A stretch of 64,000 bases of DNA, taken from the NCBI RefSeq assembly GCF_002902905.1, contig NZ_CP026124.1, forward strand, positions 3,782,001 through 3,846,000. The letters are read 5' to 3'. Source of the stretch: Achromobacter sp. AONIH1 (GTDB taxonomy: Bacteria > Pseudomonadota > Gammaproteobacteria > Burkholderiales > Burkholderiaceae_B). Shown here in pieces: positions 1-64,000 of the stretch (the first letter of the stretch is position 1; each line of letters opens with the position of its first letter). Made by a program: the position numbers and the translations under genes. The notes under the pieces are model-generated. The model made no database searches, was not told the origin of the DNA, and worked only from the letters and a program-made list of their open reading frames with translations.

Positions 1-620
1 GCGTGGCTGACGTCGTACTCCAGCGACTTGAGCACCTGCACGAAGCGCTGGTTGCCGGTGGCGGCGGCGATGGCGCGATGAAAGCCGAAGTCGTGGTGGT
101 GGGCGATGTTGCCGGACGCGTCCGCATCCTCGTAGCCGGCCAGCATGCGGTCCATTTCCTGCAGATCGCGCTCGCTGCGGCGCAGGGCCGCGAAATAGGC
201 GCACTCGGGCTCGATCACCATGCGCAGCTCCAGCCCTTCCAGGATGTGGCCGACGCGCCGGGCCGGGTCGACCGCGGGCATGCCGCCCATCAGGTCGGGC
301 TTGGCGCGCACATAGGTGCCCGAGCCGCGCCGCGAGTCCACCAGCTGGTCCTCGCGCAGCCGGTCCAGCGCCTGGCGCACGACCGGGCGCGACACGTCAA
401 ACAGCGCGGCCAGTTCCAGCTCGGCGGGCAGCTTGCTGCCCGGCGCGATCTTGCCGGTGGCGATGGCGTAGAACAGGCTCTCGTAGACGCGTTCGGCGAA
501 GCGCTCGGCGCGCACATAGCCCAGGCCGGACGCGACCTCGGCCAGCGCATCCAGTTCGGGCCTGGGCCGGCTGGCGGCCTGCAGCAGGGCATCGAGCTGC
601 GGGTCACGCGTGTTGCTCAT
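1..620 (-). CDS. GntR/FadR-type (FCD) transcriptional regulator, C-terminus cut by the window edge
   Basis: This is a DNA-binding repressor of the GntR superfamily, FCD branch. Translation from the ATG at 620 begins MSNTRDPQLD. A winged helix-turn-helix follows at roughly residues 38-100, with the typical stretch AIATGKIAPGSKLP, the recognition helix VSRPVVRQALDRL, and the wing SRRGSGTYV. An FCD ligand domain starts near residue 115 (ILEGLELRMVIEPECA). About 206 codons are present and the gene continues past the left edge. It is divergent from the aldehyde dehydrogenase, and the shared upstream region carries several TTGTCA/TGACAA half-sites, so it probably controls that gene and itself. The effector is unknown; FCD regulators usually bind small carboxylic acids. 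Confidence 0.9.
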   Translation of the reverse strand, partial: MSNTRDPQLDALLQAASRPRPELDALAEVASGLGYVRAERFAERVYESLFYAIATGKIAPGSKLPAELELAALFDVSRPVVRQALDRLREDQLVDSRRGSGTYVRAKPDLMGGMPAVDPARRVGHILEGLELRMVIEPECAYFAALRRSERDLQEMDRMLAGYEDADASGNIAHHHDFGFHRAIAAATGNQRFVQVLKSLEYDVSH

Positions 621-930
621 CGCTGCGCTCCTTCTGTCTGGGCTTGCGGCTTGTCATGCGCGTTGACAAGACCGGTGCGGCGCGGGGGCGCGCAATCCTA
701 GGGATAACCCGAGTCGGGCTGGAAAATTCCTGAAGCTTGGGACAAAAGCTGTCAATGTAATTGACAAGTTGTCGGGCGCTCCCGTAATTTTCCATCAAAT
801 CACAAGGCCTGTGCGATCGACGCGCGGGCCGCGTTTCCGGCTCCCGCCGGAGACGCCCGGGAGACTCGGCGGCGCAGCCGCCAGCCATTTCAGCAACCGG
901 CCGTCCGGCCGCCACTTTACTGCGCACATC
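621..930. other. Divergent intergenic region, no gene
   Basis: This 310-base gap between the GntR regulator and the dehydrogenase holds the operator-like repeats at 650-774. The dehydrogenase frame stays open upstream to 769, but that extension has no family similarity and would overlap the operator area. No RNA gene or small coding sequence is visible. Confidence 0.6.
650..774. promoter_or_regulatory. Cluster of TTGTCA/TGACAA operator-like inverted repeats
   Basis: Between the divergent GntR regulator and the dehydrogenase lie a perfect inverted repeat CTTGTCA-N7-TGACAAG (650-670) and another, TGTCAAT-N3-ATTGACA (750-766), plus an overlapping GACAA-N1-TTGTC (764-774). The shared half-site suggests one regulator bound at several places, most likely the neighbouring GntR protein. 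The assignment is inference from symmetry and position. Confidence 0.55.
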
Positions 931-2364
931 GTGAGCCAAAAGAACTTCATCGCCAATCAATGGGTGGCCGCCGCCACCGGTGACACCATTCCCGTGCTGA
1001 ACCCGTCCGACGGTCAGCAGTTCGAGACGATCGCGCGCTCGGGCCAGGAAGACGTGGACCGCGCCGTGGGCGCGGCGCGCGCGGCGTTCGAGGGCGAGTG
1101 GGGGCAGATGGCGCCGGCCGCCCGCAGCCGTCTGCTGATGCGCATCGCCTTCGCGCTGCTCGACCGCCAGGAAGAACTGGCGCAACTGGAATCGGCCGAC
1201 ACCGGCAAGCCCATCAAGCAGGCGCGCGCCGACGCCGCCGCCGTGGCCCGCTACTTCGAGTTCTACGCCGGCGCGGTCGACAAGCTGCACGGCCAGACCA
1301 TTCCCTACAACCCCGGCTTCACCGTGCTGACCGTGCGCGAGGCGCATGGCGTGACCGGCCACATCGTGCCCTGGAACTATCCGCTGCAGATCTTCGGCCG
1401 CAGCGTGGGCGCGGCGCTGGCCGCCGGCAACGCCTGCGTGGTCAAGCCGGCCGAGGATGCCTGCCTGTCCCTGCTCAAGCTGGCCGAGATCGCGGCCGAG
1501 GCCGGCCTGCCGGCCGGCGCGCTGAACATCGTCACCGGCTACGGCCACGAGGCCGGCGCGGCGCTGTCGGCCCATCCGGGCATCGATCACATCTCCTTCA
1601 CCGGCTCGCCGCAGACCGGCAAGATGGTGGCGCACGCCGCCGCCGACAACCACGTGCCCGTCACGCTGGAACTGGGCGGCAAGTCGCCGCAGATCGTGTT
1701 CGACGACGCCGACCTGGACGCCGCCATGCCGGTGCTGCTGGCCGCCATCATCCAGAACGCCGGCCAGACCTGCTCGGCCGGCAGCCGCGTGCTGATCCAG
1801 CGCGGCGTGTACGAAACCGTGCTCAAGCGCCTGTCCGAGGCCTTCGCCGCCACCGTGACCGGCCCGGCGGCGCAGGACCTGGACGTGGGCCCGCTGATCA
1901 GCGCCCGCCAGCACGACCGCGTGCGCGGCTTCGTCGCCGAAGCCGAGGCCGAGGGCCTGAAGGTGGCGGCGCGCGGCAAGCTCAAGGACGGCGCGTCCGC
2001 GTCCGGCTACTACCAGGTGCCGGTGCTGTTCCGCGACGTGCCGCCGAACAGCCGCCTGGCGCAGGAGGAAGTGTTTGGCCCGGTGCTGGCCGCCATGGCT
2101 TTCGACACCGAAGAGGAAGCGGTCGCGCTGGCCAACGGCACGCTTTACGGCCTGGTCGCCGGCGTCTGGACGCGCGACGGCGCCCGCCAGCTGCGCCTGG
2201 CCCGCCAGCTGCGCGCCGGCCAGGTCTTCGTCAACAACTACGGCGCGGGCGGTGGGGTGGAACTGCCGTTCGGCGGTTCGCGCCAGTCGGGTTATGGCCG
2301 CGAGAAGGGGTTCGAGGCGCTGTATGGCTTCACGACCTTGAAGACGATTGCGATCAAGCACTGA
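931..2364 (+). CDS. Aldehyde dehydrogenase, NAD(P)-dependent (ALDH superfamily)
   Basis: This 477-residue enzyme oxidises an aldehyde to its carboxylic acid with NAD(P)+. The ALDH fold is complete: LELGGKSPQ carries the general-base Glu near residue 247, NAGQTCSAGSR the nucleophilic Cys near residue 281, and EEVFGPVLA and PFGGSRQSGYG come near the end. The GTG at 931 was chosen because the protein from there (SQKNFIANQW) aligns with a normal ALDH N-terminus, whereas the longer open frame from 769 adds unrelated residues. It resembles betaine-aldehyde and related broad-range dehydrogenases, but the substrate cannot be fixed from sequence. It is divergent from a GntR regulator, a usual arrangement for a catabolic enzyme, and is followed by a strong terminator. 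Confidence 0.93.
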   Translation: MSQKNFIANQWVAAATGDTIPVLNPSDGQQFETIARSGQEDVDRAVGAARAAFEGEWGQMAPAARSRLLMRIAFALLDRQEELAQLESADTGKPIKQARADAAAVARYFEFYAGAVDKLHGQTIPYNPGFTVLTVREAHGVTGHIVPWNYPLQIFGRSVGAALAAGNACVVKPAEDACLSLLKLAEIAAEAGLPAGALNIVTGYGHEAGAALSAHPGIDHISFTGSPQTGKMVAHAAADNHVPVTLELGGKSPQIVFDDADLDAAMPVLLAAIIQNAGQTCSAGSRVLIQRGVYETVLKRLSEAFAATVTGPAAQDLDVGPLISARQHDRVRGFVAEAEAEGLKVAARGKLKDGASASGYYQVPVLFRDVPPNSRLAQEEVFGPVLAAMAFDTEEEAVALANGTLYGLVAGVWTRDGARQLRLARQLRAGQVFVNNYGAGGGVELPFGGSRQSGYGREKGFEALYGFTTLKTIAIKH

Positions 2365-2391
2365 CGCGTTGGCGTGGTTTTTGTAGCAAGG

Positions 2392-2427
2392 CCGAGGCCG
2401 CGCCGGGTGCGCGGCCTCGGTTTTTTT
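2392..2427 (+). terminator. Rho-independent terminator of the aldehyde dehydrogenase gene
   Basis: A perfect 12-bp GC-rich stem (2392-2403 with 2409-2420, starting CCGAGGCC) with a 5-base loop is followed by seven T residues (2421-2427), 27 bases after the stop codon. Confidence 0.93.
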
Positions 2428-2766
2428 GTTTTGGGGAGACACGTGCGCCGACGCTTCATCGGCCTGTACGCGTCCTGTCTTTTCGGGAGAGGGGTGCGCT
2501 ATTTGTTGTGACGGGATGCGGGCATGGCTGCGGGCCGACCCAGGCGGTTTTGGCGGGGGCGAGAATATTCCACAGTATTGCGGAAGACTGCCGGGCAGGG
2601 GCGTGGATCCTGATGTGGAAGGACTGCATGCGCCGAACCCTTTTTTTGTGGGATTTAACGGCGCCATAAAAATCAAGGACTTACGGAAGGGGTGAAAATT
2701 TGGGTGTTTGGAACCCGGGGAGTGGTATTTTCTTTAGAATCAAGCGGCTGTGGAGTTTGATGCACA
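2428..2766 (+). promoter_or_regulatory. Probable CRISPR leader and upstream non-coding sequence
   Basis: No convincing gene lies between the dehydrogenase terminator and the first CRISPR repeat. The last 130 bases or so are markedly AT-richer than the surroundings. They contain a perfect match to the IHF consensus WATCAA-N4-TTR at 2671-2683 and a one-mismatch copy at 2738-2750. Leader on this side agrees with repeat degeneration at the opposite end of the array. IHF-dependent spacer integration is established for type I-F systems, so these sites fit an adaptation-competent leader; their function here is inferred. Confidence 0.65.
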
Positions 2767-4234
2767 GTTCGCTGCCGTATAGGCAGCTTAGAAACAGACG
2801 GATCCACGAATGTGCGCCTGGCGATGGTTCGCTGCCGTATAGGCAGCTTAGAAATTTTGCACTACTTGTGGACGCAAGCGGGTCTGGTTCGCTGCCGTAT
2901 AGGCAGCTTAGAAAAGCGATCCAAGAATTCATCTCATGCTTGTAGCGTTCGCTGCCGTATAGGCAGCTTAGAAACTGCTTCGTTGGCGGGATCCAGCCGA
3001 CGATGTGTTCGCTGCCGTATAGGCAGCTTAGAAAATCAACACCCGGAACGGCCCCGCATCCAGGCAGTTCGCTGCCGTATAGGCAGCTTAGAAATCCATC
3101 TCAGGGAAGTAGCCGACGTGGCGGATGTTCGCTGCCGTATAGGCAGCTTAGAAATCAGGATCGGCCTTGTCATCAACAGGAATGACGTTCGCTGCCGTAT
3201 AGGCAGCTTAGAAAAGCAGCTTGAGGGCGCGGGTGATACCGCCCAGGTTCGCTGCCGTATAGGCAGCTTAGAAAATGGCAGGGATGGCGCGCTTGCCTGC
3301 TTCCCAGTTCGCTGCCGTATAGGCAGCTTAGAAAATCGAAGCAAGCGCCTTCCCGGCGCAGGTCAGGTTCGCTGCCGTATAGGCAGCTTAGAAATTCAAG
3401 GAATACATCGCCAGCCGTGCTGAGGCGTTCGCTGCCGTATAGGCAGCTTAGAAATGCGAAAGATCGACGTGCTGCGCCAGGCCGTGGTTCGCTGCCGTAT
3501 AGGCAGCTTAGAAAAGTCCGGCCGATGCGATCGAAACCCAACCAGCGTTCGCTGCCGTATAGGCAGCTTAGAAAAGCTCGCGGCCGGAGACGTTGCCGGC
3601 TTGCTCGTTCGCTGCCGTATAGGCAGCTTAGAAAAACACCATGGCCGGCCACTACGGCTACATCCGGTTCGCTGCCGTATAGGCAGCTTAGAAAGGCCGC
3701 AATCAGATTTTTCTGTCCGCGTCGAAGTTCGCTGCCGATAGGCAGCTTAGAAAGAGACGCCGCCGGACCAGGAAGAGATCTTCGAAGTTCGCTGCCGTAT
3801 AGGCAGCTTAGAAAAGCTGAGCAAGACGAAGGTCCGAGGCGACGACGTTCGCTGCCGTATAGGCAGCTTAGAAATTGCTTGTCCATGTCCACCACCAACA
3901 CCCGCAGTTCGCTGCCGTATAGGCAGCTTAGAAAAAATCGGACGCGGAATGGCTCGGCGAAGTCGTGTTCGCTGCCGTATAGGCAGCTTAGAAATCCCCG
4001 GGTACGACTCGTTTATCCACCGGCCGGTTCGCTACCGTATAGGCAGCTTAGAAACAGTCCGTGCCGACTTGGGAGCCGCGGGCACCGTTCGCTGCCGTAT
4101 AGGCAGCTTAGAAATGATCCGTACCGGCCACCTAATCGAAGGGCAAGTTCGCTGCCGCACAGGCAGCTTAGAAATTGTAGGTGTTGATCCAGAACGTGCT
4201 CGCCTTGTTCGCTGCCGCATAGGCAGTCAAGACT
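2767..4234 (+). CRISPR. Type I-F CRISPR array, 25 repeats and 24 spacers, no adjacent cas genes
   Basis: A 28-base repeat recurs every 60 bases from 2767. It begins GTTCG, has a 5-bp stem CTGCC/GGCAG around a GTATA loop, and ends CTTAGAAA, the organisation recognised by Cas6f (Csy4) in type I-F. Spacers are 32 bases, except spacer 17, which is 33 bases (3754-3786) after a 27-base repeat lacking one loop T (3727-3753). Repeats 1-16 are identical. Changes accumulate rightward: a stem mismatch in the repeat at 4027, altered loops at 4147 and 4207, and loss of the 3' handle in the last repeat. The leader is therefore on the left and transcription rightward. All spacers differ. No cas1, cas2-3 or csy genes occur in these 64 kb, so it is an orphan array or is served in trans. 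Confidence 0.97.
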
Positions 4235-4379
4235 ATGAGTGTTCCGATGGGCTGCTCTGCTTATGCCCATTCGCCGTCGTCCCCGCCGCCACCAGGGACA
4301 TCACCCGGCCCGAAGCCAAATATCGGTTAACGTTGATGTTTTGTTTCACGGGCGCGCTGCGCCCCGCATCAGGATTCGT

Positions 4380-5087
4380 ATGTTCACAGGCATAGTCCAA
4401 GGCACCGCGAAGATCGCCAAGATCGCCGACCGCGAGGGCCTGCGCACTTTCACGCTCGATTTCCCGCCGGGTTTCTGCACCGATCTGGCGGTGGGCGCCA
4501 GCGTGTCCACCGACGGGGTCTGCCTGACCGTGACCGAGCTGACGGGCCCGGACCAGGCCACCTTTGACGTCATGTTGCAAAGCCTGGCCATCACCACGCT
4601 GGGCGCCTATCAGGAAGGCGACCGCGCCAACGTCGAGCGCGCGGCCAAGGACGGCGCCGAGATTGGCGGGCATCCGCTGTCGGGGCACGTGGACTTCACG
4701 TCTGAAGTGGTGATGGTCAAGTCGTCGGACACGAACCGGCTGATGCGCTTCAGCATTCCCGAGGACTTCCGCAAGTACGTGTTCGCCAAGGGCTATATCG
4801 CCATCAACGGCGCCAGCCTGACCGTGTCCGAGGTCAACCGCGCCGAGGGCTGGTTCGAGGTCTGGCTGATTCCCGAGACGCGCCGCATGACGGTGTTCGA
4901 GGACAAGCAGGTCGGCGACGCCGTCAACATCGAGATCGAGCGCGGCACCCAGGTGGTGGTGGACACCGTGCGCGAGACGGTGCAGGAAAGCCTGGGCAAG
5001 CTCCAGCCGCTGCTGGAGGCGATCCTCAAGGAAAAGGGACTGTCGCTGGAGGACTTCGTGACTCCGCAGCAGGTCAAGCTGAAGTAA
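4380..5087 (+). CDS. ribC: Riboflavin synthase alpha chain, E. coli RibC-like type
   Basis: The enzyme dismutates two 6,7-dimethyl-8-ribityllumazine molecules to riboflavin. The protein (235 residues) has the duplicated lumazine-binding barrel. The N-terminal half has MFTGIVQG, DGVCLTV and GGHPLSGHVD; the C-terminal half has NGASLTVSEV and IPETRRMTV. The C-terminal stretch VNIEIERGTQVVVDTV resembles E. coli RibC rather than the common bacterial RibE form, in which this region carries a VNxExD...KY motif. About 20 extra residues with a helical look follow. The start at 4380 gives the invariant MFTG N-terminus. The gene stands alone, with no other rib genes nearby and no FMN riboswitch recognisable in the 145 bases after the CRISPR array. 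A second, operon-encoded riboflavin synthase elsewhere in the genome is likely. Confidence 0.92.
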   Translation: MFTGIVQGTAKIAKIADREGLRTFTLDFPPGFCTDLAVGASVSTDGVCLTVTELTGPDQATFDVMLQSLAITTLGAYQEGDRANVERAAKDGAEIGGHPLSGHVDFTSEVVMVKSSDTNRLMRFSIPEDFRKYVFAKGYIAINGASLTVSEVNRAEGWFEVWLIPETRRMTVFEDKQVGDAVNIEIERGTQVVVDTVRETVQESLGKLQPLLEAILKEKGLSLEDFVTPQQVKLK

Positions 5088-5090
5088 AGC

Positions 5091-5174
5091 CCTTGAGGCA
5101 AGACGCTTAAAGTCAGGCCCTTGGAGCTGGACCATTAAAGTCGGACCCTTAAAGCCGGACCCTGAAAGCAAACC
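5091..5174. repeat. Six degenerate tandem copies of a ~14-base unit
   Basis: Just after the riboflavin synthase stop, a 13-15 base unit is repeated head to tail about six times (starts near 5091, 5105, 5120, 5134, 5148 and 5162). The best-kept units read CTTAAAGCCGGACC and ATTAAAGTCGGACC. The unit length is not a multiple of three and the stretch is non-coding. Function is unknown. Confidence 0.7.
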
Positions 5175-5220
5175 GCCCCGCGACACGAGGCCGGGGGCGG
5201 CAGGGGCCGCGCAACACATC

Positions 5221-5258
5221 ATGCGCCCGCGTCCGGCTCCGTGCCGGCGCGGGCGCAT
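5221..5258. terminator. Strong hairpin between convergent genes, possible bidirectional terminator
   Basis: The arms ATGCGCCCGCG (5221-5231) and CGCGGGCGCAT (5248-5258) pair perfectly, and an inner CCGGC/GCCGG stem continues the helix after one bulged T. It lies between the riboflavin synthase and the convergent MlrC-family gene. There is no T-tract on either side, so termination is inferred from position and stability. Confidence 0.5.
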
Positions 5259-5263
5259 GCCGT

Positions 5264-6757
5264 TCAGCCGGCGAAGGCGCGGCCCAGCGGCTTGACGCGG
5301 ATGCCGGGACGCAGGCGCGTCCAGGGCAGGTCGGCGGGGTCGGCCTGCATGGGGCCGGGGGCCTTGGCCACCAGCACCTCGTGCGCGATGGGCTGGAAGT
5401 CGGCGCGGAAGTGGACCGAGCTTTTCACCACCAGGATGGACATCTCTTCGGGCTGCACGCCGCCGACGCGGAACAGGTTGCGGTCCAGCATCTGCGTCTT
5501 GGTGGCGCTGACCACCACGCGCACGCCGCCGATGCGCAGCGTGGCCACGGCGCCCAGGTCCACGTCCATGCCGTTCATCATGGGGCCGTCAAAGCGCAGC
5601 CGGCCCGGCGAAAGCGTCTCGACCGTGAACTCGCCTTCGAAGGGGCCGTCGCCGGCCACGCCGGATTGCCCGCCCAGGCGCAGGCGCAGCCTGGCGCCGA
5701 CGCCGGCGGCCACTGCCTGTCCCACCACTTCGGGGTCGTAGAACAGGCCCAGCGCGGCGTTCTGCGCGTCGGCCTCGACCAGCGCGCGCAGCATGCCGGT
5801 GGTGTTGGCGTCGCCGCCCGCGCCGGGATTGTCCTGCGTGTCGGCGATGACCACCGGGCGCGAGGCGCCGGCGGCCAGGGCCTGGGCGCGGCGCACGGCC
5901 TCGGCGGGTTCCAGGAAGTCGGGCGACCATTGCGGTTCCAGCGCCAGCACGCGCTGGTACAGCGTCTCGGCGGCCTGTTCGGCGGCGGCCGCGTCGGTGC
6001 CGTAGGCCCAGACCACCGGGCCGCATTCGTCGAAGTCGGCGGCGGGGAAGCCCGGCGCGAAGGAGATCGACACCACGCCCGGCGCCTGTTCCAGCTGCGC
6101 CAGTTCCTCGTAGACGCCGCGCGATGGCTGCAACAGGGTGCACATGCCGTTGATCGGGATCAGGAAGGGCAGGCGGCGCTCGGCGCGGTGCCAGTTGGCG
6201 CCGGCTTCGAGGCGGGCCAGCAGCAGGCGGGCGGCGTGCTCGCCGGTGTCGGCCATGTCCACGTGCGGATAGGTGCGGAAGGCGGCCAGCCCGTCGGCCT
6301 CGCCCAGCATCTGGGCGGTGACGTTGGCGTGCAGGTCCAGGCTGGCGATGACGGGCACGGCCGGGCCGACGGCCTGGCGCACGCGCGCCAGCAGCTCGCC
6401 TTCGCCGTCGTCCAGGTGCTCGGCGACCATGGCGCCGTGCAGGTCCAGGTAGACGGCGTCGTAGCCGCCTTCGCGCGCCGCTTCGACGATCTCGCCGGCG
6501 ATGCGCTCATAGGCGTCGGTGGTGACGTGGGCGGACGGGCTGGCGCCGGCCCAGATCACGGTGCGCACCGTGTGGCCCTGCGCCACGACGGCGTTGATGA
6601 AGCCGCCGGCGGGGATGTTCACCTGCCGCAGCGCCAGCATGGCCTCGCCGCGCACCATGGCGGGAAAGCCCTCGCCGCGGACGAAGTTGTCGTAGCCGGC
6701 CTTGGACGGCGCGAAGGTATTGGTTTCGTGCTGGAATCCGGCAACCAGGATGTGCAT
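5264..6757 (-). CDS. M81 family metallopeptidase, MlrC-like
   Basis: This 497-residue protein belongs to the M81/MlrC family, named after the microcystin-degradation protein MlrC. Family landmarks are the N-terminal ILVAGFQHETNTFAP, the likely metal-binding stretches YLDLHGAMV and IASLDLHANVT, FRTYPHVD, and VIADTQDNPGAGGD near the middle. Most family members have no tested substrate; they are presumed zinc hydrolases of small peptides or amides. It sits 22 bases downstream of an MFS transporter on the same strand, so the two probably form an uptake-plus-hydrolysis unit under the divergent LysR regulator. A role in microcystin degradation should not be assumed. Confidence 0.88.
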   Translation of the reverse strand: MHILVAGFQHETNTFAPSKAGYDNFVRGEGFPAMVRGEAMLALRQVNIPAGGFINAVVAQGHTVRTVIWAGASPSAHVTTDAYERIAGEIVEAAREGGYDAVYLDLHGAMVAEHLDDGEGELLARVRQAVGPAVPVIASLDLHANVTAQMLGEADGLAAFRTYPHVDMADTGEHAARLLLARLEAGANWHRAERRLPFLIPINGMCTLLQPSRGVYEELAQLEQAPGVVSISFAPGFPAADFDECGPVVWAYGTDAAAAEQAAETLYQRVLALEPQWSPDFLEPAEAVRRAQALAAGASRPVVIADTQDNPGAGGDANTTGMLRALVEADAQNAALGLFYDPEVVGQAVAAGVGARLRLRLGGQSGVAGDGPFEGEFTVETLSPGRLRFDGPMMNGMDVDLGAVATLRIGGVRVVVSATKTQMLDRNLFRVGGVQPEEMSILVVKSSVHFRADFQPIAHEVLVAKAPGPMQADPADLPWTRLRPGIRVKPLGRAFAG

Positions 6758-6779
6758 GTTGGGTTTCCTGTCGTGGCGT

Positions 6780-8087
6780 TCAGGCGCGCGCGGTCGCGTG
6801 CGCGGATTGGGACGGGCGGTTGACCAGCAGCAGCAGGGCGCCGGCCACCAGCAGGGCGGAGATCGCGTACAGGCCGCCGGCCAGCGAGCCGGTCGATTCC
6901 TTGACCCAGCCGATGATGGACGGGCTGAGGAAGCCGCCCAGGAGGCCGATGCTGTTGATCAGCGCGATGCCGCCGGCGGCGGCCTCGCCCTTCAGGTACT
7001 GCGACGGAATCGCCCAGAATACCGTGTAGGAAGCCCACATGAAGCCGGTGGCCAGCGTGATGGCGGCCAGCGACAGCGCGAACTGGGTCGGCGCGGCGGT
7101 GGCCACGCACAGGGCGACGCCGGCCAGCAGGGCGGGCACCAGGGTGTGCCAGCGGCGTTCCTGCATGCGGTCGGAACTGCGCGCGAACAGCAGCATGAAG
7201 GCGGCCGCGGCGATATAGGGCACGGCCGAGTACAGGCCGATTTCCATGGTGTCCTTCACGCCGGCCAGCTTGAGCAGCGTGGGCAGCCAGAAGCTGACCG
7301 CATAGATGCCGCAGATCAGGCAGAAGTAGGTCAGCGCCATGCCGTAGATGGCGGGGTCGCGCAGCACCTGGCGGAAGGCGTGCTTCTGCTGGCCCGAGCG
7401 CGCGTCCAGGTCGGCGGCCAGCAGCGCCTTTTCCTCGGCGCTGAGCCACTTGGCCTGGGCGGGCTTGTCGTCCAGGTAGCGGTAGGCGACGATGCCGATC
7501 AGCACACAGGGCAGGCCTTCCAGCAGGAACATCCATTGCCAGCCGTCCAGGCCGTGCGCGCCGGAGAAGGCCGTCATGATCCAGGCCGACACCGGGCCGC
7601 CGACGATGCCGCCGATGGGGCCGGCCAGCATCACCACCGCCATGACCCCCGCCATGCGCGACTGCGAGTACCAGTAGGTCAGGTAGAAGATCATGCCGGG
7701 CGCGAAGCCGGCCTCGAACACGCCGAGCATGAAGCGCAGCACGTAGAAGCTCCATTCCCCCTGCACGAACAGCATGGACGCCGAGGTCAGGCCCCACAGC
7801 ACCATGATGCGGCTGATGGTGCGGCGCGCGCCGATGCGGGCCAGCAGCAGGTTGCTGGGCACCTCGAACATCACGTAGCCCAGGAAGAAGATGCCGGCGC
7901 CCAGTCCGTAGACGGCGTCGGAGATGCCGATGTCCTGCTGCATCTGCAGCTTGGCGAAGCCGATGTTGATGCGGTCCAGGTAGGCAAAGACGTAGCACAG
8001 CAACAAGAACGGCAGCAGGCGCCACGTGATCTTGCGGTACAGCGGTCCCAGGCGCGGGTCGGCGCCCGGCGTGGCGGGATGGGGCAT
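6780..8087 (-). CDS. MFS transporter, anion:cation symporter (ACS) family
   Basis: A 435-residue inner-membrane transporter with about 12 predicted membrane helices. YVFAYLDRINIGFAKL in the first helix and the loop LLARIGARRTISR match the ACS branch (tartrate, phthalate and hydroxyphenylacetate permeases), which imports organic anions with protons. The start at 8087 (MPHPATPG) is preceded by AGGAGA at a suitable distance; longer open sequence upstream is not transporter-like. It is transcribed ahead of the MlrC-family gene and is divergent from a LysR regulator, a common arrangement for substrate-induced uptake of carboxylates or amides. The substrate is unknown. Confidence 0.92.
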   Translation of the reverse strand: MPHPATPGADPRLGPLYRKITWRLLPFLLLCYVFAYLDRINIGFAKLQMQQDIGISDAVYGLGAGIFFLGYVMFEVPSNLLLARIGARRTISRIMVLWGLTSASMLFVQGEWSFYVLRFMLGVFEAGFAPGMIFYLTYWYSQSRMAGVMAVVMLAGPIGGIVGGPVSAWIMTAFSGAHGLDGWQWMFLLEGLPCVLIGIVAYRYLDDKPAQAKWLSAEEKALLAADLDARSGQQKHAFRQVLRDPAIYGMALTYFCLICGIYAVSFWLPTLLKLAGVKDTMEIGLYSAVPYIAAAAFMLLFARSSDRMQERRWHTLVPALLAGVALCVATAAPTQFALSLAAITLATGFMWASYTVFWAIPSQYLKGEAAAGGIALINSIGLLGGFLSPSIIGWVKESTGSLAGGLYAISALLVAGALLLLVNRPSQSAHATARA

Positions 8088-8210
8088 TGCATGTCTCCTG
8101 CGCGGGTCTGCGCCCGCGGTCGATAAAGGTAGCCTCGGCGCCGGAGGGGCCGTGGAGGCGCAATTATCGGAAGGGCAGTGTGTTCGAAGCAATGACCTGG
8201 AATATGAATT

Positions 8211-8233
8211 ATCGTTGCTTATAGGGCAACGAT
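8211..8233. promoter_or_regulatory. LysR-type operator candidate
   Basis: A perfect inverted repeat ATCGTTGC-N7-GCAACGAT lies 17 bases before the LysR-type gene and between it and the divergent MFS gene. Size, symmetry and AT-rich centre suit a LysR recognition site used for autoregulation and control of the transporter operon. Confidence 0.6.
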
Positions 8234-8249
8234 TGGGAAAGGAATCGAT

Positions 8250-9200
8250 ATGCAGGAAATCAGCCAGGGCCGCTTGCGCTACTTCCATGAGGTGGTCGCC
8301 TGCGGCTCGGTGCGAGGCGCGGCCGAGAAGCTGGACACGGCGGCATCGGTGGTCAGCCGCCAGATCCAGCTGCTGGAGAAGGAGCTGGGCGTGGCGCTGT
8401 TCGAGCGCCGCTCGCGCGGACTGACGCCGACCGAGGCGGCGGACATGCTGCTGGAGTACTACCGCGCCTGCCGCGCGCAGCAGGAGCATCTGGGCGCGCG
8501 GCTGCAGGAACTGCGCGGCATGCAGCGCGGCAGCGTGCAACTGATGATCAGCGAGGGCTTCATCGACAGCCTGATGGAGCATGTGGTCGGCCCGTTCTGC
8601 ATCGAGCATCCGCGCATCAATATCAGCGTCAACGTCGGCTCGGTCAACGAGGTGGTGGAGGCCGTGGCCTCGGACGCCGCCCATATCGGCCTGGCCTACA
8701 ACCCGCCGGTGGATCCGCGCCTGCGCTGCCGCGCCAGCCGCAAGCACCCGGTCTGCCTGTTGACCCGTCCGGACCATGCGCTGGCGCGCCACCGCGCGCC
8801 GCTGACCATCGCCGACATCCTGCCGTATCCCTTCGCGCTGATGTCCGCGCCCTACGGGTTGAGGCAGGCGGTGGATCTGTTGGAGTTCACCGAGCGCATC
8901 CACCTGACGCCCAGCCTGACCACCAACTCGCTGCGCGTGCTCAAGCAGTACGCGATGAGCGGCGCCGGCGTGACGCTGATGCCCAACCTGGGCGTGCATC
9001 ACGAAGTGGCCAGCGGCGAGCTGGTGGCCCTGCCCATCGCGCATCCGATCCTGAGCGCGCCGGAATGCCAGGCGCTGCTGCGGCTGGGCCGGCCGCTGTC
9101 GTCGGCGGCAAGCGAGCTGATGCGCCGCATCGAGCTGCGGCTGCCGGCCTTCAGCGAGGGCGGGGCGGGCAAGGGAGGCAAGGCCAAGACCGGCCAATGA
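8250..9200 (+). CDS. LysR-family transcriptional regulator
   Basis: A 316-residue LysR-type regulator. The N-terminal helix-turn-helix (residues ~5-65) shows [21 protein letters not shown] and [21 protein letters not shown] periplasmic-binding-protein-like effector domain follows from about residue 92, and the last 20 residues are Gly/Lys-rich. The ATG at 8250 has GGGAAAGGA upstream. It is divergent from the MFS/MlrC pair with a perfect dyad between, so it most likely activates that operon in response to the transported compound. Confidence 0.93.
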
Positions 9201-9336
9201 CGCGGCATTCCGGGAACAATGCGCTGGAAAGCGCCACCCATGGCTGATGCAGGTGCGGAAATGGCGGTATCAGGCCGTTTCGAGGCAGATATTGCCCGCT
9301 TCGGATAAGATCCAGGCACACCCGGAGGTACTCATC

Positions 9337-9921
9337 ATGTCGGTCATGTCCGATATCAAGATCCGCCCGCTGGAGCGCGGCGACCTGCACTTCGTGCACA
9401 AGATCAACAACAACGACGTCATCATGCGGTACTGGTTCGAGGAGCCCTACGAGGCTTACGACGAACTGGTCGCGCTGTACGACCGCCACCTGCACGACCA
9501 GAATGAGCGGCGCTTCATCATCGAGCGCGACACCGGCGAGCCGGCCGGGCTGGTCGAGCTGGTCGAGATCGACTATATCCACCGCCGCGCGGAATTCCAG
9601 ATCATCATCGCACCCAGCTACCAGGGGCGCGGCTACGCCAAGGCGGCCACGCGCATCGCGGTGGGCTATGCCTTTCGCGTGCTGAACCTGCACAAGGTCT
9701 ACCTGGTGGTGGACAAGGACAATGCCGCCGCCGTCCATATCTATGAGCGTTGCGGCTTTCGCATCGAGGGCCTGCTGAAGGAGGAGTTCTTCTCCAACGG
9801 CGCCTATCGCGATGCCTATCGCATGGCGCTGTTGCAGCATGACCATCTGCGCGAGGTCGGCCCGGGCGCGCCGGACGCGCCGGTGCTGCGCGACTGGCCG
9901 CAGGAAGAGCAGGCCGGCTGA
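9337..9921 (+). CDS. speG: Spermidine N1-acetyltransferase
   Basis: This GNAT enzyme transfers acetyl from acetyl-CoA to spermidine or spermine, detoxifying excess polyamine in the cytoplasm. Similarity to E. coli SpeG is strong along the length: LRPLER-like start, [43 protein letters not shown], the acetyl-CoA loop [19 protein letters not shown] strand and [11 protein letters not shown]. It has 194 residues, close to the E. coli protein with a few more at the C-terminus. The ATG at 9337 follows CGGAGG; the in-frame ATG at 9346 is an alternative. It stands alone, convergent with rtcR. Confidence 0.95.
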
Positions 9922-9999
9922 GTCCGGACGTATGCTCAGGTCCGGTCCCGGGGCGGCGCGCTGTCCCGGGGCCTTGTATTTGGTGGAACCCGGCCGGCT

Positions 10000-11613
10000 T
10001 CAGCCTTCCCGGCCGGAAACGCTTTCCCAGTTCAAGCCGAACTTCAGCAGGTACTTGCGCAGCCGGTCGGCGTCATTGACCACCGTGCGCTGGGTGCGCG
10101 AGCGGTCATAGAGCTTGCGGCCCGCCTCGGACAGCGAGTCCGATTCCCGGCACACGCCGATGACGGCTTCCAGCTGCATGCGGTCGAACAGGTCCAGCGC
10201 GTCGGCCGCGCCGTCGGGCAGCACGGCGTCCAGGCGGATCTTGCCGCCGTCGTTGCCCGTGGGCGCGCCGCGCTGCCACAGCCAGTGCAGGCGCTGGATC
10301 TCGGCGTCGACCAGCTCAACCGGAATGCGTCCGCCGTCGGCCAGCGTCGCCAGCCGTGTCACGCTGGCCGACAGGTCGCGGAAGTTGCCGGTCCATTTGG
10401 CCTCGGCCGACTTGGCGAATTTCAGATAGCGCGTCCGCGCCTCGGCATTGAAGCGGACCACGGCGCCGGTTTCCTCGGCGGATCGCATCAGCAGGTGATC
10501 GACGTTGGGCTCGATGTCCTCGGGTCGCTGCGCCAGGCCGGGCAGGGCATAGGACCAGAGGTTGATGCGCGCATACAGGTCTTCGCGAAAGCGCCCCTGC
10601 GCCACGTCCACGCGCAGGTCGCGGTGGGTGCCGGCGATCAGCTGGAAATCGCTGCTGGTCTCGCGGTCGCTGCCCATGGGCAGGAAGCGTTTTTCTTCAA
10701 CGGCCTTGAGCAGCATGGCCTGTTCGTCCAGGCCCAGTTCGCCGATCTCGTCCAGGAACAGCACGCCCTGGTGGGCGGTGCGCAGCAGGCCGGCCCGGTC
10801 GGCGGCCGCGCCGGTGAAGGCGCCTTTCTTGTGGCCGAACAGCGTCGAGGCGGCGCCGTCGCCGCGCAGCGTGGCGCAATTGACCTCGACGAACTCGCCC
10901 TGGACCTGATGGCGGGATTTCTTCAGTTCGTACATGCGCCGAGCCAGATGCGACTTGCCCGCGCCGGTGGGGCCGGTCAGCAGGATGGGCGCCTGCGAGC
11001 GCACCGCCACTCGTTCGATCTCTTCGATCAGCCTGTTGAAGGCCCTGTTGCGCGTGGGAATGCCACTCTTGAGGAATTCCAGCGCGTCGTCCCGCGCCTG
11101 GCTGAAGCGGCGGGCCAGCACGTCGTAGCGCGACAGGTCCAGGTCGATCAGCGTGTACTTGCCGGGATTCTCGCCCGCCTGCTTCCTGGGAGGGGAGGTC
11201 TGCAACAGCACGCCGGGAATGGTGCGCGATTCCACCATCAGGAACATGCAGATCTGCGCGACGTGGGTGCCGGTGGTGATGTGCGCCCAATACTGCTCGC
11301 GCTCGGGATCGAAGCGGTAGCCGCGCGTCCAGTCGTACAGCGCTGCGTACATCTCGCCGAAGTCCCAGGGATCGGCGAAGTCCATCGGGATCAGATTCAC
11401 GACGGTGTCGGGCGACAGATTGGCGATGTCCTGCTCCACCAGCCGCGCCAGGGCCTGGTGGCGCGTTGGATAGAACAGCTCCAGCCGGTCGATCAGCGTG
11501 TCCTCGTGCTGGACCAGCGATACCGTGGGCCGCCATTTCGACCAGCGGCCCGCGCCCTGGCCGGCATCCAGCTGGGTGCCCAGGAAGCCGATGACGACGT
11601 TCTTCTTTTGCAT
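10000..11613 (-). CDS. rtcR: RtcR, sigma-54-dependent activator of the RNA-repair operon
   Basis: A 537-residue bacterial enhancer-binding protein. The N-terminal ~185 residues (start QKKNVVIGFLGTQLD) match the RtcR regulatory domain, a CARF fold thought to sense RNA ends or fragments carrying 2',3'-cyclic phosphate. The AAA+ domain has Walker A GPTGAGKS near residue 212, the sigma-54 contact loop GAFTGA near residue 262, and Walker B LFLDEIGE. A C-terminal region provides DNA binding. The ATG at 11613 was preferred to an upstream TTG. It is divergent from the Ro60-like gene, whose promoter is a sigma-54 site with an adjacent IHF site, so RtcR is expected to switch on the whole rsr-Y RNA-rtcB-rlaP-rtcA series when RNA is damaged. 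Confidence 0.96.
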   Translation of the reverse strand: MQKKNVVIGFLGTQLDAGQGAGRWSKWRPTVSLVQHEDTLIDRLELFYPTRHQALARLVEQDIANLSPDTVVNLIPMDFADPWDFGEMYAALYDWTRGYRFDPEREQYWAHITTGTHVAQICMFLMVESRTIPGVLLQTSPPRKQAGENPGKYTLIDLDLSRYDVLARRFSQARDDALEFLKSGIPTRNRAFNRLIEEIERVAVRSQAPILLTGPTGAGKSHLARRMYELKKSRHQVQGEFVEVNCATLRGDGAASTLFGHKKGAFTGAAADRAGLLRTAHQGVLFLDEIGELGLDEQAMLLKAVEEKRFLPMGSDRETSSDFQLIAGTHRDLRVDVAQGRFREDLYARINLWSYALPGLAQRPEDIEPNVDHLLMRSAEETGAVVRFNAEARTRYLKFAKSAEAKWTGNFRDLSASVTRLATLADGGRIPVELVDAEIQRLHWLWQRGAPTGNDGGKIRLDAVLPDGAADALDLFDRMQLEAVIGVCRESDSLSEAGRKLYDRSRTQRTVVNDADRLRKYLLKFGLNWESVSGREG

Positions 11614-11724
11614 GGGTCGGGATAGCTGATTAGATAAATGGCTAGCTAATATTCTATACAAATCAGAAGTGAAGCATCAGCCTGGATTCTGTTTATCGCT
11701 GCGAAAAATATTTAATCTATGGAA

Positions 11725-11737
11725 AATCAATGGCTTA
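11725..11737 (+). promoter_or_regulatory. IHF site upstream of the rsr promoter
   Basis: AATCAATGGCTTA matches the IHF consensus WATCAA-N4-TTR exactly. It lies 29 bases upstream of the -24 element in an AT-rich stretch, where IHF bends DNA to bring a sigma-54 activator to the polymerase. Confidence 0.65.
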
Positions 11738-11766
11738 GAAAATTTCTCCAGCGCTGGCCTAAAAGC

Positions 11767-11782
11767 TGGCACGCCCTTTGCA
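11767..11782 (+). promoter_or_regulatory. Sigma-54 (-24/-12) promoter of the RNA-repair operon
   Basis: TGGCACGCCCTTTGCA matches the sigma-54 consensus TGGCAC-N5-TTGC with the obligatory 10-base GG-to-GC spacing. It is 49 bases before the Ro60-like start codon. A 10-base palindrome CCAGCGCTGG (11748-11757) sits immediately upstream. Confidence 0.92.
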
Positions 11783-11830
11783 TAAGGAAAGGCATAGACG
11801 ACAAATCGTATGCAAGAAGGAGAATGCTCC

Positions 11831-13393
11831 ATGGTCAACACGCAACTCTTCCAGTCCCAGCGCGGCGCGATGCTGCCGGCGGCCCTGGATACCAATAACG
11901 AACTGGCGCCGGCCTATGCGTTCAGCCCGCGCCACCAGCTGGCCCAGCTCGCCGCCACCGGCTGCCTGCGTCAGACGTTCTACGCCCAGGCGCAAGATCA
12001 ACTGGATCGCGTGATGACGCTGGCGGCCGAGGTGGATCCGGCCTTCGTGGCCAGGACGGCGGTCTATGCCCGCGAGTCCGGCCATATGAAGGACATGCCG
12101 GCCTTGCTGGCCGCGATCCTGGCGGTGCGCGACCTGGAGCTGCTGGCGCAGGTGTTTCCGCGCGTGATCGACAGCGGCAAGATGCTGCGCAACTTCGTGC
12201 AGATCCTGCGCAGCGGCGCCGTGGGGCGCAAGTCGCTGGGCACGCGGCCCAAGAAGCTGGTGCAGCGCTGGCTGCTGGAGGCCACCGAAAAGCAGCTGCT
12301 GAACGCGGCCGTGGGCAATGCGCCTTCGCTGGCGGACGTGGTCAAGATGGTGCATCCCAAGCCCGCCGAGGCCTGGCGCGCGGCCTGGTTCGCCTGGCTG
12401 ATCGGCAAGCCCCATGACGAGGCCGCGCTGCCGCCCGCGACGCAGGCGCTCGAACGCTTCAAGCGCGATGCCACGGGCGAGCCGCCGGATGTGCCGTTCC
12501 AGATGCTGACTGCGCTCGGCATGACGCCGGCGCAGTGGGCGCAGGTTGCACGGGCCGGATCCTGGCAGATGGTGCGCCAGAACCTGAACACCTTCGCGCG
12601 CCACGGCGTGTTCGAGCAGCCGGGCATGGCCAAGGCCATCGCCGCCAAGCTGCGCGATCCGCAGGCCGTGGCCCGGGCGCGGGTGCTGCCTTACCAGCTG
12701 ATGTCGGCCTTCAAGGCGGCGGGCGAGGCGGTGCCGGCGGTGGTGCAGGACGCGCTGCAGGACGCGATGGAACTGGCGATCGGCAACGTGCCCAGCCTGC
12801 ACGGGCGGGTGGTCGTGTGTCCCGACGTGTCGGGGTCCATGCGTTCCTCGGTCACGGGCTGGGCCGGTTCGGCGACGTCGACCGTGCGCTGCGTCGACGT
12901 GGCCGCCCTGGTGGCCGCCGCCGTGCTACGCAAGAATCGCCGGGCGCGTGTGCTGCCGTTCGACTTCGACGTGGTCGACCTGCGCATGAATCCGCGTGAT
13001 TCGGTCATGACCAACGCGCAGAAGCTGGCCGGCATCGGCGGCGGCGGCACCAGCTGCAGCGCGCCGCTGGCTCGCCTGAACCGCGAGCGGGCGCAGGTGG
13101 ACCTGGTGATCCTGGTCTCGGACAACGAGTCCTGGATGGATGCGCGGCGCAGTGGCGCCACCGCGACCATGCGTGAATGGGAGACGCTCAAGCAGCGCAA
13201 CCCGGGCGCGCGGCTGGTGTGCATCGACATCCAGCCGCATGCGACCACGCAGGCTGCGGAACGCGCGGACATCCTGAACGTGGGCGGTTTTTCCGACGCC
13301 GTGTTCGAGATGATCGCCAACTTCGCCGAGGGGCGCATGGGCGCCGGCCACTGGGTCGGCGAGATTGAAGCGGTGACGCTGGGCGTGCAATAG
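11831..13393 (+). CDS. rsr: Ro60-like TROVE/vWA RNA-binding protein
   Basis: A 520-residue homologue of the Ro60 autoantigen, the ring-shaped protein that binds Y RNAs and misfolded RNAs. The TROVE helical repeats span about residues 20-310 (e.g. YARESGHMKDMPALL and MTALGMTPAQW). The von Willebrand A domain begins near residue 325 with the MIDAS motif DVSGSMRSS (Asp ~332) and includes GGGGTSCSAPL. The ATG at 11831 follows GAAGGAG. In bacteria Rsr works with a Y RNA and PNPase in RNA decay and quality control. Here it is the first gene behind the sigma-54 promoter, and a Y-RNA-like element lies 40 bases after its stop, followed by rtcB. Confidence 0.95.
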   Translation: MVNTQLFQSQRGAMLPAALDTNNELAPAYAFSPRHQLAQLAATGCLRQTFYAQAQDQLDRVMTLAAEVDPAFVARTAVYARESGHMKDMPALLAAILAVRDLELLAQVFPRVIDSGKMLRNFVQILRSGAVGRKSLGTRPKKLVQRWLLEATEKQLLNAAVGNAPSLADVVKMVHPKPAEAWRAAWFAWLIGKPHDEAALPPATQALERFKRDATGEPPDVPFQMLTALGMTPAQWAQVARAGSWQMVRQNLNTFARHGVFEQPGMAKAIAAKLRDPQAVARARVLPYQLMSAFKAAGEAVPAVVQDALQDAMELAIGNVPSLHGRVVVCPDVSGSMRSSVTGWAGSATSTVRCVDVAALVAAAVLRKNRRARVLPFDFDVVDLRMNPRDSVMTNAQKLAGIGGGGTSCSAPLARLNRERAQVDLVILVSDNESWMDARRSGATATMREWETLKQRNPGARLVCIDIQPHATTQAAERADILNVGGFSDAVFEMIANFAEGRMGAGHWVGEIEAVTLGVQ

Positions 13394-13433
13394 CGCGCCC
13401 GGCGGATCCCAAGGAACAAGCAGTATCGATTAC

Positions 13434-13535
13434 GCGCGAATGCCGGCAGGACTACATCGGTGCGCCGCGGGGTTCGAATCCCCAGCCGGGAAACCGGCGC
13501 TGGCTACGTCCTGCCACTCTGGTCGCGCATTTTTT
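13434..13535 (+). ncRNA. Y-RNA-like noncoding RNA with a tRNA-like module (YrlA type)
   Basis: The intergenic sequence between rsr and rtcB folds as bacterial Y RNAs do. An outer 6-bp stem GCGCGA/TCGCGC (13434-13439 with 13523-13528) and an inner 8-bp stem GGCAGGAC/GTCCTGCC (13445-13452 with 13508-13515) flank an internal loop, giving the long Ro-binding-type helix. The apical part contains a canonical tRNA T arm, GGGG-TTCGAAT-CCCC (13469-13483). Next comes a GCCGG hairpin closed by a GAAA tetraloop (13485-13498), resembling a capped acceptor stem; an alternative GCGCCG/CGGCGC pairing (13462-13467 with 13495-13500) competes with it. Six T residues follow the outer stem (13530-13535), so the RNA probably ends there by intrinsic termination. 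Position matches the rsr-yrlA-rtcBA order known in Salmonella. Boundaries are inferred. Confidence 0.82.
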
Positions 13536-13653
13536 CCAGCCGGGCCGGTCCTGGGCTTTCCCGGGCCAGGCGCGGCATGCAAGGCATCATCCTCATCCAG
13601 ACGGTTTTCCCTGGAAAGCCGGTAAATTGTTCAGCAGCAAAAAGAAGATCAAC

Positions 13654-14877
13654 ATGACGAACCAGAACTACAACATCGAAGAAGTCGCCGGCGGCGTGCC
13701 GGTGAAAATGTGGACCAAGGGCGTGCCCGTCGAAGACGACGCCAAGCGCCAGCTGGCCAATGCCGCCCGCCTGCCCATCGTGTTCAAGCACATCGCGGCC
13801 ATGCCGGACGTGCACCTGGGCATCGGCGCGACCGTCGGCTCGGTGATCCCGACCCTCAAGGCCATCATTCCGGCGGCGGTGGGCGTGGACATCGGCTGCG
13901 GCATGATGGCGGCCAAGACCACGCTGCGCGCCGAGGATCTGCCCGACAACCTGGGTCCGCTGCGCTCGGCCATCGAGCAGGCCGTGCCGCACGGCTCGGC
14001 GCCGCGCGGCCGTCGCGACACGGGCAGCTGGGAGAACCCGCCCGTGTCCGTGGACCAGGTCTGGGCCACGCTGGCCGACGAGTTCGACGCGCTGTGCGAG
14101 CTGCATCCGCGCCTGCGCAACACCAACAACCGCAAGCACCTGGGCACGCTGGGCACGGGCAACCACTTCATCGAGGTCTGCCTGGATGAGGCGGGTTTCG
14201 TCTGGTTCATACTGCACTCGGGCTCGCGCGGCGTGGGCAACGCCATCGGCACGCACTTCATCGAGCTGGCCAAGAAGGACGCGCAGCGCCACCAGAGCAA
14301 CCTGCCGGACGAGAATCTGGCCTATTTCGAGGAAGGCGCCCAGTATTTCGGCCATTATGTGCGCGCGGTGTCGTGGGCGCAGAAGTTCGCGCTGCGCAAC
14401 CGCGAGGTGATGATGGCCAACCTGATCGCGACCGTGCGCAAGGTCATCGCCAAGCCCTTCGAGTCGCACGTGGAGGCGGTGAACTGCCACCACAACTACG
14501 TGCAGCGCGAGCGCCACTTCGGCGAGGACGTGTTCGTGACCCGCAAGGGCGCGGTCAGCGCCAAGCGCGGCGAGCTGGGCATCATCCCGGGCAGCATGGG
14601 CGCGCGCAGCTACATCGTGCGCGGCCTGGGCAACCCGGAAAGCTTCGAAAGCTGCAGCCACGGCGCCGGCCGCGTCATGAGCCGCACCAAGGCCAAGAAG
14701 CTGTTTTCGGTGGAAGACCAGGTGCGCGCGACGGAAGGCGTGGAATGCCGCAAGGACGCCAACGTCATCGACGAGATCCCGATGGCCTACAAGGACATCG
14801 ACGCCGTCATGGCGGCGCAGCGCGATCTGGTGGAAGTGGTGCACACCCTGAAACAGGTGGTGTGCGTGAAAGGTTGA
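13654..14877 (+). CDS. rtcB: RNA-splicing ligase RtcB
   Basis: RtcB joins RNA 2',3'-cyclic phosphate or 3'-phosphate ends to 5'-OH ends using GTP and Mn2+. The protein has 407 residues, the usual length of this RtcB form. Motifs visible: VGVDIGCGM with the metal-binding Cys (~82), LGTGNHFIEV, HSGSRGVGN, NCHHNYV, and SHGAGRVMSR, whose His (~336) is the guanylylated nucleophile. The ATG at 13654 gives a family-typical start (MTNQNYNIEEV); an upstream in-frame ATG at 13627 adds only a short Lys-rich leader. A small hairpin (13603-13620) lies in the upstream segment after the Y RNA. It is the central enzyme of the repair operon. Confidence 0.97.
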   Translation: MTNQNYNIEEVAGGVPVKMWTKGVPVEDDAKRQLANAARLPIVFKHIAAMPDVHLGIGATVGSVIPTLKAIIPAAVGVDIGCGMMAAKTTLRAEDLPDNLGPLRSAIEQAVPHGSAPRGRRDTGSWENPPVSVDQVWATLADEFDALCELHPRLRNTNNRKHLGTLGTGNHFIEVCLDEAGFVWFILHSGSRGVGNAIGTHFIELAKKDAQRHQSNLPDENLAYFEEGAQYFGHYVRAVSWAQKFALRNREVMMANLIATVRKVIAKPFESHVEAVNCHHNYVQRERHFGEDVFVTRKGAVSAKRGELGIIPGSMGARSYIVRGLGNPESFESCSHGAGRVMSRTKAKKLFSVEDQVRATEGVECRKDANVIDEIPMAYKDIDAVMAAQRDLVEVVHTLKQVVCVKG

Positions 14878-14916
14878 CGGAGTGGGGCGGACGCCCCGTT
14901 CCACAAGGAGAGGAAC

Positions 14917-15735
14917 ATGAAGCAGGAAAGCGTCCTGAGCGCGCATCCGGTGTCGGACGACATGCGGGCGCTCATCGCCGAGAAACTCGCGGACATCGAG
15001 CGCCAGCACCAGGTGACGGTGCTGTACGCCTGCGAGTCGGGCAGCCGGGGCTGGGGCTTCGCCTCGCCCGACAGCGATTACGACGTGCGTTTCGTCTACG
15101 TGCACCGGCTGCCCTGGTATCTGACCGTGCTGCCCGGGCGCGACGTCATCGAGCAGCCGATCAGCGGCGATCTGGACATCAACGGCTGGGACCTGCGCAA
15201 GACGCTGGGCCTGCTGCGCGATTCCAATCCCACGCTGCTGGAATGGCTGCGCTCGCCCATCGTCTATCGGGCGGTCGAACCCTGGGCGCCGCGCCTGCGC
15301 GCGCTGGCCGAGGAGGAGTTCTCGCTGGTGCGCGGCTATCACCATTACGTGTCCATGGCCCGCAAGAACCTGCGCGAGCACCTGCTGGGCGAGGTCGTGC
15401 GCTACAAGAAATACCTGTACGTGCTGCGGCCGCTGCTGGCGGCGCGCTGGATCCGGGAAGGGCGCGGCGCGCCGCCCATGCGCTTCGCCGAGCTGGCGAG
15501 CGAGATGGTGACCGACCCGGCGCTGCTGGAAGAGCTCAACGCCTTGCTGGCGGTGAAGATGCGGGCGGGCGAGGCCGCCACCAGCCCGCGCTGGCCGGGC
15601 CTGCACGACTTCATCCTGCGCGAGCTGGAGTCGGCGCAGGCGCATGTCCCCGTCGCCGGCGACCGGCCGGACCTGGCGCGGCTGGATCGCTACCTGCGCG
15701 AGGCGGTGCTGCATTTCGATGCCGCGCCCGCTTGA
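14917..15735 (+). CDS. RlaP-type (DNA polymerase beta-like) nucleotidyltransferase of the RNA-repair operon
   Basis: A 272-residue predicted nucleotidyltransferase. The catalytic signature GSRGWGFASPDSDYDVRF is near residues 42-59: a Gly-Ser pair followed by the DxD metal-binding Asp residues (D54, D56). This fits the RlaP family (RNA-ligase-associated polymerase beta-like), which was noted by its repeated co-occurrence with RtcB and other RNA ligases. A proposed role is to add nucleotides or otherwise modify RNA ends before or after ligation; to my knowledge no biochemical reaction is settled. It lies between rtcB (39 bases upstream, with AAGGAG before the ATG) and rtcA (24 bases downstream), so it is surely co-transcribed. 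Confidence 0.85.
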   Translation: MKQESVLSAHPVSDDMRALIAEKLADIERQHQVTVLYACESGSRGWGFASPDSDYDVRFVYVHRLPWYLTVLPGRDVIEQPISGDLDINGWDLRKTLGLLRDSNPTLLEWLRSPIVYRAVEPWAPRLRALAEEEFSLVRGYHHYVSMARKNLREHLLGEVVRYKKYLYVLRPLLAARWIREGRGAPPMRFAELASEMVTDPALLEELNALLAVKMRAGEAATSPRWPGLHDFILRELESAQAHVPVAGDRPDLARLDRYLREAVLHFDAAPA

Positions 15736-15759
15736 AATAATGATTTGAAGGATACAAAA

Positions 15760-16797
15760 GTGATCGAGATCGATGGGGCCGCCGGGGAGGGCGGCGGCCA
15801 ACTGCTGCGTACTTCGCTGGCGCTGTCCATGTGCACGGGCCAGCCTTTTTCCATGAACCGCATCCGCGCCGGGCGCGCCAAGCCCGGCCTGATGCGCCAG
15901 CACCTGGGCTGCGTCATCGCCGCGGCCGAGATCAGCGGCGCGCAGGTGCAGGGCGCGGAACTGAATTCGCAATCGCTGAGCTTCGCGCCCGGCAAGCCGC
16001 GCGCGGGCGACTACCGTTTCCATCTGGGCACGGCGGGCAGCTGCGGGCTGTTGCTGCAGACGCTGTGGCCGGCGCTGATGATGGCCAACGGGCCCAGCCG
16101 CCTGTCGCTGGGCGGCGGCACGCACAACCCCGCCGCGCCGCCGTTCCATTTCCTGGCGCGCAGCTACGCGCCCCTGCTGGCCCGATTGGGCGCCAAGGCG
16201 GAACTGAACCTGCTCAGGATGGGGTTCTACCCGGCCGGCGGCGGCGAGATCGAGGCGCGGATCTGGCCGGCCGCCGACCAGCTGGAGCCGTTCGACCTGA
16301 TCGCGCGCGGCGCGCCCGGCGCCAGTTATGCCGAATGCCATGCGCCGGCGCTGCCGCGCGCCGTCGCGCGGCGCGAGCTGGAACATCTGGGCGAAGCGCT
16401 GGGCTGGACCGCGGATCAGTTGCGCGTGGCCGCCACGCGCCAGCACGAAGGACCGGGCAACGCGCTGCTGGCGACCTTGGAGCACGAGCAGGTCTGCGAG
16501 GTATTCACGCGCTTCGGCGTCAAGGGCCTGACTGCCGAAACGGTGGCCCAGGAACTGGCGCGGGACGTGCGCGCCTACCTGGACAGCGACGCAGCGCTGG
16601 GACCGTACCTGGCGGACCAGTGGGCGCTGCCGCTGGCCCTGGCCGTATGGCGGCGCGGCCAGCCGGCGCAGTACACCTGCACCGAGCTGACCGCGCATGC
16701 CCGCAGCAACTTCGGCGTCATAGGGCAGTTCCTGCCGGTGAGGTTCAGCGCGGCGCCGCTGGGGGCCGGCTGGCGGGTGAAGGTCGAACCCGCCTAG
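15760..16797 (+). CDS. rtcA: RNA 3'-terminal phosphate cyclase RtcA
   Basis: RtcA uses ATP to convert RNA 3'-phosphate ends to 2',3'-cyclic phosphates, making substrates for RtcB. The protein is 345 residues. It opens with IEIDGAAGEGGGQLLRTSLALS and contains AGSCGLLLQT, the GGGTHNPAAPP loop and FYPAGGGEIE. The AMP-accepting His is probably the one in ELTAHARSN (~313), matching the position in E. coli RtcA. The GTG at 15760 follows GAAGGA at good spacing; a TTG at 15745 is the only longer alternative. It is the last gene of the repair operon and convergent with the metal ATPase. Confidence 0.95.
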   Translation: MIEIDGAAGEGGGQLLRTSLALSMCTGQPFSMNRIRAGRAKPGLMRQHLGCVIAAAEISGAQVQGAELNSQSLSFAPGKPRAGDYRFHLGTAGSCGLLLQTLWPALMMANGPSRLSLGGGTHNPAAPPFHFLARSYAPLLARLGAKAELNLLRMGFYPAGGGEIEARIWPAADQLEPFDLIARGAPGASYAECHAPALPRAVARRELEHLGEALGWTADQLRVAATRQHEGPGNALLATLEHEQVCEVFTRFGVKGLTAETVAQELARDVRAYLDSDAALGPYLADQWALPLALAVWRRGQPAQYTCTELTAHARSNFGVIGQFLPVRFSAAPLGAGWRVKVEPA

Positions 16798-16835
16798 GGC
16801 GGATCCGGGCCCGCTTGGGGCGACCCGGCCCTAGG
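16793..16835. terminator. Inverted repeat across two convergent stop codons
   Basis: CCTAGGGC (16793-16800) pairs with GCCCTAGG (16828-16835) across a 27-base GC-rich loop; each arm contains one of the two convergent TAG stops. It may act as a bidirectional terminator, but there is no T-tract. Confidence 0.3.
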
Positions 16836-19194
16836 CCGCGCGCGCGGCCGGCGCGGCGCGCAACAGCCGCAGCCCGTTGGCCACCACCAGCAGGCTGGCG
16901 CCCACGTCGGCGAACACGGCCATCCACAGCGTGGCGTTGCCGGTCATGGCCAGCACCAGGAACACGGCCTTGATGCCCAGCGCCAGCGCGATGTTCTGCA
17001 CCAGCACGCTGTGCGTGGCGCGCGACAGGCGCAGGAACACGCCGATCTTGCGCAGGTCGTCGTCCATCAGCGCCACGTCGGCGGTCTCGATGGCGGTGCC
17101 GGTGCCGGCCGCGCCCATGGCGAAGCCGATGTCGGCGCGCGCCAGAGCGGGCGCGTCGTTGATGCCGTCGCCGACCATGCCGACCTTGCCGGCCGGACTC
17201 AGCTTGCTTTCGATGGCCGCCAGCTTGTCCTCGGGCAGTTGGTCGCCGCGTGCCTCGTCGATGCCGACCTGGGCCGCGATGGCGCGGGCCGTGGGCGTGT
17301 TGTCGCCCGTCAGCATCAGCGTGCGCACCCCCAGCGCGTGCAGCTCGGCGATGGCGGCGGCGCTGGTGGGCTTGACGGTGTCGGCCACGGCGGCCAGCGC
17401 CAGCACGCGGCTGCCGTCGGTCAGGCCGATCACGCTCTTGCCCTGGCGCTCCAGTTCGTCCATGCGCGCTTCCAGCGCGTCGCTGGCCACGCCGGCTTCG
17501 CGCATCAGGCGGCGGTTGCCGAGCTGGAAGGTCACGCCGTCGATCACGCCGGCCACGCCACGGCCGGGCAGGGCGGCGAAGTCGGTCACGTCCAGCAGCT
17601 GATGGCCGGCCTCGCGCGCCGCATTGGCCACGGCCAGCGACACGGGGTGGTCGGAACGCGCCGCCAGGCTGGCGGCGACCAGCGCCGCGGGCTGGCGGCT
17701 CAGATCGGACGGTTCCCAGTCCTGCAGGTCGGTCTGCACCGGCTTGCCGTGGGTCAGGGTGCCGGTCTTGTCCAGCGCCAGCCATTGCAGGTTGCGGCCT
17801 TCTTCGAGGTAGACGCCGCCCTTGACCAGGATGCCGCGCCGCGACGCGGCGGTCAGGCCGCTGACGATGCTGACCGGCGTGGAGATCACCAGCGCGCAGG
17901 GGCAGGCGATGATCAGCAGCGCCAGCGCGCGATAGATGGCGTCGAACCAGGGCTGGCTCCACAGCAGCGGCGGCACCACTGCCACCAGCACGGCCACGCC
18001 CACCACCACCGGCGTGTAGATGCGCGAGAAGCGGTCGATGAAGCGCTGCGTCGGCGCGCGCGCGCCCTGGGCCTGCTCCACGGCATGGATGATGCGGGCA
18101 AGCGTGGTGTTGCCGGCGGCGGCTGTGACGCGGTACTCGAACGAGCCCGAGGCGTTGACCGTGGCGGCGTAGACCGGGTCGCCCTCGGTTTTTTCCACCG
18201 GTAGGCTTTCGCCGGTGATGGGCGACTGGTCCACGGCCGAGCGGCCGCTGACGATCTCGCCGTCGGCGGCGATGCGTTCGCCGGGCCGCACGCGCACGAT
18301 GTCGCCTGGCTGCAATTGCGCGGCCGGCACCTCTTGCCACGTGCCGTCGGGCTGCCGGCGCGTGGCGGTCTCGGGGGCCAGGTCCAGCAGGCCGCGGATG
18401 GCGTTGCGGGCGCGATCGAGCGAACGCGCCTCGATCAGCTCGGCCACGTTGAACAGGAACATCACCATGGCCGCCTCGGGCCATTGGCCTATCAGCACCG
18501 CGCCGGTGACGGCGATGCTCATCAGGGCGTTGATGTTGAGATTGCCGTTGCGCACGGCGATCCAGCCCTTGCGGTAGGTGTCCAGGCCGCAGGCCAGGAT
18601 GGCGGCCACGGCCAGCGCGGCGGTGACGTAGACGGACCAGCCGGCGAAATGCGAGAACTCGGACAGCGCGGCCATCAGGCCGGCGCCGCCGATGGCCCAC
18701 CAGTTCACGGGCTTGGCGGCGGGCGCGGGCGGGCGCGGCGCGTTCTCGGCCAGCGGCTCGGGCGTCATGCCCAGCGACTTGATGGCGGCCGTGATGCGGT
18801 CCAGCGCGCCTTCGGCGTGAACCACGGTCAGCACGCGCTGCATCAGGTTGAAGTCCAGCGCGTGCACGCCGTCCAGGCCGCCGAGCTTCTTGCGGATCAG
18901 GGTTTCTTCCGTCGGGCAGTCCATCTGGCCGATGCGCAGGCGCGCCAGCAACTGGCCGGGACCGGCCTGCAGCGTCGAGGCGGCGGCTGTCGCGGCGGTC
19001 AGCGGGACGGCGGCGCCGTGGGCGCAGCAGCTGTCCTGGGCGTGAACATGTTGATGGTCGTGGTCGTGGTCATGGTCATGGCTGTGGTCGCCATGTGCGT
19101 GATCGTGGCCATGCGCGTGATCATGGCTATGGTCATGGTCATGGTCGTGGCCGGACCGGGGATGTGGCTCTTGTTTGATCGGTGCTAAAGACAT
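16831..19194 (-). CDS. Heavy-metal P1B-type ATPase exporting Cd2+/Pb2+/Zn2+ (CadA/ZntA type)
   Basis: A 787-residue inner-membrane pump that exports soft divalent metals using ATP. Order: a very His/Asp-rich N-terminal tail (residues ~15-52); a heavy-metal-associated domain near residues 85-150, whose usual CxxC is replaced here by MDCPTEE; membrane helices; the actuator loop; the transport motif ACPCALV near residue 430; the phosphorylated Asp in DKTGTLTHG near residue 473; and the hinge [11 protein letters not shown]. The His-rich tail suggests zinc or cadmium buffering. The start at 19194 was chosen because a longer frame would run into the operator of the divergent MerR-family regulator at 19235-19255. 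Confidence 0.94.
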
Positions 19195-19234
19195 CGCGTC
19201 ACGCCTCGAAATATGCTCAGTGACCCTATTCGAC

Positions 19235-19255
19235 ACCTTGGAGTTACTATAGGGT
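19235..19255. promoter_or_regulatory. MerR-family operator/promoter of the metal ATPase
   Basis: A 21-base imperfect dyad (7 of 10 pairs matching) centred on ACTATAG-like sequence lies between the divergent ATPase and regulator genes. Read on the minus strand it begins just inside a TTGACC -35 box, and the next -10-like hexamer is about 19 bases away. This over-long spacer is typical of MerR-activated promoters. Confidence 0.75.
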
Positions 19256-19296
19256 CAACCCCCTTACATCAATCGGATGCGATCCAGGAGGCGGAA

Positions 19297-19734
19297 ATGC
19301 GTATTGGTGAACTGGCCACGGCGACCGGCACCACGGTCGAGACCATCAGGTACTACGAGAAGGAAGGCCTGCTGCCGGCGCCCGAGCGCGGGCTGAACAA
19401 TTACCGCAGCTACGGGCCGCTGCAACTGGAGCGCCTGCGACTGATCCGCAATTGCCGGGCGCTGGACATGACGCAGGAAGAGATCCGCGCCATCCTGTCC
19501 CTGGCGGACAATCATCAGAATGGCGGCTGCGGCCCGATCAACGAGCTGTTCGACGAGCACATCTCGCACGTGGACGAGCGCATCGCCGAGCTGACCCAGC
19601 TCAAGACCCAGCTGACGGAACTGCGCCAGCGCTGCCTGTCGGCGCGGCCCGACGCCGAGGACTGCGGCATTCTGCATGGCTTGAGCGAGATGCAGGTCGA
19701 GGAGCGGCAGGAGCGGCACACGCACCTGGGCTGA
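19297..19734 (+). CDS. Cd(II)/Pb(II)-responsive MerR-family regulator (CadR/PbrR type)
   Basis: A 145-residue metal-sensing activator. The winged helix-turn-helix is MRIGELATATGTTVETIRYYEKEGLLP. The dimerisation helix has HVDERIAELTQLKTQL. Cysteines expected for Cd/Pb sensing are present: one in LIRNCRALDM, one in NGGCGPINELFDEH, and two near the end in RQRCLSARPDAEDC. The ATG at 19297 matches the standard MerR N-terminus; the longer open frame from 19213 would cross the operator. It is divergent from the metal ATPase, which it should induce. Choice between CadR and PbrR is not possible from sequence alone. Confidence 0.92.
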   Translation: MRIGELATATGTTVETIRYYEKEGLLPAPERGLNNYRSYGPLQLERLRLIRNCRALDMTQEEIRAILSLADNHQNGGCGPINELFDEHISHVDERIAELTQLKTQLTELRQRCLSARPDAEDCGILHGLSEMQVEERQERHTHLG

Positions 19735-19938
19735 CGGTCCATTCCCGCCGCGCGCCCGGCACAATGCCAGGATTTCCCGGACTGTCCTTGGGCGGCCGCG
19801 CGGATTCCCTTGATGCCCGCCGGGGGATAGCGCCCTTGGACGCGGGGATCGCGTAACATATGAGAATATGATTCTTTCCCATTTGGCGTCGTCCCGTCCC
19901 AGGCCGGCGCCAAGGGAATTCCAGATTTCGCAGACGCC

Positions 19939-20532
19939 ATGACGACTACCCAGACCGCCTCCCCCTTGCACGCCCTGACTTCCCGCCGCTCCGTCAAATT
20001 CCTGCGCGCCCCGGCGCCCAAGCAGGACGAACTGGAACAGATCCTGCAGGCGGCGATGTCGGCGCCCGACCACGGCGCGTTGCGTCCCTGGCGCTTCGTG
20101 CTGATCCGTGGCGAGGCCATCGGCAAGCTGGCCGACGTGGCCATCGGCGCGGTCAAGCGCAGCGGCGATCCGCGCATGACGCCCGAAAAGGAAAAGTCCG
20201 TGCGCGAATGGATGGCCGCCGTGCCGCTGTTCATCGCCGTGGCGCAGAAGATCGCGCACGACAACACCAAGATCCCAGAACAGGAACAGCTGCTGGCCAC
20301 CGGCGCCGCCGCCATGAACCTGCTGAACGCCGTCCACATGCTGGGTTATGGCGCGTTCTGGAGCACCGGCATGGGCACCTATGTCGAGGACGTGCAGAAC
20401 GCGCTGGGCCTGGACTCGCTGGACTACCGTTTCCTGGGCTATCTGGCGGTGGGCACGCCGGCCTGCGCGGTGCCGCAGGCGACGCGTCCGGACTTCCGAG
20501 AGTTCGTCACGGAGTGGAGTGGTCCCGTCTGA
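19939..20532 (+). CDS. Nitroreductase family protein (YdjA-like)
   Basis: A 197-residue FMN-dependent oxidoreductase of the nitroreductase fold. Typical segments are SRRSVKFL at the start (FMN phosphate contacts), SAPDHGALRPWRFV, ATGAAAMNLLNAVHMLGYGAFWSTG and FLGYLAVGTP. The short length and the DHGALRPW motif resemble E. coli YdjA more than NfsB. The physiological substrate is unknown. An AT-rich promoter-like stretch (AACATATGAGAATATGATT) precedes it near 19855, and a rho-independent terminator follows. Confidence 0.88.
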   Translation: MTTTQTASPLHALTSRRSVKFLRAPAPKQDELEQILQAAMSAPDHGALRPWRFVLIRGEAIGKLADVAIGAVKRSGDPRMTPEKEKSVREWMAAVPLFIAVAQKIAHDNTKIPEQEQLLATGAAAMNLLNAVHMLGYGAFWSTGMGTYVEDVQNALGLDSLDYRFLGYLAVGTPACAVPQATRPDFREFVTEWSGPV

Positions 20533-20558
20533 GCCGCAATGGCTTATTGTCCGATCCG

Positions 20559-20583
20559 ACCGGCTTGCAAGGCCGGTTTTTTT
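20559..20583 (+). terminator. Rho-independent terminator of the nitroreductase gene
   Basis: ACCGGC (20559-20564) pairs with GCCGGT (20572-20577) around a 7-base loop and is followed by a run of seven T residues. Confidence 0.9.
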
Positions 20584-20595
20584 GTCGCCGGGCCG

Positions 20596-20686
20596 TTCCA
20601 GGATAAGAAGCCCCCCTTGGGGGCAGCAAGCGCACGCAGTGCGCACGGCGTGGGGGTACTGCTTATTGCCCGGCGGTTCCAGGATA
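20596..20686. repeat. Extragenic palindromic-type element flanked by TTCCAGGATA direct repeats
   Basis: Identical TTCCAGGATA copies at 20596-20605 and 20677-20686 bracket about 70 bases containing a CCCCC-TT-GGGGG hairpin and a CACGGCGTGGGGG stretch. A related CCCCGAAGGGG hairpin with CACGGCGTGCGGGG occurs near 40455-40490 in another intergenic gap. The similarity suggests a dispersed non-coding repeat family; its abundance in the genome cannot be judged here. Confidence 0.45.
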
Positions 20687-20733
20687 TGAGCGCTTTGTCG
20701 GGCCGGCGCCAGGCAGGGCGTCTTGCCGCATGA

Positions 20734-21312
20734 TCAAGCTTCTTCCTCCCGCCCCAGCTCGGGCGCGTTGACGACCAGCATCCGACTCAGCAGCCGGGCC
20801 AGCGTGTCGCGTTCTTCGGGCGTGAACATGGCCAGCAGGTTCTGTTCCGCCTGGGCATGCGCGGGCATGGCCTTGTCCGCCAGGTGCTTGCCCTTGACGG
20901 TCAGCGTGACCAGCACGCCGCGGCGGTCGGCCTTGTCCGTCGTGCGGCGCACCAACCCCTGGGTCTCCAGGCGCTTGAGTATGTTCGACAATCCGCCGGA
21001 GCTGCACAGCAGCCGCGCCTGCAATTGCGACGGCGCCAGCTGATAGGGCGCGCCATCCACGCGCAAGGTGGTCAGGACCGCGTATTCGATGTATTTCAGG
21101 CCATGCGGCGCTTGCGACGCATTAATGGCCCGCAGAACGACCTCTTCCAGCCGGATCAGCCGGCCGACGACTTCCTTGCCCGAGCTGTCGATGTCGGGTC
21201 TTTCGCGCCGCCACTGCGCGATGCCGCGGCCGATGAGGTCGTCGTCGGGATGCAAGTGAGAGTATGGCGAGGCGGCGTCGGCCGTCCGCGCCGGTTTGTT
21301 GTGATGCGTCAT
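20734..21312 (-). CDS. MarR-family transcriptional regulator
   Basis: A 192-residue winged-helix regulator. The N-terminal ~35 residues are poorly structured. The MarR domain follows: a helix with RLIRLEEVVLRAINAS, then LAPSQLQARLLCSSGGLSNILKRLETQGLVRR as the helix-turn-helix, and the wing TTDKADRRGVLVTLT. The ATG at 21312 was taken; the open frame continues upstream without family similarity. It is divergent from the ABC transporter operon, and a perfect TTATCTTT/AAAGATAA dyad lies between them, so it most likely represses that operon until a pathway metabolite binds. Confidence 0.88.
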   Translation of the reverse strand: MTHHNKPARTADAASPYSHLHPDDDLIGRGIAQWRRERPDIDSSGKEVVGRLIRLEEVVLRAINASQAPHGLKYIEYAVLTTLRVDGAPYQLAPSQLQARLLCSSGGLSNILKRLETQGLVRRTTDKADRRGVLVTLTVKGKHLADKAMPAHAQAEQNLLAMFTPEERDTLARLLSRMLVVNAPELGREEEA

Positions 21313-21407
21313 GAATGCGTCCGGAACTGCCGGCTTTCTACGGTCTGGAGAAGCATTTAACGCATTCCAGATTGCCTTGGCAAGCAGCGTGTAAACCCTC
21401 ATTGATA

Positions 21408-21427
21408 TTATCTTTTTAGAAAGATAA
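21408..21427. promoter_or_regulatory. MarR-type operator candidate
   Basis: A perfect inverted repeat TTATCTTT-N4-AAAGATAA sits in the divergent region between the MarR regulator and the ABC operon. Length and AT-rich arms match known MarR-family operators. Confidence 0.65.
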
Positions 21428-21511
21428 ATTTTCGGAAAGCGGCATATTGAAAGGATCTTGTCCAATATTTTTGATGTGCCGGTTGGTCCCGTCTTCCCGT
21501 GAGGAGGTTTC

Positions 21512-22546
21512 ATGGCCGTCAAGATTTCCAAGGCGCTCGCATGCGTCACCGTGGCCGGCATGTGCGGCTGGAGCGCCCACGCATTGGCGGCCGACCTCGT
21601 GGTGGGCCTGTTCGGAGGCTCTTTCCTGGATGCTTCGCGCGAATGCCAGATCAAGGCCTTCGAGGAGCAGACCGGCGCCAGGGTGCGTACCAAGCTTGGC
21701 AGCTCGGCCCAGTTTGCCGCCGCGGTGCGCGCTACGGCTGGCAAGTCCGATTTCGACGTGGTGTATCTCGACAATTCGTTCGCCACGCAGCTCAAGAACG
21801 AGCATCTGCTTGAGCCCATCGACCGCGACCGGCTCGCCAATGCGAAGTCGGTCGCGCCATCCGCTTTCAGTGGCGATCCGCCTTACTACGTGAGTTTCAT
21901 GACGGGGTCCACCGTCATCGTCTATGACACCACGCAGGTGCGGACGCCGCCCAGGTCATGGGCGGATCTCGCGAATCCGGCCTATGCGGGCAAGCTGGCG
22001 ATCGGGGATATCAGCGGCACGGCCGGATCGCAGTTGCTGCTGGCGCTGAATCGGATGCGTGGCGGCACGCTGGACAATCTCGACTCCGGATTCGCCGCCA
22101 TCGCGCCGCTGGCGAAAGCGTCGGCGCTGATGTACACGCAAGCCGACCAGATCGTGTCCCTGTTCGAACGCAAGGAGATCGCCGTGGCGGTCTGGTACTC
22201 GGATCGCGCGGGATCGGCCATCGACGGCGGCTTGCCGTTGGCGGTGGTGTATCCGGAGGAGGGAGCGGTGGGCATCCTGCCGTCGGTGGCGATTCCCAAG
22301 GGCAGCAGGAACGTCGAGCTGGCGACGCGGTACATCGACGCATTGCTATCCAAGACAGTGCAGACCTGTTTCGCCGAGAAGAAATACGCAGGGCCGGTCA
22401 ACACCGAGGTCCGCCTGTCGGACAAGGCATCGCAAATCGTGGCGGTGGGCAAGCACTTCGACGAACTATGGCTGCCGGACCCCGCCGCGGTGGCGCGCGG
22501 CATGCCGGCCTGGATCAACCGCTGGCAGCGCGAGATCGCGCGCTGA
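21512..22546 (+). CDS. ABC transporter periplasmic substrate-binding protein (polyamine/PotD-like family)
   Basis: A 344-residue periplasmic binding protein. A Sec signal peptide covers residues ~1-26 (MAVKISKALACV...SAHALA, cleaved before ADLVV). The mature protein has the type-2 periplasmic binding fold of the spermidine/putrescine and iron-thiamine group: VVGLFGGSFLDASRECQIKAFEEQTGARV, SDFDVVYLDN, a hinge segment SWADLANPAYAGKLAI, and WYSDRAG. It starts the operon whose ATPase and permeases follow. The ligand is unknown; downstream deacetylase, dehydrogenases and amidase suggest an amine, amide or acetylated compound. Confidence 0.88.
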   Translation: MAVKISKALACVTVAGMCGWSAHALAADLVVGLFGGSFLDASRECQIKAFEEQTGARVRTKLGSSAQFAAAVRATAGKSDFDVVYLDNSFATQLKNEHLLEPIDRDRLANAKSVAPSAFSGDPPYYVSFMTGSTVIVYDTTQVRTPPRSWADLANPAYAGKLAIGDISGTAGSQLLLALNRMRGGTLDNLDSGFAAIAPLAKASALMYTQADQIVSLFERKEIAVAVWYSDRAGSAIDGGLPLAVVYPEEGAVGILPSVAIPKGSRNVELATRYIDALLSKTVQTCFAEKKYAGPVNTEVRLSDKASQIVAVGKHFDELWLPDPAAVARGMPAWINRWQREIAR

Positions 22547-22570
22547 GCTTGCCGGCGTAGGGGGACGATC

Positions 22571-23662
22571 ATGCCTGCACTGACATTGGACCGCCTGGAA
22601 AAGCGCTATGGCGGGCACGCGGCTGCCGCCGGGGTATCGCTGTCGGTGAAAGATGGGGAGTTCGTGTCGCTGCTGGGGCCATCGGGCTGCGGCAAGACCA
22701 CGATATTGCGCATGGTGGCCGGGCTGATTGTGCCGACCAGCGGCCGCATCCTGGTCGATGACCGCGACATTACGCGATTGCCACCGAACCGGCGACAGGT
22801 GGGGCTGGTGTTCCAATCCTATGCGCTGTTTCCCCACATGACGGTGTTCGAGAACGTGGCATTCGGGCTGCGCCGGCAAGGCGTGGATGGCGCAGACTTG
22901 CGAGCCCGCGTCGAGCAGGCGCTCGCCAGCGTGCGGCTCTCGGGTCTGGGCGCGCGCATGCCGCGGCAGTTGTCGGGCGGCCAGCAGCAGCGGGTGGCGG
23001 TAGCGCGTTCGATCGCGCCGCGTCCGAGCATCCTGCTGTTCGACGAACCCTTGTCCAACCTGGACGCGGTGCTGCGCGACGAAATGCAGATCGAACTCAA
23101 GCGCCTGCAGCGCGAAGTCGGCATCACGACGTTGTTCGTCACGCACGATCAGGCCGAAGCCATGAGCATGTCTGACCGGGTCTGCGTGCTGGCTGGGGGC
23201 GTGGTGCAGCAGTTCGACACGCCCGAGGTCATCTACCACCATCCGGCCACCGGCTTCGTCGCGGGTTTCATTGGCCGGCCCAACCGGCTGCGCGGTCGCC
23301 TGGCGGCGGATGCGGGCGGTCCGCTGGTCGAATTGCAGGGCGGGCATCGTCTGCCGGCGCAACGTGTCGAGGGATTGCTTGCGGGAGACGAGCTGGATGT
23401 GGTGCTGCGCCAGGAAGATCTTTCCATACAGCCCGCGAAGGATGCCACCGGCGCGGGCCTGCCGGGCAGAATCGCGCTGCGCGCTTTCGTGGGCGCGCGG
23501 GTTCAGTACGTGGTGGCGCTGGCCGGCGGTGGGGAGCTCGTTGCCGATACCGCCACCAATGGCCCGCAGTCCGGACTGGGCTTGGGCGATGAAGTGTGGC
23601 TGCGGGTGCTGCCGCAGCACGTATACGTCACGCGTCGCGCGCACGAGCGGGCGGCGGCATGA
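22571..23662 (+). CDS. ABC transporter ATP-binding protein (PotA-like)
   Basis: A 363-residue cytoplasmic ATPase powering the importer. Walker A is LLGPSGCGKTT near residue 37, the Q-loop region is GLVFQSYALFPHMTVFENV, the signature LSGGQQQRVAVARS, Walker B ILLFDEPLSNLD, and the switch His is in FVTHDQAEA. A C-terminal TOBE-type domain begins near residue 235. It follows the binding protein by 24 bases and overlaps the next gene by ATGA, consistent with translational coupling. Confidence 0.94.
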   Translation: MPALTLDRLEKRYGGHAAAAGVSLSVKDGEFVSLLGPSGCGKTTILRMVAGLIVPTSGRILVDDRDITRLPPNRRQVGLVFQSYALFPHMTVFENVAFGLRRQGVDGADLRARVEQALASVRLSGLGARMPRQLSGGQQQRVAVARSIAPRPSILLFDEPLSNLDAVLRDEMQIELKRLQREVGITTLFVTHDQAEAMSMSDRVCVLAGGVVQQFDTPEVIYHHPATGFVAGFIGRPNRLRGRLAADAGGPLVELQGGHRLPAQRVEGLLAGDELDVVLRQEDLSIQPAKDATGAGLPGRIALRAFVGARVQYVVALAGGGELVADTATNGPQSGLGLGDEVWLRVLPQHVYVTRRAHERAAA

Positions 23663-24507
23663 ATCGGCGTTCGGCGGGCGCGCTGCTGACATCGCCGCTG
23701 TTGCTGGTGCTGTTGCTGGCCTTCGTCGGGCCGGCGCTGTTCATGCTGCCGCTCAGCTTGCGGGAGTACGTGCCGGGTTCGGGCATCGCGGCGGGATACA
23801 CGCTGGGCAACTACGCGCGGCTGGTCGCGGACCCGTTCTATCGGGAGATCATCGCCCGCAGCCTGGCCTTGGGATTGGGCGTCACTGTTCTTTGCCTGCT
23901 GGCCGGCTATCCGTTGGCGTGGGTCATCGCGCATGCCGGTCCGCGCCTGAAGCTGGCGCTGACGCTGCTGGTGATCTTCCCCATGCTGCTGAACCTGGTC
24001 GTGCGGTCGTTCGGCTGGATCGTGCTGCTCTCCAACCGAGGGCTGCTGAACAATGCGCTCATGGACCTGGGCTTGATCGAACGTCCGCTCAAACTGATGT
24101 TCAACCTGACCGGTGTCCTGGTGGGTATGACGCACATCTTCCTGCCCTTCATGGTGCTGATGCTGGTGCCCGTGATCCAGGCCGTGCCCAGGGATCTGCG
24201 CGACGCGGCCCACACCCTGCAGGCGGGGCGGCTGCGTACATTCTGGTCCGTGACGCTGCCGTTGACGGCGCATGGCATCCTGGCCGGCTCCATCATGGTG
24301 TTCGTGCTGGCGATCAGCGCCCTGGTCACGCCGCGCATGCTGGGCGGGCCCACCTACAAGGTCATGGCCACCATGATCTATGACGATTTCCTGCTGACGC
24401 TGGATTGGCCGTCGGGCGCCGCGATGGCGTTTGCGTTGACCGCCTTGACGCTGATGGTGATCGGCCTGTCCAGCCGTGTGCTTAAGCGTTGGGGAGGCGA
24501 ACGATGA
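23659..24507 (+). CDS. ABC transporter permease 1 (PotB-like)
   Basis: A 282-residue inner-membrane permease of the binding-protein-dependent family. Six membrane helices are predicted; the EAA loop that contacts the ATPase reads DAAHTLQAGRLRTFWSVTLPLTAHGI. The ATG at 23659 overlaps the ATPase stop (ATGA), and its own stop overlaps the next start the same way. It forms a heterodimer with the second permease in this transporter class. Confidence 0.92.
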   Translation: MNRRSAGALLTSPLLLVLLLAFVGPALFMLPLSLREYVPGSGIAAGYTLGNYARLVADPFYREIIARSLALGLGVTVLCLLAGYPLAWVIAHAGPRLKLALTLLVIFPMLLNLVVRSFGWIVLLSNRGLLNNALMDLGLIERPLKLMFNLTGVLVGMTHIFLPFMVLMLVPVIQAVPRDLRDAAHTLQAGRLRTFWSVTLPLTAHGILAGSIMVFVLAISALVTPRMLGGPTYKVMATMIYDDFLLTLDWPSGAAMAFALTALTLMVIGLSSRVLKRWGGER

Positions 24508-25297
24508 GCGATCGCCACGCAAGTGGGCCGGTTCTGACGTGCACCGCTTTTCTGGTCGTGTTGTTTCTGCAGATGCCCGTGCTGGTCGTGGTGCTCGCCG
24601 CCTTCAGCGATACGGCGTACCTGACGCTGCCGCCCAAGGGACTGACGCTGAAGTGGTTCGAGACGGCGCTGAGCGATCCCGATTACCTGGACGCGGCCTG
24701 GACCAGCCTCTGGCTGGCGGCCAGCTCGACCGCGGCCTCGTTGGCGCTGGGCTTGGCCGGCGCCTGCGCCATCCATCGCCGCATGGTGCCCGGCGCGGCC
24801 TGGCTGAATGCGCTGTTCATGGCGCCGCTGGCGCTTCCTTCAGTGGTGCTCGGGGTGGCGCTATTGCAGTACTACGCTGCGGCGGGGCTGCGCGGCAGCG
24901 GCGCGGGATTGTGGCTGGCTCACGTGGTCATCACCGTGCCCTACGTGGTGCGCGCAAGCCTGGCCAGCCTGGCCTCGGTGGACGAGGCGTTGGAGGACGC
25001 GGCCTGCGTGCTGGGCGCCGGGCGTTTGGCGGCCTTCCGGCTGGTGAGACATTGCCGCTGCTCAAGCCCGGGCTGGTGGCTGGCGGCCTGTTCGCCTTCA
25101 TCACGTCCCTCGACAACGTGCCGGTGTCGGTGTTTCTACTGTCCGCCAGCCAGAACACGCTGCCAGTCAAGATATTCACCTCGGTTGAGCAGGGCGTGGA
25201 TCCGTCCGTGGCGGCCGTTTCCACGCTGCTCATCCTGGTGACGGCCATTGCCCTGATCCTGGCCGAGCGCTGGACGGGGTTTCACAAGCATGTGTAA
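24504..25297 (+). pseudogene. ABC transporter permease 2 (PotC-like), frameshifted
   Basis: The reading frame from the ATG at 24504 encodes a normal PotC-like permease through the start of the EAA loop (EDAACVLGAGRLAAFRLV, codons to 25046). It then runs into unrelated Arg/Ser/Cys-rich sequence ending at 25241. The missing half (TLPLLKPGLVAGGLFAFITS through TGFHKHV) is intact in another frame and ends at 25297. One missing base around 25046-25049 (GGTGAGACA where GGTGGAGACA would restore Val-Glu-Thr-Leu-Pro) explains it. With it restored the product would be about 264 residues. No slippery heptamer is seen. It is either a recent loss-of-function mutation or a sequencing error in a G run; no other gene in the operon is broken. 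Confidence 0.85.
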
Positions 25298-25311
25298 TGG
25301 AAGGAGCTGCA

Positions 25312-26130
25312 ATGTCCGTGACGAGTAAGGGATTTCCATTGTTCCTGACGTTCGACGTGGACGCTGAGACCATGTGGACGGCGCGCGATGCCTCCTACGC
25401 GAAGCGTCCGATCCTGATGTCCCAGGGCGCCTACGGCTGGAAGGTCGGGGTGCCGCGCGTGCTGGCTCTGCTGGCCCGCCATGATGTGAAGGCCACGTTC
25501 TTCGTGCCCGGCGTGGTGGCGCTGGCGCATCCCGACATGATCCGGGGCATCGTCGACCAGGGCCATGAAGTGGCGCATCACAGCCACACGCACCGCTGGA
25601 TCGTCAACCTGACGCCAGGGGAGGAGCGGGAGGAAATGGCGCTGGGCATGGAGGCGCTGATCCGGACGGCGGGTTATCGTCCGCGCGGCTGGCGTTCGCC
25701 CGCGGCGGAGTTCAGCGAGATCACGCTGGATCTGATCCAGGAATACGGCTTCGAGTACTCGTCGAATTTCTTCGACGACGATTCCCCGTATCTGCTGGAA
25801 GTACGCGGCCAGACCACCGATATCGTGGAATTGCCGTTCCGCTGGGTGCTGGATGATGCGCCGTTCTTCCAATATTCGATCGTGCTGCCAGGGCGCACGC
25901 TGCAATCGCCGTCCGCCGTGCTGGAGTCCTGGAAGCGGGAATTCGATCTGCTGTACGCCGAGGATCGCATGATGATGCTGGGCATGCATCCGGAAATCAT
26001 CGGCCAGCCCTCGCGCCTGTATGTGCTGGACGAGATGATCCGCTATGCCAAGTCGCACGACCGGGTCTGGATCGACCGTTGCGATGTCATGACCGACGAC
26101 ATCCGGCCGCGCCTGCGGCGCGCGGCATGA
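25312..26130 (+). CDS. Polysaccharide deacetylase (NodB-fold) family hydrolase
   Basis: A 272-residue cytoplasmic metal-dependent hydrolase; no signal peptide. The NodB homology region shows the catalytic/metal motif LTFDVDAET near residues 12-20, KATFFVPG, the second metal motif HEVAHHSHTH (His pair) and a third segment RGWRSPAAEFSE. This cytosolic branch includes amide-ring hydrolases such as PuuE and peptidoglycan- or chitooligosaccharide-type deacetylases. AAGGAG precedes the ATG at 25312. It lies directly after the transporter genes and overlaps the next gene by ATGA, so it probably acts on the imported compound, removing an acyl group or opening an amide. Confidence 0.87.
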   Translation: MSVTSKGFPLFLTFDVDAETMWTARDASYAKRPILMSQGAYGWKVGVPRVLALLARHDVKATFFVPGVVALAHPDMIRGIVDQGHEVAHHSHTHRWIVNLTPGEEREEMALGMEALIRTAGYRPRGWRSPAAEFSEITLDLIQEYGFEYSSNFFDDDSPYLLEVRGQTTDIVELPFRWVLDDAPFFQYSIVLPGRTLQSPSAVLESWKREFDLLYAEDRMMMLGMHPEIIGQPSRLYVLDEMIRYAKSHDRVWIDRCDVMTDDIRPRLRRAA

Positions 26131-26876
26131 GCGCGGGCAGGCGTTACCTGGTGGCGGGCGGCGCCAGCGGCATCGGCCTGGCGTTCGCGCGGCTGGCGGC
26201 GAGCCGGGGCGCGGCGGTGGCGATCCTGGATCGTGATGCGGCGGCGCTGTCAGAAGCCGGCCGGCAGTTGCCGTCGCTGGCCGCGGCGCTGGTCTGCGAC
26301 GTGACGGACAGCGAGGCCGTCGATCGGGCTGTGCAAGAGGCGGCCGGCGCGCTTGGCGGTATCGATGGTGTGGTCAACTGCGCGGGCATTGATCTGAGGG
26401 CGGATCTGGAATCGATGCGAGACGACGACTGGGACCGCGTTATGGCCGTCAATCTGGGCGGCCCCATGCGCGTATGCCGCGCGGCCGTGCCGCATCTGAA
26501 GCGGGCGGGGGGCGGCGTCATCGTCAACGTGTCTTCTGCCGCCGGTCTGAGTCCCTTGCCTGGACGCAGCGCCTATTGCGCGGCCAAGGCCGGACTCAAT
26601 ATGTTCGGCAAGGCCTTGGCGATGGAGCTGGCCGTCTTTGGCATCCGGGTTGTGTCCGTGTGCCCGGGCGCGGTGGATACGCCGCTGCTTCGTTCCAGTT
26701 ACGAAGAGGCGCCCGATTCCCAGGCGGCCCTGGCCGCCATTCGCGCGCGCTATGCGCTGGGCCGTGTCGCCCAGCCGCAGGAGCTGGCCGAGACCATCCT
26801 GTTTCTCAGCGGCCCTGGCGCCAGCTACATCACCGGCGCGACCCTGGCGGTGGACGGCGGCCGGAGCTTTCATTGA
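26127..26876 (+). CDS. Short-chain dehydrogenase/reductase
   Basis: A 249-residue NAD(P)-dependent oxidoreductase of the classical SDR family. The dinucleotide-binding motif is GGASGIG (residues ~11-17); NCAG, the catalytic Ser in NVSSAAGL, YCAAK (active-site Tyr and Lys) and CPGAVDTPL are all present. The ATG overlaps the stop of the deacetylase gene (ATGA). The Asp-like acidic residue after the second strand (ILDRD) favours NAD. Substrate unknown; as part of this operon it probably oxidises a hydroxyl group of the pathway intermediate. Confidence 0.92.
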   Translation: MSAGRRYLVAGGASGIGLAFARLAASRGAAVAILDRDAAALSEAGRQLPSLAAALVCDVTDSEAVDRAVQEAAGALGGIDGVVNCAGIDLRADLESMRDDDWDRVMAVNLGGPMRVCRAAVPHLKRAGGGVIVNVSSAAGLSPLPGRSAYCAAKAGLNMFGKALAMELAVFGIRVVSVCPGAVDTPLLRSSYEEAPDSQAALAAIRARYALGRVAQPQELAETILFLSGPGASYITGATLAVDGGRSFH

Positions 26877-26922
26877 AACGATCCTGGCGGCGGAACGCCG
26901 GCGAGGGTGGGAGGGACATGTC

Positions 26923-27660
26923 ATGAACGCGCGTTTCCAGGGCAGGATCGTCGTGGTGACGGGAGGTGGACAAGGTATCGGCGCGGCGGCAGTCCAACGT
27001 TTCGCGGCGGAGGGCGCGCGGGTGGCCGTGCTGGATCTGGACGTGGATGAGGCGCGCCGCGCCGGCCATGCGGCGCTGGCCGTCGGGGGGGACTGCACCG
27101 ATGTGGCCGTGATGGACGGATTCCTGAACCGCGTGGAGTCCGAACTCGGTCCGCCGGACATCCTGTTCAACAACGTGGGCCAGAGCGCGCGCGAACGGTC
27201 GGGACCCTTCTCCGAGTCGGAAGAGGCGACCTGGCGGTTCGTGCTGGAGGTGTCGCTGCTGACGGCGATGCGCGCCGCGCGACGAGTGGCGCCGGGCATG
27301 CGCGCGCGGGGCTATGGTCGCATCGTGAACATGAGCAGCGACGCGGCCTTCGCGGGCGATGTGGGGCTGGCGGACTACGCGGCCGCCAAAATGGGCGTGG
27401 TCGGCTTCACGCGCTCGTTGGCGCGTGAGCTGGCGCCAGCGGGTGTGACCGTCAACGCCGTGTGTCCCGGCGCCATCCGTACCCGGGCGCATGAGCGTCT
27501 ATCTCCCGGGATCCTGCGCCGCATCGTGGCGCAGACGCCGGCGGGTTTTGTGGGCGAACCGCAGGATGTGGCCGCCGCCGTGGCATTCCTGGCATCGGAG
27601 GAAGCGCGTTTCATTACCGGGCAGACGCTGCTGATCGATGGCGGTCGCTGGATGGTCTAG
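26923..27660 (+). CDS. Short-chain dehydrogenase/reductase, second in operon
   Basis: A 245-residue classical SDR, distinct from its neighbour. Motifs: TGGGQGIG, NNVG in place of the usual NNAG, the catalytic Ser in NMSSDAAF, YAAAK, and CPGAIRTR. The acceptor after the second strand (LDLDVD) suggests NAD. The start ATG at 26923 follows GGGAGGGA; an out-of-frame ATG at 26918 is ignored. Two SDRs in tandem suggest sequential oxidations or a dehydrogenase/reductase pair acting on the same catabolite. Confidence 0.92.
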   Translation: MNARFQGRIVVVTGGGQGIGAAAVQRFAAEGARVAVLDLDVDEARRAGHAALAVGGDCTDVAVMDGFLNRVESELGPPDILFNNVGQSARERSGPFSESEEATWRFVLEVSLLTAMRAARRVAPGMRARGYGRIVNMSSDAAFAGDVGLADYAAAKMGVVGFTRSLARELAPAGVTVNAVCPGAIRTRAHERLSPGILRRIVAQTPAGFVGEPQDVAAAVAFLASEEARFITGQTLLIDGGRWMV

Positions 27661-27728
27661 CGCCTGTCCTCCCTGAAATGGCCTTGCGCAGGCGTGAAGG
27701 CGGGCGCCCGCCTGGGCACGGACGCCGA

Positions 27729-27757
27729 CGCGCGCCCGCGCCCGCGCCCGCGCCCGC
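27729..27757. repeat. Hexanucleotide repeat (GCCCGC)n upstream of the amidase
   Basis: About four and a half perfect copies of a 6-base GC-only unit lie 33 bases before the amidase start codon, in non-coding sequence. Repeats of this kind can change copy number by slippage; an effect on expression is only a possibility. Confidence 0.75.
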
Positions 27758-27789
27758 AAATGACCGCAACACTTTATGACAGGGGAGCA

Positions 27790-29178
27790 ATGATGGACGA
27801 CTTGATGGACATGGATGCCTTGACGCTGGCCGAGCTGGTCCGATGCGGCGAAGTGTCGCCGGTGGAGGCGGTGTCGGCCGCGCTGGACCGCATCGCGGCG
27901 CGGGCCGACCTGAATGCTTTCATCACGGTGACGGCGGAGTCCGCCCTGGCCGAGGCGCGCGCCGCCGAGGCGGCGGTGCGACGGGGTGATGCGCTGGGAC
28001 CGCTGCATGGCCTGCCGTATTCGGTCAAGGATCTGACCCTGACTGCCGGCGTGCGCACCACCATGGGTTCGGCCCTCTTCGAACATTTCGTGCCGCGCGA
28101 GGACGCGGTGGCGGTGGCGCGGACGAAGGCCGCTGGCGCCATCCTCATCGGCAAGACCACCACACCCGAATTCGGCCACAAGCAAAGCACGGACGCGCCC
28201 CTGTTCGGGCGCACGCTCAACCCCGTCGATGCGCGCTATACCTGCGGCGCCTCCAGCGGCGGCGCTGCGGTGGCCGTGGCGGCGGGCATGGGGTCATTGG
28301 CGCTTGGGACCGATGGCGGGGGGTCGATCCGCATTCCTGCCTCGTGCTGCGGCATCGTGGGCATGAAGGCCACGCTGGGCGCGATTCCCAACCTGCAGCC
28401 GGCCGACCTGTTCGGCGCGAATTCCTATGTGGGGCCGATGGCTCGCAACGTTGCCGATACCGCCTTGCTATATGGCGTGCTGCAAGGCGCGGACCGCCGC
28501 GATCCCTATGGCCAACTGGCGCTGCCGGCGCCTGCTGCGCCGGCAGGCGCGTCGCTGGCGGGCCTGCGTGTCGCGTATCTGCCTTCCTGTGGCAATCCGG
28601 TGGATCCGGAAGTGCTGACAGCCACGGACGCCGTTGTTCGGTGCATGGAGGCGGATGGCGCGCGGGTGGAGCCGGTTTCCTTGGACTTCGTGTCGCTGGA
28701 GCGGCATTTCCTGGTAATCCTGGAATCAGTGACGGCCTCGCGCGTGGGCGCGAGGCTGGAGACGTTTCGGGACCGCCTGGATCCTTCGCTGGTGGCGACG
28801 GTGGAGCGGGGCCGCCTGCACGGCGCGGACGCGCTTCTGGAAGCGTGGGCGGCGCGCACGCAGGCGTTCGCCGCGTTGCAGGCAGTATTCGAGCGCCACG
28901 ATGTGTTGGTATCGCCGACGCTGTCGGCGCCGCCCTTGTCCGTTACGCAGGATCCCAATGGCATTGTCGAGATCGCCGGCAAGCCGGCGGGGACCATACG
29001 CGGCGCCTGGTATCCCTACACCTATCCCATGAACCTGAGCGGCCACCCCGCGCTGTCGCTGCCTTGTGGGCGGTCGTCTTTGGGGCTGCCCATCGGCCTG
29101 CAGCTTTGCGGCCGCTGGCATGATGATTGGCGGCTGCTTGACGTGGCCGCGCGGGTCGAGCGGCTGCTGGCGGGCTGA
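27790..29178 (+). CDS. Amidase, amidase-signature family
   Basis: A 462-residue Ser-cisSer-Lys hydrolase that cleaves amides. Catalytic Lys is in GLPYSVKDL; the glycine/serine-rich signature is CGASSGGAAVAVAAGMGSLALGTDGGGSIRIPAS, which supplies both serines (given here only to show spacing of key residues near 155-185). C-terminal family features include NLSGHPALSLPCG and GLPIGLQLCG. AGGGGAG precedes two adjacent ATG codons (27790 and 27793); either may be used. It ends the operon that begins with the ABC transporter, so amide hydrolysis is likely one of the pathway steps. Confidence 0.9.
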   Translation: MMDDLMDMDALTLAELVRCGEVSPVEAVSAALDRIAARADLNAFITVTAESALAEARAAEAAVRRGDALGPLHGLPYSVKDLTLTAGVRTTMGSALFEHFVPREDAVAVARTKAAGAILIGKTTTPEFGHKQSTDAPLFGRTLNPVDARYTCGASSGGAAVAVAAGMGSLALGTDGGGSIRIPASCCGIVGMKATLGAIPNLQPADLFGANSYVGPMARNVADTALLYGVLQGADRRDPYGQLALPAPAAPAGASLAGLRVAYLPSCGNPVDPEVLTATDAVVRCMEADGARVEPVSLDFVSLERHFLVILESVTASRVGARLETFRDRLDPSLVATVERGRLHGADALLEAWAARTQAFAALQAVFERHDVLVSPTLSAPPLSVTQDPNGIVEIAGKPAGTIRGAWYPYTYPMNLSGHPALSLPCGRSSLGLPIGLQLCGRWHDDWRLLDVAARVERLLAG

Positions 29179-29384
29179 GGGCGCGCCCGCGCCTGTCATT
29201 CGTGGCCTGCGGGAGGGATATCCCCGCTGGCGCCAGGGTCCGTGCGGATCGTCCAACTGTACCTGTGAGTGTGCTATCGTCTTTCACCGGCCGGCCGCGA
29301 ACATCATCTAGTGGTCGAGCCGGCGTCGATGCGGTGCAAGGCTACCTCCCTGTTCCGTATCCGTGGCAAAAAATAAGCGCATGA

Positions 29385-30641
<1,257 letters not shown>

Positions 30642-30643
30642 TC

Positions 30644-31687
30644 ATGGCAAGCGACAACAATATCGGTCCGGCGTCCGCGTCGATGACCATGATCCAGGCT
30701 TTGCGCTCGGCCATGGATGTGATGCTGGAGCGCGACAACAACGTGGTGGTGTTCGGCCAGGACGTGGGTTATTTCGGCGGCGTGTTCCGCTGCACCGAAG
30801 GCCTGCAGACCAAGTACGGCAGCTCGCGCGTGTTCGACACGCCGATCTCCGAGGGCGGCATCGTCGGCGTGGCGGTGGGCATGGGCGCCTACGGCCTGCG
30901 GCCGGTGTGCGAGATCCAGTTCGCCGACTACTTCTATCCGGCTTCCGACCAGATCGTGTCCGAGGCGGCGCGCCTGCGCTACCGCTCGGTCAACGAGTTC
31001 ATCGCGCCGATGACGATCCGCATGCCCTGCGGCGGCGGCATCTACGGCGGCCAGACCCACAGCCAGAGCCCCGAGGCCATGTTCACGCAGGTCTGCGGCC
31101 TGCGCACGGTCATGCCGTCCAACCCCTACGACGCCAAGGGCCTGCTGATCGCCGCCATCGAGAACGATGATCCGGTGATCTTCCTGGAACCCAAGCGCCT
31201 GTACAACGGCCCCTTCGACGGCCATCACGACCGGCCCGTCACGCCCTGGACCGGACGGCCGGGCAGCGTGGTGCCCACCGGCTACTACACCGTGCCGCTG
31301 GATTCGGCCGCTATCGTGCGGCCCGGCAACGCGCTGACCGTGCTGACCTACGGCACCACGGTGCACGTGTCGCTGACCGCGGCCGAGGAAACCGGCATCG
31401 ACGCCGAGGTCATCGACCTGCGCAGCCTGTGGCCGCTGGATCTGGACACCATCGTCAACTCGGTCAAGAAGACCGGCCGCTGCGTGGTGGTGCATGAAGC
31501 CACGCGCACCTGCGGCTTCGGCGCCGAGCTGATCGCGCTGGTGCAGGAACACTGCTTCCATCACCTGGAGGCGCCCGTGGAGCGCGTGACCGGCTGGGAT
31601 ACGCCGTATCCGCACGCGCAGGAATGGGCGTACTTCCCCGGCCCGCGCCGGGTTGGCGAAGCGTTCAAGCGCGCGATGGAGGGTTGA
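30644..31687 (+). CDS. bkdA2: Branched-chain 2-oxoacid dehydrogenase E1 beta subunit
   Basis: A 347-residue transketolase-like partner of the E1 alpha subunit. Landmarks: FGQDVGYFGGVFRCTEGL, TPISEGGIVGVAVGMGAYGLRPVCEIQFADY, and the C-terminal transketolase domain with LTYGTTVHVSL and DLRSLWPLD. It supplies half of the thiamine-diphosphate site and binds E2. It follows bkdA1 by two bases. Confidence 0.96.
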   Translation: MASDNNIGPASASMTMIQALRSAMDVMLERDNNVVVFGQDVGYFGGVFRCTEGLQTKYGSSRVFDTPISEGGIVGVAVGMGAYGLRPVCEIQFADYFYPASDQIVSEAARLRYRSVNEFIAPMTIRMPCGGGIYGGQTHSQSPEAMFTQVCGLRTVMPSNPYDAKGLLIAAIENDDPVIFLEPKRLYNGPFDGHHDRPVTPWTGRPGSVVPTGYYTVPLDSAAIVRPGNALTVLTYGTTVHVSLTAAEETGIDAEVIDLRSLWPLDLDTIVNSVKKTGRCVVVHEATRTCGFGAELIALVQEHCFHHLEAPVERVTGWDTPYPHAQEWAYFPGPRRVGEAFKRAMEG

Positions 31688-31691
31688 GAGA

Positions 31692-33014
31692 ATGGGTATT
31701 CATGTCATCAAGATGCCCGACATCGGCGAAGGCATCGCGGAAGTCGAACTGGTCGCCTGGCATGTGAAGGTCGGCGACATGGTCGCCGAGGACCAGCCGC
31801 TGGCCGACGTCATGACGGACAAGGCCACGGTCGAGATTCCCGCGCCGGTGGTCGGCCGCGTGGTCGCGCTGGGCGGCGAAGTGGGCCAGGTCATGGCCGT
31901 GGGCGGTGAACTGATCCGCCTGGAAGTCGAAGGCGAGGGCAACCTCAAGCCGGGCGCGGACGCGCCGCCAGCCAAGGCGCCGGCCGCCGCCGCAGCCGCG
32001 CCTGCCGCCGCGCCGCAAGCGCCCGTCGACGCGCCCAAGCCTGCCGCGGCTGTGGCGGCTGCGCCCGCCAAGGCCGCCGCGCCGGCGCCGTCCAAGCCCG
32101 CGCGGCAAGCGCCCGCCGCTGTCGCGCGCCAGCCTGGCGAGAAGCCGTTGGCCTCGCCCGCCGTGCGCAAGCGCGCCTGGGACCTGGGCATCGAGCTGCG
32201 CTATGTGCACGGCAGCGGCCCGGCCGGCCGCATCCTGCACGAGGATCTGGACGCCTATCTGCAAGGACAGGGCGCGGCGGGCCAGGCCCGTGGCGGCGTG
32301 GCCTATGCCGAGCGCAACGACGAGGAAAACGTGCCGGTGATCGGGCTGCGCAGGAAGATCGCGCAGAAAATGGCCGAGTCCAAGCGCCGCATTCCGCACT
32401 TCAGCTACGTCGAGGAAATCGACGTGACCGAACTGGAAGAGCTGCGCGCCAGCCTCAACCAGAAGTGGGGCGCCACGCGCGGCAAGCTCACGCTGCTGCC
32501 GCTGCTGGCCCGCGCCATGGTGGTGGCGCTGCGCGATTTCCCGCAGATCAATGCGCGCTACGACGACGAGGCCGGCGTGGTCACGCGCTACGGCGCGGTC
32601 CACATCGGCATCGCCACGCAAAGCGACGGCGGACTGATGGTGCCGGTGATGCGCCACGCGGAGGCGCGCGACCTTTGGTCCATGGCGGCCGAGATCATCC
32701 GCCTGGCCGAGGCCGTGCGCACCGGCGCTGCCAGCCGCGACGAGCTGTCCGGCTCGACCATCACCATCACCAGCCTGGGGCCGCTGGGCGGCATCGTCAC
32801 CACGCCGGTGATCAACCATCCCGAGGTGGGCATCGTGGGCGTGAACCGCATCGTCGAGCGGCCGGCCATCCGCAACGGCGCCGTGGTGGCGCGCAAGCTG
32901 ATGAACCTGTCGTCCTCGTTCGATCACCGCGTGGTCGACGGCATGGACGCGGCGCGCTTCATCCAGGCGGTGCGCGCGCTGCTTGAACAACCCGCGCTGC
33001 TTTTCGTGGAGTAA
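31692..33014 (+). CDS. bkdB: Branched-chain 2-oxoacid dehydrogenase E2, dihydrolipoyl acyltransferase
   Basis: A 440-residue acyltransferase core of the complex. One lipoyl domain (residues ~1-80) with the lipoylated Lys in [10 protein letters not shown]; an Ala/Pro-rich flexible linker (~95-155); a peripheral-subunit-binding domain ([17 protein letters not shown], ~158-195); and a catalytic domain ending with the active-site motif [14 protein letters not shown]. The ATG at 31692 gives the expected [13 protein letters not shown] start. Confidence 0.96.
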
Positions 33015-33016
33015 GC

Positions 33017-34420
33017 ATGAGCCAGATCACAAAAACAACGGGCCTGCTGGTGATCGGCGGCGGCCCGGGCGGTTACGTGGCCGCCATCCGCGCCGGTCAG
33101 CTGGGCGTGCCCACCATCCTGGTCGAAGGCGACCGGCTGGGCGGCACCTGCCTGAACATCGGCTGCATCCCGTCCAAGGCGCTGATTCACGCGGCCGAGG
33201 AATTCGACAAGGCGCGCCACTACGCCGGCGAGTCGGCGCTGGGCATCTCGGTGCAGGCGCCGTCCATCGACATCGCGCGCACCGTCGTCTGGAAGGACGG
33301 CATCGTCTCCAGGCTCACCAGCGGCGTGGGCGCGCTGCTGAAGAAGAACGGCGTCGAAGTGGTGCGCGGCTGGGCCACGCTGCTGGACGGCAAGACCGTC
33401 GAGGTGGCGACCGCCGACGGTGGCCGCCTGCGCATCCAGTGCGAGAACCTGCTGCTGGCCGCCGGCTCCGAGCCCACGCCGCTGCCCTCGGTGCCGTTCG
33501 GCGGCATCGTGGTCTCGTCCACCGAGGCGCTGTCGCCCGACAGCATCCCGAAGAAGCTGGTGGTGGTCGGCGGCGGCTATATCGGCCTGGAGCTGGGCAC
33601 CGTGTACCGCAAGCTGGGCGCGGAGGTGGCCGTGGTGGAAGCGCAGGACCGCATCCTGCCCACCTACGACGCCGAGCTGACCAAGCCGGTGGCGGCGGCG
33701 CTGGCGCGCATGGGCATCGAGCTGCACCTGGGCCGCAAGGTGCTGGGCCTGAACGCCGAAGGCAATGCCGTGCGGCTGCAGGATGCCGCCGGCGCCGAGA
33801 CGCAGCTGGCCGCCGACCGCGTGCTGATCGCGGTGGGACGCCGCCCGCGCACGCAAGGCTGGGGGCTGGAAAGCCTGCAACTGGACCGCAAGGGCAACGC
33901 GCTGCTGATCGACGACCAGTGCCGCACCTCGATGCGCGACGTCTGGGCCATCGGCGACCTGGCCGGCGAACCCATGCTGGCGCACCGCGCCATGGCGCAG
34001 GGCGAGATGGTGGCCGAGCTGGTGGCGGGCAAGCGCCGCCACTTCCAGCCGGCCGCGATCCCGGCGGTCTGCTTCACCGATCCGGAAGTGGTGACGGCGG
34101 GCCTGTCGCCGGCCGAGGCCGAGGCGGCGGGGCTGGATTGCCTGGTGGCGTCCTTCCCCTTCGCCGCCAACGGCCGCGCCATGACGCTGGAGTCCACCGA
34201 CGGCTTCGTGCGGGTGGTCGCGCGGCGCGACAATCACCTGGTGCTGGGCTGGCAGGCGGTCGGGCGCGGCGTGTCGGAACTGGCGGCGGCGTTCTCGCAG
34301 TCGCTGGAGATGGGCGCCACGCTGGAAGACGTGGCCGGCACCATCCACGCCCATCCCACGCTGGGCGAGGCGGTGCAGGAAGCGGCGCTCAAGGCGCTGG
34401 GCCACGCGCTGCACATCTAG
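33017..34420 (+). CDS. lpdV: Dihydrolipoyl dehydrogenase (E3) of the branched-chain complex
   Basis: A 467-residue FAD/NAD disulfide oxidoreductase that reoxidises dihydrolipoamide. FAD-binding [17 protein letters not shown], the redox-active pair in [18 protein letters not shown]-binding [10 protein letters not shown], the FAD motif [17 protein letters not shown], and the C-terminal catalytic His segment [13 protein letters not shown] are all present. It lies two bases after bkdB, completing the operon, and is followed by a long hairpin. Confidence 0.96.
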
Positions 34421-34435
34421 CGCATCGCACTGCCC

Positions 34436-34474
34436 ATATGGCCCGGGACGGCGTCAGGCCGTCCCGGGCCATAT
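34436..34474. terminator. Bidirectional hairpin terminator between lpdV and the convergent dikinase gene
   Basis: A perfect 17-bp stem (34436-34452 with 34458-34474) closes a 5-base loop exactly between the two convergent genes; its right arm abuts the dikinase stop codon. Only a short T-rich stretch (TCATTT) follows on the plus strand. Confidence 0.8.
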
Positions 34475-36493
34475 TCATTTGCGGGCCGAGCCGTCCACGT
34501 AGGGGCGCGACTGCAGGATGATGAGTTCGTCGCCGACCACGGCCCATTCGATGTCCTGGTCCGCGCCGCCCAGCGCCTGCTTGACCTGGCGGCCCACGGT
34601 AGCGAGCCGCGCGATCAAGGCATCCGTCAGTACCTGGCGCGAGCCTTGCAGCGGCACCTCGCGCACGCCGCCGGCGGCGTCGGGCACCAGCTGCGTGTCC
34701 TCGGCCGAGCGGCTCAGCACCTGCACCGCCTTGGACCAGCTCGAATACATCACCTGCTCGGCCTGGCGCTTGCCTTCCACCACCTTGATGCCCAGGCCGC
34801 GCTTGGCCGAGATGTAGGTCACGTGCCGCCGGCCGGCGTCGAAGGGATCGCGCGTGATCATCACGCCCGAGCTGTCCGATGGCGCCGCCAGCTGCACCAG
34901 CACCGCCATCGCCACGGCGTCCTGGCCCAGCCCGGCCGCGCGGCGCGCCTCATAGGCCTCGAAGTTGTAAACCGAGGCCCATACGGTCTGCACCGCGCGC
35001 GCCAGCGCCTCGGCCTGGGTCACGTTGGGCACCGTGGTGTACAGGCCCGCGCCGCTGAAGCCGGGCAGGTCTTCCGAATTCGACGAGCTGCGCACGAACA
35101 CGCCCTGACCCTTGAGCTGGCTGTTCCACTGCGCCAGCCAGGATTGCGCCAGCGCCGCGTCCGGCTCGGCGCCGGCGATCTCGGCCCGCAGCGCCGCCAA
35201 GGCTTCGCGTCGCGCGTTGGCGTCGGTCTGGAAATCGTGGCGCTGTTCCAGCGCCGCGATCTTCTGCGCCACCTGCAGGCGTCGCATGAAGGCCTCGTAT
35301 TGCGAGAAGGGCACGCAGAAGCCGTCCGGCACGCGGGTGGCGGGCGGCAGGGCGGACTTGAGCGCGCCCAGATTGGCGGCCTTGACACCACAGTAGCGGC
35401 TGTCGCGGGCTTTCAGGGCGGACAGCGGTTTCAGTGCGGTCACCGACAGGTCCGGCTTGGGCAGCTTGCGCGCGGCCTGCTTGGGCGGCGTGACGTGGGG
35501 GACGACGTCGGGGCGGGCCATTGGCTGCACCCGGTAGTCCTGCGCGCTCACATTCAGCTCCACCCACTGGCCGTCGTATTGGCGCAGCGCCGCCTGCGCA
35601 TCGCGCACATAGGCGTTGGGGATGCCCCAGCCCTTGGCCAGCAGGTTGACGTGCGACAGCAGCGTGGACGGGCGCTGCGTCACCAGCCCTGCCACCGGCG
35701 GCAGCCAGACCGGCACCTCGTCCAGCACCAGGATGTCCTGGGGCGACAGGTCGCCGGTCTGCTCCACCGACTTGATGATGCGCAGCCGGCCCTGGGCGCG
35801 GCCGGTGTTCAGCGGCAGGAAGGGCTGCTCGCGCAGCAGGGCCTCCTGGGTCACGAAGGCCAGGCCGGCGCGTTCGGCGGTCTGTTCGTGCAGCGTGGAG
35901 TTGGCCTTGAAGCGCGGCGCTTCATAGAACGAGGCGCGCACCACGTCATCGGTCTGCTTGAGCAGCTCGGGCGTGAGCCGGTCGCCCTCCCAGAATTCGT
36001 AGGTATAGCCGGGCAGGTCGCGCTGCCAGCTCAGCGTGCCGAACAGGAAGCGGCGCTTGGGATCCTTGTACTGCGAGATCAGCGTGGCCTTGTCCAGCTT
36101 GGGCGCCAGGCCCTCGCGGCGGGCGAACTGCTCGTGCAGCACGTAGCGCGGCGTGTTGATGTAGTAGATGCGGTTGGCCTGGCGCCGGTCGATCACGAAG
36201 ATCAGGTGCGGCATCTCCAGCGGCGTGTCGGGGTTGTAGACGCGCGCCAGGCGCATGAAGTCCTCGCGGCTGCCGACGCGGTCCAGGTAGGCCGGCGCCT
36301 TGGGGTCGTCCGGGCCGGACTCGATGGGCGGTCCTTCCAGGCGCATTTCGTAGGGCGAGGGCTTGCGTGCCGTCTGTGCGGATGCGTCGTGGCTGGCGGC
36401 CAGCGACAGCGCGCACAGCGCGACCAGGGGGGCAAGGCGCAGGCTCGGGCCGATGCGGCGGGACAAGGCGCGGAAGGAATCCATGGATGCCAT
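34475..36493 (-). CDS. Exported dikinase-like protein: phosphohistidine domain followed by PEP/pyruvate-binding (PPDK_N) ATP-grasp domain
   Basis: A 672-residue protein with an apparent signal peptide (residues ~1-40: basic start, hydrophobic LRLAPLVALCALSLAASH, cleavage near DASAQ). A first domain of unknown function follows. A swivelling phosphohistidine-type segment is at ~255-295, VLDEVPVWLPPVAGLVT then STLLSHVNLLAKGWGIPNAYV with a candidate His ~280. The C-terminal half (~370-672) is a PPDK_N/ATP-grasp domain: CGVKAANLGALKS, FVRSSSNSEDLPGFSGAGLYTTV, DIEWAVVGDELIILQSRPY. This domain order is that of glucan water dikinases rather than PEP synthase. Export of an ATP-dependent enzyme would be puzzling. 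A second ATG at 36484 is possible. Function unknown. Confidence 0.82.
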   Translation of the reverse strand: MASMDSFRALSRRIGPSLRLAPLVALCALSLAASHDASAQTARKPSPYEMRLEGPPIESGPDDPKAPAYLDRVGSREDFMRLARVYNPDTPLEMPHLIFVIDRRQANRIYYINTPRYVLHEQFARREGLAPKLDKATLISQYKDPKRRFLFGTLSWQRDLPGYTYEFWEGDRLTPELLKQTDDVVRASFYEAPRFKANSTLHEQTAERAGLAFVTQEALLREQPFLPLNTGRAQGRLRIIKSVEQTGDLSPQDILVLDEVPVWLPPVAGLVTQRPSTLLSHVNLLAKGWGIPNAYVRDAQAALRQYDGQWVELNVSAQDYRVQPMARPDVVPHVTPPKQAARKLPKPDLSVTALKPLSALKARDSRYCGVKAANLGALKSALPPATRVPDGFCVPFSQYEAFMRRLQVAQKIAALEQRHDFQTDANARREALAALRAEIAGAEPDAALAQSWLAQWNSQLKGQGVFVRSSSNSEDLPGFSGAGLYTTVPNVTQAEALARAVQTVWASVYNFEAYEARRAAGLGQDAVAMAVLVQLAAPSDSSGVMITRDPFDAGRRHVTYISAKRGLGIKVVEGKRQAEQVMYSSWSKAVQVLSRSAEDTQLVPDAAGGVREVPLQGSRQVLTDALIARLATVGRQVKQALGGADQDIEWAVVGDELIILQSRPYVDGSARK

Positions 36494-36594
36494 TGAGAAT
36501 GCTGGAATGGCGGGATCATAAAGGACTCGGCGACGCCGCGCGCGGACGCCGCCGGGCAGGCCCGGACGGCGGCGGGCTGGTCGCGGCGGTCCAT

Positions 36595-37782
36595 TTAGGC
36601 AGGACGCGCCGGCCGCAACCGCGCGATGGGCGCGATCATCAGCGCCGCCAGCAGTGCCACGGCCGCCGCCGCGTAGCCCACGCTGTCCAGGCCCCAGCGC
36701 GGAATCGCCAGCCCGCCCAGCGCCGCGCCCAGCGCGATGCCGGCGTTCGCAGCGGACACGTTGAGCGTGCCGGCCAGCGCCTGGGCCTGCGGCGCGGCCT
36801 GCATCACGCGCACCTGGCAGATGGGATAGAGCGCGGTGTTGGCGATGCTCCAGGCCGCCAGCGCCGGCAGCAGGCCGCCCAGGCTTGCGGCCAGCGGCAT
36901 GCTGGCCAGCGTGCCCAGGCCCAGCAGCAGCGTGAAGGCCAGCGTGGCGCGCAGCGGATGCCGGTCCACTGCCTTGCCGCCCAACGCGTTGCCGATCAGG
37001 CCGACCGCGCCGAAGCCCATCAGCCACCAGCCGACCTGCGCTGGCGCCACGCCGGCCAGCCGCTCCAGGATGTCGGCCAGGTAGGTGTAGGCGGTGAACA
37101 TGGCGGTGAACACCGCCACCGACAGGCCGATATGGGCCAGCAGCAGAGGATCTTTCAGGATGCGGGCCTGGTCGCGCAGGGGCGTCCTGGCGGACTGGCT
37201 CAGCGCCGGCATGTGGCGCGCCATCAGCGCGGCCAGCAGCAACGACAGCGCCGCCAGCCCCCAGAAGCTGGCGCGCCAGCCGATGGCGGCCGCCGCCAGC
37301 GTGCCGATCGGGATGCCGAACAGCAGGGCGGCGGAGATGCCCAGGTAGACGCGCGACACGGCCTGGCCCGCGCGCAGCGGCCCGGCCATGCGCGCGGCGG
37401 CCTCGCTGGCCGTGCCCCAGAACACCGGCAACGCCAGCGCAGGAATGAAGCGCGCCAGCGCCAGCACCCACAGGTTCGGCGCCAGCGCGGCCAGCGCATT
37501 GGCGCCGGCGAAGACCAGCAGGATGGCGACGAACAGGCGCTTGCGTTCCACGTGCGCCAGCGCGGCCGTGAGCGGCGGGCCGGCCAGCATGACCGTGAAG
37601 GCGAACAGCGCGACCAGTTGCCCGGCCTGCGGGACCGACACGCCGAAATCGCGCGCCAGCGCCGGGATCAGGCCGACGATCAGGAATTCGGTGGAGACGA
37701 TGACGAAGGCGGCGAGGGCCAGGATGATGATGGCCGGGCCGGAAGCCGTGGCCGGCGTGGCGGGGGAAATCGGGTGTGGCAT
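36595..37782 (-). CDS. MFS transporter, DHA1 (AraJ/SotB-like) drug or sugar efflux family
   Basis: A 395-residue inner-membrane protein with twelve predicted helices. The motif-A region is SVPQAGQLVALFAFTVMLAGPPLTAALAHVERKRLF and motif C is near the fifth helix. This group exports sugars, arabinose derivatives or drugs. The ATG at 37782 begins MPHPISPAT. It is divergent from a LysR regulator with clustered ATTCCT half-sites between them, so expression is probably LysR-controlled. Substrate unknown. Confidence 0.9.
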   Translation of the reverse strand: MPHPISPATPATASGPAIIILALAAFVIVSTEFLIVGLIPALARDFGVSVPQAGQLVALFAFTVMLAGPPLTAALAHVERKRLFVAILLVFAGANALAALAPNLWVLALARFIPALALPVFWGTASEAAARMAGPLRAGQAVSRVYLGISAALLFGIPIGTLAAAAIGWRASFWGLAALSLLLAALMARHMPALSQSARTPLRDQARILKDPLLLAHIGLSVAVFTAMFTAYTYLADILERLAGVAPAQVGWWLMGFGAVGLIGNALGGKAVDRHPLRATLAFTLLLGLGTLASMPLAASLGGLLPALAAWSIANTALYPICQVRVMQAAPQAQALAGTLNVSAANAGIALGAALGGLAIPRWGLDSVGYAAAAVALLAALMIAPIARLRPARPA

Positions 37783-37851
37783 GGGGCAGATGGGTTGCGT
37801 GTATCCAGCCCTGAACGATATTGAAGAATGAAAATCCTATCCAAGGTATAT

Positions 37852-37879
37852 ATTCCTTAGATTTAGGAATTTAATTCCT
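37852..37879. promoter_or_regulatory. LysR operator candidate: three ATTCCT/AGGAAT half-sites
   Basis: ATTCCT (37852-37857), AGGAAT (37865-37870) and ATTCCT (37874-37879) form two overlapping perfect dyads with 7- and 3-base spacers between the divergent MFS and LysR genes. The alternating half-sites suit a LysR tetramer that shifts contacts on effector binding. Confidence 0.6.
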
Positions 37880-37915
37880 GTATCGGGGTAAGCACGACCC
37901 CTTGGAGCGCCTGGA

Positions 37916-38842
37916 ATGATCCCGTCTGAACGCCTGAAAGGCATCGAGGTTTTCGTCTGCGTCGCCGACGCCGGCAGCTTCACCGCCGCCGCCGACCGCC
38001 TCAGCCTGAGCGCGTCGGCCGTCGGCAAGAGCGTGGCGCGGCTGGAGGATCGGGTGGGCGCGCGGCTGTTCGAGCGCAGCACCCGGCGGCTGGCGCTGAC
38101 GGACGCGGGCGCGGCCTTTCATCGGACCTGCGTGCGGGTGCTGGACGAGCTGCAGGAAGCCGAGGCGGCGCTGGCCGCGCAGCGGCAGGAGCCGGCGGGC
38201 TGCCTGCGCGTGGACCTGCCCGCCACCTTCGGCAAGCGCAAGGTCCTGCCCCTGCTGCTGCAATTCGCGCGCCGCCATCCACGGCTGCAGCCGCGCGTCA
38301 CGTTCACCGACCGTTTCGTGGACCTGGCGGAAGAGGGCATCGACCTGGCCGTGCGGATCGGCGGCCCCGACCGGCGCATGCCGGGCCTGAGCCATCGCCA
38401 GCTGGGCGTGGAACGGCTGGTGTTCTGCGCCGCGCCGGACTACCTGGACCGCCGTGGCGCGCCGAAGGACGTGGACGAACTTTCGCGCCATGATGCCGTG
38501 GCGTACGCACGAGCCGATGGCGCGGCCGCCTGGCGCGTGCCGCTGGGCGAGATGCCGCCCGCCGGCCTGGCCGCCGCCATGGGCAGCATGCCGATCGAAG
38601 GCGCGATCACGCTGGGCGATGCCGAGGCCCAGCTCGACGCCGTGATCGCCGGCTGCGGCATCGCCCAGCTGGCGACCTGGCTGGCCGGCGACGCCCTGCG
38701 CGACGGCCGCCTGGTCCAGGTGCTGCCCGGCTGGGAAGCGCCGGGCCTGCCGCTGCGACTGGTCTGGCAGACCAGCCGGCAACTGCTGCCGAAGGTGGAC
38801 GCGACGCTGGAAATGTTGGGGGAGGGGGTGAGGGTCGAGTGA
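37916..38842 (+). CDS. LysR-family transcriptional regulator
   Basis: A 308-residue LysR regulator. Helix-turn-helix: ERLKGIEVFVCVADAGSF, SASAVGKSVARLEDRVGARLFERSTRRL (residues ~5-62). The effector domain begins near residue 90 (GCLRVDLPATFGKRKVLPLL). It resembles the CrgA/AaeR-type subgroup seen beside efflux pumps. It is divergent from one MFS gene and convergent, with a 7-base gap, with a second one. Confidence 0.92.
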   Translation: MIPSERLKGIEVFVCVADAGSFTAAADRLSLSASAVGKSVARLEDRVGARLFERSTRRLALTDAGAAFHRTCVRVLDELQEAEAALAAQRQEPAGCLRVDLPATFGKRKVLPLLLQFARRHPRLQPRVTFTDRFVDLAEEGIDLAVRIGGPDRRMPGLSHRQLGVERLVFCAAPDYLDRRGAPKDVDELSRHDAVAYARADGAAAWRVPLGEMPPAGLAAAMGSMPIEGAITLGDAEAQLDAVIAGCGIAQLATWLAGDALRDGRLVQVLPGWEAPGLPLRLVWQTSRQLLPKVDATLEMLGEGVRVE

Positions 38843-38849
38843 GGGAGGC

Positions 38850-40265
38850 CTATTGCGCCCCATCCCGCCGCCGATACACCCGCGCCAGGCTGGCGACCAG
38901 CGACAGCGCCGCGATCGCACAGGCCAGGGCGAACACATATGTGGCAAACGACGCGCCCGCGCCGTCGCCGATGCCGCCCGTCAGCGCGATCACGACGGCG
39001 ACCAGGGCCGCGCCGATGGACTGGCCCGTGGTCCGGGCCGTCGACAGCACGCCAGAGGCCGTGCCGGTGCGGTTCCGCGCCGCGTTGGCGAACATTTCCT
39101 TGTTGTTCGGCGGCAGGAAGAAGCCGTAGCCCATGCCGCACAGCGCGATGCGCCACACCAGGTCCGTGATCGTCGCGTGTTCCGGCAGCAGCATGAGCGA
39201 GCCCAGGCCCAGGCAGAACATGAAAACGCCGGCGCTGGAGACCTGGGTCGCGTTCAGCCGGTACACCAGCCGGCCGGCGATGGGCGCGCACAGCGCCACC
39301 GCGATGGGCCAGGGCGTGAACACCAGCGCGGATTCCAGCACACTGTAGCCGTGTGCGGCCTGCAGCACGAAGGGCAGCGCCACCAGCGCGATGCCTTGCG
39401 AGACGAACATGGTGACCGAGGTCAGCACCGCGAAGCTGTAGCGGCGCGATGTGAAGATGTCCAGCGGCAGCAGCGGACTGCGGGCGCGGGTCTGGCTACG
39501 GACGAACACAACCGCCAGCGCCGCCGCTGCGCCGGCGAGCAGCAGCACGCTGCGGTTGCTCCAGCGGCCGATCTGGTCGACGGCGAGCGCGAACAGGCCG
39601 AAGGCCGCCGCCGAGGTCGCGGCGCCGAGCACGTCGAAGCCGCGTTCGCGCTGCGTGTCCTTGCCCAGCGCCATGAGCGAGAAGGCGATGGCCGCGATGC
39701 CGAGCGGGAGGTTGATGTAGAACAGCCAGGGCCATGAGGCATACGACACGAGCAGTCCGCCCAGCGCCGGCCCCAGCGCCGTGCCTACCGCGAATACCAG
39801 CGCGTTCACGCCGAAGATGGTGCCCAGCGATCGCGCCGGGAAGATCACCCGGTACATGCCGTAGCCCACGCTGATCAGCACCGCGTAGCTCAGGCCCTGG
39901 AGGATGCGCATCGCCACCAGGACAAGAAAGCTGGGCGCCAGCGCACAGCCCAGCGAGGCGATCGTGAACAGCGCCAGTCCGGCGGTGTAGAAGCGCCGTT
40001 CGCCGATTCGGGAGCCGAGCGAGGCACAGGTCAGCATGGCCGCCGCGCTGGCCACCTGGTAGCCGTTCGCCACCCAGATGACCGAGGCGGCGCTGACGCC
40101 GAGATCGGCCGAGATGGTGGGCAGCGCGATATTGACGATGGAGCTGTCCAGCGCCGACATCAGCACGCCGATCAGGATGGCCGCCGCCGCGAAATACCGG
40201 CGGGGAATGTCGAAGCCTTCTTCGTCGGCGGGGGCGGGTGTGCTGGCTGAGGCGGCGGTCGGCAT
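38850..40265 (-). CDS. MFS transporter, DHA2 family (multidrug efflux, 14-helix type)
   Basis: A 471-residue efflux transporter. MSALDSSIVNIALPTISADLGVS is the hallmark of DHA2 (EmrB/QacA-like) proteins, followed by WVANGYQVASAAAM and SLGSRIGERRFY (motif A). About 14 helices are expected. The start at 40265 (MPTAAS) was used; the open frame further upstream is Arg-rich and not transporter-like. A TATACT -10-like box on the minus strand lies about 150 bases upstream. Drug specificity is unknown. Confidence 0.92.
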   Translation of the reverse strand: MPTAASASTPAPADEEGFDIPRRYFAAAAILIGVLMSALDSSIVNIALPTISADLGVSAASVIWVANGYQVASAAAMLTCASLGSRIGERRFYTAGLALFTIASLGCALAPSFLVLVAMRILQGLSYAVLISVGYGMYRVIFPARSLGTIFGVNALVFAVGTALGPALGGLLVSYASWPWLFYINLPLGIAAIAFSLMALGKDTQRERGFDVLGAATSAAAFGLFALAVDQIGRWSNRSVLLLAGAAAALAVVFVRSQTRARSPLLPLDIFTSRRYSFAVLTSVTMFVSQGIALVALPFVLQAAHGYSVLESALVFTPWPIAVALCAPIAGRLVYRLNATQVSSAGVFMFCLGLGSLMLLPEHATITDLVWRIALCGMGYGFFLPPNNKEMFANAARNRTGTASGVLSTARTTGQSIGAALVAVVIALTGGIGDGAGASFATYVFALACAIAALSLVASLARVYRRRDGAQ

Positions 40266-40566
40266 GTGGCGTCGGGGTCGAGGAAGGAGTGGGATCCTGT
40301 CGGGCGCGACGCCAAAGGCTGGGAAAACGGCGTGATCGCGCTTTCGGGGGTAGCCGGCTTGCGGCGAACGTTCCGCAGCCAGGTGGCGGCGGGAGCGTCG
40401 GCGCAAAAAAACGCTTGAGTATAGGAGCCTGCGGGGGCGGGCCGCTCAATGCCCCTGATCCCCGAAGGGGTCCACGGCGTGCGGGGCGGCGGGCTTGGGC
40501 ACAAAAGAAATCGGCCCTGGAATTGTCCAGGGCCGATGTCGTGGCGCTGCGGATGCGCGGCGGGTG
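40266..40566. other. Intergenic region between argH and the DHA2 transporter, no gene
   Basis: The 301-base gap holds the argH terminator (40502-40537), a CCCCGAAGGGG hairpin with CACGGCGTGCGGGG next to it (about 40455-40490, similar to the element at 20596-20686), and a TATACT -10-like hexamer near 40418 on the minus strand for the transporter. No coding sequence is evident. Confidence 0.55.
40502..40537 (-). terminator. Rho-independent terminator of argH
   Basis: A perfect 12-bp stem (40510-40521 with 40526-40537, ATCGGCCCTGGA) with a 4-base loop is followed on the minus strand by TTTCTTTT. Confidence 0.9.
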
Positions 40567-41988
40567 TTATTCGCCAGCCGTCTCCGCCAGCACGCGGCGG
40601 GCTTCCTCGGCGACACGCTCGGGGGCGGTGCCGCCCACGTGCTTGCGGGCCGCGACCGAGCCTTCCAGCGTCAATACCTGATGTACGTCCTCGCCGATGC
40701 CGGCGTTGTAGGCCTGCAGCTCGGCCAACGTCAGGTCGGCCAGGTCGCAGCCGCGCTGTTCGCAGTCGCGCACGGCGTGGGCCACGACTTCATGGGCGTC
40801 GCGGAAGGGCAGGCCGCGCTTGACCAGGTAGTCGGCCAGGTCGGTGGCGGTGGCGAAGCCCTGCAGCGCGGCGGCGCGCATGTTGTCGGCCTTGACCTTG
40901 ATGCCGCCGGCCATGTCCGCGAAGATGGTCAGCGTGTCGCGCAGCGTGTCCACCGTGTCGAACAGGCCTTCCTTGTCTTCCTGGTTGTCCTTGTTGTAGG
41001 CCAGGGGCTGGCCCTTCATCAGGGTCAGCAGGGCGACCAGGTTGCCGTTGACGCGGCCGGCCTTGCCGCGCGCCAGCTCGGGCACGTCGGGGTTCTTCTT
41101 CTGCGGCATGATCGAGCTGCCGGTGCAGAAACGGTCGGCCAGGTCGATGAAGCCCACGCGCGGGCTCATCCACAGCACCAATTCTTCGGACAGGCGCGAG
41201 ACGTGCGTCATGACCAGCGCGCCGGCGGCGCAGAATTCGATGGCGAAGTCGCGGTCGGACACGGCGTCCAGCGAGTTGCGGCAGACGCCATCAAAGCCCA
41301 GCGTGCGCGCCACGCGCTCGCGGTCGATGGGGTAGGACGTGCCGGCCAGCGCGGCCGCGCCCAGCGGCAGGCGGTTGACGCGCTTGCGGCAGTCGGCCAG
41401 GCGCTCGGCGTCGCGGCCGAACATCTCGGCGTAGGCCAGCAGGTGGTGGCCGAAGGTGACGGGCTGGGCCACCTGCAGGTGGGTGAAGCCGGGCATGATG
41501 GTGCCGGCGTTGTCCAGCGCCACCGTGGCCAGGGCGCGGCGCAGCTGGCGCAGCAGCTCGATCAGGGTGTCGATTTCCTCGCGCAGCCACAGGCGGATGT
41601 CGGTGGCGACCTGGTCGTTGCGCGAACGGCCGGTGTGCAGGCGCTTGCCCGCATCGCCAACTAGCTCCACCAGGCGCTTCTCGATGTTCAGGTGCACGTC
41701 TTCCAGGTCCAGCAGCCACTGGAAGCTGCCGGCCTCGATCTCGGCGCGGATCTGGGCCATGCCGCGCTGGATGTCGGACAGGTCCTGGGCGCTGATGATG
41801 CCCTGGGCGGCCAGCATGTCGGCGTGGGCCAGCGAACCCTGGATGTCGTGGCGCGCCAGGCGCTTATCGAAATCCACGGACGCGGTGTAGCGTTTGACGA
41901 GTTCGGAAACCGGTTCCGAGAACCGGGCGGACCAGGCTTGCGCCTTGTTGGCGAACTGGTTTTGGTCGGGGGAGGGGGTGTTTGCCAT
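40567..41988 (-). CDS. argH: Argininosuccinate lyase
   Basis: This enzyme cleaves argininosuccinate to arginine and fumarate, the last step of arginine synthesis. It has 473 residues, the normal length. Signatures: [36 protein letters not shown] with the catalytic His region, and the fumarase/lyase loop [12 protein letters not shown] carrying the catalytic Ser. The ATG at 41988 gives [12 protein letters not shown]; longer open sequence upstream is unrelated. It is monocistronic with its own terminator and divergent from the mechanosensitive channel gene. Confidence 0.97.
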
Positions 41989-42169
41989 GATGGGCGGGAT
42001 TATAGGGCCTGCCGGGGGCGTCCGCGGGCCGGACGCCGGCGCGCGGCGCTGTCTCCGGCGGGGGCCAGGGCGGCGCCGGCGGGCCGTGTCGGTCCGAGGA
42101 ACCCCGGCACGGGAACGGGTGTCGGATAATTCGGCTTTGATTCGATCCGTTTGAGTGAGTGGAAACCCT

Positions 42170-43486
42170 ATGCCCATGGACTGGGAAGACCTGGTGACCC
42201 AAATCGACGCCCAGCTGCCGAAGGAAGTCTGGGCGCAGACCCTGATCGGCGTCGGCGTGCTGGTGCTGACTGCCCTGTTCGTGCAGTGGGTGGTGGCGCG
42301 GGTGGTGCTGCTGCTGGCTCACCGCCTGCTGGTGCTGACCGGCCATGACGACTGGGACAAGGCGCTGCAGCGCCGCCGCGCCTACCAGAACCTGTGGTAC
42401 GCCGTGCCCTTTGCCGTGGTGTCGATGGGCATCGACTTGGTGCCGCACGTGGACCGCGCCGCCGAGATCGTCGGCCGGCTGGCGCACGCCGGGGCCTGGA
42501 TCTGCGTGTTCGTGGCCCTGTCCGGCGTGCTGAGCGCCTGGCAGGACACCTATTCGGCCACCACGCGGGCGCAGACGCGCTCGATCAAGGGCTATATCCA
42601 GATCGGCAAATTGGTGCTGATGGCCATATGCACCGTTTTGGTGCTTTCGATCCTGATCGACCGTTCGCCGCTGTGGATGATCTCCGGCCTGGGCGCGCTG
42701 TCGGCCGTGCTGCTGCTGGTGTTCAAGGACACGCTGCTGTCGCTGGTGGCCAGCACCCAGCTCACCAGCAACGACATGCTGCGCATCGGCGACTGGATCG
42801 AGATGCCGCAGTCCAACGCCGACGGCTTCGTCAAGGACATCGCCCTGCACACGGTCAAGGTGCAGAACTGGGACAACACCGTCACCACGGTGCCGACCTA
42901 CAAGCTGTTCTCCGAGAGCTACCGCAATTACCGCCACATGTTCGAGTCGGGCGGGCGCCGCATCAAGCGCACGCTGCGCATCGACGCGGCCAGCGTGCGC
43001 TTCCTGACCGACGAGGAAGCCGGGCGCCTGATGCGTTTCCGGCTGCTGCGCGACTACCTGCAGGCCAAGACCAGCGACATCGCCCAGGCCAACCAGCACA
43101 TGGGCGAGCAGGCCGCCGTGCCGGCCAACCGCCGCCGCCTGACCAATATCGGCACCTTCCGCATGTATGCGCTGGCCTACCTGAAGCAGAATCCCGAGGT
43201 GCGCCAGGACATGGCCATGATGGTGCGCATGATGGAGCCTCAGTCCGATGGCATCCCGGTCGAGGTCTATTGCTTCACCGCCGTCACCGCCTGGGTGGAA
43301 TACGAGCGCATCCAGGGCGACATCTTCGACCACCTGCTGGCCATCCTGCCCGAGCTGGGCATGCGCCTGTACCAGCAGCCCTCCGGCGCGGACATCGGCG
43401 AAATGGGCGGCCGCCTGCGCGAGAGCGCGATGCGGGAAATGGGCCGCGACGGCGTCGGGCCGCAGGGGCAGGAATTGCCACGCTAG
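42170..43486 (+). CDS. ybdG: Mechanosensitive channel of the MscS superfamily, YbdG/MscM type
   Basis: A 438-residue inner-membrane channel that opens under membrane tension. About five membrane helices occupy the first ~190 residues. The pore-lining helix region is [24 protein letters not shown] (~178-200), then the beta domain [14 protein letters not shown], and YbdG-specific segments [40 protein letters not shown] and [20 protein letters not shown]. Similarity to E. coli YbdG runs nearly end to end. The ATG at 42170 or 42176 is the start. Confidence 0.93.
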
Positions 43487-43559
43487 CCCCGGCCGCCCGC
43501 CCAGGCCGCCTCATGCGATAATTTTCCGATCGATTGTCACGTATTTGGAAACGCTGTCC

Positions 43560-45200
43560 ATGAGCGCCGCCCGTGTAGGAATTGCGCAGATCAACGCCCT
43601 GGTGGGGGACCTGGCGGGCAATGCCGCCAAGGTGCTGGAGGCCGCCCGCAAGGCGCATGCCGAAGGCGCCGACGTGCTGGTCACGCCCGAGCTGGTCCTG
43701 ACCGGCTACCCGCCCGAGGACCTGTTGCTGCGCCCGCTGTTCGTCCAGACCCAGCAGGACGTGCTGGACCGCCTGCGGCAGGATCTGGCCGGGCTGGCCG
43801 GACTGCACGTGCTGGTGGGCCACGTCCAGGCGCGCCAGGGCCGCCTGTACAACGCCGCTTCGGTGCTGTGCGAGGGCCGCGTGCTGGGCACCTACTGCAA
43901 GCGCGAGCTGCCCAACTATTCGGTGTTCGACGAGCAGCGCTATTTCTCGGCTCACGGCGAAGCGCTGGTGTTCAACGTCAAGGGCGTGCGCTTCGGCGTC
44001 AACATCTGCGAGGACATCTGGTTCGACCGAGCCCCGCGCGCCGCCGCCCAGGCCGGCGCCCAGGTGCTGCTGGTGCCCAACGCCTCGCCGTACAACACCG
44101 GCAAGCAGGAAGAGCGGCTGGAAGTGGCGCGTCGCTGCGCCCGCGAGAACCGCTACGCGCTGATCTACGCCAACATGGTGGGCGGCCAGGACGAACTGGT
44201 GTTCGACGGCGCGTCCTTCGCGCTGGACGCCGCCGGCGAGCCGGCGGCGCGCCTGCCCGATTTCGCCGAGGGCGTGAATTTCGTCGAGGTCGACGCCCAG
44301 GGCGGCGTCAAGCCGGCCTCGGCGCAGGCCGACGTGGCGCCGTACTGCCTGGAAGAGCAGGTCTGGAACGCGCTGGTGCTGGGCGTGCGTGATTACCTGG
44401 GCAAGAACCGTTTCCCCGGCGCCATCATCGGCCTGTCCGGCGGCATCGATTCGGCCGTGGTGCTGGCCGTGGCGGTGGACGCCATCGGCGCCGACAATGT
44501 GCGCGCCGTCATGATGCCCACGCGCTACACCGCCGACATTTCCCAGATCGACGCCGCCGACATGGCGCGGCGGCTGGGCGTGCGCTATGACGACATCGCC
44601 ATCGGCCCGGCCGTGGACGCCTTCGAGGGCCTGCTGGCGGGGCAGTTCGCCGGCCTGCCGGTGGACGCCACCGAAGAGAACATCCAGGCGCGGGTGCGCG
44701 GCACGCTGCTGATGGCCCTGTCCAACAAGACCGGCCGCCTGGTACTGACCACGGGCAACAAGTCCGAGATGACCACCGGCTATTGCACGCTGTACGGCGA
44801 CATGGCCGGCGGCTTCGCCGTCATCAAGGACGTGCCCAAGACCCTGGTCTACCGCCTGGCCGTCTGGCGCAACCGCGACGGCGAGGTCATTCCCGAGCGC
44901 ATCATCACCCGGCCGCCCTCGGCCGAGCTGCGTCCCGACCAGACCGACCAGGACAGCCTGCCGCCCTATGATGTGCTGGACGGCATCATGGAACGCTACA
45001 TGGAACACAACGAATCGGCTGGCGAGATCGTCGCCGCCGGCTATCCGCCCGAGGCGGTGGAGCAGGTCGTGCGCCTCATCCGCATCAATGAGTACAAGCG
45101 CCGCCAGGCGCCGCCCGGACCGCGCATCACGCCGCGCGCGTTCGGCCGGGATTGGCGTTATCCTGTCACCAACGGATTCCGCGAAGCCATCGGCAAATAG
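43560..45200 (+). CDS. nadE: Glutamine-dependent NAD+ synthetase
   Basis: The enzyme amidates deamido-NAD to NAD+ using ammonia released from glutamine. The protein is 546 residues with two domains. The N-terminal nitrilase-fold glutaminase (~1-260) shows the triad Glu in VTPELVLTGYPPEDL, Lys in YCKRELPNYSVFDE, and Cys in GVNICEDIWF. The C-terminal synthetase (~270-546) has the P-loop GLSGGIDSAVVLAV, LTTGNKSEMTTGYCTLYGDMAGG and RPPSAELRPDQTDQDSLP. The PII gene follows after 63 bases and is probably co-transcribed. Confidence 0.96.
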   Translation: MSAARVGIAQINALVGDLAGNAAKVLEAARKAHAEGADVLVTPELVLTGYPPEDLLLRPLFVQTQQDVLDRLRQDLAGLAGLHVLVGHVQARQGRLYNAASVLCEGRVLGTYCKRELPNYSVFDEQRYFSAHGEALVFNVKGVRFGVNICEDIWFDRAPRAAAQAGAQVLLVPNASPYNTGKQEERLEVARRCARENRYALIYANMVGGQDELVFDGASFALDAAGEPAARLPDFAEGVNFVEVDAQGGVKPASAQADVAPYCLEEQVWNALVLGVRDYLGKNRFPGAIIGLSGGIDSAVVLAVAVDAIGADNVRAVMMPTRYTADISQIDAADMARRLGVRYDDIAIGPAVDAFEGLLAGQFAGLPVDATEENIQARVRGTLLMALSNKTGRLVLTTGNKSEMTTGYCTLYGDMAGGFAVIKDVPKTLVYRLAVWRNRDGEVIPERIITRPPSAELRPDQTDQDSLPPYDVLDGIMERYMEHNESAGEIVAAGYPPEAVEQVVRLIRINEYKRRQAPPGPRITPRAFGRDWRYPVTNGFREAIGK

Positions 45201-45602
<402 letters not shown>

Positions 45603-45624
45603 CGCGTTCCTGTCGTCCGGCTCA

Positions 45625-45662
45625 GGCCGCGCCGCCCATCGGGTCGCGCGGCCTTTGTTTTT
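45625..45662 (+). terminator. Rho-independent terminator after glnB
   Basis: GGCCGCGC (45625-45632) pairs with GCGCGGCC (45646-45653), followed by TTTGTTTTT. Confidence 0.9.
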
Positions 45663-45726
45663 CCGGCTTGTCTGGATGACGTGACGGCCATCCGGGCGGC
45701 GCGCCATGCCGGCCATGGGGCGGCGT

Positions 45727-46932
45727 CTAGCGGATCAGCTGGTTCATCTCCAGGATCGGCATCATCACCGCCAGCACGATCAGCAGCACGAAACCGCCCA
45801 TCACCAGGATCAGGGCCGGCTCCAGCAGCGCGGTCATGGCCATGGCGCGCCGCTCCAGGTCGCGCGACAGGTTGCGAGCGCCACGGTCCAGCAGCTCGGG
45901 CAGCTGGCCGGTCTTCTCGCCGCTGCCGATCAGGTGCACCAGCAGGCTGGGGAATACCTTCTGCGTGTCCAGCGCGGTCGATAGCGGCGCGCCTTCGCGC
46001 ACGCGCGCCGAGGCCTCGTCCACGGCCTGGCGCAGCACGTCGTTGCTCAGCGTGCGGCGCGCGGCCTCCAGCGAGGTCAACAGCGCCACGCCGCTGCCGC
46101 ACAGGATGGACAGCGTGGATGCGAAGCGCGCCGCGTTCACGCCCAGCACGAAGCGCCCGATCAGCGGCAGGCGCAGTACGCGCGCGTGCCAGGCGGTGCG
46201 CGCCGCCGGCGCGCGCAGCGCGTAGCGCCACAGCGCGAAGGCGACGACCAGCGCGGCGCCGGTGACCAGGCCCCATTCGCGCACATAGTCCGACAGCGCC
46301 AGCATGACGCGGGTCAGCATGGGCAACTGCTGCTTGGCGTGGCTGAAGGCCGACACCACCTGCGGCACCACATAGCCCAGCAGGAACACCACGATGATCA
46401 CCGACACGCAGGCCACCACGACGGGATAGATGAAGGCCGTCATCACCTTGCCGCGCAGCGCGTTGCGTTCCTCGATGTAGTCGGCCAGCTTTTCCATCAC
46501 CTGCGCCAGGTCGCCGGATTCCTCGCCGGCGCCGATCAGCGCGCGATAGATCTCGGGAAAGTCGCGCGGCCTAGCGGCCAGCGCCGCCGACAGCTTGTGG
46601 CCGGCGCGCACGTCGTCGCGCACGCCCAGCAGCACCGTGGCGATGTGCTTTTTCTCGGCCTGGTCCAGCGTGGCGCTGAGCGCCGCGTCCAGCGGCAGGC
46701 GCGCGGCCAGCAGGCTGGCCAGCTGGCGCGTCAGCCAGGCCAGGTCGGCGTCGGACAGGCGCGCGCGCAGCGCGCCGCCCAGGCCCTCGGCGCGCGCGGC
46801 GGGGGCGGTGGACAGCGGCAGCAGGCCGCGGCCGCGCAGCTGGTTGCGGGCGCCGCGCTCGGTGTCGGCCTCGACCGTGCCGCGCACGATTTTTCCGAGC
46901 GCGTCAGTCGCTTCGTAACGAAAGGATGGCAT
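45727..46932 (-). CDS. gspF: Type II secretion system inner-membrane platform protein GspF
   Basis: A 401-residue polytopic membrane protein that anchors the assembly ATPase in type II secretion. The start MPSFRYEATDALGKIVRGTVEADTERGARNQLR is the classical GspF/PilC start. Two T2SSF domains follow (residues ~70-195 and ~270-395), with FPEIYRALIGAGEESGDLAQVMEKLADYIEER and FPSLLVHLIGSGEKTGQLPELLDRGA, and three membrane helices. It is divergent from gspD, whereas most T2SS operons carry E, F and D on one strand. Confidence 0.95.
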   Translation of the reverse strand: MPSFRYEATDALGKIVRGTVEADTERGARNQLRGRGLLPLSTAPAARAEGLGGALRARLSDADLAWLTRQLASLLAARLPLDAALSATLDQAEKKHIATVLLGVRDDVRAGHKLSAALAARPRDFPEIYRALIGAGEESGDLAQVMEKLADYIEERNALRGKVMTAFIYPVVVACVSVIIVVFLLGYVVPQVVSAFSHAKQQLPMLTRVMLALSDYVREWGLVTGAALVVAFALWRYALRAPAARTAWHARVLRLPLIGRFVLGVNAARFASTLSILCGSGVALLTSLEAARRTLSNDVLRQAVDEASARVREGAPLSTALDTQKVFPSLLVHLIGSGEKTGQLPELLDRGARNLSRDLERRAMAMTALLEPALILVMGGFVLLIVLAVMMPILEMNQLIR

Positions 46933-47107
46933 GTTCCTGGTTCAGATCCCGGTGCGGAGAATCGCCCGGAGAGCCGCATATTCAAAGGGTTTCCAGGCCG
47001 CCACCTTGCCCTTGGAATATGACCGTAGTGTTGCAGTGTCACCCCGTATACTCCGACGCGAATTCACGTTTTTTCACACGATTTCACGTCTCAGGCACAC
47101 CTTCGTC

Positions 47108-49699
47108 ATGCGTCAATTCGCGCAACTCAGCCTGGCGGTCCTGTTGGCCGCCAGCCAGATCGGGCCGGCGGCCAGCCCCGCCTACGCCCAACAGGCCGAC
47201 AATCGTGTCAGCCTGAATTTCGTGGATACCGATATTCCCGCCGTGCTGCGCGCGCTGTCGCTCTTCACGCAGCGCAACTTCCTGGTGGACCCGCGCGTCA
47301 AGGGCAAGCTCACGCTGGTCTCGGACCGTCCGGTGGACAGCAACCAGGCCCTGTCCATGCTGACCGGCGCGCTGCGCCTGCAGGGCTTCGCCATTGTCGA
47401 TGTGGACGGCGTGACCCGCGTGGTGCCCGAAGCCGACGCCAAGCTGCAGGGCAGCGCGGTGGTGGGCGATCCGCGTCCGGCGGCCAAGGGCGCGCCGGTG
47501 TCGGTGTCCAGCTTCGCGCGCGGCGCGGGAGGCGGCGGCGAGATGCTGACCCGCGTGTTCCCGCTCAAGTACGAGAACGCCGCCAACCTGGTGCCGGTGC
47601 TGCGCCCGATGGTGCCGCCCAACAATCCGGTCAACGCCTATCCCGGCAACAACACGCTGGTGGTCACCGACTACGCCGACAACCTGGAGCGCATCGCGGC
47701 GGTGATCGCCCGCATCGACGTGCCCAGCTCCATCGACACCGACGTGGTGCCGGTGCGCTCCGGCATTGCGTCCGACATCGCCGTGCTGGCCTCGCAGCTG
47801 CTGGACACGCAGGGCAATGACCCGACCCAGCGCATCGCGGTGGTGGCCGACCCGCGCAGCAACAGCGTGCTGGTGCGCGCCGGCAGTCCCGCGCGCACCA
47901 AGCTGGCGCGCGAGCTGATCCAGAAGCTGGACGCGCAGCAGAACCGAGGCGGCAACCTGCACGTGGTCTATATGCGCAACGCCCAGGCCACCCGCATCGC
48001 CGAAGTGCTGGGCGGCCTGCTGACCGGGCAGGCCAACGCCGCGACCGGCGCCGGGGCCCCGCAAGGCGCGACCGGGCCGGGCGCGCAGGGCGGCGGCGCG
48101 CGCGCCCAGCGCACGTCCATGAACCAGGGCAACCCGCAGGGGATGGGCGCGTCCTCGTCCACGTCGTCCAGCAAGGGCGGGCTGTCCGGCGAGCAGGACC
48201 GCATCGCGCGCGACGACAACGGCAACCAGGCGGTGTCGTATTCCGCCGGCGGCGCCACCATCCAGGCCGATCCGGCCACCAACTCGCTGATCATCTCCGC
48301 GCCCGAGCCGCTGTACCGCAGTCTGCGCGAAGTGATCGACCAGCTCGACCAGCGCCGCGCGCAGGTGCTGGTGGAAAGCCTGATCGTGGAAGTCAGCGAG
48401 GCCAAGGCGGCCGAGTTCGGCATCCAGTGGATGACCGGCGCCGGCAACATCAACAGCGGCGGCACCAGCTTCATCGGCGGCACCAACCTGGGCGGCAGCG
48501 GCCTGTCCGGCAAGGGGCCGACCTCGATCGACGCGCTGGGCGGCGGCATGACGCTGGGCGTGGTCAAGGGCACGGTCGACGTGCTGGGCAACAAGGTCAT
48601 CAACCTGGGCGTGCTGGCGCGCGCCATGCAGAACACCGGCGAGGCCAACATCCTGTCCACGCCGAACCTGCTGACGCTGGACAACCAGTCCGCCAGCATC
48701 CTGGTCGGCAAGACCGTGCCCTTCGTGACCGGCCAGTACGTCACCAACGGCAGCAACGGCAGCAACAACCCGTTCCAGACCATCGAGCGCGAGGACGTGG
48801 GCCTGAAGCTGAACATCCGCCCGCAGATCTCCGAAGGCGGCACGGTCAAGCTGGACATCTACCAGGAAGTCAGCAGCATCGACGAAAGTCGTTCGTCGAT
48901 CACCAACGGCATCGTCACCAACAAGCGCGCCATCGACACCAGCGTGCTGGTCGACGACGGCCAGATCATCGTGCTGGGCGGCCTGCTGGAAGACAGCGTC
49001 ACGCTCAGCTCCAACGCCGTTCCGGGCCTGAGCGCCATTCCGGTGCTGGGCAATCTGTTCCGCTACGACAGCCGCAAGCGCACCAAGACCAACCTGATGG
49101 TGTTCCTGCGCCCCTACGTGATGCGCGACGCCAACCGCGCCGCCGGCGTCACCATGGATCGCTACGACTACATGCGCCGCGCCCAGGCCGGCGCGCAGCC
49201 GGGCGATCACTGGCTGCTGCCCAACCAGCAGGCGCCCATGCTGACGGCGCCGGGCTCGGCGCCGTCGGTGTCGGGCAATGCCTACGACATGCGGCCGGAG
49301 AACCTGGCCGAGACCATGCGTCGCCCGCCGCCCGCGACGGTGGAGTCCTTCGCCGTGCGCCAGTATCCGGCCGCGCGCCAGACCAGCGATCCGGCCCAGC
49401 CGTTCCGCGTCAGCATGCCGCTGGGCGTGAGCGTGGCGCGCGACCCCGCCTCGCTGTATGGCGAGGCCGACAAATCCAGCGCCACGCTGCAATTCGCCTC
49501 GGTGGACTCGCAGTCCGACGCCGAGCGCATCGCCCAGCGCGTGCGTGGCAGCGGCCTGCAGGCCTATGTGCAGGCCGGTCCCGGCGGCATGGGCTACGTG
49601 GTGCGCAGTCAGGTCGCCAAGGATCCGGGCACGGTGTCCACCGCCACCCGCCTGTTGCGCGAGCTGGGCTACAAGAGCGAAGTGGTGTCGCACCTATGA
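47108..49699 (+). CDS. gspD: Type II secretion system secretin GspD with C-terminal SPOR-like region
   Basis: An 863-residue outer-membrane secretin. Signal peptide ~1-28 ([16 protein letters not shown]...PAYAQ). N-domains span ~30-400: [18 protein letters not shown] (N0), [16 protein letters not shown] (N1), and N2/N3 repeats interrupted by a long Gly/Ser/Ala-rich insert ~310-370. The secretin core is ~410-690 with [19 protein letters not shown] and [10 protein letters not shown]. Beyond a Pro-rich linker, the last ~70 residues (794-863; [45 protein letters not shown]) look like a SPOR peptidoglycan-binding domain. That is unusual for GspD. The ATG at 47108 was chosen over an upstream frame lacking a signal peptide. 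Confidence 0.92.
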
Positions 49700-49737
49700 A
49701 CGCCGCCTTGCAAGCGACGGCGGGAGCGGCCGCATGA
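49696..49737 (+). other. Possible 13-codon coupling ORF between gspD and gspE
   Basis: An ATG overlapping the gspD stop (ATGA at 49696) opens a 13-residue frame ([13 protein letters not shown]) whose TGA overlaps the gspE start codon (ATGA at 49734). Such a relay could let ribosomes leaving gspD reach gspE. Whether it is translated is unknown. Confidence 0.35.
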
Positions 49738-51161
49738 GCGCCCACCCCTTGCCCTATGCCTGGGCGCGCGCCCAGCGCGCTGTGCTGTCGCTGCGCGGCG
49801 GCCGCGCCCAGCTGACGGTCAGCCCGCGCACGCCGGAATGGGCGCTGCGCGAGATCCGCCGCTGCCACGGCGACGTGGAGGTGGCGCAGGTCGAGGACGA
49901 GGCGCTGGAAACGCTGCTGACGGCCGCCTACAGTCATGCCGAGGACGCTGCCTCGGTCATGGGCGTGGCCGAGAACGAGATCGACCTGGACCGGCTGCTG
50001 CAGGACATGCCCGAGGTGGCCGACCTGCTGGAGGCCCAGGACGACGCGCCCGTCATCCGCATGATCAACGCGCTGTTCGCCCAGGCCGCGCGCGACGGCG
50101 CCAGCGATATCCACATCGAGCCCTTCGAGACCCATTCGGTGGTGCGCTACCGTGTCGACGGCACGCTGCGCGACGTGGTCAGCCCGCGCAAGGCGCTGCA
50201 TGCCGCGCTGATCTCGCGCATCAAGATCATGGCCCACCTGGACATCGCCGAGAAACGCCTGCCGCAGGACGGCCGCATCGCGCTGCGCGTGGGTGGACGG
50301 CCCATCGACGTGCGCGTGTCCACCTTGCCGACCGGTCACGGCGAGCGCGCCGTGCTGCGCCTTTTGGACAAGGAAGCCGGCCGGCTCAAGCTCGAACGCC
50401 TGGGCATGAGCGCCGGCGTGCTGGAGCGGCTCGACCGCCTGATCCGCCAGCCGCACGGCATCGTGCTGGTCACCGGCCCCACCGGCAGCGGCAAGACCAC
50501 CACGCTGTACGCCGCGCTGAGCCGGCTGGATGCGTCCACCAGCAACATCCTCACCGTCGAGGATCCGATCGAGTACGACCTGCCCGGCATCAGCCAGACC
50601 CAGGTCAACGCCAAGATCGACATGAGCTTCGCGCTGGCGCTGCGCGCCATCCTGCGGCAAGACCCCGACGTCATCATGATCGGCGAGATCCGCGACCTCG
50701 AAACCGCGCAGATCGCGGTGCAGGCCTCGCTCACCGGCCACCTGGTGCTGGCCACGCTGCACACCAACGACGCCGTGTCCGCCGTCACCCGCCTGACCGA
50801 CATGGGCGTGGAGCCCTTCCTGCTGGCCTCGTCGCTGCTGGGCGTGCTGGCCCAGCGCCTGGTGCGTCAGCTGTGCCCGGCCTGCAAGCAGCCGGCCGAA
50901 CTCGAGGGCCGCCGCGTCTACCATCCGGTCGGCTGCGCCGCCTGCAACCACACCGGCTACAGCGGCCGCTCGGGCATCCACGAGCTGTTCAGCGTGGACG
51001 ACGAGGCCCGCCGTCTGATCCACGAGGGCCGCGACGAGCGCGAACTGCGGATCGCGGCCACGGCCTCCGGCATGCGCAGCATGCGGGAAGACGGGCAGCG
51101 CTGGGTGGATGAGGGGCGGACTTCGCCGGAGGAGATCTTGCGGGTGACCAGGGACGCGTAG
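49734..51161 (+). CDS. gspE: Type II secretion system assembly ATPase GspE
   Basis: A 475-residue cytoplasmic ATPase that drives pseudopilus assembly. The N-terminal region (~1-105) contacts GspL/GspF; the catalytic core has [12 protein letters not shown], Walker [13 protein letters not shown] (~245), the Asp box [12 protein letters not shown], Walker [13 protein letters not shown], and the His box [11 protein letters not shown] CxxC...CxxC zinc motif ([16 protein letters not shown]) lies near residue 385, as in GspE. The ATG at 49734 gives [14 protein letters not shown]. No gspG-N or gspC follows; a toxin-antitoxin pair on the other strand comes next. Confidence 0.95.
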
Positions 51162-51192
51162 GGCGGGAGGTCGCGTTTGCGCGACCTGGGCC

Positions 51193-51615
51193 CTACGCGT
51201 GCTTCCAAGGATCAATAACGTCCAGGCCGGCGGCCAGGAAGGGGCTGGTGTCGCGCGTGGCAACGGCAAATCCGTTGGCAAGCGCCACCGCCGCGATGCA
51301 GGCGTCGGCGGTCTGGATACCGCTTCCTGCCTCGCGCACCTTTGTTATCAGTTCGGCGTAGGCATTCGTGCAGGCCATATCGAACGGCAGGACGCGCCCG
51401 GCAAACATCGGCAATACGCGTTTTTCGATGTGCTCGTGCAGCGCGGTACGGCGCTTGCCTGCGGGCATCAGCGCGATGCCCGCACGCAGTTCGGCGACAG
51501 TGATGGCTGACAGGTACAACGTTTCCAGCGGCTGCGCGTCTATCCAATCAATGACACGAATCTCGGGCGAGGGGCGCAGCGGTTCCGAAATGACGTTCGT
51601 ATCGAGCAGGATCAT
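51193..51615 (-). CDS. PIN-domain toxin ribonuclease (FitB/VapC family)
   Basis: A 140-residue PIN-domain endoribonuclease. The acidic residues that hold the metal are visible: ILLDTNVISE (Asp5), VAELRAGI (Glu42), and TADACIAAVA followed by ATRDTSPF near the C-terminus. The sequence matches the FitB subgroup (ISEPLRPSPE). It overlaps the antitoxin gene by ATGA, so toxin translation depends on the antitoxin message. The pair sits after gspE and before the permease. Confidence 0.9.
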   Translation of the reverse strand: MILLDTNVISEPLRPSPEIRVIDWIDAQPLETLYLSAITVAELRAGIALMPAGKRRTALHEHIEKRVLPMFAGRVLPFDMACTNAYAELITKVREAGSGIQTADACIAAVALANGFAVATRDTSPFLAAGLDVIDPWKHA

Positions 51616-51866
51616 TCAAAACTCGCTGCTCGGGCTTGCGCCTGGTCGTGCCCGCTGTCGAAAAGGGCGAGCTCTTCTTCGGTCAGTTTGACCTTGCGTC
51701 CGATCTCGGACAGCAGGGAACCCAACTTGACCCGGCCAGCCGGCTTTACAGCGCTTTCCAGGATGTCTCGCATTTCCGCTTCGATGCTGTGCCCGTGTTG
51801 AGCGGCTCGCACGCGGATGGCGCGATGCACCTCGTCCGGTACATTACGGATGGTCACGGATGGCAT
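51612..51866 (-). CDS. Antitoxin, ribbon-helix-helix (FitA-like)
   Basis: An 84-residue antitoxin. The N-terminal ribbon-helix-helix MPSVTIRNVPDEVHRAIRVRAAQHGHSIEAEMRDIL is characteristic of FitA. The C-terminal part (VKLTEEELALFDSG) should wrap the toxin active site. The gene comes first in the pair. A perfect 11-bp dyad lies 25 bases upstream and is the probable autorepression site. Confidence 0.9.
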   Translation of the reverse strand: MPSVTIRNVPDEVHRAIRVRAAQHGHSIEAEMRDILESAVKPAGRVKLGSLLSEIGRKVKLTEEELALFDSGHDQAQARAASFE

Positions 51867-51890
51867 GTTTCAAATCCTCCAATTGATGGA

Positions 51891-51921
51891 TTTGCTTGCA
51901 TTTTATCAATATGCAAGCAAA
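51891..51921. promoter_or_regulatory. Operator of the toxin-antitoxin pair
   Basis: A perfect inverted repeat TTTGCTTGCAT-N9-ATGCAAGCAAA lies upstream of the antitoxin start, where FitA-type complexes bind to repress their own promoter. The surrounding sequence is AT-rich compared with its neighbours. Confidence 0.75.
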
Positions 51922-52052
51922 CTCTCAATCCACATGCGTCCAGCTCCACCGATTGTCGGACCAAATCCGCGACGGGCCGTAAATGGAGATGAAACGTCAT
52001 GAGGGTGCCGTTGGCGGTATGTCAGCTACGGCACACCTGGCGGCTCACCCCT

Positions 52053-53561
52053 TCAATGACTCTCCGCCTGGCTCGCCGCCGCGATCACCGCGCGTTCATC
52101 ATGCTGCGCGCCGTTCAGGAACAGGTTCAGCAGCACCGCCGTCACCGACGACAGCAGGATGCCGGACTCCACCAGCGGATGCACGGAATGCGGCATCCAT
52201 TGCTTGAAGTGGGGCGCGATCAGCGGCACCATGCCGATGCCGATCGAGACCGCCACGATCATGGCGTTGTTGCGGTTGGTCTTGAAGTCCACGCCCGACA
52301 GGATGCGGATGCCGGTGGCGGCGACCATGCCGAACATGACGATGCCGGCGCCGCCCAGCACCACGGTGGGCAGCGACTCGACCAGCGCGGCGATCTTGGG
52401 CAGCAGGCCCAGCACCAGCAGGATCAGCCCGCCGGCGGCGCAGACATAGCGGCTCTTGACGCCGGTCACCGCGACCAGTCCCACGTTCTGCGAGAAGCTG
52501 GTGTACGGGAAGGTGTTGAAGATGCCGCCCAGCAGCGTGCCCAGGCCGTCGGTGCGCAGGCCCCGGGCCAGGTCCTTCTGGGTGATTTCGCGCGACGTCA
52601 TGGAGCCCAGCGCCAGGAACATGCCGGTGGACTCGATCATCACCACCACCATGATCAGCGACATGGTCAGGATCATCATGATGTCGAATCGGGGCATGCC
52701 GAAGTGGAAGGGCAGCACGATGTCGAACCAGGCGGCCTGGTCCATTTTCTCGAAGGTCATGATGCCGGCGGCCGAGGCGGCGATGGCGCCGACCACGATG
52801 CCCAGCAGCACCGAGATATTGGCGACGAAGCCGCGCGCGTACTTGACGATGAGCAGGATGGACAGCAGCACCACGGCCGCGATGCCCAGGCCGACCGGGT
52901 CGGCGTACTTCGGGTTGGGCACCGAGGGCTGGATGGCGAAGCCCTGCGGCAGGGGCGGCGCCTGGCCGCCGGGCGCGGTCACGTCGGCCAGCCACTTGGC
53001 GTAGGCCGGGTCGACGATGGCGGGCGCGGTCGGGCCGACGGGGTTGCCGAAGATCCAGTTGATGCCCACCCGCATCAGCGTGATGCCGATGACGGCGATG
53101 ATGGTGCCGGTGACCACCGGCGGAAAGAAGCGCAGCATGCGGCTGACGGCGGGCGCGATCAGGATGGACACCACGCCCGCGCCGATGATGGAGCCGAACA
53201 GCAGCTGCGCGCCCGCCGGCCCCGGCTCGGCCGTGGCCATGGCCGCCATGGGCGCGACCGAGGCGAAGGTGACGCCCATCATGACGGGCAGCTGGATGCC
53301 GAACCAGCGCGTGGCGCCCAGCGTCTGGATCAGCGTGATCAGCCCGCAACAGAACAGGTCGGCGGAGATCAGCATGGCCACTTCCTCGGCGCTGAGCTGC
53401 AGCGCCCGGCCGATGATGAGCGGCACCGCGACGGCGCCGGCGTACATCACGAGCACGTGCTGCAGGCCCAGGGCGGCCAGCTTGATATTGGGAAGGCGTT
53501 GGTCGACGGGATGCCGGTCTGGCGGACACCCCTGGGAGTAAGCGGACGGCGTGGACGGCAT
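52053..53561 (-). CDS. NCS2-family nucleobase permease, urate/xanthine type
   Basis: A 502-residue proton symporter for purine bases. Family motifs: LGLQHVLVMYAGAVAVPLIIG near the start, GIQLPVMMGVTFA, FGMPRFDI, and the signature FSQNVGLVAVTGVKSRYVCAAGG, whose QNVG and TGVKSR residues match the xanthine/urate (XanQ/UacT) subgroup rather than uracil carriers. The start at 53561 follows AGGAGA. It lies downstream of the purine-degradation genes on the same strand, so import of urate or xanthine for that pathway is the likely role. Confidence 0.92.
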   Translation of the reverse strand: MPSTPSAYSQGCPPDRHPVDQRLPNIKLAALGLQHVLVMYAGAVAVPLIIGRALQLSAEEVAMLISADLFCCGLITLIQTLGATRWFGIQLPVMMGVTFASVAPMAAMATAEPGPAGAQLLFGSIIGAGVVSILIAPAVSRMLRFFPPVVTGTIIAVIGITLMRVGINWIFGNPVGPTAPAIVDPAYAKWLADVTAPGGQAPPLPQGFAIQPSVPNPKYADPVGLGIAAVVLLSILLIVKYARGFVANISVLLGIVVGAIAASAAGIMTFEKMDQAAWFDIVLPFHFGMPRFDIMMILTMSLIMVVVMIESTGMFLALGSMTSREITQKDLARGLRTDGLGTLLGGIFNTFPYTSFSQNVGLVAVTGVKSRYVCAAGGLILLVLGLLPKIAALVESLPTVVLGGAGIVMFGMVAATGIRILSGVDFKTNRNNAMIVAVSIGIGMVPLIAPHFKQWMPHSVHPLVESGILLSSVTAVLLNLFLNGAQHDERAVIAAASQAESH

Positions 53562-53730
53562 GCGTGGTCTCCTGGTGGATACAACTGCTGCGTTACGTAT
53601 GTGCCTAGTCTGACTTCTGGCTGGCTTGGTTTGTGTATTCGGAAATGGGAATTCGACGGTGAATCGCGGGATGCCGCGCGCACCCGCGGCCGGGGGCTGC
53701 GGAGCGCGGATCAAGGCTTGGGGACAGGGG

Positions 53731-54960
53731 CTACTGCGGCTGCAGCAGGTCGGCCAGCGCGCGGGCGATGACCTTGGTGGCGCGGCGCAGGTCTTCCAGC
53801 GCGACGCGTTCGTCGTTGCGCTTGGCGTGGGACTCCAGCACCGTGCGCGGGCCGGCGCCGTAGATCACGCCGGGGATGCCGGCCTCGGCGTACAGCCGCA
53901 CGTCGGTGTAGAGCGGGGTGCCCAGCGCCGGGATGTCCTCGCCGAAGATCTCCCGGCCGTGCCGCTGGATGGCGTCCACCAGCGGCTTGTTGCCGGGCAG
54001 CGGACGCATGGCGTTGGCCAGCAGCAGCCGCTTGATCTCGACGCGGATGCCGGGAAAGGTCGCGGCGGCGTCTTCGATGATGCGGTAGATGTCGGCTTCC
54101 ACCTCGGCGGCGTTTTCCTCGGGGATCATGCGGCGGTCCAGCTTGAAGCTGACCTTGCCGGGCACCACGTTGGTGTTGGTGCCGCCTTCGATGCGGCCGA
54201 CATTCAGGTAGGGGTGGGTGATGCCCGGCACCTGCGAGCGGACCTCGCGATAGCGCGCATTCTGCGCGTACAGCGCGTTCAGGACCCGGACCGCGCCCTG
54301 CAGCGCGTCCACGCCGGTCTCGGGCACGGCCGCGTGCGCCATTTCGCCGTGCACGGTGACTTCCATCTGCAGGCAGCCGTTGTGCGCCGACACCACGGCG
54401 TAGCTGAAGCCGGCCGCGATCAGCAGGTCGGGCTTGGTCAGGCCCTGTCGCAGCAGCCAGCCCGGTCCCAGCAGGCCGCCGAATTCCTCGTCATAGGTGA
54501 AATGCAGCTCGACCGCGCCATGGCGGGGCGCGGCCACGGCCTCCAGCGCGCGCACGGCGAAGGTGAAGCTGGCGAAGTCGCTCTTGCTGACGGCGGCAGC
54601 GCGGCCGTACAGATTGCCATCCTCGATCTGGGCGCCGTAGGGGTCGTGGCGCCAGCCTTCGCCGGGCGGCACCACGTCGCCGTGGGCGTTCAGGGCCACG
54701 CGGCGGCCAGGGCCGTACTCGCGCCGCACGATCAGGTTGGTGATCGATTGCAGGCCGTAGTCGCGTACTTCCTGTTCGGGCACGGGGTGGGCCTCGGCCT
54801 GCATGCCGAAGGCCCGCAGCAGCTCGGCGGTGCGTTCGGCATGCGGGGCATTGTTGCCCGGCGGGGTATCGGTGGGCACGCGCACCAGTTCCTGCAGGAA
54901 GCGCACTTCCTCGTCGAAGTGGGCGTCCACCCAGGCGTCGAGTTTCGAATAGTCTGTCAT
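53731..54960 (-). CDS. M20 family zinc hydrolase (ArgE/DapE-like deacylase)
   Basis: A 409-residue di-zinc aminoacylase-type hydrolase. The metal-binding motifs are NAHGDVVPPGEGW, YDEEFGG (catalytic Glu pair) and, near the end, an ESHAKRNDE segment with the last His. The dimerisation lid is ~190-300. GGAG lies 9 bases before the ATG at 54960. It sits directly after the allantoate amidohydrolase gene, 17 bases downstream, so it may act in the same pathway, perhaps on a carbamoyl or ureido compound such as ureidoglycine or ureidoglycolate. This role is only inferred from position. Confidence 0.87.
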   Translation of the reverse strand: MTDYSKLDAWVDAHFDEEVRFLQELVRVPTDTPPGNNAPHAERTAELLRAFGMQAEAHPVPEQEVRDYGLQSITNLIVRREYGPGRRVALNAHGDVVPPGEGWRHDPYGAQIEDGNLYGRAAAVSKSDFASFTFAVRALEAVAAPRHGAVELHFTYDEEFGGLLGPGWLLRQGLTKPDLLIAAGFSYAVVSAHNGCLQMEVTVHGEMAHAAVPETGVDALQGAVRVLNALYAQNARYREVRSQVPGITHPYLNVGRIEGGTNTNVVPGKVSFKLDRRMIPEENAAEVEADIYRIIEDAAATFPGIRVEIKRLLLANAMRPLPGNKPLVDAIQRHGREIFGEDIPALGTPLYTDVRLYAEAGIPGVIYGAGPRTVLESHAKRNDERVALEDLRRATKVIARALADLLQPQ

Positions 54961-54977
54961 CTTGTGTGTCTCCGGGT

Positions 54978-56774
54978 TCAACGTGTCATCTCATGCGCCA
55001 GCGCATCGAGCAGGTGGCGCAGGGCCTGCGCCGCCAGCTGCATGTCGTTGGCGGTGGTGGATTCGAGCGGATTGTGGCTGATGCCGAAATTCTGGCCGCG
55101 CACGAACAGCATGGCTTGCGGCATGGCCTCGTGCAGCTTCATGGCGTCGTGGCCGGCGCCGCTGGGCATGCGATGCACGGGCAGGCCCAGCGCCTCGACC
55201 GCGCGTTCCCAGCGCGCCTGCCAGGCCGGCGCGCTGGGCGCGGCGGCGGCGCGCAGGGTCTCTTCCAGTTCGCAGCGCAGGCCCCGGCGCTGGCAGATGG
55301 CGGCCAGCTCGGCCAGCACGTCGGTCGCCAGCGCGTCGCGCTGGGCGTTGCCGGGCGCGCGCAGGTCCAGGCTGAAGCGGCATTCGCCGGGCACCACGTT
55401 GATCGAGCCGTTGGGCACGTCCAGCATGCCCATGGTGCCGACCGAGTCGCCGTCGCGCGCCGCGCGCCGTTCCAGATACAGGGCCAGCTCGGCCGTGGCG
55501 GTGGCCGCGTCGCGCCGGCGGTCCATGGGGGTAGTGCCGGCATGGCTGGCCATGCCGACGATGCGGCCACGGTAGCGCACGCTGCCGTTGATCGAGGTGA
55601 CCACGCCCAGCGGCAGGCCCATCTCGAACAGCACCGGGCCTTGCTCGATGTGCACTTCGACGAAGCCCAGGTAGCGCGCGGGATCGCGCCGCAGCGTGGG
55701 GATGTCGTCGATGCACAGGCCGGCATGCTGCATGGCTTCGCGCATCGTGGTGCCCTGGGCGTCGCGCTGGTCCAGCCATTCCTGCCTGAAGTCGCCGACC
55801 AGCGCGCCCGAGCCCAGGAAGGTGGCGGCGTAGCGCTGGCCTTCCTCCTCGGCGAAGCCGATCACTTCCAGGTGATAGGGCAGGCGCCGGCCCTGGCGGT
55901 GCAGTTCCCGCACGCAGGCCATGGGCACGAAGATGCCCAGCCGGCCGTCGTACTTGCCGCCGTTGCGCACCGTGTCGTAGTGGCTGCCGGTCATCAGCGT
56001 GGCGGCGTCGGCCCGCTCGGCGCGATAGCGGCCGACCACGTTGCCGACGGCGTCGATCTCGACTTCGTCGAAGCCGCAGTCGCGCATCCAGTGGCTGATG
56101 CGCTGGGCGCAGGCGCGGTGCGCGTCCGTCAGGTAGGTGACGGTGAGCTGGCCCTGTTCGGCGTAGCCCGGATCGCTGTGGACGCTGAGCCGCTCATGCC
56201 AGTCCCAGATGTCGTTGCCCAGTGTCAGATCCAGGCCGAACTTGTCGGCCAGGCGGATCTCGACGATGCGGTGGATGTTGCGCAGCGCCTCGCGGAATTC
56301 GACATCGGGCGGATTGTCCAGCCGGCGTTCGAAGGTGGCGATGATCTGGCCGCGCGTCAGGCCGATGCCGCGCGGACCGCGCACGGCCAGGATGAAGGGA
56401 AAGCCGAAGCGGGCCAGATAGTCGGCGTTGAGCTGCCGCAGCCGCGCCAGTTCCTCGGGCGAGCAATGGGTCAGGCCGGCCTTGTTCTGCTCATTGGTGG
56501 ATTCGGCCGTCAGGCTGTTGTCCTGCATGGCGCGGCCGGCCAGCTCCGGGTGGGCGCGGATCAGCGCCAGGCCGGCCTCGGCGTCGGCCTCGTCCAGCAC
56601 GCGCCGCAGCGCGTCCTGCAGCTGCGGCAGCGAGCGGAACGGCCGCGAGGCCAGGGCCTGCCGGGCGATCCAGGGCGAATGCTCGTACAGGCCGTCGAGC
56701 ATGGCCACGGCCTCGTCGGTCGTGGCGGCATTGAGCTGTTCCAGGGTGTAGGCCATGTGGGTCGGAGTCGACAT
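54978..56774 (-). CDS. Fusion of OHCU decarboxylase (UraD) and allantoate amidohydrolase
   Basis: A 598-residue two-domain enzyme of urate degradation. Residues ~1-172 are UraD (2-oxo-4-hydroxy-4-carboxy-5-ureidoimidazoline decarboxylase): SRPFRSLPQLQDALR, the active-site His in IRAHPELAG, and LTAESTNEQNKAGL. Residues ~180-598 are an M20-type allantoate amidohydrolase: GSHYDTVRNGGKYDGRLG, the catalytic Glu pair in GFAEEEGQRY, VEVHIEQGPVLF and SGAGHDAMK. The start ATG at 56774 shares a base with the stop of puuE (TGATG), indicating coupling. The fusion joins two non-consecutive steps (before and after allantoinase). Confidence 0.93.
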   Translation of the reverse strand: MSTPTHMAYTLEQLNAATTDEAVAMLDGLYEHSPWIARQALASRPFRSLPQLQDALRRVLDEADAEAGLALIRAHPELAGRAMQDNSLTAESTNEQNKAGLTHCSPEELARLRQLNADYLARFGFPFILAVRGPRGIGLTRGQIIATFERRLDNPPDVEFREALRNIHRIVEIRLADKFGLDLTLGNDIWDWHERLSVHSDPGYAEQGQLTVTYLTDAHRACAQRISHWMRDCGFDEVEIDAVGNVVGRYRAERADAATLMTGSHYDTVRNGGKYDGRLGIFVPMACVRELHRQGRRLPYHLEVIGFAEEEGQRYAATFLGSGALVGDFRQEWLDQRDAQGTTMREAMQHAGLCIDDIPTLRRDPARYLGFVEVHIEQGPVLFEMGLPLGVVTSINGSVRYRGRIVGMASHAGTTPMDRRRDAATATAELALYLERRAARDGDSVGTMGMLDVPNGSINVVPGECRFSLDLRAPGNAQRDALATDVLAELAAICQRRGLRCELEETLRAAAAPSAPAWQARWERAVEALGLPVHRMPSGAGHDAMKLHEAMPQAMLFVRGQNFGISHNPLESTTANDMQLAAQALRHLLDALAHEMTR

Positions 56775-57718
56775 CAACGGGTGGAGAGGAAGGGATGGAT
56801 GGCGCGCCAGTGGCGGGCGATGTCCAGCCGGCGGCAGATCCAGACGCGATCGCGCGCCGCGATATAGTCCAGGAAGCGCTGCAGCGCCACGATGCGGCCC
56901 GGCCGGCCCAGCAGGCGGCAATGCATGCCGATGCTGAGCATCTTGGGGGTCTCGTCGCCTTCGGCGTAGAGCGCGTCGAAGCTGTCCTTCAGGTACTGGA
57001 AGAAGGGCTCGGCGTGGGAATAGCCCTGCGGCAGCGCGAAGCGCATGTCGTTGCAGTCCAGCGTGTAGGGCACGATCAGCTGCGGCACGACCTCGCCGTC
57101 GCTTCTGCGCACCTGCATCCAGAACGGCAGGTCGTCGCCGTAGTAGTCGCTGTCGTATTCGAAGCCGCCATAGTCGGCCACCAGGCGGCGCGTGCGGGGG
57201 CTGTCGCGGCCGGTATACCAGCCCAGCGGGCGCGCGCCGGTCAACTGTTCGATGGCCTGCATGCCCAGGAACATGTGTTCGCGCTCGGTGGCCTCGTCCA
57301 CGTCCTGGTAATGTACCCAGCGCCAGCCGTGGCAGGCGATCTCGTGGCCCAGCTCGACGCAGGCCGAGGCCAGTTCGGGATGGCGCTGCAAGGCCATGCC
57401 CACGCCGAACACCGTCAGCGGCAGCCGCCGCTTCTCGAACTCGCGCAGGATGCGCCAGACGCCGGCGCGCGAGCCATATTCGTAGATGCTCTCCATGGAA
57501 AGGTGGCGGTCCGGGTAGCTGGCCGGATTGAACATCTCGGACAGGAACTGCTCGGAGCCGGGGTCGCCGTGCAGCACCGAGTTCTCGCCGCCTTCCTCGT
57601 AGTTCAGCACGAACTGCACGGCGATGCGCGCGCCGCCCGGCCACCGCGCGTGCGGCGGATTGCGGCCGTAGCCGGCCAGGTCGCGGGGGTAGGGCAGCGT
57701 GGCGTCGTAGATGGGCAT
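56774..57718 (-). CDS. puuE: Allantoinase PuuE (polysaccharide-deacetylase fold)
   Basis: A 314-residue allantoinase that opens allantoin to allantoate without the metal site of classical DHP-type allantoinases. Typical PuuE sequence: YPRDLAGYGRNPPHARWPGGARIAVQFVLNYEEGGE, MESIYEYGSRAGVWRILREFEKR, HEIACHGWRWVHYQ, GWYTGRDSPRTRRLV and HCRLLGRPGR. The ATG at 57718 gives the family-typical MPIYDATLPYPRDL; an upstream extension is low-complexity. It lies between puuD and the UraD-amidohydrolase gene and overlaps the latter. Confidence 0.95.
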   Translation of the reverse strand: MPIYDATLPYPRDLAGYGRNPPHARWPGGARIAVQFVLNYEEGGENSVLHGDPGSEQFLSEMFNPASYPDRHLSMESIYEYGSRAGVWRILREFEKRRLPLTVFGVGMALQRHPELASACVELGHEIACHGWRWVHYQDVDEATEREHMFLGMQAIEQLTGARPLGWYTGRDSPRTRRLVADYGGFEYDSDYYGDDLPFWMQVRRSDGEVVPQLIVPYTLDCNDMRFALPQGYSHAEPFFQYLKDSFDALYAEGDETPKMLSIGMHCRLLGRPGRIVALQRFLDYIAARDRVWICRRLDIARHWRAIHPFLSTR

Positions 57719-57791
57719 GTAGGCGGGGGAGGAAGGATGGAAGGGGAAGGGGCGGAACGGGAGCGGCAACAGGCCGCTCCCGCGGGCGGGC

Positions 57792-59063
57792 CTAGCGCGT
57801 GGGCGCGCCCGCCTTGAACCAGGCGTCGATCAGCGCGCGTTCGTCGTCGGTCATGCCGGTGGAATTGCTCATTGGCATCACGCGCGACACCACCACCTGC
57901 TGGTAGATGGCCTGCGCGTGGCTGGCGATTTCCTGGGGCGAGTCCAGGCGCACGTTCTTCATCTGCACCTGCGCGCCGTGGCACAGCAGGCAGCGCTGTT
58001 CCACCACCTTCTGCACCCGCCCGAAATCCGCGCCGGGGGCCGGGGCGGCGGCCGCCGGCGGCACTACGGACGCGGCCAGCGTCGCGGCGGCCGATGTGGC
58101 CGGGGCGGGACGGTCGGCGCGGATCTCGGGGCGCGGCTCGGGGCGCATCCACATCAGCGTCAGGCCCAGCACGGCGACGCCCAGCAGCGCATAGCCCAGC
58201 GGATTGCGGGCGTTGCCCAGCTTGAAGCGGTGGCGCACCACGAAGAACTGGCGCACGGCCGCGCCGCCCAGCATGATCAGCAGCAGCACCAGCCAGTTCT
58301 GCGGATGGGTGTAGGTGACGCTGTAGTGGTTGCTCATCATGGCGAACACCACCGGCAGAGTGAAATAGGTGTTGTGCACGCTGCGCTGCTTGCCGCGCTG
58401 GCCGTGCACGGGGTCCACCGGCAGGCCGGCCTTCATCGCGGCGACGTTCTTGCGCTGGCCGGGAATGATCCAGAAGAACACGTTGGCGCTCATGGTGGTG
58501 GCCATCATGGCGCCCACCAGCAGGAAGGCGGCGCGGCCGGCGAACCAGTGACAGGCCAGCCACGAGGCCGCCGCGATGAACACCGCCACCAGCGCGCCGA
58601 CGACGACGTCGCCGTGCCTGCCACGGCCGAACAGCCGGCAGATGCCGTCGTAGACCAGCCAGAAGACCACGAAGAAGGCCAGCGCGACGGCGACGGCGGT
58701 GCCGGGCTGCCAGTCCATCTTCGATCGGTCTATCAAGTAGGTGCTGGCGTTCCACAGGTAGGACACGGTGAACAGCGCGAAGCCGGTCAGCCAGGTGCTG
58801 TAGCTTTCCCAGAACGACCAGTGCAGATGCTCGGGCAGCCGCTTGGGCTGCACCGCGTATTTCTGCATGTTGTAGAAACCGCCGCCATGCACCGCCCATT
58901 GCTCGCCGCCGACGCCCTTGTCCAGCGACTCCTGGTCGCGGGGCTTTTCCAGGCTGTTGTCCAGCATGACGAAGTAGAACGAGGCGCCGATCCAGGCGAT
59001 CGCGGCGATGATGTGGGCCCAGCGCAGCAGCAGATTGACCCAATCCAGGTAATAGCCTTCCAT
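57792..59063 (-). CDS. puuD: Membrane urate oxidase PuuD with C-terminal cytochrome c
   Basis: A 423-residue inner-membrane urate hydroxylase that oxidises urate to 5-hydroxyisourate and passes electrons to the respiratory chain. About eight membrane helices make up the first ~310 residues (LLRWAHIIAAIAWIGASFYFVMLDNSL, NMQKYAVQPKRLPEHLHWSFWESY, HNTYFTLPVVFAMMSNHYS). After an Ala/Pro-rich linker, a cytochrome c domain carries the heme motif CLLCH near residue 358 with a Met ligand later (RVMPMSN). It starts the puuD-puuE-uraD/amidohydrolase-M20 operon. Confidence 0.95.
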   Translation of the reverse strand: MEGYYLDWVNLLLRWAHIIAAIAWIGASFYFVMLDNSLEKPRDQESLDKGVGGEQWAVHGGGFYNMQKYAVQPKRLPEHLHWSFWESYSTWLTGFALFTVSYLWNASTYLIDRSKMDWQPGTAVAVALAFFVVFWLVYDGICRLFGRGRHGDVVVGALVAVFIAAASWLACHWFAGRAAFLLVGAMMATTMSANVFFWIIPGQRKNVAAMKAGLPVDPVHGQRGKQRSVHNTYFTLPVVFAMMSNHYSVTYTHPQNWLVLLLIMLGGAAVRQFFVVRHRFKLGNARNPLGYALLGVAVLGLTLMWMRPEPRPEIRADRPAPATSAAATLAASVVPPAAAAPAPGADFGRVQKVVEQRCLLCHGAQVQMKNVRLDSPQEIASHAQAIYQQVVVSRVMPMSNSTGMTDDERALIDAWFKAGAPTR

Positions 59064-59073
59064 TTACGCTCCC

Positions 59074-59111
59074 GCAGTGGGCAGAGCCGGCCATGGGCTC
59101 TGCCGCACTGC
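59074..59111 (-). promoter_or_regulatory. Strong leader hairpin just upstream of puuD
   Basis: On the minus strand a 15-bp stem with one bulged base (59074-59088 against 59096-59111) ends 10 bases before the puuD ATG; the GGGAG ribosome-binding site (about 59068-59072) begins right after it. There is no T-tract. It could stabilise the message, modulate initiation or bind a regulator. Confidence 0.5.
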
Positions 59112-59186
59112 TTACCACCGCGGGCGCTGTAAGCAGAAAACAGATCGCGCACAAGGTCCGCAAGACCCCGCACCGCTGCGATCAAG

Positions 59187-59201
59187 ATACGAAAATTGTA
59201 T
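59187..59201. promoter_or_regulatory. Small ATAC/GTAT dyad in the puuD promoter region
   Basis: ATAC-N7-GTAT lies in the only AT-rich part of the 221-base gap between uraH and puuD. It may be part of the operator or promoter of the urate operon; no regulator gene is present nearby to match it. Confidence 0.3.
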
Positions 59202-59284
59202 GCAAAGTATGGCGGCAAAACTACCCCCGCAGGCGTCCCGACGGCATCAGGAATACCCTGATCCGGGGCGCCTGCCTCCCGGCG

Positions 59285-59635
59285 TCATGAGCCGCGATAC
59301 GTGGAGTAGCTCCAGGGGCTGACCAGCAGCGGCACGTGATAGTGCTGGTCCGTGTGCGCCACGCCGAAGTCCAGGCTGACCCGGTTCAGGAAGTTGGGTT
59401 CGGGCAGGGCCACGCCCCGCTGCCTGAAATAGCCGGCCACGTCGAAGACCAGCCGGTAGGTGCCGATCTTCAGGTCCTGCGCGGTGTATAGCGGCTGGTC
59501 GCTGCGGCCGTCGTGGTTGAGCGCGAAACGGCGGATCAGGGTGGCGTCGTCGCCTTCGGTGGCGTAGAGCGCTACCTCCATGCCCTGCGCGGGACACCCG
59601 TGCATGGTGTCGAGTACGTGCGTGGTCAAGCCCAT
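59285..59635 (-). CDS. uraH: 5-Hydroxyisourate hydrolase
   Basis: A 116-residue transthyretin-fold enzyme that hydrolyses 5-hydroxyisourate to OHCU, the step between PuuD and UraD. The start LTTHVLDTMHGCPAQGM supplies the catalytic His, the middle has GRSDQPL with the catalytic Arg, and the protein ends with the invariant YRGS. The length is standard. It precedes puuD on the same strand with a 221-base gap. Confidence 0.96.
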   Translation of the reverse strand: MGLTTHVLDTMHGCPAQGMEVALYATEGDDATLIRRFALNHDGRSDQPLYTAQDLKIGTYRLVFDVAGYFRQRGVALPEPNFLNRVSLDFGVAHTDQHYHVPLLVSPWSYSTYRGS

Positions 59636-59692
59636 CTTGTCTCCTTGGCTGGCCGCGGGATCGCGGCGCGAGCCATGTTTATATTTGATTTT

Positions 59693-61120
59693 TCAAGCGG
59701 TGGCGATGCGCAGCAGATTGGTGGTGCCGGCCTTGCCGAAAGGCATGCCGGCGATGATCGCCAGCGTCTGTCCTGCGCTGCAGAAGCGCTCCTGCGTCGC
59801 GACGGCGCAGGCCAGGCGGGTGGACTGCGCGATGTCGGCCACGTCGTCCACATGCACGGAATGCACGCCCCACACCAGCGTCAGCCGCCGCGCGGCCGCC
59901 AGGCTGGGCGTGAGGCTGAGCACCGGCGCCTCGGGCCGTTCGCGCGCCGCCCGCAGGCTGGTGGCGCCGGAGCTGGTGAAGCAGACGATCGCGGCCGCCT
60001 TGAGCAGCGCGGCGGCGTGGCGCATCGCGCAGCACACGGCCTGGGCCGTGTCCGACTGGCCCGACACGGCGGGGGAATGCGAGGCGTCGATCAGCTGGCG
60101 GTACTGCGGATCGGCCTCGGTGCCGTCGATGATGCGGCTCATCATCGCGACCGCGGCCTGCGGATGCTTGCCGGTGGCGGATTCGGCCGACAGCATGACG
60201 GCGTCCGCGCCGTCGTAGATGGCGGTGGCCACGTCGGAGGCCTCGGCGCGCGTGGGCACGGGGCTCTCGATCATGGATTCCAGCATCTGCGTGGCGACGA
60301 TCACCGGCTTGCCGGCGCGGCGGCAGCCGCGCACGGCGCGCTTCTGGATCGCGGGCACCTGTTCGGCCGGCAGTTCCACGCCCAGGTCGCCGCGCGCCAC
60401 CATCAGCGCGTCGGCCTGGGCGATGATCTCGTCCAGCCGCTCGACCGCCGAGGGCTTCTCCAGCTTGGCGATGATGCGGGCGCGGTCGCCGATCCGCTCG
60501 CGGGCCTCGATGATGTCCTCGGGCCGCTGCACGAAGGACAGCGCGATCCAGTCGGCGCCCAGCGCCAGCGCCGTGTCCAGGTCGCGCAGGTCCTTGGGCG
60601 TGAGCGCGGAGATCGGCAGCACCACGCCCGGCACGTTGACGCCCTTGCGTTCGGACAGCCGTCCGCCCACCAGCACCCGGGTATCCGCGCTGGTCGCGTC
60701 GCAGGCGTCGACGCGCAGGCGCAGGCGGCCGTCGTCCAGCAGCAGCTCGGCGCCGGGCGCCAGCGCGGCGAAGATCTCGGGGTGGGGCAGGCAGACGCGC
60801 TCGGCGTTGCCGGGGCGCGGGTCCAGGTCCAGGCGGAAGCGCTGGCCGGGCTGCAATTGCACCGGCCCCTGCGCGAAGGCGCCCACGCGCAGCTTGGGGC
60901 CTTGCAGGTCGGCCATCACGCCGATGGGGCGGCCGGTCTCGGCCTCGATCTCGCGCAGGATGGCCATGCGGACCGCGTGATCCTCGGCGCTGCCGTGGCT
61001 GAAGTTCAGCCGGAACACGTCCACGCCGGCATGGAACAGGCTGCGGAGGGTATCGCGGTCGCTGCTGGCCGGACCCAGCGTGGCGACGATCTTGGCGCGG
61101 CGGTTGCGGCGTAGGGACAT
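59693..61120 (-). CDS. pyk: Pyruvate kinase
   Basis: A 475-residue glycolytic enzyme converting phosphoenolpyruvate and ADP to pyruvate and ATP. Motifs: AKIVATLGPASSD, FRLNFSHGSAEDH, DLQGPKLRVG, the active-site segment IIAKLEKPSAVERLDEII with the catalytic Lys, and MVARGDLGVELP. The C-terminal allosteric domain is complete. Only three bases separate it from the glycerate kinase gene upstream, so this copy belongs to the glyoxylate-glycerate operon and drains 2-phosphoglycerate (via enolase) to pyruvate. Confidence 0.96.
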   Translation of the reverse strand: MSLRRNRRAKIVATLGPASSDRDTLRSLFHAGVDVFRLNFSHGSAEDHAVRMAILREIEAETGRPIGVMADLQGPKLRVGAFAQGPVQLQPGQRFRLDLDPRPGNAERVCLPHPEIFAALAPGAELLLDDGRLRLRVDACDATSADTRVLVGGRLSERKGVNVPGVVLPISALTPKDLRDLDTALALGADWIALSFVQRPEDIIEARERIGDRARIIAKLEKPSAVERLDEIIAQADALMVARGDLGVELPAEQVPAIQKRAVRGCRRAGKPVIVATQMLESMIESPVPTRAEASDVATAIYDGADAVMLSAESATGKHPQAAVAMMSRIIDGTEADPQYRQLIDASHSPAVSGQSDTAQAVCCAMRHAAALLKAAAIVCFTSSGATSLRAARERPEAPVLSLTPSLAAARRLTLVWGVHSVHVDDVADIAQSTRLACAVATQERFCSAGQTLAIIAGMPFGKAGTTNLLRIATA

Positions 61121-61123
61121 GGC

Positions 61124-62455
61124 TCAGGTTCTCTGTGTGAAAGCGGGGGCGGGGGCTTGCGCGACGTCGGGCCAGGGGTCGCCGGGCTTGGCGTCGATGA
61201 GGATGGCGCGGAAATCGTTGACGTTGGTGCGCGTGGCGCCGGTCACGATCGAGGCGCCCAGCGCCTTGAAGAAACCGTGGCCGTCGTTGTCGGCCAGGGC
61301 CTGCGCGGGCTTGATGCCCAGCGCCCAGGCGCGCGCCAGCGTCTGCGGGCCGATGCGGGCGCCGGCGATGTCCTCGGCGCCATCCACGCCATCGGTGTCG
61401 GCCATCAGGGCGTGGATGCGCGGATGGCCGCGCAGCGCCAGCGCCAGCGACAGCAGGCATTCGACATTGCGCCCGCCGCTGCCCTGGCCGCGCACGGTCA
61501 CGGTGGTTTCGCCGCCCGACAGCAGCACGCAGGGCGGGCGGAATGGCTGTTCGCGCTCGGCGGCCTGCAGCGCGATGCCGGCCAGCACCTTGCCGACGTC
61601 GCGCGCCTCGCCCTCCAGCGCGTCGCCGAGGATGTGGGCGTCGTAGCCGGCCTGGCGCGCCACGGCGGCGGCCTCCAGCGCCATCTGCGGCGTGGCCGCC
61701 ATGCGGATCTCGGCGCGCGCCAGGCGCGGATCGCCGGGTTTGACGGACTCGGCGCGGCCCGAGCGCAGCGCGTCCAGCGCGGCCTCGGGCAGGGCGATGC
61801 CGTAGCGCTGCGCGATGTCCAGCGCGTCGGCGCAGGTGGTGGGATCGGCGCAGGTGGGGCCGGACGCGATGTCCAGCGGCCGGTCGCCCGGCACATCGGA
61901 CATCAATAGGGTGATGACCCGCGCCGGATGGCAGGCCGCCGCCAGCCGGCCGCCCTTGATCGCGGACAGGTGGCGCCGCACGCAGTTCATCTCGCTGATG
62001 GTCGCGCCGCTGGCCAGCAGCGCGCGGTTGACGGCCTGCTTGTCCTGCAGCGTCAGGCCGTCCAGCGGCAGCGGCAGCAGGGCCGAGCCGCCGCCCGAGA
62101 TCAGGCACAGCACGGTGTCTTCCGGGCGCAAGCCGCTCACCAGGTCCAGCATGCGGCGCGCGGCGCGCAGCCCGGCCTCGTCGGGCACCGGGTGGGCGGC
62201 CTCGACGATCTCGATGCGCGCGCAGGGCGCTGCATAGCCGTGGCGCGTGACCACCAGGCCCGTCAGGGGCCCGTCCCAGCGGGATTCGACCGCCTGGGCC
62301 ATCGCCGCCGAGGCCTTGCCGGCGCCGATGACGATGACGCGGCCGCCGCGCAGCGTGTCCGGCGCGGGCAGTTGCGCGGCCACGCAGCGCTCCGGCTGGG
62401 CGGAGGCGACCATGGCGTCGAACATGCGGCGCAGCAGGGCGTCGGGACTGTGCAT
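61124..62455 (-). CDS. Glycerate 2-kinase, MOFRL family (TtuD/GckA type)
   Basis: A 443-residue kinase that phosphorylates D-glycerate to 2-phosphoglycerate. Signatures: VIVIGAGKASAAMAQAVE, AAHPVPDEAGLRAARRML, LCLISGGGSALLPLP, VRRHLSAIKGGRLA, SGPTCADPTT, and the C-terminal MOFRL segment GSGGRNVECLLSLAL and DTDGVDGAEDIAGA. It sits three bases before pyk and three after the tartronate-semialdehyde reductase gene on the minus strand, matching the known order glxR-ttuD-pyk. Confidence 0.94.
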   Translation of the reverse strand: MHSPDALLRRMFDAMVASAQPERCVAAQLPAPDTLRGGRVIVIGAGKASAAMAQAVESRWDGPLTGLVVTRHGYAAPCARIEIVEAAHPVPDEAGLRAARRMLDLVSGLRPEDTVLCLISGGGSALLPLPLDGLTLQDKQAVNRALLASGATISEMNCVRRHLSAIKGGRLAAACHPARVITLLMSDVPGDRPLDIASGPTCADPTTCADALDIAQRYGIALPEAALDALRSGRAESVKPGDPRLARAEIRMAATPQMALEAAAVARQAGYDAHILGDALEGEARDVGKVLAGIALQAAEREQPFRPPCVLLSGGETTVTVRGQGSGGRNVECLLSLALALRGHPRIHALMADTDGVDGAEDIAGARIGPQTLARAWALGIKPAQALADNDGHGFFKALGASIVTGATRTNVNDFRAILIDAKPGDPWPDVAQAPAPAFTQRT

Positions 62456-62458
62456 GGC

Positions 62459-63361
62459 TCAGCCCTGCTGGCCGATCTCGAAATTGGCCAGCTGCTCCAG
62501 CGCGCGCACCAGCGCCGAATGATCCCAGGCCTTGCCGCCGTGCGCGGCGCAGGCGTTGAACATTTCCTGGGCCGTGGCGGTATTGGGCAGCGACACGCCC
62601 AGCGCGCGGGCGCTGGACAGCGCCAGGTTCAGGTCCTTCTGGTGCAGCTCGATGCGAAAGCCCGGGTCGAAGCTGCGCTTGATCATGCGCTCGCCGTGCA
62701 CTTCCAGGATCTTGCTGGACGCGAAGCCGCCCATCAGCGCCTGGCGCACGCGCGCCGGGTCGGCGCCGGCGCGCGCCGCGAACAGCAGCGCCTCGGCCAC
62801 CGCCTGGATGTTCAGGGCCACGATGATCTGGTTGGCCACCTTGGCGGTCTGGCCGTCGCCGTTGCCGCCCACCAAGGTGATGTTCTTGCCCATCAGTTCG
62901 AACAGCGGTTTCACGCGCGCGAAGACCGCCTCGTCGCCGCCGGCCATGATGGACAGCGTGGCGTTGCGGGCGCCGACCTCGCCGCCGGAGACCGGCGCGT
63001 CCAGGTAGTCGCAGCCCAGCGCCCGGATCTTCTCGGCAAAGCGCTTGGTGGCGATCGGCGAGATCGAGCTCATGTCGACCACGGTCTTGCCCTCGGCCAG
63101 GCCGGCGGCGATGCCGTGCTGCGCGAACAGCGCGGACTCCACGTCGGGCGTGTCCGGCACCATGATGAAGACGATGTCCGAGCGCTCGGCCACGTCGCGC
63201 CCGTTCAGGCAGGGCACGGCGGTGGTCTCGGCGATCTCGCCGGGCAGCTTGCCCAGTGTGTGCACGTAGAGCGGGTGGCCGGCGCGGGCCAGGTGCCCGG
63301 CCATGGGCGCGCCCATGATGCCCAGGCCGACGAAACCGATCTTGAGCGGCGATGCAGTCAT
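62459..63361 (-). CDS. glxR: 2-Hydroxy-3-oxopropionate (tartronate semialdehyde) reductase
   Basis: A 300-residue NAD(P)H-dependent beta-hydroxyacid dehydrogenase reducing tartronate semialdehyde to D-glycerate. GFVGLGIMGAPMAGHLARAGH is the nucleotide-binding start, DAPVSGGEVGARNATLSIMAGG the substrate-binding motif, and GQTAKVANQIIVALNI carries the catalytic Lys. The ATG at 63361 was chosen; upstream open sequence is Arg-rich and unrelated. It follows the hydroxypyruvate isomerase gene. Confidence 0.94.
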   Translation of the reverse strand: MTASPLKIGFVGLGIMGAPMAGHLARAGHPLYVHTLGKLPGEIAETTAVPCLNGRDVAERSDIVFIMVPDTPDVESALFAQHGIAAGLAEGKTVVDMSSISPIATKRFAEKIRALGCDYLDAPVSGGEVGARNATLSIMAGGDEAVFARVKPLFELMGKNITLVGGNGDGQTAKVANQIIVALNIQAVAEALLFAARAGADPARVRQALMGGFASSKILEVHGERMIKRSFDPGFRIELHQKDLNLALSSARALGVSLPNTATAQEMFNACAAHGGKAWDHSALVRALEQLANFEIGQQG

Positions 63362-63420
63362 TGCTTGTCTCCTGCGGAAGGGAAAACGCGTGTTGTTGTG
63401 AAGGCGGAGCCGGACGGGCG

Positions 63421-64000
63421 TCACCGCGCCAGCGCTTGCCGCCAGCCCAGGCCGGCGGCCGTGGTGGTGGCGGGCTTGTATTCGCAGCCGACCCAGCCGG
63501 CGTAGCCGAGCCGGTCCAGCAGGGCGAGCAGATAGGGATAGTTGATCTCGCCGGTGCCGGGTTCGTTGCGGCCCGGGTTGTCGGCCAGCTGCACGTGGCG
63601 GATCAGCGGGAAGTACTGGCGCAGCGTGGCCGCCAGCTCGCCCTCCATGCGCTGCGCGTGATAGATGTCGTACTGCAGGAAGGCGTTGTCCGCGCCGGTC
63701 TCGGCCAGGATGGCGGCGGCCTGGGCCGTGCGGTTCAGGTAGAAGCCGGGAATGTCCAGCGTGTTGATCGGCTCGATCAGCAGGTTCAGGCCCGCCTGCT
63801 TCAGGGCGCTGGCCGCATGGCGCAGGTTGTCGATGAAGGTGGCGCGCAGGCGCGCGTCCTCGACGCCGGCGGGCGCCTTGCCGGCCAGGCAGTTCAGCTG
63901 CTTCACGCCCAGCGCCTGGGCGTACTCGATGGCGCGGTCGACGCCGGCGCGGAATTCCTCGACCCGGTCCGGGTGGCAGGCGATGCCGCGCTCGCCGGCG
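63421..64000 (-). CDS. hyi: Hydroxypyruvate isomerase, N-terminus beyond the window
   Basis: A TIM-barrel enzyme interconverting hydroxypyruvate and tartronate semialdehyde. The C-terminal ~193 codons are inside the window: GVKQLNCLAGKAP, LIEPINTLDIPGFYL with the metal-binding Glu, FLQYDIYHAQRMEGEL, IRHVQLADNPGRNEPGTGEINY and GCEYKPA. The reading frame is open to the right edge, so the start lies outside. In related genomes glyoxylate carboligase (gcl) comes next upstream. Confidence 0.93.
   Translation of the reverse strand, partial: AGERGIACHPDRVEEFRAGVDRAIEYAQALGVKQLNCLAGKAPAGVEDARLRATFIDNLRHAASALKQAGLNLLIEPINTLDIPGFYLNRTAQAAAILAETGADNAFLQYDIYHAQRMEGELAATLRQYFPLIRHVQLADNPGRNEPGTGEINYPYLLALLDRLGYAGWVGCEYKPATTTAAGLGWRQALAR

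Follow-up and report, generated by a model that had tools for sequence, protein, structure and literature searches.

Work by Chen in 2014 reportedly placed Y RNAs near the ring protein Rsr in more than 250 species, with at least one tRNA-like Y RNA in each. Among the closest described systems is YrlA (Rfam RF02553), in which, according to a review, a stem binds Rsr and a tRNA-like domain binds PNPase, and which is modified by TruB and DusA (PMC8394870). In the Deinococcus complex RYPER, composed of Rsr, Y RNA and PNPase, the RNA is described as a tether and a gate in two reviews (PMC8394870, PMC4726728).

The window, by which we mean the whole stretch of 64,000 nucleotides analysed here, belongs to a genome of one contig (6,648,943 bases) and contains an RNA-repair operon in the order rtcR (minus strand), rsr, a 260-base gap, rtcB, RlaP and rtcA. 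The gap extends from the rsr stop at 13393 to the rtcB ATG at 13654. An earlier sequence-only reading had proposed that it holds a Y RNA gene with a tRNA-like module, whose product would be the partner of Rsr, and this proposal is supported by an end-to-end match to YrlA, by covariation and by co-occurrence with Rsr. A gene for a compact-class bacterial Y RNA is the best explanation of the gap and, in our judgement, very probably the correct one: the structure is conserved and covaries, it belongs to a class found in relatives, it co-occurs with Rsr, and it stands in an rtc operon. That the RNA is a Y RNA is held with high confidence, and the identity of its partner with low confidence. It lies 40 bases 3′ of rsr and 125 bases 5′ of rtcB, among the following features.

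10000..11661, minus strand: rtcR, sigma-54 activator, divergent from rsr (Pfam RtcR, Sigma54_activat)
11767..11782, plus strand: candidate sigma-54 promoter TGGCAC-N5-TTGCA (-24/-12), found by pattern upstream of rsr
11810..13393, plus strand: rsr, Ro60-like ring protein (Pfam vWA_Ro60 and TROVE; ATG at 11810, alternative GTG at 11834)
13434..13528, plus strand: compact ("class C") Y RNA, 95 nt from one end of the outer stem to the other (Rfam RF02553, model R1, covariation)
13654..14877, plus strand: rtcB, RNA ligase (Pfam RtcB, E 1.8e-127)
14917..15735, plus strand: RlaP, RNA repair nucleotidyltransferase (Pfam PF10127)
15745..16797, plus strand: rtcA, RNA 3′-phosphate cyclase (Pfam RTC)

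The Rsr protein matched PDB chain 2nvo (Ro sixty-related protein, from Deinococcus) with an E-value of 4.7e-21, and Ro60 chains were matched as well. The candidate sigma-54 site starts 67 bases 5′ of the GTG start of rsr; the same pattern is present upstream of rsr in 54 of 80 regions (the window and 79 loci), versus a fraction of 0.00025 of base-shuffled regions.

All the elements that had been described in the gap, namely the stems, the T arm, the capped hairpin and the T6 run, are present, and the anatomy of the RNA is as follows.

13434..13439/13523..13528, plus strand: outer stem of the Ro-binding module, GCGCGA/TCGCGC, 6 perfect pairs
13445..13452/13508..13515, plus strand: inner stem, GGCAGGAC/GTCCTGCC, 8 perfect pairs
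13459..13460, plus strand: linker GG, candidate stand-in for G18-G19 of the tRNA D loop
13464..13466/13502..13504, plus strand: junction helix P3, GCC/GGC
13469..13483, plus strand: T arm, GGGG-TTCGAAT-CCCC
13485..13498, plus strand: acceptor-like hairpin with GAAA cap, GCCGG GAAA CCGGC
13530..13535, plus strand: T6 run, possible 3′ end signal, recurring in homologues

The T6 run had been said to follow the outer stem directly; the run is there, but a single A at 13529 intervenes. TTTT occurs within 15 nt 3′ of the RNA in 47 of 55 homologues and within 15 nt 5′ of it in 24. The D arm of YrlA (AGCUCA...GAGC) is absent, with only 9 bases between the capped hairpin and the inner stem, and no D-arm hairpin was seen when the 55 aligned rows were judged by eye.

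The minimum free energy of the fold is -48.9 kcal/mol versus a mean of -39.0 for shuffled sequences (z of -3.0; 0 of 200 shuffles as good), and the opposite strand has a z of -1.8. The covariance-model search with YrlA that had been suggested as a check gave a match over the entire model (positions 1-114 of 114) with 31.2 bits, which is far short of the gathering cut-off of 69, and with E-values of 3.8e-5 in 281 bases and 2.1e-4 in the genome. This match ranks first genome-wide and is the one full-length match that stands out; L002-L006, other YrlA matches in the same genome, lie on tRNAs, and L007 (16.2 bits, no tRNA) is taken as a chance match. No match to YrlB (RF02565) was obtained in 13380-13660, even with E allowed up to 10. 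ARAGORN found no tRNA in the window, no Rfam tRNA match qualified there either, and at gathering cut-offs Rfam reported only 22 CRISPR repeats, which lie in an array of DR4-type repeats at 2767-4174. Standard finders do pass over this RNA, as had been predicted, ARAGORN and Rfam at its cut-offs both being blank at its place.

Homologous gaps were collected from the best 80 of 353 rsr relatives, in 75 of which rtcB lies downstream of rsr. A unit detector run on these 75 rtcB-linked loci returned 298 units including that of the window, with the reservation that the detector and its class labels are rough and that the long gaps contain some evident chance units. Alignment A1 (MAFFT) holds 39 class-C units including the window's and leaves out L050:6322-6424, a false unit, along with two-hairpin units of greater divergence from L067, L068, L070, L071, L074, L076, L077, L079 and L083. 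A covariance model built from homologous units, R1, is not confined to class C and gives lower scores to other Y RNA types. It gave 103.3 bits on the window RNA, itself one of the training rows, and, across 83 sources (the window, 80 loci and two family genomes), 264 matches with E no higher than 0.1, all on the strand of rsr. At least 60 bits were reached in 55 of the 83 sources, 39 of which had trained R1 and 16 had not. The second alignment, A2, holds 55 sources and is model-fitted, and so leans towards the structure; L078 and L084 (about 62 bits with R1) stand outside it.

Compensating changes, for which an alignment of the same gap in relatives had been proposed, were found in all five helices, each of which has at least one pair changed on both sides in either alignment. 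In A1, 95.7% of the cells of the 26 pairs are paired, 13 pairs show changes on both sides versus 4.5 in shuffles, and the covariation score is 0.185 versus 0.110 for shuffles and at most 0.078 for slid versions of the structure. The corresponding values for A2 are 96.6%, 15 pairs and a score of 0.230. None of the 500 shuffles and none of the six slid controls reaches this covariation, the counted structure being derived from the window row and therefore favoured over the slid versions. The outer stem is paired in 100% of cells, with both-side changes in 3 of its 6 pairs, and the inner stem in 99.4-99.5% (A1 and A2). The internal-loop strands between them carry the conserved sequences GAATGC and CTxGTC; GAATGC and GTC are invariant in 39 rows while the stems covary. 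This is what a Ro-binding stem looks like, if it is taken as a 5′/3′ terminal stem with conserved internal-loop sequence, a description drawn in part from a review (PMC8394870).

The T arm is paired in 98.1% of cells in A1 and 93.8% in A2, in which 13 of 53 distinct rows leave the outermost T-stem pair open. The loop reads TTCGAAT in 20 of 39 rows, and most of the remainder are near variants. The class-C unit of G135 has lost the T-loop motif, and the T loop is therefore dispensable for the class. The acceptor-like hairpin is paired in 96.4-96.6% of cells (A1 and A2), and its cap varies (GAAA in 21 of 39 rows, GCAA in 9, TTCG in 2), so that the cap seems to be structural.

The support for P3 comes from A2, the wider, model-fitted alignment, where 85.4% of its cells are paired, each of its 3 pairs shows changes on both sides, and the complete three-pair helix is present, as aligned, in 42 of the 55 rows and incomplete in 13. 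Six combinations occur: GCC/GGC, GAC/GTC, CCC/GGG, GGC/GCC, TCT/AGA and ACC/GGT. In A1 only 68.7% of the P3 cells are paired. A partner-swap test on the 39 rows gave no support for P3, because GCC/GGC is nearly invariant among these rows: 289 of 300 permutations scored at least as high as the real pairing. Shuffling the 3′ strands left the mean almost unchanged (3.52 vs 3.63).

A GG between TACA and P3 is found in 54 of the 55 homologues, versus a shuffled mean of 29.0 and maximum of 37 when the whole linker is considered; an earlier count over eight linker bases only gave 22 of 39 versus a shuffled mean of 5.6. This GG is a candidate for the tertiary role of G18-G19 in tRNA. Linkage between the GG and the T loop, checked by eye, was inconsistent: L019 lacks the GG and has the loop ATCGAAC, L022 has a changed T loop and keeps the GG, and G135 keeps the GG without the T loop.

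The RNA adjoins rsr, as expected of a bacterial Y RNA, and the two go together across genomes as well. At E up to 0.001, R1 matched 3 of 200 genomes in the family sample, the same 3 that have Rsr, and 11 of 300 in the order sample, all 11 of them within the 13 that have Rsr; the two samples overlap, and the stricter filters of the RNA-model searches lose weak matches. No Rsr-less genome in either sample gave an R1 match at this threshold. The two Rsr genomes of the order sample that R1 did not match are G312 and G492. Four genomes of this sample scored above 60 bits and the others 31-57 bits, several of the latter representing other Y RNA types. In G100, a member of the same family with Rsr, the sole detected Y RNA is a short unit without a tRNA-like module (L090:3127-3179).

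Could the element be a cis-acting leader of rtcB, that is, an attenuator or processing element that merely resembles a Y RNA? In favour of this, it lies within the presumed transcript, 125 bases upstream of rtcB, and scans for promoters and terminators between 11500 and 14000 turned up none of the kinds sought. However, the Ro-stem signature recurs in varying number per gap in relatives, and it is also present at two Neisseria loci (L078 and L084) for which tblastn detected no rtcB in the 9-9.5 kb examined. The genus also speaks against a leader. Among 43 genomes searched for RtcB, 6 matched, and the rtc loci of G181, G204 and G216 have rtcR beside rtcB-rtcA, with neither rsr nor RlaP found there. 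R1, run with filters off, gave nothing above 15.2 bits at these three rsr-less loci. In G181, the one of the three searched genome-wide for Rsr, RtcB is present and neither Rsr nor an R1 match was found. We therefore regard a leader as very unlikely. The genus thus shows two forms of the rtc operon, one with rsr, the Y RNA and RlaP (G000, G203) and one of rtcR-rtcB-rtcA (G181, G204, G216).

A functionless remnant of YrlA, left behind after an array of Y RNAs shrank, is a little less probable still. The gaps of relatives often hold several Y RNA types in a row, while one was found in the window's gap, and the single R1 match in the window, with the one full-length YrlA match that stands out in the genome, makes it the sole Y RNA found for its Rsr. 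Moreover, the congener G203, whose operon is the same as that of the window (identity 97% for RtcB and 90% for Rsr over residues 115-519), has a second, short Y RNA downstream (34.2 bits) that is absent from the window. Against decay, the class is intact at 60 bits or more in the 55 sources given above (R1 training rows among them), and the RNA is better conserved between the window and G203, with identity at 86 of 94 aligned bases compared with 112 of 166 in the remainder of the gap.

Sub-threshold YrlA matches were also tried as a genome-wide detector and rejected: 14 of 200 family genomes matched at E up to 0.001, and 13 of these 14 had no Rsr match. All nine sub-threshold loci that were checked in genomes without an Rsr match proved to be two or three tandem tRNAs, and the YrlA score alone is insufficient because such matches can be tandem-tRNA junctions. 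That the window RNA is likewise a tandem-tRNA junction, or a tRNA gene in decay, matched by chance is scarcely credible, given that no tRNA was called in the window, that the helices covary and that R1 is blank in the Rsr-less genomes at E up to 0.001. At L096-L104 the sub-threshold matches run across the boundary between tandem tRNAs, taking in a T arm, acceptor strands and the D arm of the tRNA that follows; this hints at such junctions as a possible route of origin for the permuted tRNA module.

The compact Y RNA of the window is one of several RNA classes in rsr-rtcB gaps, which were assigned by eye with the help of rough labels.

Class A: long, no T arm
Class B: short, no T arm and no capped hairpin; two matched YrlB (RF02565) weakly
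Class C: compact, the class of the window's RNA
Class D: YrlA type, with D arm
Class E: longer

In seven loci scanned with Rfam YrlA, seven D-type units scored 59.7-75.1 bits, seven C-type units 27-38 bits and two E-type units 31-33 bits; RF02565 matched in 2 of the 7 loci with 28-30 bits (cut-off 97). With YrlA the window RNA has in common the place after rsr in an RtcR operon, the Ro-binding stem, the T arm, the acceptor-like arm and the junction helix, and it differs in its 95 nt between stem ends and in the missing D arm, class-D RNAs having a D hairpin where class C has none. The YrlA-type architecture assigned to it by the sequence-only reading stands for the position in the gap, the stems, the T arm and the acceptor-like arm, but not for the D arm, and its class scores low with the YrlA model (27-38 bits). 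The short YrlB-like units share the Ro-binding stem and the gap, and adjoin class C in many arrays, but lack the T arm and capped hairpin that class C has. The likeness to the Deinococcus Y RNA of RYPER lies in the protein family and the predicted tether and gate role. As in permuted tRNA and tmRNA, a T arm is followed by acceptor-like strands in permuted order, whereas the window RNA has no CCA end, D arm or anticodon; tmRNA models gave very weak matches in relatives and none in the gap of the window.

As far as the sequence goes, two descriptions of the compact RNA fit: it may be a YrlA from which the D hairpin is missing, or a tRNA that lacks its anticodon arm and is opened in the D loop, where the GG would correspond to G18-G19 and P3 to the D stem. 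The view of it as a permuted tRNA whose anticodon stem is replaced by the Ro helix suits the neighbouring YrlA-type RNAs better than the window RNA itself. Class C is compact and widespread; the window RNA, which belongs to it, is a Y RNA without a D arm, a known kind of RNA in a form that Rfam does not set apart. At its cut-off Rfam missed class C in all eight units scanned (the window and seven loci), and a genome with Rsr can therefore appear to lack a Y RNA. A Y RNA without a D arm separates the roles of the T arm from those of the D arm; the compact class predicts modification of the TruB type and not of the DusA type, and it probes whether PNPase or another partner requires the full tRNA shape.

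We propose the following mechanism for the compact Y RNA. Damage to tRNA would activate RtcR, giving an rsr-rtcB-RlaP-rtcA transcript driven by RtcR and sigma-54, from which the RNA would probably be cut. Its outer and inner helices, with the GAATGC and CTxGTC strands, would form the Rsr-binding stem, and the RNA would bind the Rsr ring and shield its RNA-binding surface, acting as both a tether and a gate. The short junction helix would carry the T arm and the capped acceptor-like hairpin, imitating a tRNA elbow without the D arm, and this tRNA-like head would be offered to a partner, as it is to PNPase and tRNA-modifying enzymes in known systems. We infer the co-transcription, the binding to Rsr and the presentation of an elbow-like head by analogy with those systems.

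The YrlA-type neighbours carry a further tRNA-like feature. Among 75 YrlA-type units chosen by a regular expression (T loop, then D-arm motif; examples are L010:5965-6095, L011:5918-6051 and L081:5947-6076), 64 have a hairpin of 3 pairs and a 7-nt loop at either of two set offsets past the inner stem, versus 14% of shuffled units. The loop has U at position 2 (U33) in 61 of the 64, a purine at position 6 (R37) in 60 and both in 58; hairpin, U33 and R37 occur together in 1.7% of shuffled units. The two offsets were fixed after rows from a looser search had been seen, and the result depends on this frame: the looser search had found a hairpin with a 7-base loop in 66 of the 75 units, but shuffles yielded one in 48% of cases, and U33 and R37 were seen in 40 and 41 units, respectively. 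The three middle loop positions vary most, giving 33 distinct loops, and the stems vary in step (AGC/GCU in 27 of the 64, AGA/UCU in 27, others in 10), while in a control with swapped stems a mean of 37% and a maximum of 55% still paired. Since the 64 units were preselected as paired, the evidence here consists of the stem variety and the swap control, and the units are related, so that the changes are non-independent events. The hairpin looks like an anticodon arm with changing anticodons. No description of such a mini anticodon arm in YrlA appeared among the literature matches listed, from a search with the primary YrlA papers outside its range.

These mini anticodon arms hint at decoys for anticodon nucleases. 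In Salmonella, YrlA was not cut by an anticodon nuclease, and the study raises the possibility that it inhibits the nuclease by competition (PMC7790460); a decoy would therefore act by inhibition rather than by being cleaved. On a broader but doubtful proposal, which we offer tentatively, the rsr-rtcB gap would be a site where the ring protein collects tRNA mimics: the YrlA-type RNAs would be decoys or sensors for anticodon nucleases, and the window RNA a stripped, elbow-only mimic lacking D arm and anticodon, sufficient as the only Y RNA of its Rsr and serving enzymes that read just the T arm and elbow. The YrlA-type RNAs would then be almost complete permuted tRNAs whose positions 34-36 vary between species, and damage by anticodon nucleases would switch on the same operon. 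With rows of mimics and covarying mini anticodon arms, the question why an RNA-repair operon carries tRNA mimics becomes testable.

Several minor observations concern the arrays themselves. By rough labels, four or five Y RNA types in mostly constant order are found in L010, L011, L014, L016, L024, L030, L081 and others, and G135 has four units, assigned by eye to classes B, C, D and E. Class-E units (L011:6069-6204, L012:3602-3742 and similar ones) resemble, by eye, a tRNA-Leu opened in the D loop, with a long variable arm and capped arms, and ARAGORN called a tRNA-Leu within one such stretch (L013:6079-6171). Dense tRNA arrays of 5 to 17 genes, absent from the window, lie 5′ of rsr on the same strand in 5 of 60 loci scanned (L010:1222-3322, L014:290-1498, L016:506-1496, L020:130-561 and L035:1-1557). 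A still smaller tRNA mimic is found at L080:5603-5678, a Y RNA of 76 nt that has the T arm only, the capped hairpin being missing.
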